Assembly (NCBI RefSeq): GCF_008923185.1
Contig: NZ_WBMT01000002.1
Coordinates: 571,813-635,812 of the forward strand
Length of the DNA stretch: 64,000 nt
Reading direction: 5' to 3'
DNA from: Actinomadura rudentiformis
GTDB taxonomy: Bacteria > Actinomycetota > Actinomycetes > Streptosporangiales > Streptosporangiaceae
Shown here: positions 1 to 64,000 of the stretch, piece by piece
Numbering within the stretch: position 1 is the first letter of the stretch
How the letters are laid out: each line of letters opens with the position of its first letter
Position numbers and translations under genes: made by a program
The notes under the pieces: generated by a model
Seen by the model: only the letters and a program-made list of their open reading frames with translations
Databases searched by the model: none
What the model was told of the DNA's origin: nothing

Positions 1-206
1 ACCTCCGCGTCGGTCCACAAGAGCCCGCGCGGCGCGCCCAGTGCCTTGGCCAGCGCCTCCTTGGCCGCGAACCGGGCCGCCAGCGACCGCCCCGGCAACC
101 CCCGCTCCCCCTCGGTGAAGAGCCGCGTCAACAACCCCGGCGTCCGCTCCAGCGACCGCTCGAACCGAGCGATGTCCACCACATCGATCCCCACACCCAC
201 GATCAC
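1..206 (-). CDS. acpS: Holo-[acyl-carrier-protein] synthase, N-terminal part (runs off the left edge)
   Basis: Transfers the 4'-phosphopantetheine arm from CoA to apo acyl carrier protein. Reading leftwards from a GTG at 206-204 gives 68 codons beginning [12 protein letters not shown], the first strand of the family with the metal-binding Asp at residue 8. The helix [11 protein letters not shown] follows, with the second metal ligand Glu at residue 50. The other half of the gene lies outside the window. A G-rich stretch (GGTGGGG) just upstream is the only ribosome-site candidate. In related actinomycetes acpS sits close to glmS; here about 9 kb of other genes lie between them. Confidence 0.9.
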
Positions 207-230
207 GAACCCCACCCTGCCACGCGAGCC

Positions 231-1100
231 TCAACCCGCCCATCGCTCCGCGTTGACCCGATGGATGAATTCGATCGATTGCTGCGCATCGAGGCTGCGT
301 TCGACCAACCACTGGAACTCGCGCCGATATTCGTGAGCCAGGGTCTCGTCCTGGATCTGGCTGGATGTCCGGCTCTCTATGTGGACCATCGCCGGGAATT
401 GGACCTCATACGCGGGGGCGTATTCCAGGAGGATGAACGTGCTCAAGCCTGCACCGTGATCCGCGTCCAGAGGCAGGACCAAGAGATCAACATTGGGCAA
501 CGCAGCCAATTCCACCAGCCGTTCCAATTGCTGACGCATAACGCCGTTGTCACCCACACGGCGCAGTAGGACGGCTTCGTCGAGCACGACGGTCAGCGGC
601 AGCGAACGCGGCGGCTCGATCAGCTGCTGGCGCCGGAGGCGGACCTGCACGTAGCGCTCGATGGCTGCGGGTGGGCGCGGCATGACTTCGTCCCAGCCGA
701 GAATGAGGCGACGGGCATAGCCCTCGGTCTGCAGGAGACCGTTGACGACCTGGCTCTCGAACGCCAGCACCGAGTCGGCTTCGTCCTCCAGCGCGATGTA
801 CGCGGCCTGGTCGTCTCGCAGTTCCGGATAGTCGCCCCACCAGCCCTTTTTGCTCGCTGCCTCCGCCAGTGCGAGCAACTCCCCACGGATCCGCTCCGTC
901 GCCCCGTACAGCTTGAGCATGCGCTTGAGGTCGGACTCCCGGACCCCGATGCGCGCCGTCTCGATGCGGCTCACCTTGGAGGCCGACCAGCCCAGCCGCC
1001 ATCCGACGTCATCCGTGCTCAACTCGACTTCCTCGCGGAGTCGTCGCAAGGCAACGCCCAGCCGCCGCTGACGAACGGTCGAAGCTCGCGCCGTGGGCAT
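231..1100 (-). CDS. HTH (XRE) regulator with DUF5753 domain, WhiJ-like, module 1
   Basis: Predicted DNA-binding protein of 289 residues. An XRE-type helix-turn-helix covers about residues 13-66 (LSTDDVGWRLGWSASKVSRI is the recognition region). A DUF5753 domain fills the rest, with the family hallmarks GWWGDY near residue 86 and GLLQTEGYAR near 117. I chose ATG 1100 because GGAG lies 6 bases upstream and the length then matches the module 2 regulator (288 aa). The frame stays open to 1274, but ATG 1112 has no ribosome site. In Streptomyces such proteins (WhiJ type) act with small DUF397 partners in developmental control. It is divergent from the cyclase-like gene at 1547, and two candidate operators lie between them. 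Family assignment is firm; the regulatory target is inferred. Confidence 0.85.
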   Translation of the reverse strand: MPTARASTVRQRRLGVALRRLREEVELSTDDVGWRLGWSASKVSRIETARIGVRESDLKRMLKLYGATERIRGELLALAEAASKKGWWGDYPELRDDQAAYIALEDEADSVLAFESQVVNGLLQTEGYARRLILGWDEVMPRPPAAIERYVQVRLRRQQLIEPPRSLPLTVVLDEAVLLRRVGDNGVMRQQLERLVELAALPNVDLLVLPLDADHGAGLSTFILLEYAPAYEVQFPAMVHIESRTSSQIQDETLAHEYRREFQWLVERSLDAQQSIEFIHRVNAERWAG

Positions 1101-1191
1101 CCCGGACTCCATGGAGATCCGGCCGACAATGGACGCCGGCCACCGGTTGTCGACTTGTCTGGTCGTATGGAATCTGTTGAGTCGTCTTACT

Positions 1192-1216
1192 CTGCAACTG
1201 ACGCTGCACGTTGCAG
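1192..1216. promoter_or_regulatory. Candidate operator, site 1 (25-bp dyad)
   Basis: Perfect 7-bp inverted arms, CTGCAAC at 1192-1198 and GTTGCAG at 1210-1216, with an 11-base spacer. The site fits the consensus CTGYA-N5-C-N2-TGCA-N-GTTRCAS shared with 1318-1342 and 3688-3712. It sits 92 bases upstream of the HTH start. Binding by the HTH/DUF5753 protein is inferred from position and recurrence. Confidence 0.55.
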
Positions 1217-1317
1217 TCTTTAGATTATGCCACCACCAGCGGTACGTGTGAGTCCTTGGAGACGTGGACTTCAAGACCGAATGTAACCGTCGAGATAGGT
1301 TCTGCTGGACCCGTTGA

Positions 1318-1342
1318 CTGCATGAGGCCGTGCATGTTGCAC
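1318..1342. promoter_or_regulatory. Candidate operator, site 2 (25-bp)
   Basis: Starts CTGCA and ends GTTGCAC with the same 25-base length as sites 1 and 3; 17 of 25 positions equal site 1. It includes a tight palindrome GTGCA-TGT-TGCAC at 1330-1342. Its right end contains TTGCAC, a possible -35 for the rightward cyclase-like gene, so a bound regulator would block that promoter. Confidence 0.5.
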
Positions 1343-1367
1343 GACCGCGTTTTATGAGGCATATAAG
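1337..1367 (+). promoter_or_regulatory. Candidate promoter of cyclase-like gene 1
   Basis: TTGCAC at 1337-1342 and TATAAG at 1362-1367 are separated by 19 bases; CATATA at 1360 would give 17. The -35 overlaps operator site 2. The leader to the TTG start would be about 170 bases. Confidence 0.35.
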
Positions 1368-1546
1368 ACAGTAAGGGGAGTACGGACGTCCTGGAAACTC
1401 CGGGACGCATCACGCGAGCGGTGCCCGCGTACAGCAACGAGGCGGTTACCGGGCCACGCCACGACTGTGGCGATGACCTCCACCTGTGGCGACCTTCTTC
1501 AACCGGGGACGGGCCGGGATCCGACCGGCCGATTGAGAGGGACACC

Positions 1547-2182
1547 TTGAGCGGCAGCCTTCGCGGGCCCCTTCACCGCAGCATTCTGGCACTGGACCTC
1601 GAACGTTCGTCCGCCCGGAACAACCTCATCAAGGTGGAGCAGCGCCGCGAGCTCTACCACGTACTTCGAGAGGCGATGAGGGCTGCCGGCATCGACGAAC
1701 ATTATTGCGAACCGATCGCGGACCGTGGCGATGGTGTGCTCGTTCTCGTGCACCCGGTCGACGAAGTCCCGAAGTCGCGGCTCCTTGTGCCGCTGATCCC
1801 CGAATTGACGAGATTGCTTGTCGATTACAATGACGCACTGCCCGTAGCGGAACGTGCGCTTCGCCAGTTGAGGATGCGCGCGGTGGTCCACGCCGGTGAT
1901 CTCCTCTGTGACGATCACGGCCTTTTCGGCACCGAACTGGACGCGGCCATCCGACTTCTGGACTCCGACGTGGTCCGAGAACTCCTGCGGGAGACCACGA
2001 CTCCGCTCGTCCTGGTCGTCTCACAGCAGATCTACGAGTCGATCGTCATTCACGGATACGATGGCATCTCCCCCGAGTCCTACCACCGCGCCGTCGAGGT
2101 TCACGTCTGCGGACTTACCCGCCACGGGTGGCTGCACGTCCCAGCGGGTCACGGCCAGCCGATCCCCATAACTGCGGCCTGA
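1547..2182 (+). CDS. Class III nucleotidyl-cyclase-like protein, module 1
   Basis: Stand-alone protein of 211 residues that resembles the class III nucleotidyl cyclase fold. Visible landmarks are ILALDLERSS (metal Asp of the first strand), DRGDGVLVL (hairpin with the second metal Asp) and AVVHAGDLLCDDHGLFGTEL followed by DAAIRLL. The last aligns with the VNxAxRL motif: the Arg is kept but the Asn is Asp, and the usual substrate Lys before GDG is missing. Substrate and activity therefore cannot be assumed. I chose TTG 1547 (GAGAGGG 6 bases upstream) because MSGSLRGPLHRSILALDLE then matches the N-terminus of the paralogue at 2851-3513. It is divergent from an HTH/DUF5753 gene and followed by a DUF397 gene. 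No effector domain is fused or adjacent. Confidence 0.65.
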   Translation: MSGSLRGPLHRSILALDLERSSARNNLIKVEQRRELYHVLREAMRAAGIDEHYCEPIADRGDGVLVLVHPVDEVPKSRLLVPLIPELTRLLVDYNDALPVAERALRQLRMRAVVHAGDLLCDDHGLFGTELDAAIRLLDSDVVRELLRETTTPLVLVVSQQIYESIVIHGYDGISPESYHRAVEVHVCGLTRHGWLHVPAGHGQPIPITAA

Positions 2183-2539
2183 ACTCCAGCCTGCCTTCGG
2201 CATATGAAGCGGCGGAAATGTTATTTCAGCCACCTTCCGCACAATGCTGTCCCTGGTGAGCCATAGCCACTACCGTCCACCCAGACACTCCTCCCATACG
2301 GGCACTTCTCGCCCAAGCGTTTCGTCCCGGGACCAAGGCCTACTTGATCCGCCCACCCACAGCCTGAACGGGACGTCCCAGCAGTGGGGGGCATGTATTC
2401 GGCCTACCGGAAATAACGTTTCGGCAAAAGCGCTATCCCTACGCCACCGTAACCTGCCAGTCTCCCTTCGTCCGGGCACTCCGTCCCGGCTGAGGCCCGG
2501 GATGGCAGCCGCCTTCCCACAGCATCAAGGGGTGATGAA
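2183..2539. other. Intergenic stretch between cyclase-like gene 1 and the DUF397 gene
   Basis: No coding frame here has an actinobacterial look and I see no operator copy. The region is less GC-biased than its flanks and has short inverted repeats, such as GCGG/CCGC around 2210-2240. It may carry a separate promoter for the DUF397 gene. Confidence 0.4.
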
Positions 2540-2797
2540 GTGGCGGCTGCCAACGCCCTTTCTCCTTCTGCCTTTTCCAACAGAGGTTCTAGAGCTGCGA
2601 AGCAGCTCACCCCGTGGAAGAAGAGCAGAGCCTGCCAGGCGAGCAATGGGTGCGTGGAAATGGCGAGCTTCGCCTTGGGAACAGCTGGGGCGCGGGACAG
2701 CGTGCTCGGCCAGGAAAGCCCAGTCCTGACATTCACACAGCCCGAGGTGCGCGCCCTATTCAGGAGAATCAAAGCCGGAGATCTCGACCTTCACTGA
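2540..2797 (+). CDS. DUF397 protein, module 1
   Basis: Small protein of 85 residues with the DUF397 pattern. W-KKS starts the domain, GCVEMASF is the central strand, ARDS follows, then SPVLTFTQPEVRALFRRIKA and GDLDLH at the end. The GTG start has AAGGGG 7 bases upstream. The first 25 residues (Ser/Ala-rich) are longer than in the two other DUF397 proteins here. DUF397 proteins are usually encoded beside HTH/DUF5753 regulators and are thought to work with them, possibly as antagonists or antitoxin-like partners. Here the partner would be the regulator at 231-1100, although the cyclase-like gene lies between them. Confidence 0.8.
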   Translation: MAAANALSPSAFSNRGSRAAKQLTPWKKSRACQASNGCVEMASFALGTAGARDSVLGQESPVLTFTQPEVRALFRRIKAGDLDLH

Positions 2798-2850
2798 ATA
2801 CGGCGGACGAGGAATAGCAGGCCCGCGAAGCCCATTCTCACGTCCCGGTG

Positions 2851-3513
2851 CTAGGCGGCGGTGTGGTCGAGGCCGGTGAAGGTGTGCGGGTCCTGAGGGA
2901 TGAGTTTCAGGGCCTCGGTGGGGACGTGAACCCAGCCTTGGCGGCGGCGGCCCGCCACTTTGACGCCGACGTCGGGGTGGTAGGTCTCCGGGGAGATGCC
3001 GTCGTAACCGTGTTTGACGATGGTCTGGTAGATGTCCTCGGAGACGACCAGGACGAGCGGTGCCGGTACGGATTCGAGGCACTTCTTGAGGGCTCTGGCG
3101 TCGAGGAGGCGGCAGGCGACGTCGAGGGCCTCGCCGAAGTAGCCGTACGCGTCGCGGTGGATCTCCCCGGCGTGGACGACGGCGCGGAGGCGGAGGCCAC
3201 GGCGCGGCCGTTCGTCGGGCGGAAGGCCCAGGTTGTAGTCGACCAGCTGGCGGGCGAGCTCGGGGATGAGGCGGCTCAGCAGGTAGGTCTTGGGGACGCC
3301 GTCGTCGGGCTGGATCAGCGCGAGCACCCCGTCGCCGCGGTCCTCGAACGGATCGCGCTGCCGCGGGCCGATGCCGGCGCGGGCCATGGCCTGGTCCAGC
3401 ATGCGGTAGACGTGCCCGCGCAGCTCGCCTTTGATCGGGTTGGTCCGGAGCGGACTCGTCGAGCGTTCCATGTCGACGGCCAAGATGCTCCGGTGCAGCG
3501 GGAGATTGTCCAC
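2851..3513 (-). CDS. Class III nucleotidyl-cyclase-like protein, module 2
   Basis: A 220-residue paralogue of the protein at 1547-2182; both share LHRSILA-D-ERS, DRGDGVL, LLS/VPLIPEL, LVDYN, RAVVHAG and HGYDGISPE. Metal-ligand candidates are the Asp in SILAVDMERS and the second Asp of DRGDGVL. The ALDVACRLL segment keeps the transition-state Arg but again has Asp where active cyclases have Asn. The GTG start at 3513 follows GGAGGGG at 4-5 bases. The gene is divergent from the module 2 HTH gene and its 3' end converges with the module 1 DUF397 gene. No transmembrane segment or output domain is present, so it is likely cytoplasmic. Fold assignment is by motif; function is unknown. Confidence 0.65.
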   Translation of the reverse strand: MDNLPLHRSILAVDMERSTSPLRTNPIKGELRGHVYRMLDQAMARAGIGPRQRDPFEDRGDGVLALIQPDDGVPKTYLLSRLIPELARQLVDYNLGLPPDERPRRGLRLRAVVHAGEIHRDAYGYFGEALDVACRLLDARALKKCLESVPAPLVLVVSEDIYQTIVKHGYDGISPETYHPDVGVKVAGRRRQGWVHVPTEALKLIPQDPHTFTGLDHTAA

Positions 3514-3676
3514 CGGACCCCTCCATTCTCCGGCCGGTCGGCCGGCAACCTTCGAGGGAAGACCACATGGTTGTGATCTCGGATGACCCGGCGAGGCGCC
3601 GTTGCCCGCCTTCGTCCGACCGGGCTTGTGACCCCGTCGAACACCCGGCCGTTCTGATGATCGGCCGCTTGGTTAG

Positions 3677-3705
3677 ATTGTGAACATCTGTAGGTTGCTG
3701 TGCAA
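3677..3705 (-). promoter_or_regulatory. Candidate promoter of cyclase-like gene 2
   Basis: On the minus strand TTGCAC (3705-3700) and CACAAT (3682-3677) are separated by 17 bases. The -35 lies inside operator site 3, as the -35 of cyclase-like gene 1 lies inside site 2. Confidence 0.35.
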
Positions 3706-3712
3706 GTTACAG
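3688..3712. promoter_or_regulatory. Candidate operator, site 3 (25-bp dyad)
   Basis: Imperfect 11-bp arms around a TGT centre, CTGTAGGTTGC and GCAAGTTACAG, with 9 of 11 positions complementary. It has the same 25-base frame as sites 1 and 2. Relative to site 1 the fourth base changes C to T and its partner changes G to A, a compensating pair. It lies 123 bases upstream of the HTH start. Confidence 0.55.
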
Positions 3713-3834
3713 TGTCATGTACGGTGACGAATCCTTCGGCGCCGTAGAAACATCGCCACCCGGCTTGCGTCGTCGCCCCCCTCCCGGGGCAGACTGCGCA
3801 CAAAGCAACCCGTTGGGCGGGAGAGGCCGCAGCC

Positions 3835-4701
3835 ATGAGCGCATCCCCACGTCCTTCCGTCCGGCAGCGGCGCCTGGCGGCCGAGCTCCGCAGGCTCCGC
3901 GAGGAGCGGCGGCTGACGGGAGACGACGTCGCAGCCGAGCTGTCGTGGAGCACGGCGAAGGTGTCCCGGATCGAGAACGCGCGCACCGGCGCCCGGATCT
4001 CCGACGTCCGCCGGCTCCTGCGTCTCTACCAGGTGAACGGGCAGCACCACGACGAGCTCATCGCGCTCGCGGAGGACGCGGCGGAGAAGGGCTGGTGGGA
4101 GGAGTACCGCGATCTGATCGGCGGCTATCCGGACTTCATCGCGATGGAGGCCGAGGCCAACTCGATCAAACAGTGGGAGACCCACACGATGCCGGGCCTG
4201 CTGCAGACCGAGGAGTACGCCCGCGAGGTCATCTCCGGCTGGAATGCGATCGCCACCATTCCACCCCGTGAGATCGACCGCCGGATCGAGGTGCGGATGC
4301 GCCGTCAGGAGATCCTGCGGCAGTCCCCCCGCCCCGCCGAACTGTCGGTGGTCATCGACGAATCGGTGCTCCGACGGCGGGTCGGTGGCACATCGGTAAT
4401 GCGGGGCCAAATTGAACACTTGCTCGCCATCACAGAACTCAACAATGTACGTCTTCGAGTGCTGCCCCTGGAAGGCGCCCATCCGGTGATGGAGGGATCT
4501 TTCATACTCCTTGAATTCGCCCCTGTACACGACGTGATCTTTCCCGATGTCGTGCACACGGAGAGCCTGGCGGTGAGCCATTTTGAGGACGAGATGACCA
4601 CGCACATGTATCGTCTCGCCTACCAGGCTCTATGCGACTCCGCCTTGGACTACGCGGATTCCAAACGGTTCATTGCGGCGTCACTCGGGCTCTGGCGATA
4701 A
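3835..4701 (+). CDS. HTH (XRE) regulator with DUF5753 domain, WhiJ-like, module 2
   Basis: Regulator of 288 residues, a paralogue of the 231-1100 product. The XRE helix-turn-helix spans about residues 12-65 (LTGDDVAAELSWSTAKVSRI). DUF5753 follows, with GWWEEY, MPGLLQTEEYAREVI, a basic RMRRQEIL stretch and VLPLEGAHPVMEGSFILLEF. The ATG follows a GGGAGAGG stretch about 10 bases upstream. Two DUF397 genes lie downstream on the same strand, the classical WhiJ-like arrangement. It is divergent from a cyclase-like gene, as in module 1. Family assignment is clear; that it represses the divergent promoter through site 3 is inference. Confidence 0.88.
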   Translation: MSASPRPSVRQRRLAAELRRLREERRLTGDDVAAELSWSTAKVSRIENARTGARISDVRRLLRLYQVNGQHHDELIALAEDAAEKGWWEEYRDLIGGYPDFIAMEAEANSIKQWETHTMPGLLQTEEYAREVISGWNAIATIPPREIDRRIEVRMRRQEILRQSPRPAELSVVIDESVLRRRVGGTSVMRGQIEHLLAITELNNVRLRVLPLEGAHPVMEGSFILLEFAPVHDVIFPDVVHTESLAVSHFEDEMTTHMYRLAYQALCDSALDYADSKRFIAASLGLWR

Positions 4702-4740
4702 GAAATCTGTCGCTAACCTATCTCACCCAAAGGACGTCTC

Positions 4741-4959
4741 GTGACCTCCGCTGAAAACGATCCGATCTCCTGGCGGAAGGGCAGCCGTTGCGCTGCCAAC
4801 GGTACCTGCGTGGAAATCGCAGGCGCCTATGCCCCAGGTACCATCGCCGCGCGCGACGCCAAGCACGGCGAGGCCAGCCCTGTGTTGCTCTTCTCACCCG
4901 GGGAATGGCGTACGTTCACCGATCGGATCAAGAGCGGGGAGCTCGACCTGTCGCGCTGA
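4741..4959 (+). CDS. DUF397 protein, first of two in module 2
   Basis: Protein of 72 residues with the DUF397 signature: ISWRKGS, GTCVEIAG, IAARDAKHG, SPVLLFSPGEWRTFTDRIKSG and ELDLSR. It starts at a GTG 39 bases after the HTH stop, so the two genes are probably co-transcribed. Likely the dedicated partner of the preceding regulator. Confidence 0.88.
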   Translation: MTSAENDPISWRKGSRCAANGTCVEIAGAYAPGTIAARDAKHGEASPVLLFSPGEWRTFTDRIKSGELDLSR

Positions 4960-5125
4960 CACCACCCGCCACCCACGCCGGGGCGCTCGCCGGAGAAGAC
5001 TTCCGGCGGCGCCCCGTCGCCGTACATTGGCCACCTCTGTCCAGGTGATCTTTCCGGCCATGGGGTACAACATGGTGTGGCAACGACGCCGGTTACCTCC
5101 CAACCATGCTCCAGAAGGAGGTGGG

Positions 5126-5347
5126 ATGCGGCCCGACTCGACATCCCCGGCCCACTGGCGGACGAGCGCGCACAGCGTGGCGAACGGCACGTGCGTGGAG
5201 ATCGCCCGGCTCGCCGGCCCGATCGGTCCGGCGATCGGGATACGCGACAGCACGCACGGTGGGAACGGTCCGATGCTCACCTTCGGCCCCACCGAATGGA
5301 GGGCGTTCACCGCCCGAGCGAGGGCAGGCGGATTCGACCTGTCCTGA
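5126..5347 (+). CDS. DUF397 protein, second of two in module 2
   Basis: Protein of 73 residues. The ATG at 5126 follows a near-perfect AAGGAGGTGGG ribosome site. The DUF397 pattern is clear: HWRTSAHSVANGTCVEIARL, IRDSTHG, GPMLTFGPTEWRAFTARARA and GGFDLS. It lies 166 bases after the first DUF397 gene. The Lys/Arg-Ser step of the domain start is Thr-Ser here and the C-terminus lacks the usual acidic Glu. It may be a diverging duplicate. Confidence 0.85.
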   Translation: MRPDSTSPAHWRTSAHSVANGTCVEIARLAGPIGPAIGIRDSTHGGNGPMLTFGPTEWRAFTARARAGGFDLS

Positions 5348-5372
5348 TCGAATGACCCCGACCTGACGGAAG

Positions 5373-5400
5373 GGTGCCGGCCAGGCGCGTGGTCGGCACC
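5373..5400. terminator. Hairpin terminator between convergent genes
   Basis: GGTGCCGGCC (5373-5382) pairs with GGTCGGCACC (5391-5400) across an 8-base loop with one wobble pair. It lies between the rightward DUF397 gene and the leftward phoX-like gene. Confidence 0.6.
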
Positions 5401-5426
5401 GCTTCGTTCCCAGGCAAGGCGGTTGA

Positions 5427-6869
5427 TCAGAAGGGGCCGTGGTGCCAGGGGCCCCAGATCGCGAAGCTCATGCCGACCTTCGACTGGATGTTGACGAAGA
5501 GCGTCCTGCCGTCCGGGGAGAACGTGGAGCCGGCGAACTCGGCGCCCGTGTCCTCCTTGACGGGCTCCAGGCGGCCGAAGTCGAAGAGGTTCCCGCGCTG
5601 CGTGAGGCCCCGCAGGTAGTTGTCGCCCTCGCCGTCCTCGCAGAGGACGAGGGCGCCGCGCCTGCTGTGGGTGATGTTGTCGGGCAGGTCGAGCCAGGTG
5701 GCGCCGGGTGACTCCACGACGAGGCGGAGCCTGCCGCTGCGCGTGTCGTACGCCCAGACCTGGCCCCGGCCGTCACCGAAGCCCGAAGGCGCCGGCTCGG
5801 TGACCCGTGCTCCGCCCTGCGTGGAGACGAAGTAGACCACGCCGTGGGCGTAGATCGCGCCCTCCAGCCGGGAGAAGAGTGCGCCGCCGCCGGCACGGCC
5901 CTGCTTGCCGACCGCCTGGATCGCCTCGTCGTTGCTCGGCTTGCCGGTGAACGTGGGGTCCGGGTCGTCGATGTCGACCCACGTCGTCTCGTACACCGCG
6001 TTCCTGGGCTGGCCCAGTGAGAGGTCGGCCCCGGGGCGGCCCTTCACCGCGAGCATCTGGAGACGGCCGCCGTCGAGGAGCCGGCCGGTGCGGAGGGGGT
6101 TCTTCGGCGGCAGGTAGCGGTAGAAGCCCGAGGCGAAGTTGAAGTTGTCCTCGGTCATGTAGATGGCGCCCGTCCGCGGGTCGCAGACGGCCGACTCGTG
6201 TGCGAAGCGGCCCGCGTTGCGGATCGGGCGCGGCGTGACCCGGCCGCGCGTCGGGACCTCGAAGAGGTAGCCGTGCTTCTGCTTGAGCTTGCTGTTGTCG
6301 CCGCCGGAGAAGTCGTTGCCCACGTCCGGGCCGTTGATCGTCTCCTCGCAGGTGAGCCAGCTGCCCCACGGCATCGGGCCGCCCGAGCAGTTCATCTGGG
6401 TGCCGCCCAGGCTGACGCGGGAGTCCAGCACTTCGCCGTACGGGGTGACGCGCAGCGTGCAGGTGCCGCCGCCCGCGGCGGAGTCGTACACCTTGGCCGG
6501 GTCGCCGAACGCGCCGACCGGCCCGTTCACCTCGTGGTTGCGGACCAGGATCACCGAGCCGCGGCTGCCGCGGAAGGCGGCCATGCCGTCGTGCTTGCCG
6601 GGGGTCACGGTGCCGTCGCTCAGTGTGGAGCCCGCCGGGTTGAACGAGCGGTAGCGGAATCCCTGAGGCAGGTGAAGCCGGACCTCGCCGTCCCTCAGGT
6701 CGCGCACAGGGCGGAGTGGCCCGTAGCCGCGGCCCCGCGCGGGCGCGCCGCCGTTGCTCACCTTTTCCGCTCGCTCCGTGTGCGCGAGGACACCCTGGAA
6801 CGGTCCCGCCGTCAGCGCCGCTCCGGCGGCCACGGTCGCTCCACCGGCCAGGAAATGACGCCGATCCAT
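5427..6869 (-). CDS. PhoX-family alkaline phosphatase, Tat-exported
   Basis: Secreted phosphatase of 480 residues, of the calcium/iron-dependent PhoX (DUF839) family that releases phosphate from organic esters. The N-terminus MDRRHFLAGGATVAAGAAL is a twin-arginine signal (RRxFL), as expected for an enzyme folded with metals before export. Family landmarks follow in order: LVRNHE, GGTCTLRV, GTQMNCSGGPMPWGSWLTCE, GRFAHESA, YMTEDN, GALFSRLEGA, FAGSTFSPDG and IWGPW at the end. The Cys in MNCSGG and the LTCEE segment belong to the metal site region. Start ATG 6869 follows GAAGGGAAG. It stands alone, converging with the DUF397 gene. I see no clear PHO box upstream, so phosphate control is possible but not shown. 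Confidence 0.88.
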   Translation of the reverse strand: MDRRHFLAGGATVAAGAALTAGPFQGVLAHTERAEKVSNGGAPARGRGYGPLRPVRDLRDGEVRLHLPQGFRYRSFNPAGSTLSDGTVTPGKHDGMAAFRGSRGSVILVRNHEVNGPVGAFGDPAKVYDSAAGGGTCTLRVTPYGEVLDSRVSLGGTQMNCSGGPMPWGSWLTCEETINGPDVGNDFSGGDNSKLKQKHGYLFEVPTRGRVTPRPIRNAGRFAHESAVCDPRTGAIYMTEDNFNFASGFYRYLPPKNPLRTGRLLDGGRLQMLAVKGRPGADLSLGQPRNAVYETTWVDIDDPDPTFTGKPSNDEAIQAVGKQGRAGGGALFSRLEGAIYAHGVVYFVSTQGGARVTEPAPSGFGDGRGQVWAYDTRSGRLRLVVESPGATWLDLPDNITHSRRGALVLCEDGEGDNYLRGLTQRGNLFDFGRLEPVKEDTGAEFAGSTFSPDGRTLFVNIQSKVGMSFAIWGPWHHGPF

Positions 6870-6993
6870 CCCGGACTTCCCTTCGTCAGGTCAACGTTCT
6901 CCGGGAATTTACCGACCATTCACCACATGAGACAGTCCGCGAACAGGCACGTCATCCGATTGTGATCGCGCTCGCGGTGCACGGACGCCCTGT

Positions 6994-7950
6994 TCAGGCC
7001 ACCCGGATGCCCTCGGGAAGGGTGCGCGCCGGGGCCCGCAGCCGCCGCGCGCTCACCCATACGGCACCGCCCGCCAGCACCAGGTTGAACCCCAGCCCGT
7101 ACGGCCAGACCGGCCCCACGGACTCCTCGTCGCCATCGTCCCCGGCGCGGGCGTCCCGTACCGACCGCCCGATGTCACCGAGCGGGTCGGCGTCCGCGGC
7201 ACTGCGGCCGATGTGGTCCACGCCCCGTTCGGGCAGCCTCGGCGTCGCGTCGGCCAGGATCACGACCGGGTTGGGCGCGAGCAGCCACCACACGTACTCG
7301 GTGTGCTCCTCGGAGTATGACCGGTACCTGCCGTCCACCGGCTGGGCCGTCAGCGGCACCGCCAGCGTGAACAGGAGCGGGGTGACCACCAGCAACCCGA
7401 ACACCGTCATGTACGACATCAGCACCGAGGTGATGCTCCGCGCCAGCAGCGCAGACCAGCCCTGCGAGATCGCGCAGACGATGCCGACGAGCAGGGCCAC
7501 CACGATCACCACGACCACGAAGCGCCCGATGCCGATCGCGCCCTCGACGACCGGCAGGAACAACGACGGCAAGGTGAGCCCCAGCACGACCAGCCCGGTC
7601 CCCCACGCCGCGGCCAGCTTCCCCAGCGCGATCTCGCCCGCCGTCAACCGCGTGACCTGGAGCGTGGCGAGCGTGCCGCGCTCCCGGTCCCCGTTGATCG
7701 TCTGCGCGCTCAAAGCCGGGGTGACCAGCAACGTGAGGACCAGCACCGCCAGCAGCACACCGCCGAACATGATGACGCCCTCTTCGACGTCCCAGTCGAA
7801 GCCCGCGGAGCTCTCCAGCGCCAGCCGGAAGAGCAGGGCGAAACCGTTCACGACGACGAACCACACCAGCAGGAGCACCTTCCAGCGACCGGTCCGCAGC
7901 CGCGTGCGGATCTCCTGCCGTGCCACCAGGCTGATTCCGTGCGCTGTCAT
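6994..7950 (-). CDS. ABC-2 type exporter permease
   Basis: Membrane subunit of 318 residues. It has about six hydrophobic segments: VLLLVWFVVVNGFALLF near residue 27, IMFGGVLLAVLVLTLLV, a pair around 115-165, LLVVTPLLFTLAV near 190 and a C-terminal one. The segment DRERGTLATLQVTRLTAGEI after the second helix is typical of ABC-2 permeases and couples to the ATPase. It starts 6 bases downstream of the ATPase stop, so the two are translated together. Substrate unknown. A long acidic extracytoplasmic stretch (about 225-285) is unusual for the family. Confidence 0.8.
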   Translation of the reverse strand: MTAHGISLVARQEIRTRLRTGRWKVLLLVWFVVVNGFALLFRLALESSAGFDWDVEEGVIMFGGVLLAVLVLTLLVTPALSAQTINGDRERGTLATLQVTRLTAGEIALGKLAAAWGTGLVVLGLTLPSLFLPVVEGAIGIGRFVVVVIVVALLVGIVCAISQGWSALLARSITSVLMSYMTVFGLLVVTPLLFTLAVPLTAQPVDGRYRSYSEEHTEYVWWLLAPNPVVILADATPRLPERGVDHIGRSAADADPLGDIGRSVRDARAGDDGDEESVGPVWPYGLGFNLVLAGGAVWVSARRLRAPARTLPEGIRVA

Positions 7951-7955
7951 CGTTG

Positions 7956-9062
7956 CTATCTCCGGCTCTGCGTCATGTTCTCGGTCATGGCCAGGTACGC
8001 CGACTCCAGCGCGCTCCCGACCGGCCCGAACGCGACCACGCGCACACCCTCGGCGATCAGCGCCGCGAGCAGATCGGCCGCCTCGTTCTCCGTCAGCGGA
8101 CCGACCTCCGCACCGCCCGGCAGGTCGCCGACCTCGCCGAGCCCGGGCCGGGCGGCCAGCCGCGCCGCGAGGCCGTCCCCCTCCATCGCTCTGATGCGCC
8201 AGCGCGCGCGTCCCATCCCGTTGGGGCCGGACGCGACGAGGTCGGCCATCCGGTGCTCGCCCACGGTCTGGCCGTGGTCGACCAGCACCACCCGGTCGGC
8301 GATCTCCTCCAGCTCGCTGAGAATGTGGCTCGACACGAGGACGGCCACGCCCTCGGCGGCCAGCGAGCGGAGCAGGTCACGCAGCTCGACGCGCGAACGG
8401 GGATCGAGCCCGGAGGCGGGCTCGTCCAGCAACAGCACCCGGGGCCGGTGCACCAGCGCGCGGGCCACGCCCAGCCGCTGCTTCTGCCCGCGCGACAGCC
8501 CATGGACGGGCCGCCCGAGCTGGTCTTCCAGGTGAACGAGCGACAGCAGCGCCCGGACCCGGCGCGGCTTCTCGCCCTTGGGCAGCCGGTACGCGTCGGC
8601 GAAGAACGCCAGGTATTCGTCGACCGTGAGCTGGTCGTACACCCCGAACGTGTCCGGCATCCAGCCGAGCGCGGACCGCGCCTGCTCGGGATGCGTGCTC
8701 AGGTCGTGGCCCGCCACGCTGATCCGGCCCGCGTCCGGGGCGAGCAGCGTCGCCAGGATGAGCAGCAGGGTGGTCTTGCCCGCCCCGTTGGCCCCCACGA
8801 GAGCGGTCACCTGACCGTACGGGACGGTCAGATCAAGCCCCCGCAGGGCGGGCACCGTCCCGAACGCGCGGAACACCCCGCGTGCCTCGATCCCGTGCTC
8901 GCCCCCATCGGGGCCGCCCGGTGCCCCATGGGGACCGACCGGCGCCCAATGAGGGCTGCCCGGCGTCCCACCAGGGCTGCCCGGCGCTTGATATGGGCTG
9001 CTGGGCTCGGTCCATGCCGTGGAGATCAGCTCCTGCCGCGGCACGGCGTTCGGTTCGGCCAC
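7956..9062 (-). CDS. ABC exporter ATP-binding protein
   Basis: ATPase of 368 residues. Walker A GANGAGKT at residues 90-97, signature LSRGQ at 189-193, Walker B VLLLDEP at 209-215 and the switch His in VSSHILSELEE are all intact. The GTG start (9062) follows GGGAGG. Residues 1-57 are an unusual Pro/Gly-rich low-complexity leader (PGSPGGTPGSPHWAPVG) before the ATPase domain. The DNA of that leader shows GGGGCTGCCC/GGGGACC-like near repeats, so it may be a repeat expansion or may not be translated in full. It forms a pair with the downstream permease; substrate unknown. Confidence 0.85.
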   Translation of the reverse strand: MAEPNAVPRQELISTAWTEPSSPYQAPGSPGGTPGSPHWAPVGPHGAPGGPDGGEHGIEARGVFRAFGTVPALRGLDLTVPYGQVTALVGANGAGKTTLLLILATLLAPDAGRISVAGHDLSTHPEQARSALGWMPDTFGVYDQLTVDEYLAFFADAYRLPKGEKPRRVRALLSLVHLEDQLGRPVHGLSRGQKQRLGVARALVHRPRVLLLDEPASGLDPRSRVELRDLLRSLAAEGVAVLVSSHILSELEEIADRVVLVDHGQTVGEHRMADLVASGPNGMGRARWRIRAMEGDGLAARLAARPGLGEVGDLPGGAEVGPLTENEAADLLAALIAEGVRVVAFGPVGSALESAYLAMTENMTQSRR

Positions 9063-9138
9063 CCGGCCACCTCCCGCGCGATGACTATCCCCTTCCGACG
9101 CGGGGACGGACGCGGGCGGTTCCGGGAGGTTCAGGCCG

Positions 9139-10983
9139 TTATTCGACCGTGACGGACTTGGCCAGGTTGCGGGGCTGGTCGACGTCGTGGCCCTTGGCGG
9201 TGGCGAGCTCGCAGGCGAAGACCTGGAGCGGCACGGTGGTCACCAGGGGCTGAAGCAGGGTCGGTACGGCGGGCACGCTGATCAGTGTGTCGGCGTAGGG
9301 ATCGACCGAGTGGTCCCCCTCTTCGGCGATCACGATCGTGCGGGCGCCACGGGCACGGATCTCCTGGATATTGGAGACGATCTTGTCGTGCAGCACGTCG
9401 CGGGCGCGCGGCGGCACCACCACGATCACCGGCAGGCCCTCCTCGATCAGCGCGATCGGGCCGTGCTTGAGCTCGCCGGCGGCGAACCCCTCGGCGTGCA
9501 TGTAGGCCAGCTCCTTGAGCTTGAGCGCGCCCTCCAGCGCGACCGGGAAGCCCACGTGGCGGCCCAGGAACAGCACGCTGCGCTCGTCGGCCAGCGACCG
9601 GGCCAGCGCGCGCACCGGCTCCATGGTCTCCAGCACCTTCTCCACCTTCTCCGGCATCCGCTCCAGGAGCTGGATCATGGCGAAGACCTCGTCGCCCCAC
9701 TTGGTGCCGCGCACCTGCGCGATGTAGAGCGCGATCAGGTAGACGGCGACGAGCTGGGTCAGGAACGCCTTGGTGGAGGCGACCGCGATCTCGGGCCCGG
9801 CGTGCGTGTAGAGGACGCCGTCGCACTCGCGCGGCAGCGTCGAGCCGTTGACGTTGCAGATGCCCAGCAGCTTGGCCCGCTGCTCGCGGGCGTGCCGGAC
9901 GGCCATGAGCGCGTCCATCGTCTCGCCGGACTGCGAGATCGCGATGACCAGGGTGGTCCGGCTCAGGATCGGGTCCCGGTAGCGGAACTCGCTGGCCAGC
10001 TCGACCTCGCAGGGCAGCCCGGCCCAGTGCTCGATGGCGTACTTGGCGATCAGTCCGGCGTGGTACGAGGTACCGCAGGCGACGATGATGATCTTGTCGA
10101 CCTCGCGCAGCTCCTGGTCGGTGATGCGCATCTCGTCGAGCGTGAGCCGGCCGTCGGCGCCGATGCGGCCGAGCAGGGTGTCGGCGACCGCGCGGGGCTG
10201 CTCGGCGATCTCCTTGAGCATGAAGTAGTCGTAGCCGCCCTTCTCGGCGGCGGACACGTCCCAGTCGACGTGGTACTCCTTCACCTCGGCGGGCTTGCCG
10301 TCGAAGTCGGTGACCGTCACGCCGTCCCGGCGCAGCTCGACGACCTGGTCCTGGCCGAGCTCCATGGCGTTGCGGGTGTGCGCGATGAACGCGGCGACGT
10401 CACTGGCGAGGAAGTTCTCGCCGTCGCCCAGCCCGACCACCAGCGGCGAGTTGCGGCGCGCGCCGACCACCAGCTCGGGGTCCGAGGCGTGCACCGCGAC
10501 CAGCGTGAAGGCGCCCTCCAGGCGGCGGCACACCCGGCGCAGCGCCTCGGCCAGGCCGATGCCGCCCTTCAGCTCCTCCTCCAGGAGGTGCGCGACGGTC
10601 TCGGTGTCGGTGTCGGAGGCCAGCCCGTGGCCCCGCTCCTCCAGCTCCGCGCGGAGGGTGGCGAAGTTCTCGATGATGCCGTTGTGGATCACCGCGACCG
10701 ACCCGGAGCAGTCGGTGTGCGGGTGCGCGTTGCGGTCGTTGGGCGGCCCGTGGGTGGCCCACCGGGTGTGCCCCATTCCGAGCGTGCCCGCCGGCGGCGC
10801 CTCCTCCTCCAGGAGGTTGCGCAGGTTGACGAGCTTGCCCGCGCGCTTGGCCGTCGACAGTTCCCCGTCGGACACCAGAGCGACCCCGGCCGAGTCATAG
10901 CCGCGGTACTCCAGCCGGGCCAGTCCCTCCATCACGACCTCGACGGCCTGCTTCGAGCCCACGTACCCCACGATTCCGCACAT
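9139..10983 (-). CDS. glmS: Glutamine-fructose-6-phosphate aminotransferase (isomerizing)
   Basis: Makes glucosamine-6-phosphate from fructose-6-phosphate and glutamine, the first step to UDP-GlcNAc for peptidoglycan. The 614-residue protein begins MCGIVGYVG, so Cys2 becomes the N-terminal nucleophile after Met removal; this fixes the start at 10983. The glutaminase half carries HTRWATHG and NGIIEN. Two SIS sugar-binding domains follow (ACGTSYHAG, ISQSGETMDAL, GRHVGFPVALEGALKLKELA), and it ends AKSVTVE as usual. glmM lies about 9 kb away on the same strand. Full length with nothing missing. I see no glmS ribozyme-like leader, as expected outside Firmicutes. Confidence 0.97.
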   Translation of the reverse strand: MCGIVGYVGSKQAVEVVMEGLARLEYRGYDSAGVALVSDGELSTAKRAGKLVNLRNLLEEEAPPAGTLGMGHTRWATHGPPNDRNAHPHTDCSGSVAVIHNGIIENFATLRAELEERGHGLASDTDTETVAHLLEEELKGGIGLAEALRRVCRRLEGAFTLVAVHASDPELVVGARRNSPLVVGLGDGENFLASDVAAFIAHTRNAMELGQDQVVELRRDGVTVTDFDGKPAEVKEYHVDWDVSAAEKGGYDYFMLKEIAEQPRAVADTLLGRIGADGRLTLDEMRITDQELREVDKIIIVACGTSYHAGLIAKYAIEHWAGLPCEVELASEFRYRDPILSRTTLVIAISQSGETMDALMAVRHAREQRAKLLGICNVNGSTLPRECDGVLYTHAGPEIAVASTKAFLTQLVAVYLIALYIAQVRGTKWGDEVFAMIQLLERMPEKVEKVLETMEPVRALARSLADERSVLFLGRHVGFPVALEGALKLKELAYMHAEGFAAGELKHGPIALIEEGLPVIVVVPPRARDVLHDKIVSNIQEIRARGARTIVIAEEGDHSVDPYADTLISVPAVPTLLQPLVTTVPLQVFACELATAKGHDVDQPRNLAKSVTVE

Positions 10984-11184
10984 GGCGGCAAGCCTATTCG
11001 GTGTCCGGCCCCCACGCGCGCGCTGGCCACCTGCGGCAGGGCGCCTGCCGTCCCCCGGCGCGACACGCCGGGCCGCGCCCGCGCCTACCTGCAAGGGCTT
11101 TGCGGCCGTCCCTCCAGTGTGAACGGCGATCGGGAAACCGTACGTCCAGCTGATCTCAGATGACCCGGTGGTTACTGTTCAGCC

Positions 11185-12123
11185 ATGACGAGCGGATGGG
11201 ACGGCGTGCCGAGCCCCTATGTGGAACTCTCGCGGGAGGCTTGGCTGGGGCTGCGTGAGAACACGCCGCTGCCCCTGACGCCCGGCGAGCTGGACGCCCT
11301 GCGCGGGCTGAAGGACCCGATCGACATCACCGAGGTCGAAGAGGTCTACCTGCCGCTCTCGCGGCTCCTCAACCTCTTCTTCCTGTCCGACGGCGGCCTG
11401 CGCGACACCGTCAGCGGTTTCCTCGGCGAGCCGGTCCAGCCGACCCCGTTCATCATCGGCGTGGCGGGCAGCGTCGCGGTGGGCAAGTCGACCACCTCGC
11501 GGCTGTTGCGGACGCTGCTGGCGCGCTGGCCCGAGCACCCGAGCGTGGAGCTCGTCACGACCGACAGCTTCCTGCATCCGAACGCCGTGCTGGCCGAACG
11601 CGGGATCATGGACCGGAAGGGTTTTCCCGAGTCCTACGACCGGCGCGCCCTGGTCCGCTTCGTCTCCTCGATCAAGGCGGGCGCGGAGGAGGCGTCGATC
11701 CCGATCTACTCCCATCTGGAGTACGACATCGTGCCCGGCGCCCGGCAGACCGTGCGCCGCCCGGACATCCTCATCGTCGAGGGTCTCAACGTGCTCCAGG
11801 CCCCGCCCGCCGGATCGCTCGGCGTCTCCGACTTCTTCGACTTCTCGATCTATGTGGACGCGCGGGTCGAGGACATCCGCCAGTGGTACGTGGAACGCCT
11901 GTTCGCCCTGCGCCGCACGGCGTTCACCGACCCCCGCTCGTACTTCCACAAGTACGCGCAGCTGGACGAGGACGAGGCCGCCGCGTTCGCCCAGCGCGTC
12001 TGGCGGGACATCAACGAGATCAACCTGGTCTCCAACATCCTGCCGACCCGTGCCCGCGCGACCCTCGTCCTCCACAAGGGTCGCGATCACTCGGTGGAAC
12101 GCATCCGCCTGCGCCGGATCTGA
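11185..12123 (+). CDS. coaA: Type I pantothenate kinase
   Basis: Phosphorylates pantothenate, the committed step of CoA synthesis. The 312-residue protein has the P-loop GSVAVGKS at 95-102. It also shows the family motifs [43 protein letters not shown] and [19 protein letters not shown]. Divergent from glmS with a 201-base gap. Its product supplies CoA, the donor used by AcpS encoded at the left edge. Standard length. Confidence 0.96.
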
Positions 12124-12230
12124 CGGCCTTCCCCGCCCCGTGAAAGACCAAGCTGGCGCTTGGCCGCTATACGGCTGTTATCCGACACGTCCACAATTGG
12201 AGGCAGGCTCGCGCACGCGGAGGTGACCCG

Positions 12231-13970
12231 GTGCGAACGGCGATCCTGGTGACGATGCGGCGCCGCTATGCCGATCTGGTACGGCTGGCGTACCTGGCGC
12301 TCGACGATGGCACCACGCCGCCCGAGACCGTGCTCGCGACCGCCCGCCGCGCCGTGCGGCACTCCGCGCGGGCAGGCCCGGGGGCCTCCTACTCGCACCT
12401 CCGCCGCCGCCTGACTCTCGAACTCCTCACGCAGCCGCCCCACCTCCGGCGTCCCCTGCTCCGCCGTCTGCTCTTCGAGCCCGCGGCCACCGCGGCCACT
12501 CCCCTCCGCACGATCCTCCAGCGTTCGTCCCCCCACGAACGGCTGGTCTACCTGCTCATCCGGCTCGAAGGCCTGACCTCCCCCGAAGTGGCAGCCGAAC
12601 TGGGCGAACACCTTCTGGTGAGCGCCTGGGACATCGACCGCACCTGCGCCGACCTCGACGATCGAACCGATCTCGACCCAGCCGCCCAGCAGGCCGAGCT
12701 CCAGGCCTTCGACCCCACCCTCGTACGCCTCCGGCCGCCGCCGTCCCTTCCCATGACGGCCCGGATCGCGCTCGTCCTCGCGGCCGTCGTGCTCATCGCC
12801 TCCGGGTCCACCGCGTACGAGCGCTGGCGGAACGCCGGCCGCCCGGGTGACCCGATCACGGTCGGCGATGATCGCTGGAACCGGCACGCCGTGCCCAGCC
12901 TCGACGACTGGCCCACCCAGGGAGAGCTGCGCGGCGACCGTGCTCTCCTGCGCCGCGCGGCCTCGGCCTGGCGCGACGACCGCCGCGATCCACCGCTCGG
13001 CCGCGTCTCGATCATGTACGCGGGCACCGTGGACGGGGTGACCATCGTCGTGATGCACGACACACCCGGGACGCGGGACTCTCCGATGGTCGCCCAGTAC
13101 TTCGAACGCCCGCTGTCCCGGGGCGTCGAGTCGATCCGCCGGCTGGGCAACGACTCCGGCCAGCTGATCATGCTCGGGACGACCTGGCGCTACCTCGTCC
13201 CGCCCTGGCTCAGCGACCTCTCGGTGGCGCTCCCCAAGGCACCCACCCCCGCGTGGCATCCCATCAAGGTCCGCGACGGCGTGAGCGATCCGCTGAACTG
13301 GCGATGGTTCAATCCCGACTGCCAGTCGTACGTCGTCTTCCGCATGCGCCACAAGGGCACCGGATCGATATCGCAGTTCGCCAGTCACAACCCCGAGTTC
13401 GCCACCCCGCTGATCTGGTTCCGCGACCCCGATCCGGCCCGTGATGACACCGGATTCACCGGCGACCCGGCCCAGTGGACCGCGATCCACGCACTGTCCT
13501 GCGGCGCCGGGATCGCCCTGGCCGAAGCCGGAGATCTACGCATCGGCCGCCTGTGGTCCGGCTCCCTGCCCGACAAGGGCGGCCACGCGAGCCTGATCTC
13601 GATCGACGTCTCCGTCCCGTGGGGCACCCCCGGGATGACCGCGCTGATCTCCGACGAGGGCCGCCTCATGGCCGATCGGGGCAGCACCAACGGCGACTAC
13701 TCCGCCTCGACCGACACCCTCGCGGGCGCCGTCTGGTGGCGTTCACAGAAACGCTGGCATCTCCTGGCCACCGCCGGCCCCGGCATCGCCAGCCTCAAGA
13801 TGGTCGGCGAGCTCGGCAACCAGGAGGCCCGCCGCAAGGGCGAGGCGACCCGGCTCTTCGTCGCAGGCCCGCCCTCCCGCGGCAGGTACCCCCAGGCCGG
13901 AGGCCTCCCGGTCGTCCAGATCGTCGTCTACGAACCGGACGGCGACCATGCCGTCATCAGCCCCAACTGA
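12231..13970 (+). CDS. Membrane protein with sigma-region-4-like N-terminus, function unknown
   Basis: Protein of 579 residues that I do not recognise. Residues 1-170 are Arg-rich and helical; about 91-125 (SSPHERLVYLLIRLEGLTSP then EVAAELG) resembles the region 4 helix-turn-helix of ECF sigma factors. A single transmembrane helix follows at about 176-195 (ARIALVLAAVVLIASGSTAY). Residues 200-579 would be outside the cell, with two Cys in the part around WFNPDCQS and HALSCGAG. The GTG start has GGAGGTGA 4 bases upstream. It stands alone after coaA. It could be a membrane-tethered regulator, but region 2 of a sigma factor is absent, so it is not a complete sigma factor. Confidence 0.7.
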   Translation: MRTAILVTMRRRYADLVRLAYLALDDGTTPPETVLATARRAVRHSARAGPGASYSHLRRRLTLELLTQPPHLRRPLLRRLLFEPAATAATPLRTILQRSSPHERLVYLLIRLEGLTSPEVAAELGEHLLVSAWDIDRTCADLDDRTDLDPAAQQAELQAFDPTLVRLRPPPSLPMTARIALVLAAVVLIASGSTAYERWRNAGRPGDPITVGDDRWNRHAVPSLDDWPTQGELRGDRALLRRAASAWRDDRRDPPLGRVSIMYAGTVDGVTIVVMHDTPGTRDSPMVAQYFERPLSRGVESIRRLGNDSGQLIMLGTTWRYLVPPWLSDLSVALPKAPTPAWHPIKVRDGVSDPLNWRWFNPDCQSYVVFRMRHKGTGSISQFASHNPEFATPLIWFRDPDPARDDTGFTGDPAQWTAIHALSCGAGIALAEAGDLRIGRLWSGSLPDKGGHASLISIDVSVPWGTPGMTALISDEGRLMADRGSTNGDYSASTDTLAGAVWWRSQKRWHLLATAGPGIASLKMVGELGNQEARRKGEATRLFVAGPPSRGRYPQAGGLPVVQIVVYEPDGDHAVISPN

Positions 13971-13975
13971 CGCGG

Positions 13976-14692
13976 TCATTCGGCGCTGGCGACCGAGAGA
14001 GAGCGGAGACGGACGGTGGCCAGGGCGGTGCCGGCGGCGGTGATGACGACCAGCAGGAGCACGGCGATCGGAAGATCGACGGTGGACTTGATCTGTGAGG
14101 CCTCGGTGAGCTTGTCGGCGACGGAGAGGGACCACTGCTGGATGGAAGCCGACTTGGCGCCCGGGGCGAAGTTGCCCAGGAGGATCTCCCAGACCAGCAC
14201 GTAGATCAGGCCGATCGTGACGGCGTTGCGGCTGATCACGCCCAGGGCGACGAAGACGGCGGCGTAGGCGATGCCGCCGAGCAGGACGCCGACGGTCAGG
14301 GCCGGGGTGACCTGGGCGGTGGTCCCGCTCATGATCAGACCGGCCAGCAGGGTGGGGACGACGGCGAACAGCACGATCAGGACGATCGCCACCACGAGCT
14401 TGGTGAAGATGATCACCTGGCGCGGGATCGGCTTGGTGAGCACGTACATGACCTGGCCGTCGTCGATCTCCGGCCCGATCACGCCCGTGCCCGCGATCAG
14501 CGCGAGCAGGGGCAGCAACGTGGACAGGCCGAACCTGTGCAGCACGTTCGACGAGACGTCCAGGTCCGCGTAGCCGGTCACCTTCAGCCCGATGGCCAGC
14601 ACCAGCATGATGAACGGCAGGACGAACAGCAGCAGTGCCCGCTTGCGGCCCAGCATGGCGCGGAACGTGATCATCGCGATTGTGGAGTTCAT
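13976..14692 (-). CDS. ABC-2 type permease, fourth gene of the double exporter operon
   Basis: Permease of 238 residues with about six hydrophobic helices (LLFVLPFIMLVLAIGL, TLLPLLALIAGTGVI, VVAIVLIVLFAVVPTLLAGLI and others). GPEIDDGQVMYVLTKPIPRQ is the cytoplasmic coupling segment of the ABC-2 family. Its ATG overlaps the stop of the upstream ATPase by 4 bases (ATGA). Last gene of the four-gene unit 17623-13976; converges with the 579-residue protein gene, ending 5 bases from it. Confidence 0.82.
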   Translation of the reverse strand: MNSTIAMITFRAMLGRKRALLLFVLPFIMLVLAIGLKVTGYADLDVSSNVLHRFGLSTLLPLLALIAGTGVIGPEIDDGQVMYVLTKPIPRQVIIFTKLVVAIVLIVLFAVVPTLLAGLIMSGTTAQVTPALTVGVLLGGIAYAAVFVALGVISRNAVTIGLIYVLVWEILLGNFAPGAKSASIQQWSLSVADKLTEASQIKSTVDLPIAVLLLVVITAAGTALATVRLRSLSVASAE

Positions 14693-15600
14693 CGGGCCAC
14701 CAGGTAGGAGAAGACGCTTTCGAGTGACTCGTCGGCGGGCGAGACCTCCCAGAGGCGCACCTTGGCGTCGCGGGCCACCTGCGGGAGAAACCAGGTGAAG
14801 CGCTGGAAGTCGGTCGCCTCGATCTGCAGGCCCTTCTCGGTGAGCTGGACACTGCTCGCGGAGCCGTCCGCGATGATCGCGGCGGCGAGCTTCCGATCGT
14901 CGGTGGAGCGGACGAGGAAGATGTGCGGGCGGTCGGTCATGAGGCGCCGGATGGCCCGGAAGTCGCCGGACGCCGCGTGCCGGCCCGCCACGATCACCTC
15001 GATGTGGCTGGCCAGCCGCTCGACCTCTTCGAGGATGTGCGAGCTGAACAGGATCGTGCGTCCCTCGGCGGCCATCCGGCGGATGAGGTCCATCAGCTGG
15101 ATGCGCTGCCGCGGGTCCATGCCGTTGAACGGCTCGTCCAGGAGCAGGACGGGCGGGTCGTGCACCAGCGCGGAGGCCATCTTGATGCGCTGCTTCATGC
15201 CCTTGGAGTAGTTGCCGATCGTGCGGTCCTGCGCGTACTCCATCTCGACCTGGGAGATCGCGCGCCGGGCCGCCGCGCCGGGGTCGGCGAGCTTGTGCAG
15301 CTTGGCCATCGCGACGATGAACTGTTTGCCGGTGAGGAAGTCATACGCCGTCTCACGTTCGGGCACCAGCCCGACATGGCGGTAGATCTCCGGGTTCTGC
15401 CAGAGCGGCGCGCCGTCCAGCTCGACCGTTCCCGAGGACGGGGGCAGGAAGCCGCCCATCATGTGGATGATGGTCGACTTGCCCGCGCCGTTGGGGCCGA
15501 GCAGGCCGGTGACGCCGGGGCCGATGTCCATCGAGACCCCGTTGACCGCGACCACGTTCCCGTACCAGCGGGACACGTTCTCCAACCGCAGGACGCTCAC
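14689..15600 (-). CDS. ABC exporter ATP-binding protein, third gene of the operon
   Basis: ATPase of 303 residues. Walker A GPNGAGKS at 35-42, signature YSKGMKQR, Walker B PVLLLDEPFNGMD and switch His SSHILEEVE are intact. The C-terminal 90 residues (LTEKGLQIEATDFQRFTWFL region) form the accessory domain seen in ABC-2 exporters. The GTG start at 15600 overlaps the preceding permease stop as GTGA. Likely partner of the permease at 13976-14692. Exported substrate unknown. Confidence 0.87.
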   Translation of the reverse strand: MSVLRLENVSRWYGNVVAVNGVSMDIGPGVTGLLGPNGAGKSTIIHMMGGFLPPSSGTVELDGAPLWQNPEIYRHVGLVPERETAYDFLTGKQFIVAMAKLHKLADPGAAARRAISQVEMEYAQDRTIGNYSKGMKQRIKMASALVHDPPVLLLDEPFNGMDPRQRIQLMDLIRRMAAEGRTILFSSHILEEVERLASHIEVIVAGRHAASGDFRAIRRLMTDRPHIFLVRSTDDRKLAAAIIADGSASSVQLTEKGLQIEATDFQRFTWFLPQVARDAKVRLWEVSPADESLESVFSYLVAR

Positions 15601-16553
15601 GAGAGACCCGCCTTCCGGAACCGGCGGTACAGGACCGCGATCGAGCCGGCCACCAGGGCGGCGCAGACCGCCAGCGCGGCCAGCCCTCCCACCACCCCGG
15701 ACGGCGCGGCGGGCGCGGTCAGCTGCGCGCCGAGCAATCGCACCTGGACGATGTCGACCAGGTTGAACGGCGAGAACAGGCCCGCCCACCCGGAGACGGT
15801 GAAGTTGTTGGCCTCCGTCTCGGCGATCCCCTGAACGATGACCACGATCGTGCTGCTGATCATGTAGACCGCGATGACCGCCGCCACCCCCAGCCCGCGG
15901 CGCGTCGTGAACGCCGCGATGACCAGCCCGATCGCGGCCAGCACCAGCGCGAAGAGCAGGCATCCGGCAAGCCCGCCGAAATAGTGCAGGGTGTGCTCGA
16001 CGAGGCTGTCGGGTTTCTGGACCCTCCCGGTCACCATCTCCCCGTTCTCGCCCTCCACCACCTCCATCACCGGCTTCATCTTGTCGGGCCGGGTGACCAG
16101 TGCGCCCACGTACAACAGCGTGACCGGGACCGCCAGCAGGATGAAGAGCGCAGTGACGAACGCGCCGAACTTGGCCAGCACGAAGTCGAGGTGACCGACC
16201 GGCCGTGAGAAGTAGAGCGGCACGGAGTGGAACCGCAGCTCCCGCGAGGCGATCACGGGTGCCTGCGTGGCCAGGAAGATCGCCACCACGACCTGCATGG
16301 TGTAGGCGTACGCGGCGTAGCGGATGAGCGCGTTGGGCTCCTTGGTGAAGCCGAGGATCGCGACACTGGCCGCCGCGGGCAGCAGCATGACCGCGCTCAG
16401 CAGGAACGGCATCACCTTGGCACGGGCGGGCCTGCCCAACCCGAACGCAGCGCGCAGATTGTGCACGTACTGCGAGCGCAACACGTACGCCCGCCCCAGG
16501 CGCCGACCGTCGTAGTGCCGGTACCCGATGTCATGGATGGTGCTCGTCGTCAT
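15597..16553 (-). CDS. ABC-2 type permease, second gene of the operon
   Basis: Permease of 318 residues. It has a cytoplasmic N-terminus of about 45 residues (MTTSTIHDIGYRHYDGRRLG) and about six helices. SRELRFHSVPLYFSRPVGHL is the coupling segment after the second helix. A soluble loop of about 50 residues (DKMKPVMEVVEGENGEMVTG) lies outside the membrane. Its ATG overlaps the upstream ATPase stop by 4 bases. Operon partner of the ATPase at 16550-17623. Confidence 0.85.
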   Translation of the reverse strand: MTTSTIHDIGYRHYDGRRLGRAYVLRSQYVHNLRAAFGLGRPARAKVMPFLLSAVMLLPAAASVAILGFTKEPNALIRYAAYAYTMQVVVAIFLATQAPVIASRELRFHSVPLYFSRPVGHLDFVLAKFGAFVTALFILLAVPVTLLYVGALVTRPDKMKPVMEVVEGENGEMVTGRVQKPDSLVEHTLHYFGGLAGCLLFALVLAAIGLVIAAFTTRRGLGVAAVIAVYMISSTIVVIVQGIAETEANNFTVSGWAGLFSPFNLVDIVQVRLLGAQLTAPAAPSGVVGGLAALAVCAALVAGSIAVLYRRFRKAGLS

Positions 16554-17623
16554 CGCGGCGCCCCCTGAGGTCCCGTAGCCGACGAATCTTGCGGAGGCTG
16601 AGGCTGTCCTGACGCGTCCGGCTGGGCAGGCGCAGTTGGCTGCCCTGGCATGGCCGGAGGGGGTGGTTGTCCGTAGGCGCCCACAGCCGCGGGCTGGGCT
16701 TGGCCTGGCTGCGGCGGTTGTGCGGTGTGTGAGGTCGCGAAGACCTCTTCGATGTGGTGGCGGCGCTGCTCCAGCCGGACGAGGCGGAGCCCCAGATCGG
16801 CGACGCCGTCGCGGATCAGGTCGTACGTGCTCTCACCGGCGATGTCGATGACCAGGAAACGGCCCTCGGGATGGACGCTCACGCCCTGGTCGTACAGCCG
16901 CTGTCCGAGCAGGTCGCGGCCCTCTTCCACCTCGACGGTGAGCATGCCGCTGGCGGCGGTGTACGCCTCGACCGCCTGGGAGCGCAGCAGCTTCCCGCCA
17001 TCGATGATCACGACGTGGTCGCAGATCCGCTCAAGCTCGCCCAGCAGGTGCGAGGTGACCAGCACGCTGATGCCGAACTCGGCGCCGATCCGCCGGATGA
17101 GCTCCAGCATCTCGTCGCGGCCCGCCGGATCCAGGCCGTTGGTCGGCTCGTCCAGGAAGACCAGCTTGGGGTCGTGCACGAGGGCCTGGGCCAGCTTGAC
17201 CCGCTGCTTCATACCCGTCGAGTAACCCCCGATGGGCCGGTAGCGCTCCTCGTACAGCCCCACGTGCCGCAGCGTGTCGGCGGCGCGTTCGCGGGCGGCG
17301 GTGGGCGGGAGTCCGCACATCCGGGCCATGTGGACGACGAACTCGGTCGCCGAGACGTCCGGCGGCAGGCAGTCGAACTCCGGCATGAACCCGACCTGCT
17401 CGCGGATCTGCACGCCCTCGCGGGCGATGTCGAGACCGAGGACCGTCGCGTGGCCCGCGCTCGGCGGCTGCAGGCCGAGGAGGATCCGGATGAGCGTCGA
17501 CTTGCCGGCGCCGTTGGCACCGACCAAGCCCACGACGCCGGGCTCCACGGCCACCGTGAGGTCGTCCAGAGCGGTCACCCTGGGGAACCTCATCGTCAGC
17601 CCTTGGGTGGCGATGATCGGCAT
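16550..17623 (-). CDS. ABC exporter ATP-binding protein, first gene of the operon
   Basis: ATPase of 357 residues. Walker A GANGAGKS at 35-42, signature YSTGMKQR, Walker B KLVFLDEPTNGLD and TSHLLGELE switch are intact. After about residue 295 comes a 60-residue Pro/Gln/Ala-rich tail (TAQPPQPGQAQPAAVGAYGQ) that is not part of the family fold. A similar YGQ/PQ composition recurs in the prion-like protein at 55066-56985. ATG 17623 opens the four-gene unit; the ribosome site is weak. Confidence 0.87.
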   Translation of the reverse strand: MPIIATQGLTMRFPRVTALDDLTVAVEPGVVGLVGANGAGKSTLIRILLGLQPPSAGHATVLGLDIAREGVQIREQVGFMPEFDCLPPDVSATEFVVHMARMCGLPPTAARERAADTLRHVGLYEERYRPIGGYSTGMKQRVKLAQALVHDPKLVFLDEPTNGLDPAGRDEMLELIRRIGAEFGISVLVTSHLLGELERICDHVVIIDGGKLLRSQAVEAYTAASGMLTVEVEEGRDLLGQRLYDQGVSVHPEGRFLVIDIAGESTYDLIRDGVADLGLRLVRLEQRRHHIEEVFATSHTAQPPQPGQAQPAAVGAYGQPPPPAMPGQPTAPAQPDASGQPQPPQDSSATGPQGAPR

Positions 17624-17664
17624 ATTTACGAACCTAGTGGTTCGAACGCCGCAGCACCTCACCC

Positions 17665-18630
17665 TCAGGTTGTAGGACCTGCGGCTACCCTCCCCCTCCT
17701 GCGGAGGACCACCCGCCAGACCACGCGTTGGACGATCAGCGTCACCACGCCCGCGATGACCATGCCGAGGATGTTGACCCCGAGCTGGAGCAGCGAGCCG
17801 CGGATCTCGTCCCAGTGCCACAAGGCCATCGCCACGGCGAGGTTGCCCGCCGCCGGCACGGTGGTGACGGAGATGAAGACCCCGACCAGGGCGGACGATT
17901 TGGCCGCGGTGAGCGACAGCACCCCGGCGGCTCCCGCCAGCAGTGCCACGATGAACGACCAGCGGTCCGGGCTGTAGATGAACGCGGTCTGCGGCCGCGG
18001 TTTGTCCAGCATCCCCTGGTGGATGACATCGATCATGAGGCTGACCTCGGCGCACACGTACGTGACCAGGATGGCGACCACGAAGCCGATCACAAGGTTC
18101 CGGGAGGCCGTCCACACCATCTGCGGCCCCCGGAAGATCAGGCCGTAACAGATGGCGGCCACCGCGGCGAACTCCGGTCCGAGCACCATCGCGCCGATCA
18201 CCAGCACCGGTGAGTCGATCAGGGCGGCGATGCCGGCCAGCTGGGTGGCCAGGGCCAGGAAGACGATGAAGGACCACGTCAGCTCGGAGTTCTCCTTGAT
18301 GTTGTGCTGCAGTTGCTCCCACACCACCGCGTCATCGCCGTGCCCTGGCGCCAGCTTCTTGGCCTTGTCCGCCGAGTCGGCGAGCGTGAGGTCGATCTGC
18401 TCGACCGCGATCGCACCCTCACGCTCGATGCCGAGGTCCTGCAGGGATTTGATGATCTCGTTGGCGGCCTCGCGGGCGATGTCGCTGGTGACCAGGTCCC
18501 CTTCGGGCGACCGCGCGGCGCCAGGGATCACCACCACGTTCGTCGCCCCGGGGTTGTCGGCCAGCGCGGCGCAGACCTCTTCGGTACGGTCCGCCGGAAC
18601 GATCGCTCTCAGGTGCAGCACGCGCAACAT
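17665..18630 (-). CDS. DUF389 family membrane protein
   Basis: Integral membrane protein of 321 residues. Residues 1-90 form a soluble domain ([20 protein letters not shown]) of the kind found at the start of DUF389 proteins. Six to seven helices follow from about 115, with the family motif [20 protein letters not shown]. It ends in a basic cytoplasmic tail ([13 protein letters not shown]). No transported substrate is established for the family. It lies 41 bases upstream of the double ABC operon on the same strand, so it may be co-transcribed. Confidence 0.85.
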
Positions 18631-18753
18631 CGTGCCGTATGGAGCCCATCAAGGAGAGGTGGCACGTCTTTGTCGGCACAAGCCCGTATCCTCGGCACCG
18701 TTTGTTTTCTCCAAAGCGGGCATATGCCACCAAGGCGACGGACGGGTGACGGT

Positions 18754-19422
18754 ATGACGCGCACGGGCATCGGCGTTCTCTCGGCGTTCGTTCTCCCGGC
18801 GTTCCTCCTCACGGGCTGCACAGGCGAGGTCGGCCTCACCGATCCCGGGCCCACCCCGAAGGCCTCCCGCCCGGCCGAACGCAGCGTCACGCAGGCCCGC
18901 AAAGACCTCGACAGCCTTCGTACGGCCGGCGAGTTCCGCGGGAGCGGCTACCAGCGCGACCGTTTCGGCACCCGCTGGAAGGACATCGACCGCAACGGCT
19001 GCGACCAGCGCAACGACGTGCTCAGCCGCGACCTGCGCGAGGTGCGCAAGCGCGGCCGCTGCGTCGTCCTGTCAGGCACGCTGAACGACCCGTACAGCGG
19101 AAAGCGGATCGCGTTCTCCAAGTCGGACGCCGCCGAGGTCCAGATCGACCACGTCTACCCGCTCGCACTGGCCTGGCGGATGGGCGCGTCACGCTGGACC
19201 GAGGACCGGCGGGAGCAGTTCGCCAACGACCACGACAACCTCCTCGCAGTCTGGGGGGTGCCCAACCGCCAGAAGAGCGACTCGGGCCCGGGCGAATGGA
19301 AGCCGCAGAAAGCCTTCCAGTGCACCTACGGTGTCAAGTACGTCGCGGTCGCCAAGGAGTACGAGCTGCCCGTCTCCCGTTCCGACCACCAAGCCCTGGA
19401 AGGCTTCCTGGAGCGCTGCTGA
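18754..19422 (+). CDS. Lipoprotein with GmrSD/DUF1524-type HNH nuclease domain
   Basis: Secreted nuclease-like protein of 222 residues. The N-terminus is a lipoprotein signal with lipobox LLTGC ending about residue 23. The catalytic core has VQIDHVYPLALAWRMGA (Asp-His pair), then FANDHDNLLAVWGVPNRQKS and GPGEWKP, the DUF1524/HNH pattern of ββα-metal nucleases. The C-terminus has conserved Cys at FQCTYG and LERC. An in-frame ATG at 18724 would add ten residues (MPPRRRTGDG) and also gives a plausible signal n-region. Such surface nucleases are common in actinomycetes and may be used to take up DNA-derived nutrients. Confidence 0.85.
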   Translation: MTRTGIGVLSAFVLPAFLLTGCTGEVGLTDPGPTPKASRPAERSVTQARKDLDSLRTAGEFRGSGYQRDRFGTRWKDIDRNGCDQRNDVLSRDLREVRKRGRCVVLSGTLNDPYSGKRIAFSKSDAAEVQIDHVYPLALAWRMGASRWTEDRREQFANDHDNLLAVWGVPNRQKSDSGPGEWKPQKAFQCTYGVKYVAVAKEYELPVSRSDHQALEGFLERC

Positions 19423-19445
19423 TCCGGGCGAATAGGCTGCGGGGC

Positions 19446-19778
19446 ATGAGCAGCGACGCGAACGACAAAGCCGCGGCCGACAGGCAGGCGACACAGGACC
19501 AGGCGGCCGAACTCCAGTGGGTGCGCACCGAACGCGGCGTGGGCGCCCGGGCGACAGGCGTCGAGGCCACGGGCGCCTCGGCAACCGGCCTCACGGTCCG
19601 TCTCGGCAACGCCTTCGGCTCGCTGGCCCTGGGCTCCATGGCCCTGGGCGCGATCGCGATCGGAGCCGTCGCCATCGGCAAACTGGTAGTGAAGAAGGCC
19701 GTCGTCGACCACCTGGAGGCGGGCACCGTCGAGATCAAGCACCTCAAGGTAGGCCGCCTGGAAATCCTCGACGACTGA
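19446..19778 (+). CDS. Small protein with A(I/L)G five-residue repeats
   Basis: Protein of 110 residues, starting ATG 19446, 21 bases after the nuclease gene. The N-terminal 25 residues are Ala/Gln/Asp-rich. From about residue 50 a five-residue periodicity appears: GSLAL-GSMAL-GAIAI-GAVAI-GKLVV. It continues as alternating hydrophobics (AVVDHLEAGTVEIKHLKVGRLEI), suggesting a small solenoid or a membrane-inserting hydrophobic segment with a β-strand tail. Conserved in many bacteria as a hypothetical; function unknown. Confidence 0.7.
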   Translation: MSSDANDKAAADRQATQDQAAELQWVRTERGVGARATGVEATGASATGLTVRLGNAFGSLALGSMALGAIAIGAVAIGKLVVKKAVVDHLEAGTVEIKHLKVGRLEILDD

Positions 19779-19850
19779 CAGCTTCCGCAGAGACCCCGGC
19801 ACGCACCCACCGAACACACCCGGCCCCGCACGCGATCGCGCGACCGGGTC

Positions 19851-19950
19851 GTGAAGCAAGCCGAAGGCGAAGCTTCACGAGAGATCGCGAAGCGATGTCG
19901 CGATCGCCGCCTTGGCGGTTCGGGGGGCGAGCCGCAAGGCGAGCCCCCCG
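19851..19950. repeat. Dispersed multi-hairpin intergenic repeat, copy A
   Basis: Four stem-loops in a row between two convergent genes. (1) GTGAAGC/GCTTCAC at 19851-19878. (2) GATCGCG/CGCGATC at 19883-19905. (3) CCGCC/GGCGG at 19907-19918. (4) CGGGGGGC/GCCCCCCG at 19921-19950. The loops of 1 and 4 hold nearly the same motif, (A/G)AGCCG-N-AGGCGA, which can itself pair GCC/GGC. The core 19882-19923 matches 39 of 42 bases of copy B at 54826-54785 on the other strand. It may act as a bidirectional terminator for the small repeat protein and glmM. Confidence 0.75.
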
Positions 19951-19967
19951 AGGCCGCGAATGCCGAA

Positions 19968-21311
19968 CTAACACAGCGTGGTACGGACGGTCTGGGCGAG
20001 GCGTTCGGCCACGGACTGGGCCTGGTCCTCGGCGGCGGCCTCGACCATCACCCGGACCATGGGCTCGGTGCCGCTGGGCCGGATCAGGACCCGGCCGGTG
20101 TCGCCGAGCTCGGCCTCGGCGGCCTCGACGGCCGCGGCCAGCTCCGGTGCGGTCTTGGCGCGGGACTTGTCCACGCCCTTCACGTTGATCAGCACCTGTG
20201 GCAGCCGGGTCATGACCTTGGCCAGCTCGTCCAGCGCACGGCCGCGGCGGGCCATGGTCGCCAGCAGGTGCAGGCCGGTCAGCACGCCGTCACCGGTGGT
20301 GGCGTGGTCCAGCATGATCACGTGGCCGGACTGCTCGCCGCCGAAGTTGAAACCGCGCTCCTTCATCGCCTCGAGCACGTAGCGGTCGCCCACCGCGGTC
20401 TCGATCACGTTGATGCCCGCGTCGCGCATCGCGATCTTGAAGCCGAGGTTGGACATCACGGTGGCGACCACGGTGTCGTTGGCCAGCCGTCCCGACTCGC
20501 GCAGCTCCGTCGCCAGGATGGCCATGATCTGGTCGCCGTCCACGATGTCGCCGGTGGCGGTGACCGCCAGGCACCGGTCGGCGTCACCGTCGTTGGCGAT
20601 GCCCGCGTCGGCGCCGTGCGTGCGCACGGCCTCCTGCAGCGCCGCCAGGTGGGTGGAGCCGCAGCCGGAGTTGATGTTGAGCCCGTCCGGCGCCACGCCG
20701 ATCGTGATCACTTCGGCGCCGGCGCGCCGCAGCGCCTCGGGGGCGACGTCGGAGGAGGCACCGTTCGCGCAGTCGACCACCACGCGCAGCCCGTCCAGCG
20801 ACACCGGCAACGACGACAGCAGGTGCGCCACGTACTGCTCCACGGCGCCGTGCGCGTCGCGCACCCGGCCGACCCCGGCTCCCGTCGGCGGGTCCCAGTC
20901 CTGGCCCAGGGCGGCTTCGACGCGGTCCTCGATCTCGTCGGCCAGCTTGAAGCCGCTGCGGTCGAAGAACTTGATCCCGTTGTCCGGGGCGGGGTTGTGC
21001 GAGGCGGAGAGCATCACGCCGAGATCGGCGTCCAGCGCGTTCGTGAGATACGCCACGGCGGGAGTCGGCAGCACGCCCAGCGTCAGCACGTCGACGCCCG
21101 CGCTCGCCAGCCCGGCGACCACGGCCGCCTCCAGGAACTCGCCGGAGGCACGCGGGTCACGGCCCACCACCGCCACCGGCCGGTGGCCCTTGAACGTCCC
21201 CTGCTCCCCCAGCACGCGCGCCGCCGCGACGGACAGGTCCATCGCGAGGCGGGCGGTGAGGTCGCGGTTGGCGAGCCCGCGTACACCATCGGTTCCGAAG
21301 AGACGACCCAC
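19968..21311 (-). CDS. glmM: Phosphoglucosamine mutase
   Basis: Converts glucosamine-6-phosphate to glucosamine-1-phosphate on the way to UDP-GlcNAc. The 447-residue protein begins [15 protein letters not shown]. It has the phospho-Ser loop SASHNP with Ser104 as phosphate carrier, the metal loop NDGDADR, the sugar loop GGEQSGHV and the phosphate-binding [12 protein letters not shown] near the C-terminus. It uses the product of GlmS, encoded on the same strand. Located downstream of rplM-rpsI as in other actinomycetes. Confidence 0.97.
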
Positions 21312-21547
21312 AGTTCAACTCCCAGAAAGGCACGAGTCCGCGCGGGTGAGGCGAGGATCGCTCGGCTCCCGCCCCGCTCGGTCAAATCTAATGGGGAAAG
21401 TCCAAGAAAAGGGCACCCGCGCACCACCGCGAAGCAAGGCGGGATATGCCCTCGGAAAGCACGAACGAGCCGCCGCGCCCGATTCGATCTGCCATGGGGG
21501 ATCGACGGGTGCGACGGCTCGTATCGGCTGTATCGGCTGAAACCAGA

Positions 21548-22066
21548 TCAGCGCTTGCTGTACTGCGGCGCCTTGCGGGCCTTCTTGAGACCGGCCTTCT
21601 TCCGCTCCGGAACGCGGGCGTCACGGGTGAGGAAGCCGGCCTTCTTCAGCGCCGGGCGGTGCTCGATGTTGGCGAACTGCAGCGCCCGGGAGATGCCCAG
21701 GCGCAGCGCGCCGGCCTGGCCGGTGGTGCCACCGCCGTTGACGCGGACGATGACGTCGAACTGGCCCTCCAGACCCAGCAGCACGAACGGCTCGTTCACG
21801 GTCTGCTGCTGGACCTTGTTGGGGAAGTACTGCTCAAGGGTGCGGCCGTTGATGGTCCACTTGCCGGTGCCCGGGACGATCCGGACGCGGGCGATGGCCT
21901 GCTTGCGGCGGCCGGTGCCGGCGGCCGGGCCGGTCGCGACCGGCTGAGCCAGGAAGGAGGCCTCGGAGGCCTCGGGGCTCTCGGTGGTGTACTCGGACGG
22001 GGCGTCCTCGTACGAGTCGTACTCGACGCCCTCGGCGGGCGTCTCGGTGCCGGTGGACTCGTCCAC
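21548..22066 (-). CDS. rpsI: 30S ribosomal protein S9 with acidic N-terminal extension
   Basis: S9 of 172 residues; the last 125 are the conserved domain ([15 protein letters not shown] to APQYSKR, the tail that reaches the P-site tRNA). The first 45 residues are an acidic, Ser/Thr/Glu-rich leader ([20 protein letters not shown]), an actinomycete trait. Follows rplM by 132 bases; co-transcription with rplM is standard. Confidence 0.97.
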
Positions 22067-22198
22067 GGTTCTCCTCTTGTGGTGTTCTAGCCAGGACGGC
22101 TGGCCCGGTCGGTCCTCGGGTGCCCCGGCGGCCGCGCGATGGTGGTGCGACCGACCCGCTCTCCGGCGCGATGCCGGATCTGCGGTGTTGATCAGTGA

Positions 22199-22642
22199 TT
22201 ACTGCTTGATCTGGGTGATCTCGAACGGAACCGGCTTCTGCGCCTGGTGCGGGTGCTCGGGGCCGGCGTAGACCTTGACCTTGCCGAACATCTGCCGGCC
22301 GAGGGTGGTCTTGGGCAGCATGCCCTTGATCGCCTTCTCCACGGCCTTCCGCGGGTTCTTGGCCATCAGGTCGGCGTAGGCCACCGAGCGCAGACCGCCC
22401 GGGTAACCCGAGTGGCGGTAGGCGCGCTTCTGCTCGAGCTTGTTGCCGGACAGCGCCACCTTCTCGGCGTTGATGATGATCACATAGTCACCGGTGTCGA
22501 GATGGGGCGCGTAGATCGGCTTGTGCTTACCCCGAAGCAGCTGCGCGACCTGACTGGCGAGCCGACCCAGCACGACATCGGTCGCGTCGATGACGTACCA
22601 CTGACGCTGGACGTCAGTGGGCTTTGGGGTGTACGTGCGCAC
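22199..22642 (-). CDS. rplM: 50S ribosomal protein L13
   Basis: L13 of 147 residues ([33 protein letters not shown]). GTG start. First gene of the rplM-rpsI unit, preceded by a good promoter candidate at 22787-22816. Normal length. Confidence 0.97.
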
Positions 22643-22984
22643 GGTCGTAGGCCTTCGTTTCTTGTCGACTTCTCAGCGGAATCCTGCTCGCGCCGATCAG
22701 AGAATGGTCCGACCTGGCGCTCCGGGAGGCCGGGGCCCGCATCGTGCTCAGCACGCAGGGCACACCGACGCATACAACGAACTGGCAGGATACCCAGCCG
22801 CGCGGGCATGGGTCAAAACGGCTCGTTGCGACAGTCTCCCAGCCACTCTCCAGTATGCCCCATGGAGCCCGATGCCCGGGCCGGAAAGGCACGGCCGTTC
22901 TTGAAGTGATCGGCCGGTCCTCTGCACAGATAGGGGATGTCCGTTAGCGGAGATCTTCTGATTTGCACGCCATATAAGGATAAG
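22643..22984. other. Intergenic region between rplM and the CAP protein gene
   Basis: About 340 bases with divergent promoters and no gene. It contains the rplM promoter and, near 22901-22940, a weak rightward TTGAAG...AGATAG pair before the CAP gene. The stretch 22937-22984 is open in frame with the CAP gene but reads like leader DNA. Confidence 0.45.
22787..22816 (-). promoter_or_regulatory. Promoter candidate for rplM-rpsI
   Basis: On the minus strand TTGACC (22816-22811) and TATCCT (22792-22787) with an 18-base spacer, close to the sigma-70 type consensus. Transcription would start near 22780, leaving a leader of about 138 bases before rplM. Confidence 0.6.
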
Positions 22985-24043
22985 GTGCGGCCGACCGGAT
23001 CCGCCGCCGGCGAGTCGCCGGCCAGCCTCCCGGGAGCCCCGCTGCCTTCCCCCCGCAGGTCATCAGGCCGTTCACGCAGTTCAGGTCGCCCGATGGACCC
23101 CACAGGCCCCTCGTGGCGCCCCAGCGCCGAAACCTCAGGCGCCGAGCCCGCAGACCGCTTCGGCGCCGAGCCGTCAGACCGCCTCGCCGTCGGTCCCTCC
23201 GGCCGCCCCGGAGGCCGTCGCCGCGCCCCCGGGGGGCGGTCCCGAGACCGTGCCGCCACCGCCCGCGGTAAGCGATCGAGCTTCAAGACCGTGTTCACCG
23301 TCACACTGACGGCCGCGGGCGCCGCCCTCGCCATCGGCACCGGCGTCGCCCTCGACCGCCTCGTTCTGCCCGAGCTGCGGTCCGAGTCGGCATCCGCGTC
23401 CGGCCCGGCCGGAGACTCGGCGCGGCCCGGGCCGTCCGGCGTCGGCGCTGGAACGAGCAACGGCGTGCCCACCGACAAGGGAACGGGCAAGGGCGCGGGA
23501 GCGCCCAGGGCCAACGCCGGCGCCCCGGCCCCCGGCACGAACGAGAGCACGCCGCCCCTCAAGCCCCTGCAAGGCCCCACGAAGACGCCGAACAGCCCGT
23601 CCTCCTCACCCAGCCCGGGATCGTCGTCCCGCCCGCCACAGGGCGGCAACCCCCCGCCCACGTCCGGCGGGCCGGAGGCCGCGGTGGTGACCCTCACCAA
23701 CAAGGAGCGGGCCAAGGCCGGTTGCGGCGCCCTGCGCACCGACCAGCGCCTGGCGACCGCCGCCCGGCGGCACTCGGCCGACATGGCCGCCCACGACTAC
23801 TTCGACCACACCTCACGCAACGGCGACAGCCCCTGGAAGCGCATGGAGGACGCCGGTTACACCAGCCCCGGCGCGGAGAACATCGCCAAGGGCTACCCGA
23901 CCGCCGCCGCCGTCGTGGAGGGCTGGATGAAGAGCCCCGGCCACCGCGCCAACATCCTCAACTGCAAGCTCAAGGCGATCGGCGTCGGCATGGTCGGCGG
24001 CTCCGGCGGACCCTGGTGGACGCAGGATTTCGGCTGGCAGTGA
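22985..24043 (+). CDS. CAP-domain (SCP/PR-1-like) surface protein
   Basis: Protein of about 352 residues. A disordered basic N-terminus is followed by one transmembrane helix (FKTVFTVTLTAAGAALAIGT), a Pro/Gly/Ser-rich linker of about 100 residues, and a C-terminal CAP domain. CAP motifs are LTNKERAKAGC, HSADMAAHDYFDHTSRNG, ENIAKGYPTAAAVVEGWMKS, PGHRANILN and IGVGMV. Of the usual CAP tetrad, His in HSADM, Glu in ENIAKG and His in PGHR are present. I prefer GTG 22985 (AAGGA 4 bases upstream). ATG 22937 and ATG 23093 are in the same frame. CAP proteins of bacteria are extracytoplasmic; their activity is poorly known. Confidence 0.8.
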   Translation: MRPTGSAAGESPASLPGAPLPSPRRSSGRSRSSGRPMDPTGPSWRPSAETSGAEPADRFGAEPSDRLAVGPSGRPGGRRRAPGGRSRDRAATARGKRSSFKTVFTVTLTAAGAALAIGTGVALDRLVLPELRSESASASGPAGDSARPGPSGVGAGTSNGVPTDKGTGKGAGAPRANAGAPAPGTNESTPPLKPLQGPTKTPNSPSSSPSPGSSSRPPQGGNPPPTSGGPEAAVVTLTNKERAKAGCGALRTDQRLATAARRHSADMAAHDYFDHTSRNGDSPWKRMEDAGYTSPGAENIAKGYPTAAAVVEGWMKSPGHRANILNCKLKAIGVGMVGGSGGPWWTQDFGWQ

Positions 24044-24163
24044 CCCTTCCCGGCCGTACGGGCCGTGACCTTCCCCAAACCGGCGGCGCCCGGTTCGCCC
24101 CCATGTCATGGTGGGTGTTCCGAAGGTCCAGAGCTCTGGAAAAGGAACGGTAAGGTCCAAGCC

Positions 24164-25210
24164 ATGGGTTATCCGGGCGATCAAGGCAAACCCGACGGCT
24201 GGCCTCCCCAGCCGTCGCAAGCGCCGTACGGCTCCGGACCTGAACGACCCGACACGGCACCGTACGGCCAGGACAAGAACGAATCCCCCTTCTCCCCCCG
24301 CGACAGCGAGGGGACGGGCGGCTTGTACACACCCTGGGGAGAAGAGGCGCCGGCCGAGAACGAGTGGTTCTCACCCCAGGGCACGGCGCAGTTCTCGAAC
24401 GAGGGCTTCGACGGTGGCGCCCCACCTGGCGCCGGCGTACCTCCCCAGGCCGGTCCCGTCCCACCTGACCGCAAGTACAACCTCCCGCTGATCATCGGCG
24501 GTGCCGTCGTGGCCGGGCTGGTCCTGGTCGGCGGCGGCTTCGGCGCCTCCGCGATGCTCAAGGACGACGAACCGACCAAGCCCGCGGCCGCGACCAAGAG
24601 CGACGCGCCCAAGCAGGCCACGGCGCCCCGCCAGCAGCCCTCGCAGCCTCCGCTGACACCGGTCAAGCTCAAGAGCCGCGCCACCGACCCCAACCCGATG
24701 ACGCTGAACGAGGCGTTCGGCAAGCGCACCTTCGCCTCCGGCGGCGCGAAGTACATGCGCACCGGCTGGAAGGCGCAGCGCGGCTGCACGGGCATCGTCA
24801 ACGGCGCCGCGCTCGGCAAGGCCCTCAAGAAGGGCGGCTGCTCGCAGGCCCTGCGCGCGACGTTCGCCCGCAGCGACGGCAAGCTCATCGGCACGGTCGG
24901 CGTCCTGAACCTCAAGACCGAGGCCGCGGCCAAGGTGGCCGAACGTGCCGCCGCCGCCAAGGACGCCTACCTGCAGCCACTGGCCGGCACCGGCACCACC
25001 AAGAAGATCGGCAAGGGCGAGGCCCTCGGCACCGCCGAGATCCGCGGCCACTACCTGGTGATGACCTGGGTGCAGCGACCGGACGGCAAGAAGATCGCCA
25101 CCAAGTACCACAAGGCCGTCTCCACGTTCGGCCAGGAGGTCATCAGGGGGAGCAACCTGAAGTTCGCCCTGACCTACCGGGAAACCGAAGGCAAGCCCTT
25201 CCGAAACTGA
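24164..25210 (+). CDS. Membrane protein with extracytoplasmic Cys-pair domain, first of tandem pair
   Basis: Protein of 348 residues. Residues 1-105 are a disordered Gly/Pro/Tyr-rich cytoplasmic part and 106-131 a transmembrane helix (NLPLIIGGAVVAGLVLVGGG). After a Lys/Pro linker, about 174-348 is an extracytoplasmic domain with Cys208 and Cys226, probably a disulfide. The domain has the order TDPNPMTLNEAF, RGCTGIV, ALKKGGCSQALRATFA, TVGVLNL, EIRGHYLVMTWVQRPDGK. The next gene encodes the same domain. I do not recognise the family. ATG 24164 has AAGG 8 bases upstream. Probably co-transcribed with 25218. Confidence 0.78.
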   Translation: MGYPGDQGKPDGWPPQPSQAPYGSGPERPDTAPYGQDKNESPFSPRDSEGTGGLYTPWGEEAPAENEWFSPQGTAQFSNEGFDGGAPPGAGVPPQAGPVPPDRKYNLPLIIGGAVVAGLVLVGGGFGASAMLKDDEPTKPAAATKSDAPKQATAPRQQPSQPPLTPVKLKSRATDPNPMTLNEAFGKRTFASGGAKYMRTGWKAQRGCTGIVNGAALGKALKKGGCSQALRATFARSDGKLIGTVGVLNLKTEAAAKVAERAAAAKDAYLQPLAGTGTTKKIGKGEALGTAEIRGHYLVMTWVQRPDGKKIATKYHKAVSTFGQEVIRGSNLKFALTYRETEGKPFRN

Positions 25211-25217
25211 GCGAACC

Positions 25218-27431
25218 ATGTCTGGACCTGAAGAACCCCGGGAGCCCGCAGAGGAGGCGGGGACGCCTCCCGTTCCCGCCTCCCCGGCACCCCCGAGCTT
25301 CGGCCAGGCCGATGGCCCGGCGGACGCGATCGGCTTCTCCCCGTTCGGCCTGGAGAAGCCCTGGTGGGCAGCCGCCGAGACCGAGGAACCCGAGCCCTCG
25401 ATCAACATCTCGCGCACCGAGGAACCAGAGACCGCACCTCCCACGTTCGACACCCTGGTCGCCGGCGTGGGCGTCCCGAGCGTCGACACCCGCCGCGCGG
25501 TCCCCGCCGAGCCCATCGTCCAGCGCCCCAGCCAGACCTTCTCCGACACCGACCCCGACGGCATCCCCGTCATAACCCCCAGCACAGGCGAGCCAGCCGA
25601 CACGGACGAGGCACCCGGCACAGCCAAGACCGACCTCCCATCGGACGTGCCCAGCGCGAGCCAGGCAAAAGAGACGGGCATGGCACCCACCGTGGGCGAG
25701 CCACCCAACGCCGGCGTCGCGGCCACCAACGACCACGAGAACGTCGCAACCGGCACGGACAAACTGGTCGCTACAGGCGTGGCCACCACCACGGGTGAGC
25801 CACCCAACACGGGCGCGCCGACCAACCCGGGGGCAACCGCCAGCGCCAGCGAGGCGACCAGCACCACCACGACCGGACACGCAAACGAGGCCACCGGCAT
25901 AGGCATAGCCGACGCCTTGGGCGTACCACCCAACACGGACGAGGCGCCCGGCACGGACAAGACTGACCACTCATGGGACGTGTCCAGCGCGAGCGAGCCA
26001 GCCGACACGGGCACGCCAACCGGCACGAGTCAGCCGACCAGCACGGGGACGACAGCCAGCACGGCAGCGACTGAGCACACACACAACACGACCACCATTG
26101 GCAAGCCGCCCGACACGGGCAGGACAACCGACACGGACACGGCACCCGCCACGGGCACGCCACCCGATGCTGGGAGGGCAGCCAGCCTCGGCGAGGCGGC
26201 CAGCACGGCCGCGGTTGACCATGCGAGCGAGGCGACCAGGGCTGGCCGGCCGACCGACGTGGGCGAAGCGGCCAACACGGGCACGGCAGCCACCACGAGC
26301 GGGCCGCCCGACGCTGGGAGGGCAGTCGGCTTCGGCGAGGCGGCCAGCAAGGCTGCAACTGACCATGCGGACGAGGCGACCGACGTAGGTGAAGCGGCCA
26401 ACAGGGGCGCGTCGGCTGACGCGGGGGTGTCTGCCGACACTGACGTGGCCGGGGTGGGCCATGCGGGTGAGGCGGACGGGCGCGTCGAGGGTGGGGAACC
26501 CCGGTTCATGGCGGCACCGGTCCTGGTTCCGGACGCGATTCTGCCGGCCGGGATCGCGCCGCCCACGGACAGCTCGGTCGTTCCGGTTCAGCCGGAGGCG
26601 GAGGCCGAGGAGCAGGCGGGGCCGACGATCATCACGCCGGTCTACCACGCCGAGGGCGGGCAGTCGATCGACGCGGAGGATTCCCCGGCCGAGCAGGGCT
26701 TTCCGCTGGGTTTCGGCCCGGACGATCGGCCGGCCTCGCGTGGCAACCGGAAGGCGCTGTTGATCGTGGGGGCGGTCGCGGGTGCCCTGCTGGCCACCGC
26801 GGCCACGTTCGCCGTCATCGGCGGCACGTCCGACGACAGTAAGACGGCTGCTTCGCCCTCGCCCAGCCGGGCGGCTGTCAAGCCGAGCCCGGTGGTGCCG
26901 CCCGCTCCACCGCCGGTGGACATCTCCAGCGAGAAGACCGACCCGCAGCCGCTGGCCCTGGCCGAGGCCTATCCCTCCGGTGCCGTCGACCTGGGCGGAC
27001 GCGCGTACGTCCGCGACAGATCCTCGGTGAATCACCGCTGCTCCCTCGCCGCGCGGGGCGTGATGGCGGACGCGCTGACGAGGGAGGGCTGCCGCAGTGT
27101 CGTGCGCGTCACCTATCTCGACCGCGGCAAAGCCCTGGCCGTCACGACCGGGATCGCCGCGATGCCGGACAAGGACGCCGCGCTGAAGGCCAGCAAGGCG
27201 GGTTCGCCGAGCCGGTACGAGTGGTTCCGCGGCATGGCCGGGCGACGGTCGCAGAGCATCGACCAGGCCGGCGGCTTCGCGGTGAGCACGGTGCGAGGGC
27301 GCTACATCATCTACGCGTACGCGCAGTACGCCGACGGCAAGCGGGCCCAGCCCGACGACCAGACGCTCAAGACGGCCGCGCAGCAGTTCGTGGACTACAG
27401 CGTCCGGCCGATCGACGCCCGCGCCACCTGA
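25218..27431 (+). CDS. Membrane protein with long Thr/Gly/Ala repeat region and Cys-pair domain, second of tandem pair
   Basis: Protein of 737 residues starting 7 bases after its paralogue. Residues 1-510 are low-complexity. From about 120 to 430 it is a degenerate repeat rich in Thr, Gly, Ala, Asp and Pro (units like TGEPPNTGAPTNPGATA, PPDAGRAASLGEAASTAAVDH and PPDAGRAVGFGEAASKAATDH). A transmembrane helix lies at about 512-535 (KALLIVGAVAGALLATAATF). The C-terminal domain matches the upstream protein: TDPQPLALAEAY, HRCSLAARGVMADALTREGC, GIAAMPDKDAA and VRGRYIIYAYAQYADGK. The two Cys are 17 residues apart (18 in the paralogue). The repeat part is on the N-terminal, probably cytoplasmic, side, so it is not a simple wall spacer. 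Confidence 0.75.
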   Translation: MSGPEEPREPAEEAGTPPVPASPAPPSFGQADGPADAIGFSPFGLEKPWWAAAETEEPEPSINISRTEEPETAPPTFDTLVAGVGVPSVDTRRAVPAEPIVQRPSQTFSDTDPDGIPVITPSTGEPADTDEAPGTAKTDLPSDVPSASQAKETGMAPTVGEPPNAGVAATNDHENVATGTDKLVATGVATTTGEPPNTGAPTNPGATASASEATSTTTTGHANEATGIGIADALGVPPNTDEAPGTDKTDHSWDVSSASEPADTGTPTGTSQPTSTGTTASTAATEHTHNTTTIGKPPDTGRTTDTDTAPATGTPPDAGRAASLGEAASTAAVDHASEATRAGRPTDVGEAANTGTAATTSGPPDAGRAVGFGEAASKAATDHADEATDVGEAANRGASADAGVSADTDVAGVGHAGEADGRVEGGEPRFMAAPVLVPDAILPAGIAPPTDSSVVPVQPEAEAEEQAGPTIITPVYHAEGGQSIDAEDSPAEQGFPLGFGPDDRPASRGNRKALLIVGAVAGALLATAATFAVIGGTSDDSKTAASPSPSRAAVKPSPVVPPAPPPVDISSEKTDPQPLALAEAYPSGAVDLGGRAYVRDRSSVNHRCSLAARGVMADALTREGCRSVVRVTYLDRGKALAVTTGIAAMPDKDAALKASKAGSPSRYEWFRGMAGRRSQSIDQAGGFAVSTVRGRYIIYAYAQYADGKRAQPDDQTLKTAAQQFVDYSVRPIDARAT

Positions 27432-28283
27432 TCAGGAGGCGCAGCTGGAGGGGTCGGCGGTGGCGTTGAGCGTGCGGACCCGGCGGGTCTCCTGGGCACG
27501 CTGGGCCAGGCCCTCGTCGTCGGGGTAGCTGATCTCTTCGAGGGACAGCCCGTGCGCGGGCGCCACGTTCACCGCCGAGTCGCGTACGCGCGCGGCCAGC
27601 ACCTCGGACGGCCACTCGATCTCGCGGCGCCCGTCCCCCACCATCAGCAGGGCCCCGACCAGCGCGCGGACCATGGAATGGCAGAACGCGTCGGCCTGTA
27701 CGGTCGCCGCCGCGATGTGCCTGCTCTCGCGCTCCCACTCGTACTTCAGCAGGCGGCGGATGGTGGTCGCGCCCTCCCGCTTGCGGCAGTACGCGGCGAA
27801 GTCGTGCTCGCCCCGCAGCAGCCCGGCCGCCTCGTTCATCCGGTCCAGATTGAGCGGCCGCGGGTGCCAGAGCACGTCGTGGCGGCGCAGCGGCTCGACA
27901 CCGACCGGATCGTCGCAGACCCGGTACACGTAGCGGCGTGACAGGGCGGAGAAGCGCGCGTCGAAGCCCTCGGGGGCCACCGTTACGCGCCGGACGCGCA
28001 CGTCCGGCGGCAACATCCCGGCGAGCCGGCGCGGCATGGTGCCGTTGATCACCGAGTACGCGGCGACGGGGACGACCAGATGGGCCACCTGGCCGCGCGC
28101 GTGCACGCCCGCGTCCGTTCGCCCGGCGACGGTGAGGACCGGCGGCGGGTCGAGGCGCAGCAGCCTGGCCAGCGCGTCCTCGATCGTGCCCTGGACGGTG
28201 CGCTGCCCGGGCTGGCGGGCCCAGCCCGCGAAATCCGACCCGTCGTAGCTGATGTCGAGCCGGAGTCGTACCAATGCGGTCAT
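27432..28283 (-). CDS. truA: tRNA pseudouridine(38-40) synthase
   Basis: Isomerises uridines 38-40 of the tRNA anticodon arm. The 283-residue protein starts [20 protein letters not shown]. It has the catalytic Asp in [14 protein letters not shown], then [15 protein letters not shown] and [17 protein letters not shown]. An in-frame TTG at 28307 would add eight residues but ATG 28283 fits the family. Follows rplQ, as in most bacteria, but a strong hairpin at 28431-28464 separates them. Its stop touches the end of the convergent 737-residue gene. Confidence 0.95.
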
Positions 28284-28430
28284 GTCAGCCTGGGGTTCCT
28301 TCTCCAACGCCTCTGTCCACTGCTCGCGGAGTGCCCGCTGCCTGCGGAGTGCTCAGCCGAGCACCTGGGACATGCTCCTCTGCGAATCGTCGCCCGCACG
28401 GCCTGACCATGGGATCAGTCTGGCAAAGAT

Positions 28431-28464
28431 CAGGCCCGCCGTCTCGTACCAGACGGCGGGCCTG
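28431..28464 (-). terminator. Terminator after rplQ
   Basis: Perfect 14-bp stem, CAGGCCCGCCGTCT with its complement, around a 6-base loop. On the minus strand it is followed by ATCTTTGCC. It lies between rplQ and truA and should end the alpha-operon transcript. Confidence 0.75.
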
Positions 28465-28527
28465 TTCATGTCGTGCCAAGAGGCAGGGCGCCCGAGCTCC
28501 CGCGAGTGCGGGGCCGGTCGCCGCTGG

Positions 28528-29049
28528 TCACTCGGACTTTTCGGCCTTGGCCTCGGTGGCCTCGTCGGCCTCGCCGGTGGTCGCCTCGTCGGCGGCCTCG
28601 GCCTTGGCGGTGTCGACCTTGGCGGTGTCGACCTTCTCCTCCGCCGTGTCCGCGGCCTTCGGCGCGACCGTGGTCGCGGTGGAGGCGGTCAGCTGCTCCT
28701 GCACCAGCTCGATGACGGCCATGGGGGCGTTGTCGCCCTTACGCGGCCCGAGCTTGGTGATGCGGGTGTAGCCACCGGGACGGTTCTCGAACTTCGGCGC
28801 GATCTCGGTGAAGAGCTCGTGCAGAACGTTCTTGTCGCGGATCGTCCGGGCCACCAGGCGACGGTTGTGCAGGTCGCCCTTCTTGGCCTTGGTGATCAGC
28901 TTCTCCGCCAGGGGACGGACCCGCCGGGCCTTGGCCTCGGTCGTGGTGATGCGACCGTGCTCGAACAGCGCCGTGGCCAGGTTGGCCAGGATGAGCCGCT
29001 GGTGCGCGGCGCTGCCGCCGAGGCGGGCACCCTTGGTGGGCTGAGGCAT
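28528..29049 (-). CDS. rplQ: 50S ribosomal protein L17 with acidic C-terminal tail
   Basis: L17 of 173 residues. The domain ([19 protein letters not shown] to MAVIELVQ) ends near residue 118. The remaining 55 residues are a tail rich in Ala, Glu, Asp, Thr and Lys with an exact duplication [13 protein letters not shown] 29049 with GGAAGGA upstream. Last gene of the unit rpsM-rpsK-rpsD-rpoA-rplQ. Confidence 0.96.
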
Positions 29050-29223
29050 GTCGTTTCCTTCCTGCACCGGCCGTACCAGGTACCGGTGTCAGCTCATGTC
29101 CGCACCGGCGGTCGCCGGTGTCGGCTCTTTCCGCGCCGGCCGTACGAGGTACCGGCGGCGGCCGTGCCCGCCGTGACCGGAGCCGAACCCCGGCCGCGAC
29201 GGGCCTTGACGTGTCTTACGCGC

Positions 29224-30237
29224 TCAGTACTGCTCGGTCTCGGCGTAGCTCTGGTCGTCGTCGCCGTAGTTGTCCGCCGCCGCGCTCGGGTCGAACCCAG
29301 GCGGGGAGTCCTTGAGTGACAGCCCCATGTCGTTGAGCTTCTGCTTGACCTCTTCGATCGACTTGGCGCCGAAATTCCTTATATCCAAGAGGTCCTGCTC
29401 GCTGCGGGCGACCAGCTCGCCCACAGAGTGGATGCCCTCGCGCTTGAGGCAGTTGTACGACCGCACCGTGAGGTTGAGCTCCTCGATCGGCAGGGCCAGG
29501 TCCGCGGCGAGCGCGGCGTCCGTCGGGGACGGGCCCATGTCGATGCCCTCGGCCTCGACGTTGAGCTCCCGGGCCAGGCCGAACAGCTCGACCAGGGTCT
29601 TGCCGGCGGAGGCCACCGCGTCACGCGGGAGCATCGCCTGCTTGGTCTCGACGTCCAGGATCAGACGGTCGAAGTCGGTGCGCTGCTCGACACGGGTCGC
29701 CTCGACCTTGTAGGTGACCTTGAGCACGGGCGAGTAGATGGAGTCGATCGGAATCCGGCCGATCTCCTGGCCCGGCTGCTTGTTCTGGGCCGCCGAGACG
29801 TAGCCGCGGCCGCGCTCGACCGTCAGCTCCATCTCCAGCTTGGCCTTGTTGTTGAGCGTGGCGATGTGGAGGTCCGGGTTGTGGACCTCGACGCCCGCCG
29901 GCGGCGCGATGTCGGCCGCGGTCACCTCGCCCGGGCCCTGCTTGCGCAGGTACATGACCACGGGCTCGTCGTGCTCGGAGGAGACGACCAGCTCCTTGAG
30001 GTTGAGGATGATGTCGGTGACATCCTCCTTGACCCCGGGGACGGTCGAGAACTCGTGGAGAACGCCCTCGATCCGGATGCTGGTGACGGCCGCACCGGGG
30101 ATCGAGGAGAGCAGGGTACGACGCAGCGAGTTGCCGATCGTGTAGCCGAAGCCCGGCTCCAGCGGCTCGATGGTGAACCGCGACCGGTACTCGTCGACCT
30201 GCTCTTCGGTGAGAGTGGGACGCTGAGCGATGAGCAT
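29224..30237 (-). CDS. rpoA: RNA polymerase alpha subunit
   Basis: Assembly subunit of RNA polymerase, 337 residues. The N-terminal dimerisation domain shows [19 protein letters not shown] and the C-terminal DNA-binding domain shows [20 protein letters not shown] with [12 protein letters not shown]. The tail ends in an acidic [16 protein letters not shown], usual in actinomycetes. In the operon with rpsD upstream and rplQ downstream. Confidence 0.98.
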
Positions 30238-30347
30238 GGTTGAACCTTCTTTCCGCGGTGCCCGCTATATGACGACCGCAGTACTTTCCTTCCGCCCCGT
30301 CGCCGTGATCACACCTGAAGGCATGATCACGGCGGCGGAATGAGCCC

Positions 30348-30977
<630 letters not shown>

Positions 30978-31077
30978 TGTTCTAGATCTCCCCTGCCTCA
31001 GACCCGGCGACCGCTTTGGTGAGCCCTGCGGCGGGCGCCCATGCCGACCATGGCAAATTCCAGCTTGCTCATGACGG

Positions 31078-31479
31078 TCAGACCCTCCTGCGCTTCGGCG
31101 GGCGGCAGCCGTTGTGCGGAACCGGCGTGACGTCCTGGATCGAGCCCACCTCGAGGCCGGTCGCCTGGAGCGACCGGATGGCGGTCTCGCGGCCCGAGCC
31201 CGGGCCCTTCACGAAGACGTCGACCTTCCGCATGCCGTGCTCCATGGCGCGGCGGGCGGCGGACTCGGCGGCCTGCTGGGCGGCGAACGGGGTGGACTTG
31301 CGCGAGCCCTTGAAGCCCACGTGGCCCGAGGAGGCCCAGGAGATCACGTTCCCGTTGGGGTCGGTGATCGAGACGATCGTGTTGTTGAACGTGCTCTTGA
31401 TGTGGGCGTGCCCGTGAGCGACGTTCTTCTTTTCCTTGCGGCGCACCTTCTTGGCGCCGACACGGCTCTTAGGAGGCAT
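31078..31479 (-). CDS. rpsK: 30S ribosomal protein S11
   Basis: S11 of 133 residues, with [38 protein letters not shown] and [13 protein letters not shown]. It forms part of the platform near the mRNA exit. Standard length, between rpsM and rpsD. Confidence 0.97.
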
Positions 31480-31533
31480 GTGCTCTCTCTACTCTGAGGT
31501 CATCGATCCAACTCGGACCGAAGTCCGGGCGGA

Positions 31534-31914
31534 CTACTTCTTGCCGGCCTTCTTCTTGCCGGCCACGGTCTTCTTCTTGCCCTTGCGGGTACGCGCGTTG
31601 GTCTGCGTGCGCTGACCGTGCACGGGGAGACCGCGGCGGTGCCGGATCCCCTGGTAGCTACCGATCTCGATCTTGCGGCGGATGTCCGCCTGGATCTCGC
31701 GGCGAAGGTCACCCTCGACCTTGTAGTTCGACTCGATCCAGTCACGGAGCTTGACCAGTTCTTCGTCACCGAGCTGGTGAACCCGCAGGTCCGGGTTGAC
31801 GCCGGTGTTCTTCAGCGTCTCCTGGGCGCGGGTACGACCGACACCGAAGACGTAGGTGAGAGCGATCTCGACGCGCTTGTCACGCGGGAGATCGACGCCG
31901 AGGAGGCGTGCCAT
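31534..31914 (-). CDS. rpsM: 30S ribosomal protein S13
   Basis: S13 of 126 residues ([26 protein letters not shown]-like [30 protein letters not shown]). Its basic tail [15 protein letters not shown] reaches the P-site tRNA. First gene after a promoter candidate at 32122-32151. Confidence 0.97.
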
Positions 31915-32121
31915 CGTGGGCAGTTCCCTTCATTTGCGGAGGTATTGGCGCATCGCGATCCGCTCACACCCTGCCCGGGTGGCGGCCTCGGCCTCCGTCC
32001 GAGGGTCTCCCTTCACACGACCGTGCCGTACGACCTGATCTTGGCGATCGGCCCCCGGAGATCCGGGGACCGTCCCCCGGGTGAACACTCACCTGGGGGT
32101 GGAAGCTCTCGCTTCCCAACA

Positions 32122-32151
32122 GGATCAGATGCGTACGGCGCCGAAGTGCAA
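32122..32151 (-). promoter_or_regulatory. Promoter candidate for rpsM-rpsK-rpsD-rpoA-rplQ
   Basis: Minus-strand TTGCAC (32151-32146), 18-base spacer, TGATCC (32127-32122), in a 275-base gap between rpmJ and rpsM. The stretch GCTTTGCACTTCGGCGC is the same, with one change, as around the -35 of the str operon promoter at 54719, supporting a real and perhaps co-regulated promoter. Confidence 0.5.
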
Positions 32152-32189
32152 AGCCTGCGATGCGCTGGATTTACTTGTGCGTCAGGTCG

Positions 32190-32303
32190 TCAGCCCTGGC
32201 GCTGCTTGTGACGCGGGTCGGAGCAGATGACCATGACCCGACCGTGCCGGCGAATGACGCGGCACTTCTGGCAGATCTTCTTGACGCTCGGCTTGACCTT
32301 CAC
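32190..32303 (-). CDS. rpmJ: 50S ribosomal protein L36 (zinc form)
   Basis: L36 of 37 residues: [19 protein letters not shown], then [18 protein letters not shown]. Cys11, Cys14, Cys27 and His32 form the zinc knuckle, the C+ version. GTG start at 32303 with GGAGACCCA upstream. It lies 65 bases downstream of infA, the usual pair. Confidence 0.96.
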
Positions 32304-32368
32304 TGGGTCTCCTAAGAATCAGGGTCACCCCCGCGCCGCCACGCACGGGGAAGGCAACCCCAGTGGGA

Positions 32369-32590
32369 TTACTTGTAGCGGTAGACGATCCGACCACGCG
32401 TGAGGTCGTAGGGGCTCAGCTCCACGACGACGCGGTCGTCCGGCAGGATCCGGATGTAGTGCATCCGCATCTTGCCGCTGATGTGGGCGAGCACCTTGTG
32501 CCCGTTGTCGAGCTCCACCCGGAACATGGCGTTCGGGAGGGACTCGATGACGGTGCCCTCGATCTCGATGGCGCCTTCCTTCTTGGGCAT
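32369..32590 (-). CDS. infA: Translation initiation factor IF-1
   Basis: IF-1 of 73 residues, a single OB fold that blocks the ribosomal A site at initiation: [52 protein letters not shown]. Followed by rpmJ. In most actinomycetes map is the next gene upstream; here 3.7 kb of unrelated genes lie between. Confidence 0.98.
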
Positions 32591-32734
32591 GTCCTCCGCG
32601 CTTCACTGATCGGCTCATTGGACTCGGTCCGCGCACACCGAAGGGGAATCCCAGAGGTGAACCGGCCGCACCCATGCCACGTCACCGGAAGGTTCGTGCA
32701 GGGAATCAGGCGGCCGACAACGGACCGACATAGG

Positions 32735-32764
32735 AGTCTACGTCAACCGGCCGCCGAATGTGAA
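32735..32764 (-). promoter_or_regulatory. Promoter candidate for infA-rpmJ
   Basis: Minus-strand TTCACA (32764-32759), 18-base spacer and TAGACT (32740-32735). A palindrome GTGAA-A-TTCAC at 32760-32770 overlaps the -35. A dedicated promoter is expected because infA is cut off from map-adk-secY. Confidence 0.45.
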
Positions 32765-32866
32765 ATTCACGCACGATCCTGCCCCGGAGACTACTCCCGA
32801 CCCAAGCATACAGCGCTCCCGCGTTGTACCTTTCCAGGAGAGATACACCAGGGAGGAGGGATCAGC

Positions 32867-33415
32867 ATGCCCGGCTATGACTTCGTGCTGATCCTCAGCC
32901 GCCCGCTCTACGAGGACGAGCTCGATCCCCTGTTCGACCGCACCCATGGCCAGGTGACGGTTTCGATCATCAGTGAGCCGCATCATGCCGAGCGCCCGGG
33001 CAACGCCACCTGCACATGGCAGGGCCCGACGCTGGCCACCGCGATCATGGAAGTGATCGCGCACCTCGAGTCCAGCGCCCCCGGCCTCCACGTCGAACGC
33101 GTCGAGGCCGACCCGCTCCTCACCATCCGCGACATCGCCGAACGTGTCGGCCGCACGCCCGACTCGGTGCGCCTGGCCATCACCGGCGCCCGCGGTGCGG
33201 GCGGCTTCCCCGCCTCCGAGCTCTCCAGCGCCGGGCACCGCCTCTGGCGCTGGTCCAAGGTCGCCGCCTGGTACGACCTGGACGACCCCCAGCTCCGCGA
33301 GGCCTGGCCCACCGCGCGTGCGATCAACGGCTGGCTGGCCCTGCGCGATGTGGTCCCCGACGTCGCCCCGGCCCCCGAAGCGATCACGAACGCCCTCTCG
33401 GCCGTCGTCGCCTGA
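32867..33415 (+). CDS. Small HTH DNA-binding protein
   Basis: Protein of 182 residues. The first 85 form an alpha/beta part (GYDFVLILSRPLYEDELDPL) of unknown type, followed by a helix-turn-helix LTIRDIAERVGRTPDSVRLA with a wing-like GFPASELSSAGHRLWRWSKV, as in MerR/excisionase-like proteins. The ATG follows GGGAGGAGGG. Divergent from infA. I recognise the general type from actinomycetes but no function. Confidence 0.75.
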   Translation: MPGYDFVLILSRPLYEDELDPLFDRTHGQVTVSIISEPHHAERPGNATCTWQGPTLATAIMEVIAHLESSAPGLHVERVEADPLLTIRDIAERVGRTPDSVRLAITGARGAGGFPASELSSAGHRLWRWSKVAAWYDLDDPQLREAWPTARAINGWLALRDVVPDVAPAPEAITNALSAVVA

Positions 33416-33429
33416 AGCTCACATCTGAC

Positions 33430-34047
33430 TCACGTGTCGAGCAGGTCGGAGACCCGGTAGGCGGCGGCGAACGAGCCGTGGACGATCAGGTGATCCGGGT
33501 GGGAACGCCACGCGTCGTCGTGGAGGCCCGCGCAGGCGATCAAGCGGAGTTCGGGGGCGCCACGGCGCAGGCACTCGGCCGGGAAGCCCCCGGAGATCTG
33601 CTCGGCCGAGGTGATCCTGAACACCGCCACGGTCTCGTCCTCCCTGACGACGCCGACGATGTCGCCCTGCGCCAACTCCCGGAGCCGGGCGAACACCGCC
33701 GGGCCGGTCGTGGTCCCGACCCGACCGGCGATCACTGCCGCGCCCGGCTCGCCCGGGCTCGCGCCGCGCGCGTACCAGCCGGCCATGTTGTGCTCGTCGA
33801 GCGGCGGTACCTCGATCCGGCCGCTCGCGGTCGTCCCGACGCCGGCCAGCGGCGCGTTCACCCCGATGTTCGGGATCGCGATGGAGACGGGCTGGGACCG
33901 GCCCAGCGTGCCCGGCAGCGCCGCCGGACGTCCGGCGGCGGGCTGCGCGCCGCGCCGGACCGTGCGATCGCCCCGCAGCGCACAGCCGATCACGATCTGG
34001 GAACGGCCCGCCACGGTTCCAAGGACACGGCGGCAGCGATCAGACAT
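33430..34047 (-). CDS. Class F sortase-like protein lacking the catalytic His
   Basis: Protein of 205 residues matching class F sortases: VSIAIPNIGVNAPL, GRIEVPPLDEHNMAGWYARG, PGEPGAAVIAG, GPAVFARLRELAQGD and ELRLIACAGLHDD. Cys172 fits the sortase nucleophile and Arg181 may be the conserved Arg. Where active enzymes read GHVD, this one reads GRVG: Arg109 replaces the catalytic His and the Asp is lost. Transpeptidation by the normal mechanism is therefore unlikely. The N-terminus lacks a strong membrane helix. It overlaps by 8 bases a gene for a secreted protein with a sorting-signal-like C-terminus, the usual sortase-substrate arrangement. Confidence 0.8.
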   Translation of the reverse strand: MSDRCRRVLGTVAGRSQIVIGCALRGDRTVRRGAQPAAGRPAALPGTLGRSQPVSIAIPNIGVNAPLAGVGTTASGRIEVPPLDEHNMAGWYARGASPGEPGAAVIAGRVGTTTGPAVFARLRELAQGDIVGVVREDETVAVFRITSAEQISGGFPAECLRRGAPELRLIACAGLHDDAWRSHPDHLIVHGSFAAAYRVSDLLDT

Positions 34048-34489
34048 GGGGCTCCGTCCGGCGCCGGCGAGCCCGCCACACCGCGATCCCGACCCCCGCG
34101 ACGACCACCAGGGTCCCCCCGGCAGCGATCACGGCTCCCCAGCTCTCCTGAGCCGCCGTGTCCGCGGGCACCACCTCGACCGTGCCGGTGATCGTCGACC
34201 CGCCCGAGCAGCTCACCTTCACCGGATAGACCCTCGGTGTGGTGGACGCGCCGATCCCGGCCCTCCCCAGCGGCCGGTCGTTCGCCGGCTCCAGGGGCAC
34301 CCGGACACCGTGGAACGCGTTCGACGTCGCCACCGGATCGACGCAGCTCCCCGGCGCGGAGATCTCGACCGTCTCTCCCGGCCCGGCCCGGACGGGTTTG
34401 ACCTTCACCCCGTCGTCCACGTGCGGCGCAGCCACCAAGGCGGTACCGATCGCGGCCGCCGCACAGGCTGTCGATAGTCTGCGGATCAT
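34040..34489 (-). CDS. Secreted protein with C-terminal membrane anchor, partner of the sortase-like protein
   Basis: Protein of 149 residues. Sec signal at 1-21 (MIRRLSTACAAAAIGTALVA), a β-rich domain with two Cys (SCVDP, VSCSGG), then a C-terminal helix WGAVIAAGGTLVVVAGVGIA and a basic end WRARRRRTEPHV. That is the layout of a cell-wall sorting signal, but I see no LPxTG-type pentapeptide before the helix (TAAQES instead). It overlaps the sortase-like gene. Likely membrane-anchored. Confidence 0.72.
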   Translation of the reverse strand: MIRRLSTACAAAAIGTALVAAPHVDDGVKVKPVRAGPGETVEISAPGSCVDPVATSNAFHGVRVPLEPANDRPLGRAGIGASTTPRVYPVKVSCSGGSTITGTVEVVPADTAAQESWGAVIAAGGTLVVVAGVGIAVWRARRRRTEPHV

Positions 34490-34685
34490 CGGTTCCCCTC
34501 GGGGGTCGGCTCCACCGGTACACGGAGCCTGTTGATCTTCTTGTCCCCGCGCCAAGTCGACACCGCGGTCAATCGGGCGCAAAGATCGTTCCAGCACTCC
34601 GTCCGGTCTCGCGGTCCGGGACCGGCCCGGCCACCCAGTGCGCCGCCCGTGGGTCCGTGATGTGCTTACCAAGGGGGAGGGATCA

Positions 34686-35495
34686 ATGGCGATCATTGCG
34701 CAGCTCAGCGACATCCACCTCGCCGCCGGCAAGAACGGTGAGGTCGATGACGACTCCGGCCCCGTACGGGCCCTCCGCGCGGCCGTGTCCAGCCTTCTCG
34801 CGCTGCCCGCCCGGCCCGACGCCGTGGTGCTCACCGGTGACCTCGCCGACGGCGGCAGGCCCGCCGAATACGCCCGGCTGCACGCACTGCTGTCGCCGCT
34901 GCCGATGGCGGTCTATCCGCTGCCCGGCAACCACGACGACCGCGACGCGCTCCGCGACGCGTTCAGGGACCACCCGGCGGTGGCCGGATCGGGTCAGGAC
35001 GGCGCACCGGTGCAGTACGCGGTGGACGTCAACGGGGTCCGCCTCGTCTGCTGCGACACCACCGTCTCCGGCAACCCGCACGGCGAAATGGACGACGAAC
35101 GCCTGGCCTGGCTGGACGACGTCCTGGCCGCCGCACCCGAGACCCCGACGGTCGTGGCGACCCATCACCCGCCCTACCCGCTCGGGATCCGCTTCATCGA
35201 CGACATGCGCTTCGCCGACACCACCGGATTCGCCAAGACCGTCGCCCGCCATCCGCAGGTGGCCCGGGTGATCAGCGGCCATGTGCACCGCGGCTCGGTG
35301 GGCTCGCTCGGCACAACGGTGTGCACGACCTGTCCCAGCACCTACCGGCAGCTCTTCCTGGACCTCACCCGCCCCGGTAGGGCCGCGGTGACCGGAGAAC
35401 CCGCCGGTTTCGCCGTCCACCTCGTCACCGAGGAGAACGCGACCACCCACTTCGTGCCCACAGGCAACTACCGCCCCCTCATGGAAGTCGACTAA
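34686..35495 (+). CDS. Metallophosphoesterase (calcineurin-like)
   Basis: Two-metal phosphoesterase of 269 residues. Metal ligands in order: SDIHLAAG (Asp9, His11), LTGDLADGG, PGNHDDR, ATHHPPYP and SGHVHRG, as in cyclic nucleotide phosphodiesterases of the CpdA/Rv0805 type. ATG 34686 follows AAGGGGGAGGG. It lies just before the 34-bp tandem repeat. The CpdA-like motif order makes a cyclic nucleotide a reasonable substrate, but this is not shown. Confidence 0.85.
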   Translation: MAIIAQLSDIHLAAGKNGEVDDDSGPVRALRAAVSSLLALPARPDAVVLTGDLADGGRPAEYARLHALLSPLPMAVYPLPGNHDDRDALRDAFRDHPAVAGSGQDGAPVQYAVDVNGVRLVCCDTTVSGNPHGEMDDERLAWLDDVLAAAPETPTVVATHHPPYPLGIRFIDDMRFADTTGFAKTVARHPQVARVISGHVHRGSVGSLGTTVCTTCPSTYRQLFLDLTRPGRAAVTGEPAGFAVHLVTEENATTHFVPTGNYRPLMEVD

Positions 35496-36009
35496 GCCCC
35501 CGCAGCAGAGGTCAGCTATTCCGCAAGGCCAGCTACTCCGCAGGTCAGCCGTTCCGGCGGGGACAGTTGCCCGCAAGGTCAGCCGTTCCGACGGGATCGG
35601 TTGCACGCAGGGCCAGCCGTCCCGGGCCGGGTCGGTGCCCAGGCGAGGTCAGCCGTCCCGGGCGGGTTGGTTGCACGCAGGGCGAGCCATCCCGACAGGA
35701 TCGACTGCCCGCACGGCCAGCCATCCCAGCAGGATCGACTGCCCGCACGGCCAGCCATCCCAGCAGGATCAGCTGCCCGCACGGCCAGCCATCCCAGCAG
35801 GATCAGCTGCCCGCACGGCCAGCCATCCCAGCAGGATCGACTGCCCGCACGGCCAGCCATCCCAGCAGGATCGACTGCCCGCACGGCCAGCCATCCCAGC
35901 AGGGTCAGCTGCCCGCAGAGCAAGCCATCCCAGCAGGATCGGCTACACGCATGGTCAGCCGTTCCGGTGGGGTCAGTTGCTCGCAGGGTGAGTCTTTCCG
36001 GCGGGGTCA
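35496..36009. repeat. 34-bp tandem repeat array between convergent genes
   Basis: Fourteen head-to-tail units at about 35563-36009, found by an anchor T/A at 35563, 35597, 35632, 35667, 35701 and every 34 bases to 36007. Central units (35701-35940) are nearly identical, with parts such as CAGCAGGATCGACTGCCCGC and ACGGCCAGCCATCC. Flanking units are more diverged. Before 35563, degenerate half units of about 17 bases (GGTCAGC-N-TTCCGCA type) suggest that the 34-mer is a doubled 17-mer. The length is not a multiple of three and no frame is preferred, so it is non-coding. The stop codon of the DUF1707 gene lies in the last unit. Confidence 0.9.
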
Positions 36010-36447
36010 GTTGTCGCGGCGGGGGCCGAAGATCGTACGCATGAGCAGGATGGCGCCCCAGGGGCCGGCTACCCACAGGAACCACGGGTAGGCGGCGCCA
36101 GTGGTCAGGGCGACGATCAGCCAGACCGTGAAGCAGATCGCGCTCACCGAGGCCCAGCTCGCCCACATGGCCGCGGGCCCGGTCAGGGAGATCTCGCCAA
36201 AGTTCTGCTTGGCGGGGAGGTTCGTCGTCGAACGGTGGGAAGCCGGGACAGGGAGGGCGTACAGGTCTTCCTCGGGGAGATCTGACGTGACCTCCTGCAG
36301 GTCCCCGAGGGTCTTGGCCGCGTAGGTGGCCTCCAGCCGCTCGTGCAGCTCGTCCATCGTGATGCGGCCTTCGGCGCAGTGTTCGCGCAGAGCCGTGGCC
36401 ACACGATCCCGGTCGGCGTCCGATGCGCGCATCTCAGGGTTCGTCAT
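36007..36447 (-). CDS. DUF1707 domain membrane protein
   Basis: Protein of 146 residues. The N-terminal DUF1707 domain (MRASDADRDRVATALREHCA, EGRITMDELHERLEATYAAK, TLGDLQEVTSDLP) is a short helical unit found on many actinomycete membrane proteins. Two helices follow (SVSAICFTVWLIVAL, WFLWVAGPWGAILLM). ATG 36447 has GAAGGGG upstream; an in-frame start at 36516 is less likely. Follows map by 28 bases, so probably co-transcribed. Confidence 0.85.
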   Translation of the reverse strand: MTNPEMRASDADRDRVATALREHCAEGRITMDELHERLEATYAAKTLGDLQEVTSDLPEEDLYALPVPASHRSTTNLPAKQNFGEISLTGPAAMWASWASVSAICFTVWLIVALTTGAAYPWFLWVAGPWGAILLMRTIFGPRRDN

Positions 36448-36475
36448 GGCCACCCCTTCGGGGATCGGGAGGGTC

Positions 36476-37285
36476 CTACCCCTCAAGCTTGGCGAACCAC
36501 TCCCGGCCCTCGTCAAGGGCCGTCAGCACGCGCGGGCCGTCCGCCGTCACGGCGAACGTGTGCTCAAAGTGCGCGGAGTAGGCGCCGTCCGTGGTGATCA
36601 CGGTCCAGCCGTCCTCCAGCTCGACCGTCGCCTTGGTGCCGAGATTGACCATCGGCTCGACCGCGAAGCACATCCCGACCTCCAGCACGGGCCCGTGACC
36701 GGGGGCGCCGTGATTGGGGATCAGCGGGTCCATGTGCATCTCGGTCCCGATGCCGTGGCCCCCATAGCCCTCAACGATGCCGTAAGGGCCCTGAGAGCGA
36801 ATGTGGGACTCGATCGCATGCGACATGTCCGTGAGCCTGGCTCCGGCCACTCCGGCCTTCAGACCGTGCCACAGGGACGTCTCGGTGACCTCCAGCAGCT
36901 TGGTCAGCTCGGGCGTGACCTCTCCCACCGGAACGGTGATCGCCGAGTCGCCGTGCCAGCCCTCCACGATGGCGCCGCAGTCGATCGAGATGACGTCGCC
37001 GTCCTTGAGCACCTTCGAGTCGCGCGGGATACCGTGCACGATCTCCTCGTTCACCGAGGCGCAGATCGTGCCGGGGAAGCCGTGGTAACCCTTGAACGAG
37101 GGGATGCCGCCGTGGTCGCGGATGTTCTGCTCGGCGATGGTGTCCAGGTCGAGCGTCGTGATGCCGGGCTTGACCGCCTCGCGCAGCAGCTGCAGGGTCT
37201 CACCGACCAGCAGGCCCGCCTTGCGCATCAGCTCGATCTGCTCGGCGGTCTTCATCTGGATCACAGGCCTGCGCCGTTTGAACAT
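36476..37285 (-). CDS. map: Type I methionine aminopeptidase
   Basis: Removes the initiator Met from nascent proteins. About 269 residues from MFKRRRPVIQMKTAEQIELM. It has the five metal ligands of the family in DCGAIVEGWHGDSA, GHGIG, EPMV and HFEHTFAV segments. In-frame ATG 37318 would overlap the adk stop as ATGA and add eleven residues. I prefer 37285 because relatives begin near this point and GGGGGAG lies upstream. Part of secY-adk-map. Confidence 0.95.
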   Translation of the reverse strand: MFKRRRPVIQMKTAEQIELMRKAGLLVGETLQLLREAVKPGITTLDLDTIAEQNIRDHGGIPSFKGYHGFPGTICASVNEEIVHGIPRDSKVLKDGDVISIDCGAIVEGWHGDSAITVPVGEVTPELTKLLEVTETSLWHGLKAGVAGARLTDMSHAIESHIRSQGPYGIVEGYGGHGIGTEMHMDPLIPNHGAPGHGPVLEVGMCFAVEPMVNLGTKATVELEDGWTVITTDGAYSAHFEHTFAVTADGPRVLTALDEGREWFAKLEG

Positions 37286-37314
37286 GTCTCCCCCTGGATC
37301 ACGGTCGTCAGGGG

Positions 37315-37968
37315 TCATCTCTCCAGAGGGCGCAGCTCGTCCAGCGCGCGCTTGGTGACCTCCTCGACCGGACCGGTCGCGTCGATACCCTTCAGGATGC
37401 CTTCATCGGCGTAGAACTGGACCAGCGGGGCGGTTTGTTCCTGGTAGACCTCGAGCCGGTGGCGGACGACGTCTTCCTTGTCGTCGTCACGCTGGAAGAG
37501 ATGGCCGCCGCAGTCGTCGCAGACGTCGTCCCTCTTGTCGTCGAAGTCGACGTGCCAGATGCGACCGCACCGCTCGCACGTGCGCCGGCCCGACAGCCGC
37601 CGCACGACCTCGTCCTCGTCGACGACGAGCTCCAGGACGATGTCGAGCCTGGCGTCGAAGTCGGAGGAAAGGATCTTCTTCAGCGTCTCGGCCTGGGGGA
37701 CGTTGCGCGGGAAGCCGTCCAGCAGGAAGCCGTCCCGCGCGTCGTCCTCGGCAAGCCGGTCGCGCACCATCGCGATGGTGACCTCGTCGGGGACGAGGTC
37801 GCCGCGGTCCATGAACTGCTTGGCCTGCCGGCCGAGCTCGGTACCGCCGCTCACGTTGGCTCGGAAGATGTCACCTGTCGAGATCTTCGGGATGGACAGA
37901 TGCGATGCGATGAACTGGGCCTGCGTCCCCTTGCCCGCTCCAGGGGGGCCCACCAGCACGATACGCAC
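37315..37968 (-). CDS. adk: Adenylate kinase
   Basis: Interconverts AMP, ATP and ADP. The 217-residue protein has the P-loop GPPGAGKGT at 7-15 and LLDGFPRN. It is the long-lid form with a four-Cys zinc site (CERCG, CDDCG). The GTG start overlaps the secY stop by one base, so translation is coupled; no Shine-Dalgarno is seen. Confidence 0.97.
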
Positions 37969-39266
37969 TACCGGAGGAAGCCCTCGTAGTTACGCTGCTG
38001 CAACTGAGATTCGACCTGCTTCACGGTATCCAACCCGACGCCGACGACGATGAGAATGCTCGTCCCACCGAACGGGAAGTCGTTGGTCGCCTTCAGCAGT
38101 GCGAACGCCACCATCGGGATCAGTGCGACAAGCCCCAGGTACAGCGCACCGGGAGTGGTGATCCGGGTCAGCACGTAGTCGAGGTACTCGGCGGTCGGCC
38201 GGCCCGGACGGATGCCTGGGATGAATCCACCATACTTCTTCATGTTGTCGGCCACTTCAGTGGGGTTGAACGTGATCGCCACGTAGAAGTAGGTGAAGAA
38301 GATGATGAAGCCGAAGAAGACGGCCATGTGCCAGGCGTTGTCCTGCTGCAGGTAGGGCTGGATCTTGATGACCCACTTGTTCTCCGGCCAGAGCTGGGAG
38401 GCCAGCACCGGCAGGTAGAGCAGCGACGAGGCGAAGATGACCGGGATGATGCCGGCCTGGTTGACCTTGAGCGGGATGTAGGTCGAGGTGCCGCCGTACA
38501 TGCGGCGGCCGACCATTCGCTTGGCGTACTGCACCGGGATCCGCCGCTGGGCCTGTTCGACGAACACGACACCCGCCATGATCGCCAAGCCCACGATGAT
38601 GACCAGCGCGAAGACGAACGGCGACTTCTTGGTGTAGATGCCCCAGAACTGCGCCGGGAAGATCGCGACCACCTGGGTGAAGATCAGGATGGACATGCCG
38701 TTGCCGACGCCGCGATCGGTGATGAGCTCACCGAGCCACATGATCACCGAGGTGCCGGCCACCATGCAGACGACCATGGTGATGATCGGGAAGAGGCCCT
38801 TGTCGTAGAGGACGTCCTCCTGCGCCGCATTGCCGAACAACTGGCCCGAACTCGCCATCGCCACGATGCCGGTGCCCTGCAGGATCGCCAGACCGACCGT
38901 CAGGTACCGGGTGTACTGCGTGATCTTCGTCGTGCCGGCCTGGCCCTCCTTCTTGAGGGCCTCCAGCCGCGGGATCACCACCGTCAGCAACTGCAAGATG
39001 ATGCTCGCCGTGATGTAGGGCATGATCCCCAGCGCGAACACCGAAAGCTTCAACAGCGCGCCACCGCTGAACAGGTCGACGAGCTGGAAGACCTGCCCCT
39101 GCGACCCCTCCTTGGCGGCGTCGGACGTCTTCTTCAACACCTCGACGTTGACGTTCGGCGTCGGCAGGCTGGAGCCGATCCGGAACACGAGGATGATGAA
39201 AAGCGTGAACAGTATCTTTTTACGCAGGTCAGGCGTACGGAAAGCCCGAGCGAACGCGGTCAGCAC
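37968..39266 (-). CDS. secY: Protein translocase subunit SecY
   Basis: Channel subunit of the Sec translocon, 432 residues with ten membrane helices. Landmarks are [19 protein letters not shown] at the start, the plug region near [18 protein letters not shown] and [20 protein letters not shown]. Normally co-transcribed after rplO; here a reverse-strand gene and a terminator separate them, so it needs its own promoter in 39267-39635. Confidence 0.98.
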
Positions 39267-39635
39267 TATTCCTCCTGCATGACCTGCACCAATGCGGCAG
39301 AGTCGATCTGGATCAAATCACCGGGGTGAGCGACGCCGACGCCCCGCCCAGGGGCATACCTTATCTTGCCCCAGGAGCGCACTCACCCACGGCGAAGCGT
39401 GACGGCTCCGCCCAGGGTAGCGGCTACCACAGGCGACTTCGAATCATCTCGCTACTAGCGCAAAACCCGTGCCGACGCTTCCTGTGGCTTCCGCCCCGCC
39501 CGACACATTCGCACCAGGGTTTGAGCTGGTCCGGAGACACTCCCACGACACTTCCGAGACACAACGGAGACGCAACAGAGACGGGCACGCTTTCCAATTG
39601 CGGACGAAGCGCCAAGATCCGAGGGAAGAAGGGTC
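39267..39635. other. Divergent intergenic region between secY and a secreted-protein gene
   Basis: These 369 bases hold no gene. An inverted repeat CCAGGGGCA (39348-39356) / TGCCCCAGG (39367-39375), 8 of 9 paired, encloses TACCTTATCT. Read on the minus strand that loop contains AGATAAGGTA, a possible -10 for secY. The part 39421-39630 is less GC-rich and would hold the promoter of the rightward gene. Confidence 0.5.
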
Positions 39636-40208
39636 ATGAATCTCAGCGTCAAGCTAGGCACCGTCGCGCTGACCGGTGCCGCCACGCTCTCCCCCATGCT
39701 CGCCGCCGGCATCGCCCACGCGGAGTCCGCCCCGGCCGCCGCGTGGTCCACCGTCGTGTCCTCCACCGCCTCGTCCTCCACCGCCTCGTCCACCGTGTCC
39801 GCGACCGCGTCCTCCACCGCCGGTTACTCCGCCGTCCGGCTGGCCGACCTCGAAGGCCAGCTGACGCCCGCCGGCCGTGAGGTCCTCAAGGCCGCCCCCA
39901 GCTGCGTCTACATGTGGAAGCCGTACAAGCAGAAGTTCAGGAACGGCTGGCACACGGTCATCGGCGGCAAGCTCAAGAACTGCGGCGCCACCTACTTCAA
40001 GGTCACGCTCCAGCAGAAGCGGTGGTGGGGTTGGGACGGCCGTTCCAGCAAGACCATCTACCGCAAGGGCAGCGTCAACCCCAAGGTCAAGTGCAAGTCC
40101 AACGGCACCTACACCTGGCGAGCTCACGGTAACTGGTACCGGAGGACCCCCAGGGGATCCGAGACTCTCTGGATCGGCGTCACCAAGACGACCCGCCACC
40201 GCTGCTAG
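39636..40208 (+). CDS. Secreted Cys-containing protein of unknown function
   Basis: Protein of 190 residues. Signal peptide 1-29 ends AHA. A Ser/Thr/Ala linker (SSTASSSTASSTVSATASST) runs to about residue 65. The C-terminal 100 residues are basic and aromatic (KPYKQKFRNGWHTVIGG, RWWGWDGRSSKTIYRKG, RAHGNWYRRTPRGSETLWIG) with four Cys (PSCVY, KNCGA, VKCKS, RHRC) that could make two disulfides. The ATG follows GAGGGAAGAAGG. It points against the ribosomal operon and separates rplO from secY. Family not recognised. Confidence 0.75.
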   Translation: MNLSVKLGTVALTGAATLSPMLAAGIAHAESAPAAAWSTVVSSTASSSTASSTVSATASSTAGYSAVRLADLEGQLTPAGREVLKAAPSCVYMWKPYKQKFRNGWHTVIGGKLKNCGATYFKVTLQQKRWWGWDGRSSKTIYRKGSVNPKVKCKSNGTYTWRAHGNWYRRTPRGSETLWIGVTKTTRHRC

Positions 40209-40244
40209 TGCCGTCCGCTCACATACGAGCGGCTAGGGATGCGA

Positions 40245-40281
40245 CAGGGCCCCGGTCCCCTTGCGGGGGGCCGGGGCCCTG
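40245..40281. terminator. Strong bidirectional terminator
   Basis: CAGGGCCCCGG (40245-40255) and CCGGGGCCCTG (40271-40281) make a perfect 11-bp stem, with inner CCCC/GGGG pairs. It lies 36 bases after the secreted-protein gene (rightward) and 13 bases after rplO (leftward), so it can end both transcripts and cuts the spc operon before secY. Confidence 0.85.
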
Positions 40282-40294
40282 TTCGCGTTCTTGC

Positions 40295-40774
40295 TTACAG
40301 CTCGTCGGCGGTGCCGCCGGCTGCGGCGATCTTCTCCTTGGCGGACTTGGAGAAGGCGTTGACCTTCACCTGGACCGCGACGGAGATGTCGCCGGTGCCG
40401 AGGACCTTCACCGGACGGTTGGGGCGCACCGCGCCCTTCGCCGCCAGGTCCTGCGCCGTGACCTCGCCACCCTCGGGGTAGAGCTCGGACAGCTTGTCCA
40501 GGTTCACGACCTGGAACTCGACCCGGTTGGGGTTCTTGAAGCCCTTGAGCTTCGGGATGCGGCGGATCAGGGGCATCTGGCCGCCCTCGAACCCGACCGG
40601 GACCGTGTTGCGGGCCTTGGTGCCCTTGGTGCCGCGACCGGAGGTCTTGCCCTTGGACGCCTCACCACGGCCCTTGCGGACCTTGGCCTTGTTGGCGCCG
40701 GGGGCAGGACGCAGGTCATGCACCTTGAGGGGCGTGCCCTCGGTGGCCGAGGTCTCCTTGTTGAGATCAGCCAT
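40295..40774 (-). CDS. rplO: 50S ribosomal protein L15
   Basis: L15 of 159 residues ([49 protein letters not shown]). The N-terminus has a dozen extra residues ([14 protein letters not shown]). Last gene of the spc cluster before the terminator. Confidence 0.97.
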
Positions 40775-40775
40775 G

Positions 40776-40958
40776 TCAGTCGACCTCCTCGACGGTGACC
40801 AGGTGCGCCACCGTCCGGATCATGCCTTGCACCTGCGGGGTGTCCTCACGAACGGTGCTCTGACCGATCTTCTTGAGGCCCAGGGTGCGCAGCGTGTCAC
40901 GCTGGTTCTGCTTCTCCGAAATCACGGACTTGATCTGCGTGATCTTGAGCTGGCTCAT
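40776..40958 (-). CDS. rpmD: 50S ribosomal protein L30
   Basis: L30 of 60 residues ([36 protein letters not shown]). ATG overlaps the rpsE stop by 4 bases; one base separates it from rplO. Confidence 0.96.
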
Positions 40959-41578
40959 GAGGTCGGTGCCTCCGCCCTCGGCTCGCTGCCGGCGGCGCGC
41001 GCCCGCAGCATGGCGGCCGGGGCGACGTCCTCGATCGGCAGGCCGCGCTTGGCCGCGATCTCCTCGGGACGCTTGAGCGCCTTCAGACCGGCGATCGTGG
41101 CGTGCACGATGTTGATCGCGTTGTCACTGCCCAGCGACTTGCTCAGCACGTCGTGGATGCCGGCGCACTCCAGCACGGCGCGCACCGGACCACCGGCGAT
41201 CACGCCGGTACCGGGGCTGGCCGGGCGCAGCAGGACCTCGCCCGCGGCGTCCCGCGCCTGCACCAGGTGCGGAATGGTGCCCTGGATCCGCGGCACCTTG
41301 AAGAAGTGCTTCTTGGCCTCTTCGACGCCCTTGGCGATCGCCGCGGGGACTTCCTTGGCCTTGCCGTAGCCGACGCCGACGGTGCCGTTGCCGTCACCGA
41401 CGATGACGAGGGCGGTGAAGCTGAAGCGACGACCACCCTTCACGACCTTGGCGACACGGTTGATCGCCACGACCTTCTCGATGTACGACTGGCCCTTGTC
41501 GGCGCCACCGCGGCGGTCGTCGCGGCGGCCGTCGCGACGGTCGCCACCCTGACCGCCACCACGCCTCTGCGCTGCCAT
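40955..41578 (-). CDS. rpsE: 30S ribosomal protein S5
   Basis: S5 of 207 residues. It has an Arg/Gly/Asp-rich leader ([20 protein letters not shown]) of about 28 residues, then the domain [20 protein letters not shown] and [19 protein letters not shown]. It ensures decoding accuracy at the mRNA entry. Follows rplR. Confidence 0.97.
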
Positions 41579-41615
41579 CAGTGGTTCCTCTTCTCGTTAA
41601 GGGAAATAAGGGCCG

Positions 41616-42002
41616 TCACAGCTGGAGGCCCCCTTCGCGCGCACCGTCCGCGACAGCGGCGACGCGCCCGTGGTACTTGTTGCCGCCACGGTCGAAGACC
41701 ACGGCGGAGACACCGGCCTCCTTGGCCCGCGCGGCGACGAGCTCGCCGACCTTGCGGGACTTGGCGGTCTTGTCGCCGGAGTCGCTGCGCAGCTCCGCCT
41801 CCATCGTCGACGCGTGGGCCAGCGTGTGGCCTGCGGTGTCGTCGATGACCTGGACGAAGACGTGCTTGGTGGAGCGGGTCACGACCAGGCGAGGACGCGC
41901 GGCGGTGCCGACGACCTTCTTCCGGACCCGCAGGTGCCGGCGCTTGCGGGACTTGGCCCGCGCCAGCGTGGCCTTTCCGGCCAGGGTCTTGGTGCCTGCC
42001 AT
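41616..42002 (-). CDS. rplR: 50S ribosomal protein L18
   Basis: L18 of 128 residues, binds 5S rRNA ([40 protein letters not shown]). Two bases downstream of rplF. Confidence 0.97.
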
Positions 42003-42004
42003 GA

Positions 42005-42541
42005 CTACTTACCAGCCTTTCCGACCTTGCGACGGATGTGCTCGCCCTCGTAACGCACACCCTTGCCCTTGTAGGGGTCGGGCTTGCGCAGCTTACGGAT
42101 GTTGGCGGCCACCTCGCCGACCTTCTGCTTGTCGATGCCCTCGACCTTGATCTGGGTCGGCTTCTCGACGGTGAAGGTGATGCCCTCGGGCGCCTCGACC
42201 AGGATCGGGTGGCTGTAGCCCAGGGAGAACTCGATGTTCTTGCCCTTGGGAACGGCGCGGTAACCGACACCCTGGATCACGAGGGTCTTGCTGTAACCCT
42301 CGGTGACGCCGACGACCATGTTGTTGATGAGTGCGCGAGTGAGACCGTGCAACGCACGCACGGTGTTCACGTCGTTCGGGCGGCCGACGGTGACCGTGCC
42401 GTCCTCGAGCTGAACCTCGATCGGCTCGGCCACGACGTGGGACAGCGTGCCCTTGGGCCCCTTGACGGTGACCTCCTGGCCGTCGATCTTCACGTCGACG
42501 CCACTGGGCACGGTGATGGGAAGTCGTCCAATACGAGACAT
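42005..42541 (-). CDS. rplF: 50S ribosomal protein L6
   Basis: L6 of 178 residues starting [15 protein letters not shown]; the frame is open further upstream but this start is universal. Two L6 repeats, with [19 protein letters not shown] near the end. Confidence 0.97.
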
Positions 42542-42557
42542 GGTTAGAGCCCTCCCC

Positions 42558-42956
42558 TCACCAGACGTAGGCGAGGACTTCCCCGCCCACGCCACGCTTG
42601 CCTGCCTGCCGGTCGGTCATCAGACCGGAGGACGTCGAGATGATCGCGATCCCCAGGCCACCGAGCACCTTCGGCAGGTTGTCCTTCTTGGCGTACACGC
42701 GCAGACCCGGCTTCGAGACGCGCTTGATGCCGGCGATCGAACGCTCACGCGTCGGACCGAACTTGAGCTCGATGTTGAGCTTCTTGCCGACCTCGGCGTC
42801 CTCGACGCTCCAGCCGGTGATGTAACCCTCCTGCTGGAGGATCTCGGCGATGTGCGCCTTGATCTTCGAGTACGGCATGGCCACCGAGTCGTGGTATGCC
42901 GAGTTGGCGTTCCGCAGACGTGTCAACATGTCTGCGATCGGGTCGGTCATCGTCAT
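42558..42956 (-). CDS. rpsH: 30S ribosomal protein S8
   Basis: S8 of 132 residues ([36 protein letters not shown]). Binds 16S rRNA helix 21 and, in other bacteria, represses the spc operon mRNA near rplE. A 170-base gap precedes it, larger than elsewhere in the operon. Confidence 0.97.
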
Positions 42957-43126
42957 GGCCTACTGGCCCTCCCTCGCCACGGTTTCCAGGCTCCGGATCC
43001 GGATCCGTGGACCTTTGGCGCGGTCGTGGGCACCTTCGTCAGGTGCCCGGTTGGTTATTACAGGCTGATGCCGGCGCGGGCCGTTCCCCAGGCGGTCTCC
43101 CTCAGGAGGTCGCGGCCCGCGACCGA

Positions 43127-43312
43127 TCACCAGCTCGACTTGGTGATGCCGGGAAGCTCACCGCGGTGCGCCATCTCACGGAAGCACACTCGGCAGAGGC
43201 CGAACTTCCGGTAGACGGAGCGCGGACGGCCGCAGCGCGAGCAACGAGTGTACGCGCGCACGCCGAACTTCGGCTTCCGGGCCGCCTTGGCGATCAGCGA
43301 CTTCTTCGCCAT
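43127..43312 (-). CDS. rpsN: 30S ribosomal protein S14 type Z
   Basis: S14 of 61 residues, zinc form with Cys24, Cys27, Cys40 and Cys43 ([20 protein letters not shown]). Two bases after rplE. Confidence 0.97.
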
Positions 43313-43314
43313 GC

Positions 43315-43890
43315 TCAGTTCTCCTTGAAGGGGAAGCCCAGGAGCTTGAGCAGCGCCCGGCCCTCGTCGTCGGTCTTGGCGGAGGTGACGAGCGTGATGT
43401 CCATGCCCCGCGAGCGGTCGACCTTGTCCGGGTCGATCTCGTGGAACATGACCTGCTCGGTCAGCCCGAAGGTGTAGTTGCCGTTGCCGTCGAACTGCCG
43501 GGGCGACAGGCCCCGGAAGTCACGGATCCGCGGCAGCGCCGTGGACAGCAGCCGGTCCAGGAACTCCCACATGCGGTCGCCGCGCAGCGTGACGTGCGCG
43601 CCGATCGGCATGCCCTCGCGCAGCTTGAACTGCGCGATGGACTTGCGAGCCCGGTTGACGGCCGGCTTCTGGCCGGTGATGGCCGAGAGGTCCTTGATGG
43701 CACCCTCGATCAGCTTGGCGTCCTTGGCGGCGTCACCCACACCCATGTTGACCACGATCTTGGTCAGGCCGGGGATCTGCATCACGTTGGCGTAGCCGAA
43801 CTGCTCCTGCAGCGCCTTCGCGATCTCCTCGCGGTAGCGCAGCTTGAGCCGCGGCTGCGGAACGGGGCGCTCGGTGGCGGTCTCGGTCAT
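43315..43890 (-). CDS. rplE: 50S ribosomal protein L5
   Basis: L5 of 191 residues ([40 protein letters not shown]). Binds 5S rRNA. Between rplX and rpsN. Confidence 0.97.
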
Positions 43891-43892
43891 TG

Positions 43893-44201
43893 TCAGATCT
43901 CCTTGCCGGTACGGCGCGAGACCCGGACCTTCGTGCCGTCCTCGTCGATGCGGTAGCCGGCGCGAACCGGCTTGCCGTCCTCGACGAGAGCCACGTTGCT
44001 GACGTGGAGCGGCGCCTCGACCTTGACCTGGCCGCTCTCCTTGCCGGCCCGCTGCGCATCGGCCTTGATGTTCTTGGTAATGATGTTGACGCCCTCGACG
44101 ACAACACGCTCCCGGCTCGGGTCGACGCGCAGGACCTTGCCCGTCGCGCCCTTGTCCTTGCCGGCGATGACGATGACCTCGTCACCCTTCTTGATCTTCA
44201 T
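43893..44201 (-). CDS. rplX: 50S ribosomal protein L24
   Basis: L24 of 102 residues ([28 protein letters not shown]-type loop). Either ATG 44201 or the adjacent GTG 44204 could start; both sit behind GGAGG and overlap the rplN stop. Confidence 0.96.
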
Positions 44202-44569
44202 CACAGCACCTCCGGCGCGAGCGAGATGATTCGCATGAACTTCTTCTCGCGCAGCTCGCGGCCCACCGGGCCGAAGATACGGGTGCCGCGGGGGTCGCCA
44301 CCGTCCTTGATCAGGACGGCCGCGTTCTCGTCGAAGCGGATGTAGGAGCCATCGGGACGACGACGCTCCTTGCGGGTACGCACGACAACTGCCTTGACGA
44401 CGTCACCCTTCTTAACGCCGGCGCCGGGAAGGGCGTCCTTCACCGTCGCAACGATGACGTCGCCGACTCCCGCGTAGCGCCGACCCGAGCCGCCGAGCAC
44501 ACGGATGCAAAGGATCTCCTTCGCACCCGTGTTGTCGGCGACCTTGAGTCGCGACTCCTGCTGGATCAC
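44201..44569 (-). CDS. rplN: 50S ribosomal protein L14
   Basis: L14 of 122 residues ([38 protein letters not shown]). A 61-base spacer follows rpsQ. Confidence 0.97.
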
Positions 44570-44630
44570 GTCAACTCCTGTTCGTCACACCGGTTCTGCC
44601 CGCTCCCGGGCAGCCTGGTGGAACCAGTGA

Positions 44631-44903
44631 TTACTTGGCCTTCTCGAGGATCTCGACCACGCGCCACCGCTTGGTGGCCGACAGCGGCCGGGTCTCCATG
44701 AGACGGACGCGGTCGCCGACGCCACACTCGTTGGCCTCGTCGTGCGCCTTGTACTTGGTCGTGCGGCGGATCACCTTGTGGTACTTCGCGTGCTTCACGC
44801 GGTCCTCGACGGACACGACCACGGTCTTGTCCATCTTGTCGCTGACCACCAGACCCTCAAGGATCTTGCGGGTGCTCCGCTCGTCTGTCTTTTGCTCAGT
44901 CAT
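44631..44903 (-). CDS. rpsQ: 30S ribosomal protein S17
   Basis: S17 of 90 residues ([40 protein letters not shown]). Its start overlaps the rpmC end by 8 bases. Confidence 0.97.
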
Positions 44904-45156
44904 CGTTCGTGCCCTCCTGGGACGCCGCGTCCGTCTCCTCGGCGACCGTGACGATGCCGAGCTCCCGCTCCCGCATCACGGTGTAGATGCGTGCGATCTC
45001 GCGCTTCACGGTGCGCAGGCGACCGTGGCTCTCCAGCTGGCCGGTGGCGGCCTGGAAACGAAGGTTGAACAGCTCCTCCTTCGCCTCCTTCAGCTTGGTG
45101 ACCAGGACGTCCTCGGGCTCGGTCCGCAGATCGTCGGCGGTAAGACCCTTGGCCAT
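44896..45156 (-). CDS. rpmC: 50S ribosomal protein L29
   Basis: L29 of 86 residues ([20 protein letters not shown]). An acidic C-terminal tail ([17 protein letters not shown]) extends beyond the usual 65-70 residues. Start shares a base with the rplP stop. Confidence 0.96.
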
Positions 45157-45575
45157 CAGGACTCACCCACCTCTCGCTTAACGATCTTGCACTTCATCGG
45201 CAGTTTGTGGATCGCGCGGGTGAGCGCCTCCCGAGCGATCTGCTCGTTCGGGTAGGAGATCTCGAACATCACGCGGCCCGGCTTCACGTTGGCCACCCAC
45301 CACTCGACCGAACCCTTGCCGGAACCCATCCGGGTCTCGGCGGGCTTCTTGGTCAGCGGGCGGTCCGGGAAGATGTTGATCCAGACCTTGCCACCACGCT
45401 TGATGTGGCGGGTCATGGCGATACGTGCGGCCTCGATCTGCCGGTTGGTCACGTACGCGCCCTCGACGGCCTGGATGCCGTACTCACCGAAAGTGACCTT
45501 CGTACCGCCCTTGGCCATTCCACGGCGCTTCGGGTGGTGCTGCTTACGGTGCTTGACCTTACGAGGGATCAGCAT
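45156..45575 (-). CDS. rplP: 50S ribosomal protein L16
   Basis: L16 of 139 residues ([40 protein letters not shown]). Near the peptidyl-transferase centre and A-site tRNA. Seven bases after rpsC. Confidence 0.97.
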
Positions 45576-45582
45576 CGCTTAC

Positions 45583-46415
<833 letters not shown>

Positions 46416-46416
<1 letters not shown>

Positions 46417-46796
46417 TACCGGGCCCTCCTCGTCTTCTTACCGCCGGCCGAAGCGACGACTTCGTCCTTCGGGGCGACGACCACGGTGATGTGGCTCGTG
46501 CGCTTGTTGATGCGGTAAGCCCGACCCTGGGCGCGGGGACGGAAACGCTTGAGCGTCGGCCCCTCGTCCACCCACGCAGCGCTGACGACGAGCGTGTCGG
46601 TGTCGAGCTTGAAGTTGTGCTCGGCGTTGGCGATGGCACTCGCGAGCACCTTGCCCACCGGCTCACTGGCGGCCTGTGGGGCGAACCGCAGCACCGCCTG
46701 CGCCTCCGCGGCCGGCAGGCCGCGGATGAGGTCCACCACGCGGCGGGCCTTCATGGGCGTGACGCGGATGAACCGCGCCTGGGCCCTGGCTTCCAT
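46416..46796 (-). CDS. rplV: 50S ribosomal protein L22
   Basis: L22 of 126 residues ([20 protein letters not shown]). The tunnel hairpin [20 protein letters not shown] is intact. Confidence 0.97.
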
Positions 46797-46824
46797 CGCT
46801 GATCCCTCTCTCCTACGTGCCCGC

Positions 46825-47106
46825 TCAGCCGCGACGGCTGCGGCGGTCTTCCTTGACGTGGCTGCGGAACGTGCGCGTCGGCGCGAACTCCCCGAGCTTG
46901 TGTCCCACCATGGCGTCGGTGATGAACACCGGAACGTGCTTGCGGCCGTCGTGCACGGCGATCGTGTGACCGATCATGTCCGGCACGATCATGGAGCGCC
47001 GCGACCACGTCTTGATCACGTTCTTGGTGCCCTTGTCGTTCTGGCCTTCCACCTTCTTCATGAGGTGGTCGTCCACGAACGGGCCCTTCTTCAGGCTACG
47101 TGGCAT
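46825..47106 (-). CDS. rpsS: 30S ribosomal protein S19
   Basis: S19 of 93 residues ([37 protein letters not shown]). Between rplB and rplV. Confidence 0.97.
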
Positions 47107-47118
47107 GACGAGCGACTC

Positions 47119-47952
47119 CTACCGCTTCTTCTTGCTGCGACGACGGACGATCAGCCGGTCGCTGGCCTTGTTGGCCTGGCGGGTGCGGCCTTCCTTCTTA
47201 CCGTTCGGGTTCACCGGGTGCCGACCACCGGAGGTCTTGCCCTCACCACCACCGTGCGGGTGGTCGATCGGGTTCATGGCCACACCGCGGACGGTCGGGC
47301 GCTTGCCCTTCCACCGCATACGGCCGGCCTTGCCCCAGTTGATGTTCGACTGCTCGGCGTTGCCGACCTCGCCGACCGTCGCGCGGCAGCGGACGTCCAC
47401 CATGCGCATTTCGCCGGACGGCATACGCAGCGTGGCGTACTTGCCCTCCTTGGCGAGCAGCTGGACGCCGGCGCCCGCGGAACGGGCGATCTTCGCGCCG
47501 CCACCGGGCCGGAGCTCGATGGCGTGGATGACCGTACCCGTCGGGATGTTGCGCAGCGGCAGGCAGTTGCCCGGCTTGATGTCCGAGCCCGCCCCGTTCT
47601 CGACCCGGTCGCCCTGCTTCAGGCCCTGCGGCGCGAGGATGTAGCGCTTCTCGCCGTCCGCGTAGTGCAGCAGCGCGATGCGAGCGGTGCGGTTGGGGTC
47701 GTACTCGATGTGCGCGACCTTGGCCGGGACCCCGTCCTTGTCGTGCCGACGGAAGTCGATCACTCGGTACGCGCGCTTGTGGCCGCCGCCCTGGTGCCGG
47801 GTGGTGATGCGGCCGTGGTTGTTGCGGCCGCCCTTCTTGGGGAGCGGACGCAGCAGCGACTTCTCCGGCTCGCGGCGGGTGACCTCCACGAAGTCGGCCA
47901 CGCTGGAGCCGCGACGACCCGGAGTCGTCGGCTTGTATTTACGGATGCCCAT
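47119..47952 (-). CDS. rplB: 50S ribosomal protein L2
   Basis: L2 of 277 residues ([40 protein letters not shown] with the conserved His near the peptidyl-transferase centre). Confidence 0.98.
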
Positions 47953-47994
47953 CTTTTTCGTTCATCCCTTAACTAACTCTTCGATCGCCCCGGC

Positions 47995-48294
47995 TTACGC
48001 CGGGCCGCCGAAGATGTCGATCCGCTCGCCCTCGGCCAGGCTGACGATGGCGCGCTTGGTGTCCTTGCGCTTGCCATAGCCGAACCGGGTGCGCTTGCGC
48101 TTGCCCTGGCGGTTGATGGTGTTCACGCTCGTCACCTTGACGTTGAACACCTCCTCGACCGCCTGCTTGATCTGCGTCTTGTTGGCGTCCGGACGGACGA
48201 TGAACGTGTACTTGTTCTCGTCCAGCAGCCCGTAGCTCTTCTCCGAGACGACCGGCGCGATGATGACGTCACGGGGGTCAGCGATCTTGTTCAC
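47995..48294 (-). CDS. rplW: 50S ribosomal protein L23
   Basis: L23 of 99 residues ([20 protein letters not shown]). Docking site of trigger factor and SRP at the tunnel exit. Confidence 0.97.
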
Positions 48295-48307
48295 GTGGTC
48301 CTCCCCC

Positions 48308-48910
48308 TCACTTCTTCGTCGCGCGCGAGATGAACTCGTCGTAGGCCGCCTGGGTAAAGACGACGACGTCGTTCACCATCACGTCGTAGGTGTTGAGCTG
48401 GTCGGAGACGATGACGTGCACGCTCGGCTCGTTGCGCAGGCTCTTCCACGTCAGCTCGTCCTCGCGGTCCAGGACCAGGAGGACGCGCTTGGCGTCGGTG
48501 ATGCCGCGCAGGTTGGCGAGGGCGGTCTTCGTCTTCGGGGTGTCGCCGTCGATGATGTTGTCCACGACGTGCACCAGGCCGTAGCGGGCACGGTCGGACA
48601 GGGCGCCGCGGAGCGCGGCGGCCTTCATCTTCTTCGGCGTCTTCTGGCTGTAGTCCCGCATCTGCGGGCCGTGCACGGTGCCACCGCCGGCGAACTGGGG
48701 CGCGCGGGTCGAACCCTGACGGGCGCGGCCGGTGCCCTTCTGCCGGTACGGCTTCTTGCCACCGCCACGGACTTCGCCGCGGGTCTTGGTGGAGTGGGTG
48801 CCCTGGCGCGCGGCGGCCAGCTGGGCCACCACGACCTGGTGGATCAACGGGACGCTGGTCTTGGCGTCGAAGATCTCCGCGGGCAGGTCGATGTCTACCT
48901 TCGAGGTCAC
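48308..48910 (-). CDS. rplD: 50S ribosomal protein L4
   Basis: L4 of 200 residues; the tunnel loop [20 protein letters not shown] is intact. ATG overlaps the rplC stop by 4 bases. In some bacteria L4 feeds back on the S10 leader. Confidence 0.97.
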
Positions 48911-49557
48911 TTGCCCGTTCCCTTCACTGCGTCGCGGACCAGGACCACGCCGCCGTTCGGGCCGGGAACCGCGCCCTTGATGAGCAGCAGGTTCTTCTCG
49001 GTGTCGATGGCGTGGACGGTCAGGTTCTGCACGGTGGTCCGGGCGTTGCCGTGCCGACCCGCCATGCGGAGGCCCTTGAAGACGCGACCGGGGGTCGCGC
49101 AGCCGCCGATCGAACCCGGTGACCGGTGCTTGCGCTGGGTGCCGTGCGAGGCGCCGAGGCCCTTGAAGCCGTGGCGCTTCATGACACCCGCGGTGCCCTT
49201 GCCCTTGCTGGTTCCGGTGACGTCGATCTTCTGGCCGGCCTCGAAGACCTCAACCGTGATCTCCTGGCCGAGTTCGTACTCGGTGGTGTCGTCGGCGCGC
49301 AGTTCGACGAGGTAGCGGCGCGGCGTGACGCCGGCCTTCTCGAAGTGACCCGTGCGCGGCTTGTTCACCTTGCGCGGGTCGATCTGCCCGTACCCGATCT
49401 GGACGGCGGTGTATCCGTCCTTCTCCTGCGAGCGGAGCTGGGTGACGACACACGGCCCGGCCTGGACGACGGTTACCGGAACGATCCGGCCCTCATCGTC
49501 GAAGACCTGGGTCATGCCGAGCTTCTCGCCCAGGACGCCCTTCCTCTGCGTACTCAT
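48907..49557 (-). CDS. rplC: 50S ribosomal protein L3
   Basis: L3 of 216 residues ([52 protein letters not shown] with the Gln/Arg loop near the A-site gate). Confidence 0.97.
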
Positions 49558-49571
49558 TTCTGGTGCGTCCC

Positions 49572-49880
49572 TTAGAGCTTGATCTCGATGTCAACGCCGG
49601 CCGGAAGGTCGAGCCGCATGAGCGAGTCGACCGTCTTGGGCGTCGGGTCGATGATGTCGATCAGCCGCTTGTGCGTGCGCATCTCGAAGTGCTCGCGGCT
49701 GTCCTTGTACTTGTGCGGCGAGCGGATGACGCAGTACACGTTCTTCTCGGTCGGCAGCGGCACCGGGCCCGCGACCTTGGCGCCCGTCCGCGTCACCGTC
49801 TCAACGATCTTCTTCGCGGAGGTGTCGATGACCTCGTGGTCGTAGGCCTTGAGCCGGATGCGGATCTTTTGTCCCGCCAT
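49572..49880 (-). CDS. rpsJ: 30S ribosomal protein S10
   Basis: S10 of 102 residues ([40 protein letters not shown]). First gene of the S10 operon; the 212-base gap to tuf carries a hairpin repeat. Confidence 0.97.
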
Positions 49881-49958
49881 GGTGGCCTCGGTGTCCTTTA
49901 CTGGTAGTGCCGCTGGTACTTGCCTGGGTTCGTGCTGCGGCGGCCCGGTTGCCTTCGC

Positions 49959-50058
49959 CGGGGTCTGGGGGTCGTCCCCCCAGGCCGACTGCCGGGGGTC
50001 TGGGGGTCGTCCCCCCAGGCCGACTGCCGGGGGTCTGGGGGTCGCCCCCCAGACCGAC
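49959..50058. repeat. Three 35-bp hairpin repeats between tuf and rpsJ
   Basis: Anchor T at 49964, 49999 and 50034 gives a 35-base period. Each unit contains CTGGGGG-TCGT-CCCCCCAG or a close variant (TCGC in the third), a strong short hairpin, joined by GCCGACTGCCGGGGGT. The array lies 35 bases after the tuf stop and 79 bases before rpsJ. It may act as a terminator or attenuator between the str and S10 units. An inverted GGCGGCC/GGCCGCC-type pair follows at about 50060-50076. Confidence 0.8.
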
Positions 50059-50092
50059 TCGGCGGCCGGGCCGCCGCAGCCACGAAAGGGTG

Positions 50093-51286
50093 TTACTTGT
50101 TGATCTTGGTGACGCGGCCCGCGCCGACCGTCCGGCCACCCTCACGGATGGCGAACTTCAGGCCCTCTTCCATGGCGACCGGCTGGATGAGCTGAACGTT
50201 CATCTCGGTGTTGTCGCCCGGCATGACCATCTCGGTGCCCTCGGGGAGGTTCACCACGCCGGTCACGTCCGTGGTACGGAAGTAGAACTGCGGCCGGTAG
50301 TTGTTGAAGAACGGCGTGTGGCGGCCGCCCTCGTCCTTGGACAGGATGTAGACCTGAGCCTCGAACTCGGTGTGCGGGGTGTTGGTGCCCGGCTTGATGA
50401 CACACTGCCCGCGCTCGACGTCCTCACGCTTGATGCCGCGCAGGAGCAGACCGACGTTGTCGCCCGCCTGGCCCTGGTCGAGCAGCTTGCGGAACATCTC
50501 GACACCGGTGACGGTCGACTTGGTCGACGACTCCTTGATGCCGATGATGTCGACTTCCTCGTTGACGTTGACCACGCCGCGCTCGATGCGACCGGTGACG
50601 ACCGTGCCGCGACCGGTGATCGAGAACACGTCCTCGATCGGCATCAGGAAGGGCTTCTCGGTGTCACGAACCGGCTCGGGGACGTTCTCGTCGACCGCGG
50701 TCATCAGCTCGATGATCGACTCGGCCCACTTCTCGTCGCCCTGCAGGGCCTGGAACGCCGAGACGCGCACGACCGGCAGGTCGTCGCCCGGGAACTCGTA
50801 CTCGGAGAGCAGCTCGCGGACCTCAAGTTCGACGAGCTCCAAGATCTCCTCGTCGTCCACCATGTCGCACTTGTTGAGCGCGACGACGATGTAGGGAACG
50901 CCGACCTGGCGGGCCAGGAGCACGTGCTCCTTGGTCTGCGGCATCGGGCCGTCGGTGGCGGCCACGACCAGGATCGCGCCGTCCATCTGGGCGGCACCGG
51001 TGATCATGTTCTTGATGTAGTCGGCGTGACCCGGGCAGTCGACGTGGGCGTAGTGGCGCGCCTCGGTCTGGTACTCGACGTGCGCGATCGAGATGGTGAT
51101 ACCGCGCTCGCGCTCCTCCGGCGCCTTGTCGATGTCCTCGAACGGCGTGAAGGGGTTGATGTCCGGGTACTTGTCGTGGAGCACCTTGGTAATCGCCGCG
51201 GTAAGGGTGGTCTTACCGTGGTCGATGTGACCGATGGTGCCGATGTTTACGTGCGGCTTGGTCCGCTCGAACTTGGCCTTAGCCAC
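50093..51286 (-). CDS. tuf: Elongation factor Tu
   Basis: GTPase of 397 residues that brings aminoacyl-tRNA to the ribosome. G motifs are [13 protein letters not shown] and NKCD; the switch and tRNA-binding regions are complete. GTG start behind AAGGAG. Ends the str operon (rpsL-rpsG-fusA-tuf). Confidence 0.98.
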
Positions 51287-51376
51287 TGGTAGCTCCTTGT
51301 TGCTTTGCGATCCTCGGCCGCCTAGACGACCGCCTGATGCTGCTGGCTTGGTTGGTGATCCTGGGCAGGCCCGGCG

Positions 51377-53488
51377 CTATTCGCCCCGCGCCTTGGCGAT
51401 GATCTCCTGCGCGACGTTCCCCGGAACCTCGGCGTAGGAGTCGAACTGCATGGTGAAAACAGCCCGGCCCTGGGTCTTGCTGCGCAGATCACCCACGTAG
51501 CCGAACATCTCCGACAGCGGGACGACGGCCTTGACGACCCGCATGCCCGCGCGTTCGTCCATCGAATGGACCTGACCGCGGCGGCTGTTGATGTCGCCGA
51601 TCACGTCGCCCATGTTCTCCTCGGGCGTGGTGACCTCCACGGCCATCATGGGCTCGAGGAGGGTGGCACCCGCCCTGCGGGCCGCCTCCTTGAACGCCAT
51701 CGAACCGGCGACCTTGAACGCCATTTCCGAGGAGTCGACCTCGTGGTAGGCGCCGTCCTGGAGGGTGACCTTGACACCGACCATCGGGTAGCCGGCGAGG
51801 ACACCGAACTCGGCGGCCTCCTGGCAGCCCGCGTCGACCGACGGGATGTACTCCCGCGGGATGCGGCCACCGGTGACCTTGTTCTCGAACTCGTAACCGT
51901 CGTTCCCCTCGCCCAGCGGCTCGAGGTCGATGATCACGCGGCCGAACTGGCCGGAGCCACCCGTCTGCTTCTTGTGGGTGTACTCGACCTTCTCGATCTT
52001 GCGGGTGATGGTCTCGCGGTAGGCCACCTGCGGCTTGCCGACGTTGGCCTCGACCTTGAACTCGCGCTTCATCCGGTCGACGAGGATCTCCAGGTGGAGC
52101 TCGCCCATGCCGGAGATCACGGTCTGGCCGGTCTCCTCGTCGGTGCGGACCTGGAAGGACGGGTCCTCCTCGGCCAGCCGCTGGATCGCGGTGCCCAGCT
52201 TCTGCTGGTCGGCCTTGGTCTTCGGCTCGATCGCCACGTGGATGACGGGCGCCGGGAAGTTCATCGACTCGAGGACGATGGGGTTCTTCTCGTCGCACAG
52301 CGTCTCACCGGTGGTGGTCTGCTTGAGACCCATCACCGCGACGATGTCGCCGGCGCCGACGCGCTCGATCTCGGTGCGCTTGTTGGCGTGCATCCGGTAG
52401 ATCTTGCCGATCCGCTCCTTGCGCTCCTTGTTGGAGTTGAGCACCGAGGTGCCCGACTCCAGGACGCCGGAGTAGACGCGGATGAACGTCAGCTTGCCGA
52501 GGTGCGGGTCGCTCGCGATCTTGAACGCCAGGGCGGAGAACGGCTCGTCCTCGCTGGCGTCGCGGTGCAGCTCCTGCTCCTCGTTGCGGACCGCGTGACC
52601 GTCCACGCCGCCGTCGTCCAGCGGGTTGGGCAGGTAGCGCACGATCGCGTCGAGCAGCGGCTGGACGCCCTTGTTCTTGAACGCGGTGCCACAGGTCACC
52701 GGGGTGAGCTTGGCGGCGATCGTCGCGCGGCGGATGCCGGCGTAGAGCTGCTCGACCGAGGGCTCGTCGCCCTCCAGGTACAGCTCCATGATCTCGTCGT
52801 CGTTCTCGGCGAGGGTCTCGACCAGCTTGTCGTGCCACTCACGAGCGGCCTCGGCGTGCGTGTCGGGGATGTCGACGGTGTCGTACATCTCGCCGAGCTT
52901 GGCCTCTTCGTTCCAGAGCAGGGCCTTCATCGTCACCAGGTCGATGACGCCCTTGAAGTCGGCCTCGGCGCCGATCGGCAGCTGGAGCACCAGCGGGATC
53001 GCGTTGAGCCGGCTCTCGATCATGTCGACGCAGCGGTGGAACTCCGCGCCGACGCGGTCGAGCTTGTTGACGAAGCACATGCGCGGCACGCCGTAGCGGT
53101 CGGCCTGACGCCACACGGTCTCGGACTGCGGCTCCACACCGGCCACGCCGTCGAACACCGCGACCGCACCGTCGAGCACCCGCAGGTTGCGCTCCACCTC
53201 GACGGTGAAGTCGACGTGGCCAGGGGTGTCGATGATGTTGATCGTGTGCTTGACGTCGTCGACTGGCCATTCGCAGGTGGTGGCGGCGGAGGTGATGGTG
53301 ATGCCCCGCTCCTGCTCCTGCTCCATCCAGTCCATGGTCGCGGCGCCGTCGTGGACCTCGCCGATCTTGTAGCTCATCCCCGTGTAGTACAGGATGCGCT
53401 CAGTCGTCGTGGTCTTGCCCGCGTCGATATGGGCCATGATCCCGATGTTGCGGACCTTGGCCAGGTCTACACCGGTTTTGGTAGCCAC
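51377..53488 (-). CDS. fusA: Elongation factor G
   Basis: Translocase GTPase of 703 residues. G motifs are [23 protein letters not shown] and NKLDR; domains II-V are intact, including the domain IV loop [12 protein letters not shown] start. Between rpsG and tuf. Confidence 0.98.
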
Positions 53489-53531
53489 TGCCGTCCTCGC
53501 GTCGTCTCGTCGTAACTCGTGATCCGCCGGA

Positions 53532-54002
53532 TCACCAGCGGTAGTGAGCGAAGGCCTTGTTGGACTCCGCCATCTTGTGCGTGTCCTCGCGCTTCTTGAC
53601 AGACGCGCCGAGGCCGTTGCTCGCGTCGAGCAGCTCGTTCATCAGCCGCTCGGTCATGGTCTTCTCGCGACGCTGGCGGGCGTAGATGACCAGCCAGCGG
53701 AGCGCCAGGGTGGTGGAGCGGGCGGGCCGCACCTCCACCGGGACCTGGTAGGTCGCGCCACCGACACGGCGGCTGCGGACCTCCAGGGTCGGCTTCACGT
53801 TGTCGAGCGCGCGCTTCAGCGTGACGACCGGGTCGTTGCCGGTCTTCTCGCGGGCACCCTCGAGGGCGTCGTACACGATGCTCTGCGCGATGGAGCGCTT
53901 GCCGTCCAGGAGGATCTTGTTGATCAGCGCGGTGACCAGCGGCGAGTTGTACACCGGGTCGGCGATGAGCTGGCGCTTGCCAGCCGGGCCCTTGCGCGGC
54001 AT
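53532..54002 (-). CDS. rpsG: 30S ribosomal protein S7
   Basis: S7 of 156 residues ([38 protein letters not shown]). Start shares a base with the rpsL stop. Confidence 0.97.
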
Positions 54003-54376
54003 TAGCTCTTCTCCTTCTTCGCGCCGTAGCGGCTGCGCGCCTGCTTGCGGTTCCGCACGCCCTGGGTGTCGAGCGAACCGCGGATGATCTTGTACCGAAC
54101 GCCCGGGAGGTCCTTCACTCGGCCGCCGCGCACGAGCACGATCGAGTGCTCCTGCAAGTTGTGTCCGACGCCGGGGATGTAGGCCGTGACCTCAATCCCG
54201 CTGGTCAGCCGGACACGGGCGACCTTGCGAAGCGCGGAGTTCGGCTTCTTGGGCGTCGTCGTGTAGACGCGCGTGCAGACACCCCTGCGCTGGGGGCTGC
54301 CCTTCAGCGCGGGCGTCTTGTTCTTGGTCACCTTGTCCTGGCGGCCCTTGCGGACCAGCTGCTGGATCGTGGGCAC
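54002..54376 (-). CDS. rpsL: 30S ribosomal protein S12
   Basis: S12 of 124 residues. The decoding loop [20 protein letters not shown] and [13 protein letters not shown] carry the wild-type Lys residues, so no streptomycin-resistance change is seen. First gene of the str operon, with a long leader of about 310 bases from the promoter candidate at 54696. Confidence 0.98.
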
Positions 54377-54695
54377 CGCGTCTCCGTCTTCCTCGTACCG
54401 AGCCGGTAAGTCTTAGTTCTGCCTGGGTTCCGCTCTCGCGGGAGTTCCGCTCACGCGAGACCCGTCATCACTACCTCACGGGAGGCTGTGACCTGCCGGT
54501 TTCCCGACCTCTCCGACCCCCGCGGTCGGGCGTGTCGTCCTAGCCCCTGTCCGAACAGGTTCCACAGACCGACACAGACCGCCCGGCCCCTCAAAGGGCC
54601 GAATCAAGCCGGGGAGTAGTGCGGCGCGGGGCCTGGCCTCAACGGACCTGGTCGGCGCGCACGCATAGCGACCCGCAGAGCGGGCACAAGCGAAG

Positions 54696-54724
54696 AGATT
54701 ACCTACCCCCGCGCCAAAGTGCAA
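54696..54724 (-). promoter_or_regulatory. Promoter candidate of the str operon
   Basis: Minus-strand TTGCAC (54724-54719), 17-base spacer, TAATCT (54701-54696). The -35 surroundings GCTTTGCACTTTGGCGC recur once-changed upstream of rpsM (32146). Transcription would begin near 54689. Confidence 0.65.
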
Positions 54725-54771
54725 AGCGAACGGCATTGCTCATGGCTCTTGCGGCCTCAACGGCCTCGCCT

Positions 54772-54891
54772 GGCGGCTCGGCCGCCGAACCGCAAAAGCG
54801 GCGAGCGCGACATCGCTTCGCGATCTTCGCGGGGAACTTCGCCTCCGGCTCGTTCCCCGCTCAGCGCCGCGCGCTCGCGTAGGGGCTGAGC
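54772..54891. repeat. Dispersed multi-hairpin intergenic repeat, copy B
   Basis: Read on the minus strand it has GCTCAGC/GCTGAGC (54891-54859), then GCGGGGAAC/GTTCCCCGC with loop GAGCCGGAGGCGAA (54860-54829), then the core 54826-54785, then GGCGGC-CGA-GCCGCC (54786-54772). The core agrees with copy A at 39 of 42 positions, including 20 identical bases in a row (GATCGCGAAGCGATGTCGCG). The loop motif GAGCCG-N-AGGCGA is the same as in copy A. It lies just upstream of the str promoter. Confidence 0.75.
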
Positions 54892-55021
54892 TTGTCGCTC
54901 ACAGTTCCCCCACTATAACGGCGGAGTGCCAAGCGGTTGTTCCCGCCGGGTGGCGGATGATCCCGTGGACATCCCGCCCCCGGAAGATCTTCCCAATGGA
55001 GATCAATTCCGGGAGAGACCC

Positions 55022-55049
55022 TCCCCCGAGGCAGAGCGGCCCCGGGGGA
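55022..55049 (-). terminator. Terminator of the prion-like protein gene
   Basis: TCCCCCG (55022-55028) pairs with CGGGGGA (55043-55049), 17 bases beyond the leftward stop codon; a GGGAGGGTCTCTCCC hairpin follows. Confidence 0.6.
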
Positions 55050-55065
55050 AGTTCTGACCGAGTTT

Positions 55066-56985
55066 TTAGAGGACGAAAGCGATCACCACGACGATGATGA
55101 TCACGAGCAGCACGGCGGCGCCGATGATCATCAGGTTCTTGTTGCCGCCCTTGCCCTTCTTCTCTGCCTCGCCGCCGGGCGCGTATCCGGCATAGCCGCC
55201 TTCGCCGCCGGGCTGCATGCCGTACTGCTGCTGCCCGTACTGGCCCTGCTGGCCTGGCTGGCCTGGCTGGCCCTGCTGACCGGGTTGGCTTGGCTGCGCG
55301 GGAGCCTGCCCATAGGCAGCTTGGCCGTACTGCTGCTGACCTTGCTGTTGGCCGTATTGCTGCTGGCCATAGGGCTGTTGCTGCGCGTCCTGCTGACCGT
55401 ACTGCTGCTGCCCTTCCTGCTGACCGTAGGGCTGCTGGCCGTAGCCCTGCTGCCCGTACTGCTGCTCCTGGCCGTACTGCTGGCCGCCGAAGGGCTGCTG
55501 CCCAGGTGCCTGCTGCCCGGGAGCCTGCTGCTGGCCTGGCGCCGGGGGCTGCGCGGACGCTCCCCACTGCTGGTACTGGCCCATGTCCATGCGCGTCTGG
55601 TCTGCAAGGCCACCGCCCTGCTGCTGCGGCGGCTCGGAGGACTGGCCCACAGAGGGGTCGAATGCCTGTGTGGACTGCGAGTCCTCCGCCTCGCGCCCGA
55701 GCGGCGTCGCCGGGGAGCCGTAACCCTGGGGCTCCTCGCCCGACGAGGCCGCGCCGAAGCCTGGCTCGGGTGGCGGGACCATCAGGGTGCGGTTGGAGTC
55801 CACCGAGGGCGGCTGCTGCTCGGGCGGCGTCGACTGCGCCTCAGGAGTCCACGGTTCGGGCGTGGTGGGCGGCGTCGGCGCCTGCCAGGGCTCGGCCGGC
55901 GGCTCCTGGGCGGGCCGGCGTTCCGGCCCGGAGGCGACGGGGATGTCCGGCCCCGGCGACCAGGCAGTGGTCGCCTGGTCGTCGACCGCCGGGCGCTCCT
56001 GCTCCGGCGTCGCGGCACCCGGCCCTGGAACGATCATCGTGCGCTCGGACATCCCGCCCTCACCGCTCTGGGCTGCGGGCGCCTCCGGCTCGGCCGGCGG
56101 CGTGAACGGCTCGCCGGTCGGCGGGAGCGGCTCGGCCGGTGAGGCGAACGGCTCCTGCGGCGTGCCGTAAGGGGCCTGCCCATACGGCTGCTGCGCTTCA
56201 GGCTGCTGACCGTACGGCTGCTGCTGTGGTTCGGTCTGCTGCTCGTACGGTTGCTGCTGTCCGTACGGTTGCTGCGGCTCGGGCGGCTGCCCGTAACTCG
56301 GCAGCGGTGGCTGCTGCTGGCCGTAGGGCTGCTGCTGCGGCTCCTGCGGGTAACCGCCCTGCTGCTGCTCGAACGGGGGCTGCCCGTATTGGCCGGGCTG
56401 GTCGAAGCTCGGGGCGACCGGAGGCTGCCCGTACGGCTGCTGGGGATCGGGAACTGTCGAGTACCCACTGGGAGCGGGCGGCGCACCGTGCTGCGCAGGA
56501 GGCTGACCGTACTGCTGCTCCTGGCCGTAAGGCGGCTGCGGCTCCTGGCCGTAGGGCGGCTGCGGCGGCGCGGACGGCTGTTCACTGCCCGGGATGGGCA
56601 TCGGCTCGATCATGGTCGGCGGCGGAGGCAGCGGGGGCTCCTGCGCGGCGGGCGGCTGCTGCGCGGCCGTCGGCTGCTCGGCGGCAGGCGGCTGCTGGTC
56701 GGCAGGCGGCTGCTGGTCGGCAGGCGGGGACTGCGGCGCGGTGGGCGCGGGCGGAGGCGGAGGCTGGGCGGTGCCGCCGAGCTGGGGCGCTCCAAAGACC
56801 ACCGTGCGGTCGCCCATCGGCCGCGCGGGCGGCTGGCCCATCGGCCCCGCGGGCGGCTGGCCCATGGGTCGCGCGGGCGGCTCGTCCTTCTGCTCGGGCT
56901 GCCCCTCGGCAGGATCCGCCTTCGGCGTCTCCTTGTCGTCAGGCAACGGCCACTGCGGTCCCTGCGTGCCGTCGTTCTCGGTCAT
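55066..56985 (-). CDS. Prion-like YGQ-rich tail-anchored protein
   Basis: Protein of 639 residues that is almost entirely low-complexity. An acidic start (MTENDGTQGPQWPLPDDKET) is followed by Pro/Gln stretches and about twenty YGQ units in two blocks, roughly residues 140-300 and 490-600 (PYGQQQP, QQYGQQGYGQQPYGQQEGQQ). Short motifs with a Thr after Arg recur between the blocks: DRTVVF, ERTMIV, NRTLMV. A Lys/Gly patch (EKKGKGGNKN) precedes a single C-terminal helix of about 22 residues (LMIIGAAVLLVIIIVVVIAF), so it is probably tail-anchored with the disordered part inside the cell. Composition resembles phase-separating FUS/EWS-type domains. No family function known to me. Monocistronic between terminators. 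Confidence 0.85.
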   Translation of the reverse strand: MTENDGTQGPQWPLPDDKETPKADPAEGQPEQKDEPPARPMGQPPAGPMGQPPARPMGDRTVVFGAPQLGGTAQPPPPPAPTAPQSPPADQQPPADQQPPAAEQPTAAQQPPAAQEPPLPPPPTMIEPMPIPGSEQPSAPPQPPYGQEPQPPYGQEQQYGQPPAQHGAPPAPSGYSTVPDPQQPYGQPPVAPSFDQPGQYGQPPFEQQQGGYPQEPQQQPYGQQQPPLPSYGQPPEPQQPYGQQQPYEQQTEPQQQPYGQQPEAQQPYGQAPYGTPQEPFASPAEPLPPTGEPFTPPAEPEAPAAQSGEGGMSERTMIVPGPGAATPEQERPAVDDQATTAWSPGPDIPVASGPERRPAQEPPAEPWQAPTPPTTPEPWTPEAQSTPPEQQPPSVDSNRTLMVPPPEPGFGAASSGEEPQGYGSPATPLGREAEDSQSTQAFDPSVGQSSEPPQQQGGGLADQTRMDMGQYQQWGASAQPPAPGQQQAPGQQAPGQQPFGGQQYGQEQQYGQQGYGQQPYGQQEGQQQYGQQDAQQQPYGQQQYGQQQGQQQYGQAAYGQAPAQPSQPGQQGQPGQPGQQGQYGQQQYGMQPGGEGGYAGYAPGGEAEKKGKGGNKNLMIIGAAVLLVIIIVVVIAFVL

Positions 56986-57217
56986 CGTCGGGCTCCTTCA
57001 GCGCCGTAGTCCCGGGGGTCCCCCAGGCCCGTGCCTGCCGGCTCGGAAACGCGCGGCGCGTAACGCGGCGTCCGAGCCTTGGTCTCGGTCCCAGGGGCGG
57101 CGTGGTGGCCGCCCAGGGCTGTCTTCCGCCCCCAGCCTGCCCCGACCGCCTGTGGAATCGCAAATCACCACCCCATATCGACGGTGAAACCCTGCCTCAC
57201 GTTCCCCTGACATGGGA

Positions 57218-57247
57218 GAGGCCGCCCCCTTCGCAGGGAGCGGCCTC
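57218..57247 (-). terminator. Terminator of the aldo/keto reductase gene
   Basis: GAGGCCGC (57218-57225) pairs with GCGGCCTC (57240-57247), with inner CCCT/AGGG pairs, 13 bases past the leftward stop. Confidence 0.65.
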
Positions 57248-57259
57248 AGCCGGATCCGG

Positions 57260-58240
57260 CTATTCGTGGCCGACAATGGGATGCGGTCGATAAGGCGCTT
57301 CCAGCCGTTCGATCTCCTTCTCGTCCAGCCGCAGCGTGACGGCCGCGGCGGCGTCCTCGACATGCTTCAGCTTCGTCGCTCCGATGATCGGCGCGACCAC
57401 GCCCTCCTTGTGGAGCAGCCATGCCAGCGCCACCTGCGCCGGCGGCACGCCCCGCTCCCCCGCCACAGCCTTGACGACGTCGACCACGTCGAAGTCGGCC
57501 TCCTCGTACAAGGCGTCGGCGTAGGTGTCGTTCTCGGAACGCACGGTTCGGCGCTCACCGCCGCGTTCCCGGTTGCCTGCCAGCAACCCGCGGGCCAGCG
57601 GGCTCCACGGGATGGCGCCGACCCCCTGGTCCACGCACAGCGGGAGCATCTCCCGCTCTTCTTCCCGGTAGACCAGGTTGTAGTGGTTCTGCATGGAGAC
57701 GAACTTGGTCCAGCCGCCCACTTCAGCGGCACGCTGTGCCTTCGCGAACTGCCACGCGTACATGCTGGAGGCCCCGATGTACCTCGCCTTGCCGGCCTTC
57801 ACCACGTCGTGGAGCGCCTCCATGGTCTCCTCGACCGGCGTGTCGTAGTCCCACCGGTGAATCTGGTAGAGGTCCACGTGGTCGGTGCCCAGCCGCCGCA
57901 GCGACGCGTCGATCGACGCCATCACGTGCTTGCGCGACAGGCCCTGGTCGTTCGGGCCATCGCCCATCGGGAAATAGACCTTGGTGGCCAGCACGTAGTC
58001 GTCGCGGCTCTGAAAGAACTTCGGCAGCAGCCGCCCGGTGATCTCCTCCGACCGGCCCAACGAGTACATGTCCGCGGTGTCGAAGAAGGTGATCCCTTCG
58101 TCCACGGCCTGCCGGACGATCGGCTCGGCCTCCACCTCGCCCAGGAACCACTTGCGCTGCTCCGGGTCGCCGTAGCTCATCATTCCCAGGCAGATGCGTG
58201 AGACCTTCAGCCCTGTGCCGCCGAGTCGTGTGTGTTCCAT
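57260..58240 (-). CDS. Aldo/keto reductase
   Basis: NADPH-dependent oxidoreductase of 326 residues. The catalytic tetrad is visible: Asp and Tyr in [15 protein letters not shown], Lys in VLATKVYF and His in LYQIHRWD. Cofactor contacts lie in [13 protein letters not shown] and [12 protein letters not shown]. It resembles the YajO/Tas-type reductases of AKR family 11/12. It starts 34 bases inside the end of the EamA transporter gene, so the two are coupled. Substrate unknown. Confidence 0.9.
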
Positions 58241-59040
58241 GCCTTCTCCTTCAGGGATTCCGTGCGTCCACTGTGCAATGCCACACCAAAGATCACAAAA
58301 GCCACCCCCAGCGCCTCCACGGCCGAGGGCACCTGCCGCAACACGATCACACCGATCACCACCGCGGTCGCCGGCAGCAGCGCCACCATCAGGGCGTAGG
58401 TCTCCCTCGCCAGCCGGGCCATGGCGAGCTGATCGCACACGTAGGGGATCACCGACGAGCAGATCCCCACCCCGGCTCCCGCCGCGAGCAGCAGCGGATC
58501 GGTCAGGGCCGGTCCGGCCACGACCAGGCCGGGCGCGGTGAGCACGGCCGCCGCGGCCATCGCCGCTCCCAGCCCGCCGATGGCGCCGGACCGCTGGGCT
58601 GAACGATGCGCCAGGACGATGTAGAACGCGAACAACGCCGCGTTCAGGAAGGCCAGCACGAATCCCAGCGGCTCGCCCTCCAACCGTACGTCCACGAGGG
58701 CATAGACCCCTCCCACCACCGCCAGCAGGGCGACCACGTTCCGCGGCGTTCGTGCTCCCAGCGCGGCTAGACCGACGACCGGCAGGAACTCGATCGCCGC
58801 GACGGTCCCCAGAGGCAACCGCGCTATCGCCATATAGAACGACACGTTCATGCCCGCCAGAACGACGCCCCAGGCCACAACCGTGCGATCCCATCTGAAG
58901 CGCCGCCAAAGCGCGAACACCAGCGCGGCGCTCCAGATGCGCAGTACGGCGACCCCGACCGGCTCGACCCTGGCGAACAGCAACACCGCGAACGCCGGCC
59001 CCAGGTAGTGGAAGACGGAGCTCACGACGAAGAAACGCAT
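58207..59040 (-). CDS. EamA-family (DMT) transporter
   Basis: Membrane protein of 277 residues with about nine to ten helices and the two EamA halves (YLGPAFAVLLFARVEPVGVA, LGFVLAFLNAALFAFYIVLA). RhtA/YddG-like exporters of amino acids or metabolites belong here. Divergent from an Lrp/AsnC regulator by 34 bases, a common exporter-regulator pair; so an amino acid or related compound is a fair guess. Confidence 0.87.
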   Translation of the reverse strand: MRFFVVSSVFHYLGPAFAVLLFARVEPVGVAVLRIWSAALVFALWRRFRWDRTVVAWGVVLAGMNVSFYMAIARLPLGTVAAIEFLPVVGLAALGARTPRNVVALLAVVGGVYALVDVRLEGEPLGFVLAFLNAALFAFYIVLAHRSAQRSGAIGGLGAAMAAAAVLTAPGLVVAGPALTDPLLLAAGAGVGICSSVIPYVCDQLAMARLARETYALMVALLPATAVVIGVIVLRQVPSAVEALGVAFVIFGVALHSGRTESLKEKAWNTHDSAAQG

Positions 59041-59074
59041 GGCCGTATCCTCGGCCGCTTCGTAAGTTGGAGGA

Positions 59075-59554
59075 ATGGCGAACAGAACGGGCAGGCCGGG
59101 CCGCGCCTACGAATCCAAGCCGCTCGACGAGACCGACCTTCGAATCCTCACCGAGCTCCAGCGGAACGCCCGGATCACGCTCGCCGAACTCGGGCGCCGC
59201 GTCGCCCTCTCCGCCCCCGCCGTCGCCGAACGTGTCCAGCGGCTGGAGGACACCGGTGCGATCACCGGCTACCACGCCGCCGTGGACCCCCGGGTCCTGG
59301 GCTTCCCGATCAGCGTCCTGGTCCGCATACGCCCCGCCCTCCGCGAGCTGAGCCGCATCCCCAAGATCGCCGAGGAGATCCCCGAGATCGTCGAATGCCA
59401 CCGGATGACCGGCGACGACTGCTTCTTCTTCGTCGCCCACCTGCGCACGGTCGAGGACCTCGAACCCATCCTCGACCGCTTCACCCCGTACGGCCGCACG
59501 ACGACCTCGATCCTCCAGTCGGCCCCGGTCTCCCGCCGACCGCTCCCCCTGTAG
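59075..59554 (+). CDS. Lrp/AsnC-family regulator
   Basis: Regulator of 159 residues. The N-terminal helix-turn-helix is LDETDLRILTELQRNARITL followed by AELGRRVALSAPAVAERVQR. The C-terminal RAM ligand domain shows SVLVRIRPALREL and VECHRMTGDDCFFFVAHL. The 34-base gap to the EamA gene must hold both promoters and the operator. Likely controls the transporter-reductase pair. Confidence 0.92.
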   Translation: MANRTGRPGRAYESKPLDETDLRILTELQRNARITLAELGRRVALSAPAVAERVQRLEDTGAITGYHAAVDPRVLGFPISVLVRIRPALRELSRIPKIAEEIPEIVECHRMTGDDCFFFVAHLRTVEDLEPILDRFTPYGRTTTSILQSAPVSRRPLPL

Positions 59555-59580
59555 CCCGCCAGCCCCTTGCTCCAACAGAA

Positions 59581-59611
59581 AGGCCGCTCCCCATCAGATG
59601 GGGAGCGGCCT
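59581..59611. terminator. Bidirectional hairpin terminator
   Basis: AGGCCGCTCCCCAT (59581-59594) and ATGGGGAGCGGCCT (59598-59611) form a perfect 14-bp stem with a 3-base loop, between the Lrp gene and the convergent small secreted-protein gene. Confidence 0.85.
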
Positions 59612-59625
59612 CGACAGAGGTCCCG

Positions 59626-59856
59626 TTAGCGCGAGCATTCCACCTCGGCGCGACGGTCGCTCATACCCTTCTGGACCGCCTGCTGGACGCACTGCTTCTG
59701 CTGCTCGGTCAGCTGGACCTCGCCACACACCTTGACCCCGGAGTACGTACGGCAATCCTGCGTGACCTGCGATGCCGTGGCCTGTGCCGGAACCGCCCCC
59801 GCAGCCCCGAACACCGTGACCGCGCCCAGCACACCCGCCGCGATGATCTTCGTCAT
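59626..59856 (-). CDS. Small secreted four-Cys protein
   Basis: Protein of 76 residues from ATG 59856; an upstream in-frame TTG (59877) is less likely. Signal peptide about 1-26 (MTKIIAAGVLGAVTVFGAAG ... AQA). The mature part has four Cys (QDCRTY, KVCGEV, KQCVQQ, VECSR), probably two disulfides, and a Gln/Lys-rich helix. Function unknown. Confidence 0.7.
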   Translation of the reverse strand: MTKIIAAGVLGAVTVFGAAGAVPAQATASQVTQDCRTYSGVKVCGEVQLTEQQKQCVQQAVQKGMSDRRAEVECSR

Positions 59857-60011
59857 AAAACGGTTCCCCCTGTTCAATCCCCTAGTACGGTAGCCACCCC
59901 ACCATCCCCATCTAGTGACGAACTACCCAAGACGTGGCAAAACACCTTGTGCTGATCGTCGGCTTGCCCGGCCTGATGCCTCGTCCGGGTAACGCGAAAG
60001 TCCAGGTAATG

Positions 60012-60046
60012 CGAAGGGCCCCTTCCGGGATGGAAGGGGCCCTTCG
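60012..60046 (-). terminator. Terminator of the rpoBC operon
   Basis: CGAAGGGCCCCTTCC (60012-60026) pairs perfectly over 15 bases with GGAAGGGGCCCTTCG (60032-60046), 54 bases past the rpoC stop. Confidence 0.85.
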
Positions 60047-60099
60047 GCGTGTCGTCAGAGGTGCCCTAGGGCTGCCTCAGCCTCAGCCGTTGTACTGCC

Positions 60100-63972
<3,873 letters not shown>

Positions 63973-64000
63973 CTTGTTTCCCCTTGAGTTGATCAGACCT

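Follow-up and report, generated by a model that had tools for sequence, protein, structure and literature searches.

Gene organization of the two modules

The window, a 64,000-nucleotide stretch of the Actinomadura rudentiformis genome, carries two adjoining modules, in each of which a gene for an XRE-type helix-turn-helix protein with a DUF5753 domain (HTH/DUF5753; Pfam DUF5753 E-values 3.4e-39 and 2.4e-50) is divergent from a gene for a cyclase-like protein, accompanied by one (module 1) or two (module 2) DUF397 genes (Pfam E-values 7.7e-10, 1.5e-14, and 9.8e-17; Table 1). An HTH and DUF5753 protein with a nearby DUF397 gene, the composition of XRE-DUF397 (WhiJ/BldB-type) pairs, was thus found in both. 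This arrangement, mirrored between the modules, had been described in the initial annotation and was borne out by coordinates and Pfam assignments, as were the AT-rich intergenic regions, whose GC contents of 0.52 (1126-1375) and 0.60 (3501-3750) lie below most of the neighborhood.

Table 1. Genes, putative operators, and predicted promoters of the two modules.
Feature	Positions	Strand	Basis and remarks
Module 1 regulator, HTH_31 + DUF5753	231..1100	-	Pfam, HTH clade; start ATG 1100 (MPTAR...) or 1112
Putative operator 1a, TGCACGTTGCA	1205..1215		HTH-gene side; one of the only two TGCA-N3-TGCA sites in the 64-kb window
Putative operator 1b, TGCATGTTGCA	1331..1341		Cyclase-like-gene side; the other TGCA-N3-TGCA site
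Predicted cyclase-1 promoter	1337..1365	+	-35 TTGCAC 1337-1342, 17 bp, CATATA 1360-1365
Cyclase-like protein 1, modeled class III cyclase fold	about 1547..2182	+	Start TTG 1547, agreeing with 211-aa database entry P0001
Module 1 DUF397 gene	2540..2797	+	Pfam; 3' of the cyclase-like gene, likewise in L049-L052
Cyclase-like protein 2	about 2851..3513	-	Sequence comparison
Predicted cyclase-2 promoter	3677..3705	-	-35 TTGCAC 3700-3705, 17 bp, -10 CACAAT 3677-3682
Putative operator 2, 25-bp palindrome about TTGC-N3-GCAA	3688..3712, core 3695-3705		Sole TTGC-N3-GCAA in the window
Module 2 regulator, XRE-HTH (HTH_31) + DUF5753	3835..4701	+	Pfam, trees, locus contexts
DUF397 gene 2a	4741..4959	+	Pfam
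DUF397 gene 2b	about 5126..5347	+	Pfam; start ATG 5126 after AAGGAGG, judged by eye

Between modules, the cyclase-like proteins are 54% and the HTH proteins 47% identical. Since gene order is mirrored and the modules fall into different subclades in the trees, simple tandem duplication was ruled out, in agreement with the initial annotation. Module 2 is part of a conserved chromosomal locus (HTH plus two DUF397 genes), its regulator grouping in trees and locus contexts with the HTH gene located in the conserved nnr/alr...glmS locus, and module 1 is a diverged second module adjoining it. A fragment at the window edge (1-213), which had no Pfam match, was named acpS from its likeness to the ACPS protein of locus L163.

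Linkage across genomes and the regulator lineage

Homologues of the cyclase-like proteins were checked for enrichment near HTH/DUF5753 and DUF397 genes, as the initial annotation had proposed. A DUF5753 gene was divergently upstream in 34 of 58 cyclase-subfamily loci, and DUF5753 density in this slot was 43 times that at other flank positions; as the loci are related by descent, these counts are not independent. The low density of DUF5753 genes in the genome itself (28 matches in 10.7 Mb), together with the slot enrichment, ruled out chance pairing in an HTH-rich genome. The other 24 loci had no divergent DUF5753 gene within 1.5 kb, and several of them have two-component or other regulators as neighbors instead. 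DUF397 genes lay within 2.5 kb in 28 of the 34 linked loci versus 1 of the 24 others; compared with all flanks, they were weakly in excess near the cyclase (p 0.03). Neighbor lists were generated with a codon-usage gene caller, which misses low-GC3 genes, including part of module 1; when called genes within 4 kb of the 34 linked loci were clustered, none besides HTH and cyclase occurred in more than 11. Twenty neighbor genes were domain-scanned with Pfam, among them three recurrent neighbors (NACHT, MFS, and AMP-binding); one scanned gene was PhoX.

Thirty of 35 linked regulators and both window copies formed one clade, with 0 of 23 other own-genome paralogues inside (27 of the 28 own-genome DUF5753 matches used, the fragment C31 being left out). 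Among 87 close HTH matches in 60 genomes, 58, from 56 genomes, had no subfamily cyclase within 3 kb, and the idea that this HTH lineage occurs only together with the cyclase was given up. One or two DUF397 genes were retained at 9/9 inspected HTH loci without cyclase, and such HTH-DUF397 loci were found in other genera too; at L163 the cyclase gene is absent and a promoter-like remnant is still present. By NCBIfam, both HTH proteins were closest to the Sco1979 regulator model, under its cut-off (188 and 238 versus 350 bits). A Foldseek search with the HTH/DUF5753 model returned nothing at E<=0.001; the DUF5753 model is similar to domains of the PLD superfamily, among them the one in the archaeal chromatin protein TrmBL2, a likeness taken as a lead only.

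Putative operators and predicted promoters

The -35 of the predicted cyclase-1 promoter is the right half of operator 1b, and the CATATA hexamer of module 1 reads CATATT or CATGAT in five orthologues. The putative operator TGCA-N3-TGCA was present in 27 of 32 linked intergenic regions (L081, L094, L098, L102, and L126, with HTH outside the main clade, left out), and in 0 of 25 control upstreams and 0 of 21 control loci (21 of 24 used; L061, L086, and L097 left out). Its right half coincides with the -35 of the predicted cyclase promoter in 26 of the 27 loci, and module 1 is the one locus of the 27 without a strict nAnnnT -10 hexamer. The exact motif is absent from module 2 and four further linked intergenic regions; the TTGC-N3-GCAA core of module 2 is also present in 13 of 28 other linked intergenic regions, and the cyclase-2 promoter layout is shared with L057, L069, and L079 (4/4 in the module 2 group). 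A third module in the same genome has no operator and is one of the 25 operator-negative upstreams.

Because 8 of 10 HTH loci of other genera carry the site, only one of these eight with a cyclase, the putative operator goes with the regulator lineage, not with the cyclase. The conserved putative operator on the predicted -35 supports the suggestion of the initial annotation that the HTH protein controls the cyclase-like gene; the dedicated pairing suggested along with it did not hold, given the 58 HTH matches without cyclase and the 24 cyclase loci without a divergent DUF5753 gene. Both the cyclase linkage and the layout of promoter and operator persist between deeply diverged loci.

Fold and residues of the cyclase-like protein

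Neither cyclase-like protein matched any Pfam family at E<=0.1, and sequence likeness to class III cyclases was not significant (best PDB E 0.055). In structural models, the protein has a class III cyclase fold across nearly its whole length, and the designation "class III cyclase-like" is valid at the fold level. The window proteins carry no fused regulatory domain. Residues were counted in 60 cyclase-like sequences; of the 22 wider loci, the count used 20 (L121 and L126 left out), plus six own-genome paralogues. L107 (41% identity) was placed in the distant group, though L103, in the subfamily, has 40%. Two aspartates, which we take to be metal-binding from the class III motif, were invariant (60/60 at each position), and the catalytic arginine was kept in 58/60. 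These residues and the fold are shared with class III adenylyl/guanylyl cyclases (CyaC, Ma1120, and 3mr7), from which the present proteins differ in that the column of the catalytic asparagine, assigned to 3mr7 via alignment, is aspartate in 60/60, and the presumed base-reading positions are not conserved (57 variable, E/V/I/T/A; 124 Gly). With its metal-binding residues and catalytic arginine retained, the protein probably acts on a nucleoside triphosphate, and, because the catalytic asparagine is replaced by an invariant aspartate, its substrate or product is perhaps unusual.

Comparison with known systems

The iosA-whiJ9-bldB9 locus of Streptomyces venezuelae likewise combines an HTH/XRE regulator, a DUF397 partner, and a regulated neighbor, and WhiJ9 binds repeats in the intergenic region, where the modules here have predicted sites; IosA, however, a 15-kDa protein, resembles no solved structure, whereas the neighbor here is cyclase-like (PMC10294661). 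The activating WhiJ9 site lies 113 bp upstream of the start of iosA and consists of three CGXXCTCAAC direct repeats (PMC10294661), in contrast to the predicted palindromes on the -35 here, and, by eye, the WhiJ9 consensus matched none of the present operators. Clusters of the abaA-whiJ-bldB type, e.g. SCO4544-SCO4543-SCO4542, share a WhiJ-like HTH gene, a DUF397 gene, and a variable third gene, which there is AbaA-like with an anti-sigma-like HATPase_c domain and here is class III cyclase-like (PMC4255298, PMC10294661). Both cNMP cyclase domains and DUF397 occur in actinobacterial conflict-type (VMAP-ternary) systems, but there DUF397 genes occur independently of the HTH gene, and VMAP or vWA components carry the cyclase domains as fusions; an HTH/DUF5753-cyclase pair was not found in the portions of that description covered (PMC7159879). 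Within the mainly open literature covered, the available portions of PMC7159879, PMC2701414, PMC10294661, PMC10364602, PMC4255298, and PMC6262351 describe no link between a cyclase and DUF397/WhiJ.

Proposed mechanism and alternatives

We consider it reasonably likely that each module is a WhiJ/BldB-type (XRE-DUF397) circuit with a class III cyclase-like enzyme as the regulated neighbor and the HTH protein probably a repressor. From the computed domains, fold, linkage, clades, and operator and promoter layout, we infer DNA binding, the sign of control, the role of DUF397, and enzymatic activity. The HTH/DUF5753 protein would bind a short palindrome in the intergenic region between the HTH and cyclase genes, and, as the cyclase-side operator (centered near -36) would cover the predicted -35, repression of the cyclase gene is predicted; autoregulation of the HTH gene would run through the HTH-side site in module 1 and through the only site in module 2. 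The DUF397 protein would probably bind the HTH protein and alter its activity in the way suggested for WhiJ and BldB (PMC10294661, PMC6262351), so that the cyclase would be produced only upon a signal sensed by DUF5753 or DUF397. It is a distinctly improbable further step that the cyclase product is an unrecognized nucleotide signal and itself the ligand of DUF5753 or DUF397, closing a second-messenger switch.

The sign of control could be the opposite, with the HTH protein an activator held inactive by DUF397, and the operator substituting for a poor -35 and recruiting RNA polymerase. The usual -35 consensus is TTGACA, to which the TTGCAN hexamers are only moderate matches, and 5 of the 27 hexamers read GTGCAC, ATGCAC, or CTGCAC. 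Activation also has precedent in WhiJ9/BldB, where WhiJ9, the most thoroughly studied example, activates iosA (PMC10294661), and in Scr1, whose positive effect requires its DUF397 partner (PMC6262351); the far upstream position of the WhiJ9 site, compared with an operator centered on the -35 itself, argues against it here, and we regard activation as possible but doubtful. About equally tentative is a reading in which the cyclase-like protein, a pseudoenzyme without activity, binds either a nucleotide or the regulator and serves as a protein co-regulator: the invariant Asn-to-Asp change and the variable or glycine base-reading positions would fit, and inactive cNMP cyclase domains are known in actinobacterial conflict systems (PMC7159879), but a pseudoenzyme would have no need of the conserved metal aspartates and arginine.

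An anti-phage or conflict system under HTH control, suggested in part by the initial annotation, in which the cyclase-like enzyme would signal to an effector (Pycsar-like or STAND NTPase-linked), appears very unlikely. A class III cyclase fold that stands alone and has altered base-reading positions would suit it, as would an NNH1-NACHT gene near 7 of the 34 linked loci and two NB-ARC/TPR neighbors: at L105 a subfamily cyclase is divergent from a large NB-ARC/TPR protein (no HTH domain at E<=0.001 in a Pfam scan), and at L092 the cyclase adjoins an NB-ARC/TPR protein beginning with a wider-family cyclase-like stretch. However, PADLOC (2023 library) matched neither cyclase-like protein up to E 1, and the NACHT gene (one copy domain-scanned), the one conflict-type neighbor noted at linked loci, occurs only within a single group of related loci; the window and six further copies of the core locus are flanked instead by acpS, nnr, alr, or glmS. 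The least probable of these alternatives is a type II toxin-antitoxin pair with DUF397 as toxin, the HTH protein as antitoxin, and the cyclase-like gene hitch-hiking. Such a role was suggested earlier for DUF397-Xre pairs (PMC2701414), and the persistence of HTH-DUF397 genes at all inspected loci without cyclase would agree with it, but the DUF397 protein Scr2 was not toxic when overexpressed (PMC6262351), and the deeply conserved linkage and layout are unlike those of a hitch-hiker.

Significance

Complex actinobacteria encode many WhiJ- and BldB-like proteins, yet few of the signals and targets of these proteins have been identified. With the circuit proposed here, one WhiJ/BldB lineage now has a predicted target and a predicted operator on a predicted promoter. 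The closed switch, if true, would supply the missing signal of WhiJ/BldB-type regulators. The predicted target, operator, and promoter, with a target resembling a signal-making enzyme, give direct tests of HTH/DUF5753 and DUF397 action, and the cyclase-like protein may prove to be an unusual nucleotide enzyme.

Gene content and linkage

Seven genes were counted at 231–5347 of the window. Among named relatives, the one closest to cyclase-like protein 1 comes from Actinomadura (79% identity).

Genes and predicted operators of the two modules
Feature	Position	Strand	Remarks
HTH/DUF5753-1	231–1100	-	HTH and DUF5753 domains by Pfam
Predicted operator 1a	1205–1215		Module 1
Predicted operator 1b	1331–1341		Module 1
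Cyclase-like-1	1547–2182	+	Pfam scan, no domain found
DUF397-1	2540–2797	+	Pfam DUF397
Cyclase-like-2	2851–3513	-	Pfam scan, no domain found
Predicted operator 2	3688–3712		Module 2, palindrome
HTH/DUF5753-2	3835–4701	+	HTH and DUF5753 domains by Pfam
DUF397-2a	4741–4959	+	Pfam DUF397
DUF397-2b	5126–5347	+	Pfam DUF397
PhoX-family phosphatase	5427–6869		Pfam PF05787; between module 2 and ABC genes

The genome_contigs collection was scanned for relatives of the cyclase-like proteins, the best 80 of 99 were retained, and the first 58 of these (L049–L106, identity of at least 40%) were taken as the subfamily, with an upstream flank of 1 kb or more available for 56/58. At 34/58 subfamily loci, a DUF5753 gene of opposite orientation lay no more than 1.5 kb upstream of the cyclase; this divergent slot held 34 DUF5753 domains in 84 kb, versus 14 in 1508 kb over the remaining strand positions of the flanks, which is a 43-fold enrichment (binomial p 1e-32, not a true probability because the loci are related). 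DUF397 was found within 2.5 kb at 28 of these 34 loci versus 1 of the remaining 24. Among 22 loci more distant than the subfamily, one had the divergent arrangement, and at L107, from this distant group, the DUF5753 gene was co-oriented with the cyclase. The window's own 10.7-Mb genome gave 11 cyclase-like, 28 DUF5753 and 35 DUF397 matches, including a third divergent module (C2:109147-111675) and a looser one (C30:81090-84636) with a weak cyclase match.

In the cyclase tree, module 1 grouped with five loci (divergent partner in 6/6), and module 2 fell within a 29-row clade (85/82) with 27 divergent rows, the exceptions being L061, which sits at the end of a contig, and L088. A third large clade (26 rows) had three divergent and two co-oriented DUF5753 partners. 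In the HTH tree, one clade (34 rows, 100/99) held 30/35 divergent partners from fetched loci, which were picked via their cyclase and are thus biased towards linked rows; it also included both window copies and two extra HTH copies near linked ones. All 23 other HTH/DUF5753 proteins of the own genome fell outside it, as did the partners of L081, L094, L098, L102 and L126, and a second clade (100/98) joined the partners of L081, L086 and L107 with two own-genome proteins, the third copy and that of C30. At L067 and L099, two tandem HTH/DUF5753 genes of the cyclase-linked clade adjoined a single cyclase gene.

HTH relatives without regard to cyclase

Sixty genomes of the genus were searched with a profile of the linked HTH proteins, disregarding cyclases. 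Of 87 matches of at least 300 bits, 29 had a subfamily cyclase no more than 3 kb away, and the other 58, from 56 genomes, had none at that distance; 27/48 subfamily cyclases of at least 200 bits in these genomes were linked. Nine of the 58 unlinked HTH loci were inspected and all lay at a single conserved chromosomal place, bordered by nnr and alr at one end and by glmS or the ABC-transporter genes next to it at the other. DUF397 followed downstream, as a single copy in L167 and as two copies in the other eight. Flanking ACPS, YjeF/Carb_kinase and alanine racemase (L163), and glmS and ABC ATPase (window), were confirmed by Pfam, and the rest were assigned by eye. The HTHs of these nine loci nest with that of module 2 (13 rows, 99/96), and a cyclase gene was present there in the window and six other linked loci (acpS, nnr, alr or glmS flanks). 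Since the place is shared with and without cyclase, module 2 corresponds to a conserved locus of HTH and DUF397 genes that in some genomes also has a cyclase-like gene; module 1 is a second module adjoining it. Only the window's own genome among the 60 had two linked cyclases side by side. A gene like the window's PhoX was seen by eye at L201 and was absent from the nine gene lists of unlinked HTH loci.

Other neighbours of cyclase-like genes

Five of six unlinked cyclases inspected in the genus adjoined two-component-like genes, and one another divergent HTH/DUF5753 gene. Among the 24 subfamily loci outside the divergent DUF5753 set, two-component genes were by gene caller divergent from the cyclase at L076, L080, L083, L084, L087, L089, L095 and L100, and co-oriented at L101 and L104; Pfam identified a histidine kinase and response regulator at L083 and a histidine kinase at L101, the remainder being assigned by eye. 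Neither DUF5753 nor DUF397 was detected in the fetched stretches with divergent two-component genes. Divergent two-component neighbours were also seen at L168, L169, L171–L173 and L205, Pfam support within the divergent group being limited to L083.

At L078, L092, L105 and L106 the cyclase was divergent from proteins of ~930–980 aa, and the one scanned of these four, at L105, was NB-ARC/TPR (Pfam), with a radical SAM gene beyond it. L092 also had a convergent NB-ARC/TPR protein with an N-terminal stretch like a wider-family cyclase. The divergent neighbour at L093 had a weak HTH_31 match under the cut-off, the L086 cyclase lay behind a DUF5753 gene of the same orientation, and at L061 and L097 the contig end was too close for neighbours to be judged. 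Seven linked loci (L055, L059, L063, L064, L066, L071 and L075), all from one related group, had a recurrent large neighbour gene; its sole scanned member, L064:2572-5178, encodes a STAND NTPase of conflict type (NNH1-NACHT). A wider-family cyclase paralogue in the own genome (G000:C15:135955-136509) had TGCA-N3-TGCA ~1.3 kb upstream (C15:137799), and its contig had no DUF5753 match.

Predicted operator and cyclase promoter

TGCA-N3-TGCA occurred in 49 copies in 27/32 linked intergenics (12.5 kb), against a Markov expectation of 0.22 and a maximum of 2 over 1000 resamplings. It was found in 0/25 upstream regions of the own genome's other HTH/DUF5753 genes, among them that of the third module, and at 0/21 cyclase loci without DUF5753. 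Genome-wide there were 28 sites versus 98 for the backwards-read pattern; two of the 28 are in module 1 and are the only ones in the window. The linked intergenics without it were those of module 2, its relatives L057, L069 and L079, and L082. The 25-bp palindrome of module 2 surrounds TTGC-N3-GCAA, the sole such core in the window, which was present in 3/4 module-2-type intergenics, upstream of 7/9 cyclase-free HTH orthologues, and in 13/28 other linked intergenics. In other genera, 8/10 fetched HTH loci carried TGCA-N3-TGCA, one of these eight with a cyclase, which argues that this predicted site belongs to the regulator lineage. At L198, L206, L207 and L208, from other genera, the HTH relative had a small divergent gene (53–77 aa, no match in a Pfam scan of that of L208) replacing the cyclase, with an operator-like site between the two, that of L208 being of TTGC-N3-GCAA type; these small genes are possibly another target of the same regulator lineage.

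After the right half of the cyclase-proximal TGCA-N3-TGCA, a hexamer nAnnnT followed at a spacer of 17 in 19 and 18 in 7 of the 27 intergenics, with no other offset from 20 to 59 above 5 loci; among copies less than 70% alike, spacer 17 was found in 10/14. The right half read TTGCAN in 22/27 and, from this spacing, stands as the predicted -35 of the cyclase promoter. Module 1 was the sole locus of the 27 off pattern, having CATATA where nAnnnT was expected, and TTGCAN-17-nAnnnT was present in module 2 and its three relatives (4/4). A pair of this type occurred at 4/16 cyclase-free HTH loci, and that of L163, a sister of module 2's HTH, looks like a cyclase-promoter remnant. An operator covering the -35 usually means repression; as the predicted operator is centred near -36, overlapping the predicted -35, we infer that the cyclase gene would be repressed.

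Proposed mechanism and comparison with known systems

In the most likely scheme, HTH/DUF5753 on the palindrome would hold the cyclase gene low and limit its own expression, DUF397 would alter HTH activity, a signal would release the cyclase gene, and the cyclase-like enzyme would yield a nucleotide product. The sign of control and the part of DUF397 are uncertain because of the precedents: WhiJ is modelled as a repressor relieved by its DUF397 partner (cited in PMC6262351), the ~750-fold increase of iosA in a bldB mutant requires WhiJ9, an activator there that binds between iosA and whiJ9 (PMC10294661), and Scr1 depends on its DUF397 partner Scr2 (PMC6262351).

No description of an HTH/DUF5753-DUF397-cyclase module was found in the literature searched. 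WhiJ-like genes that have DUF397 and AbaA-like genes as neighbours are well documented (PMC4255298; PMC10294661), and cNMP cyclases are found in actinobacterial conflict systems, as is DUF397 (PMC7159879). We rate the modules as WhiJ-like/DUF397 gene sets of a known kind, of which the cyclase-bearing variant is new here.
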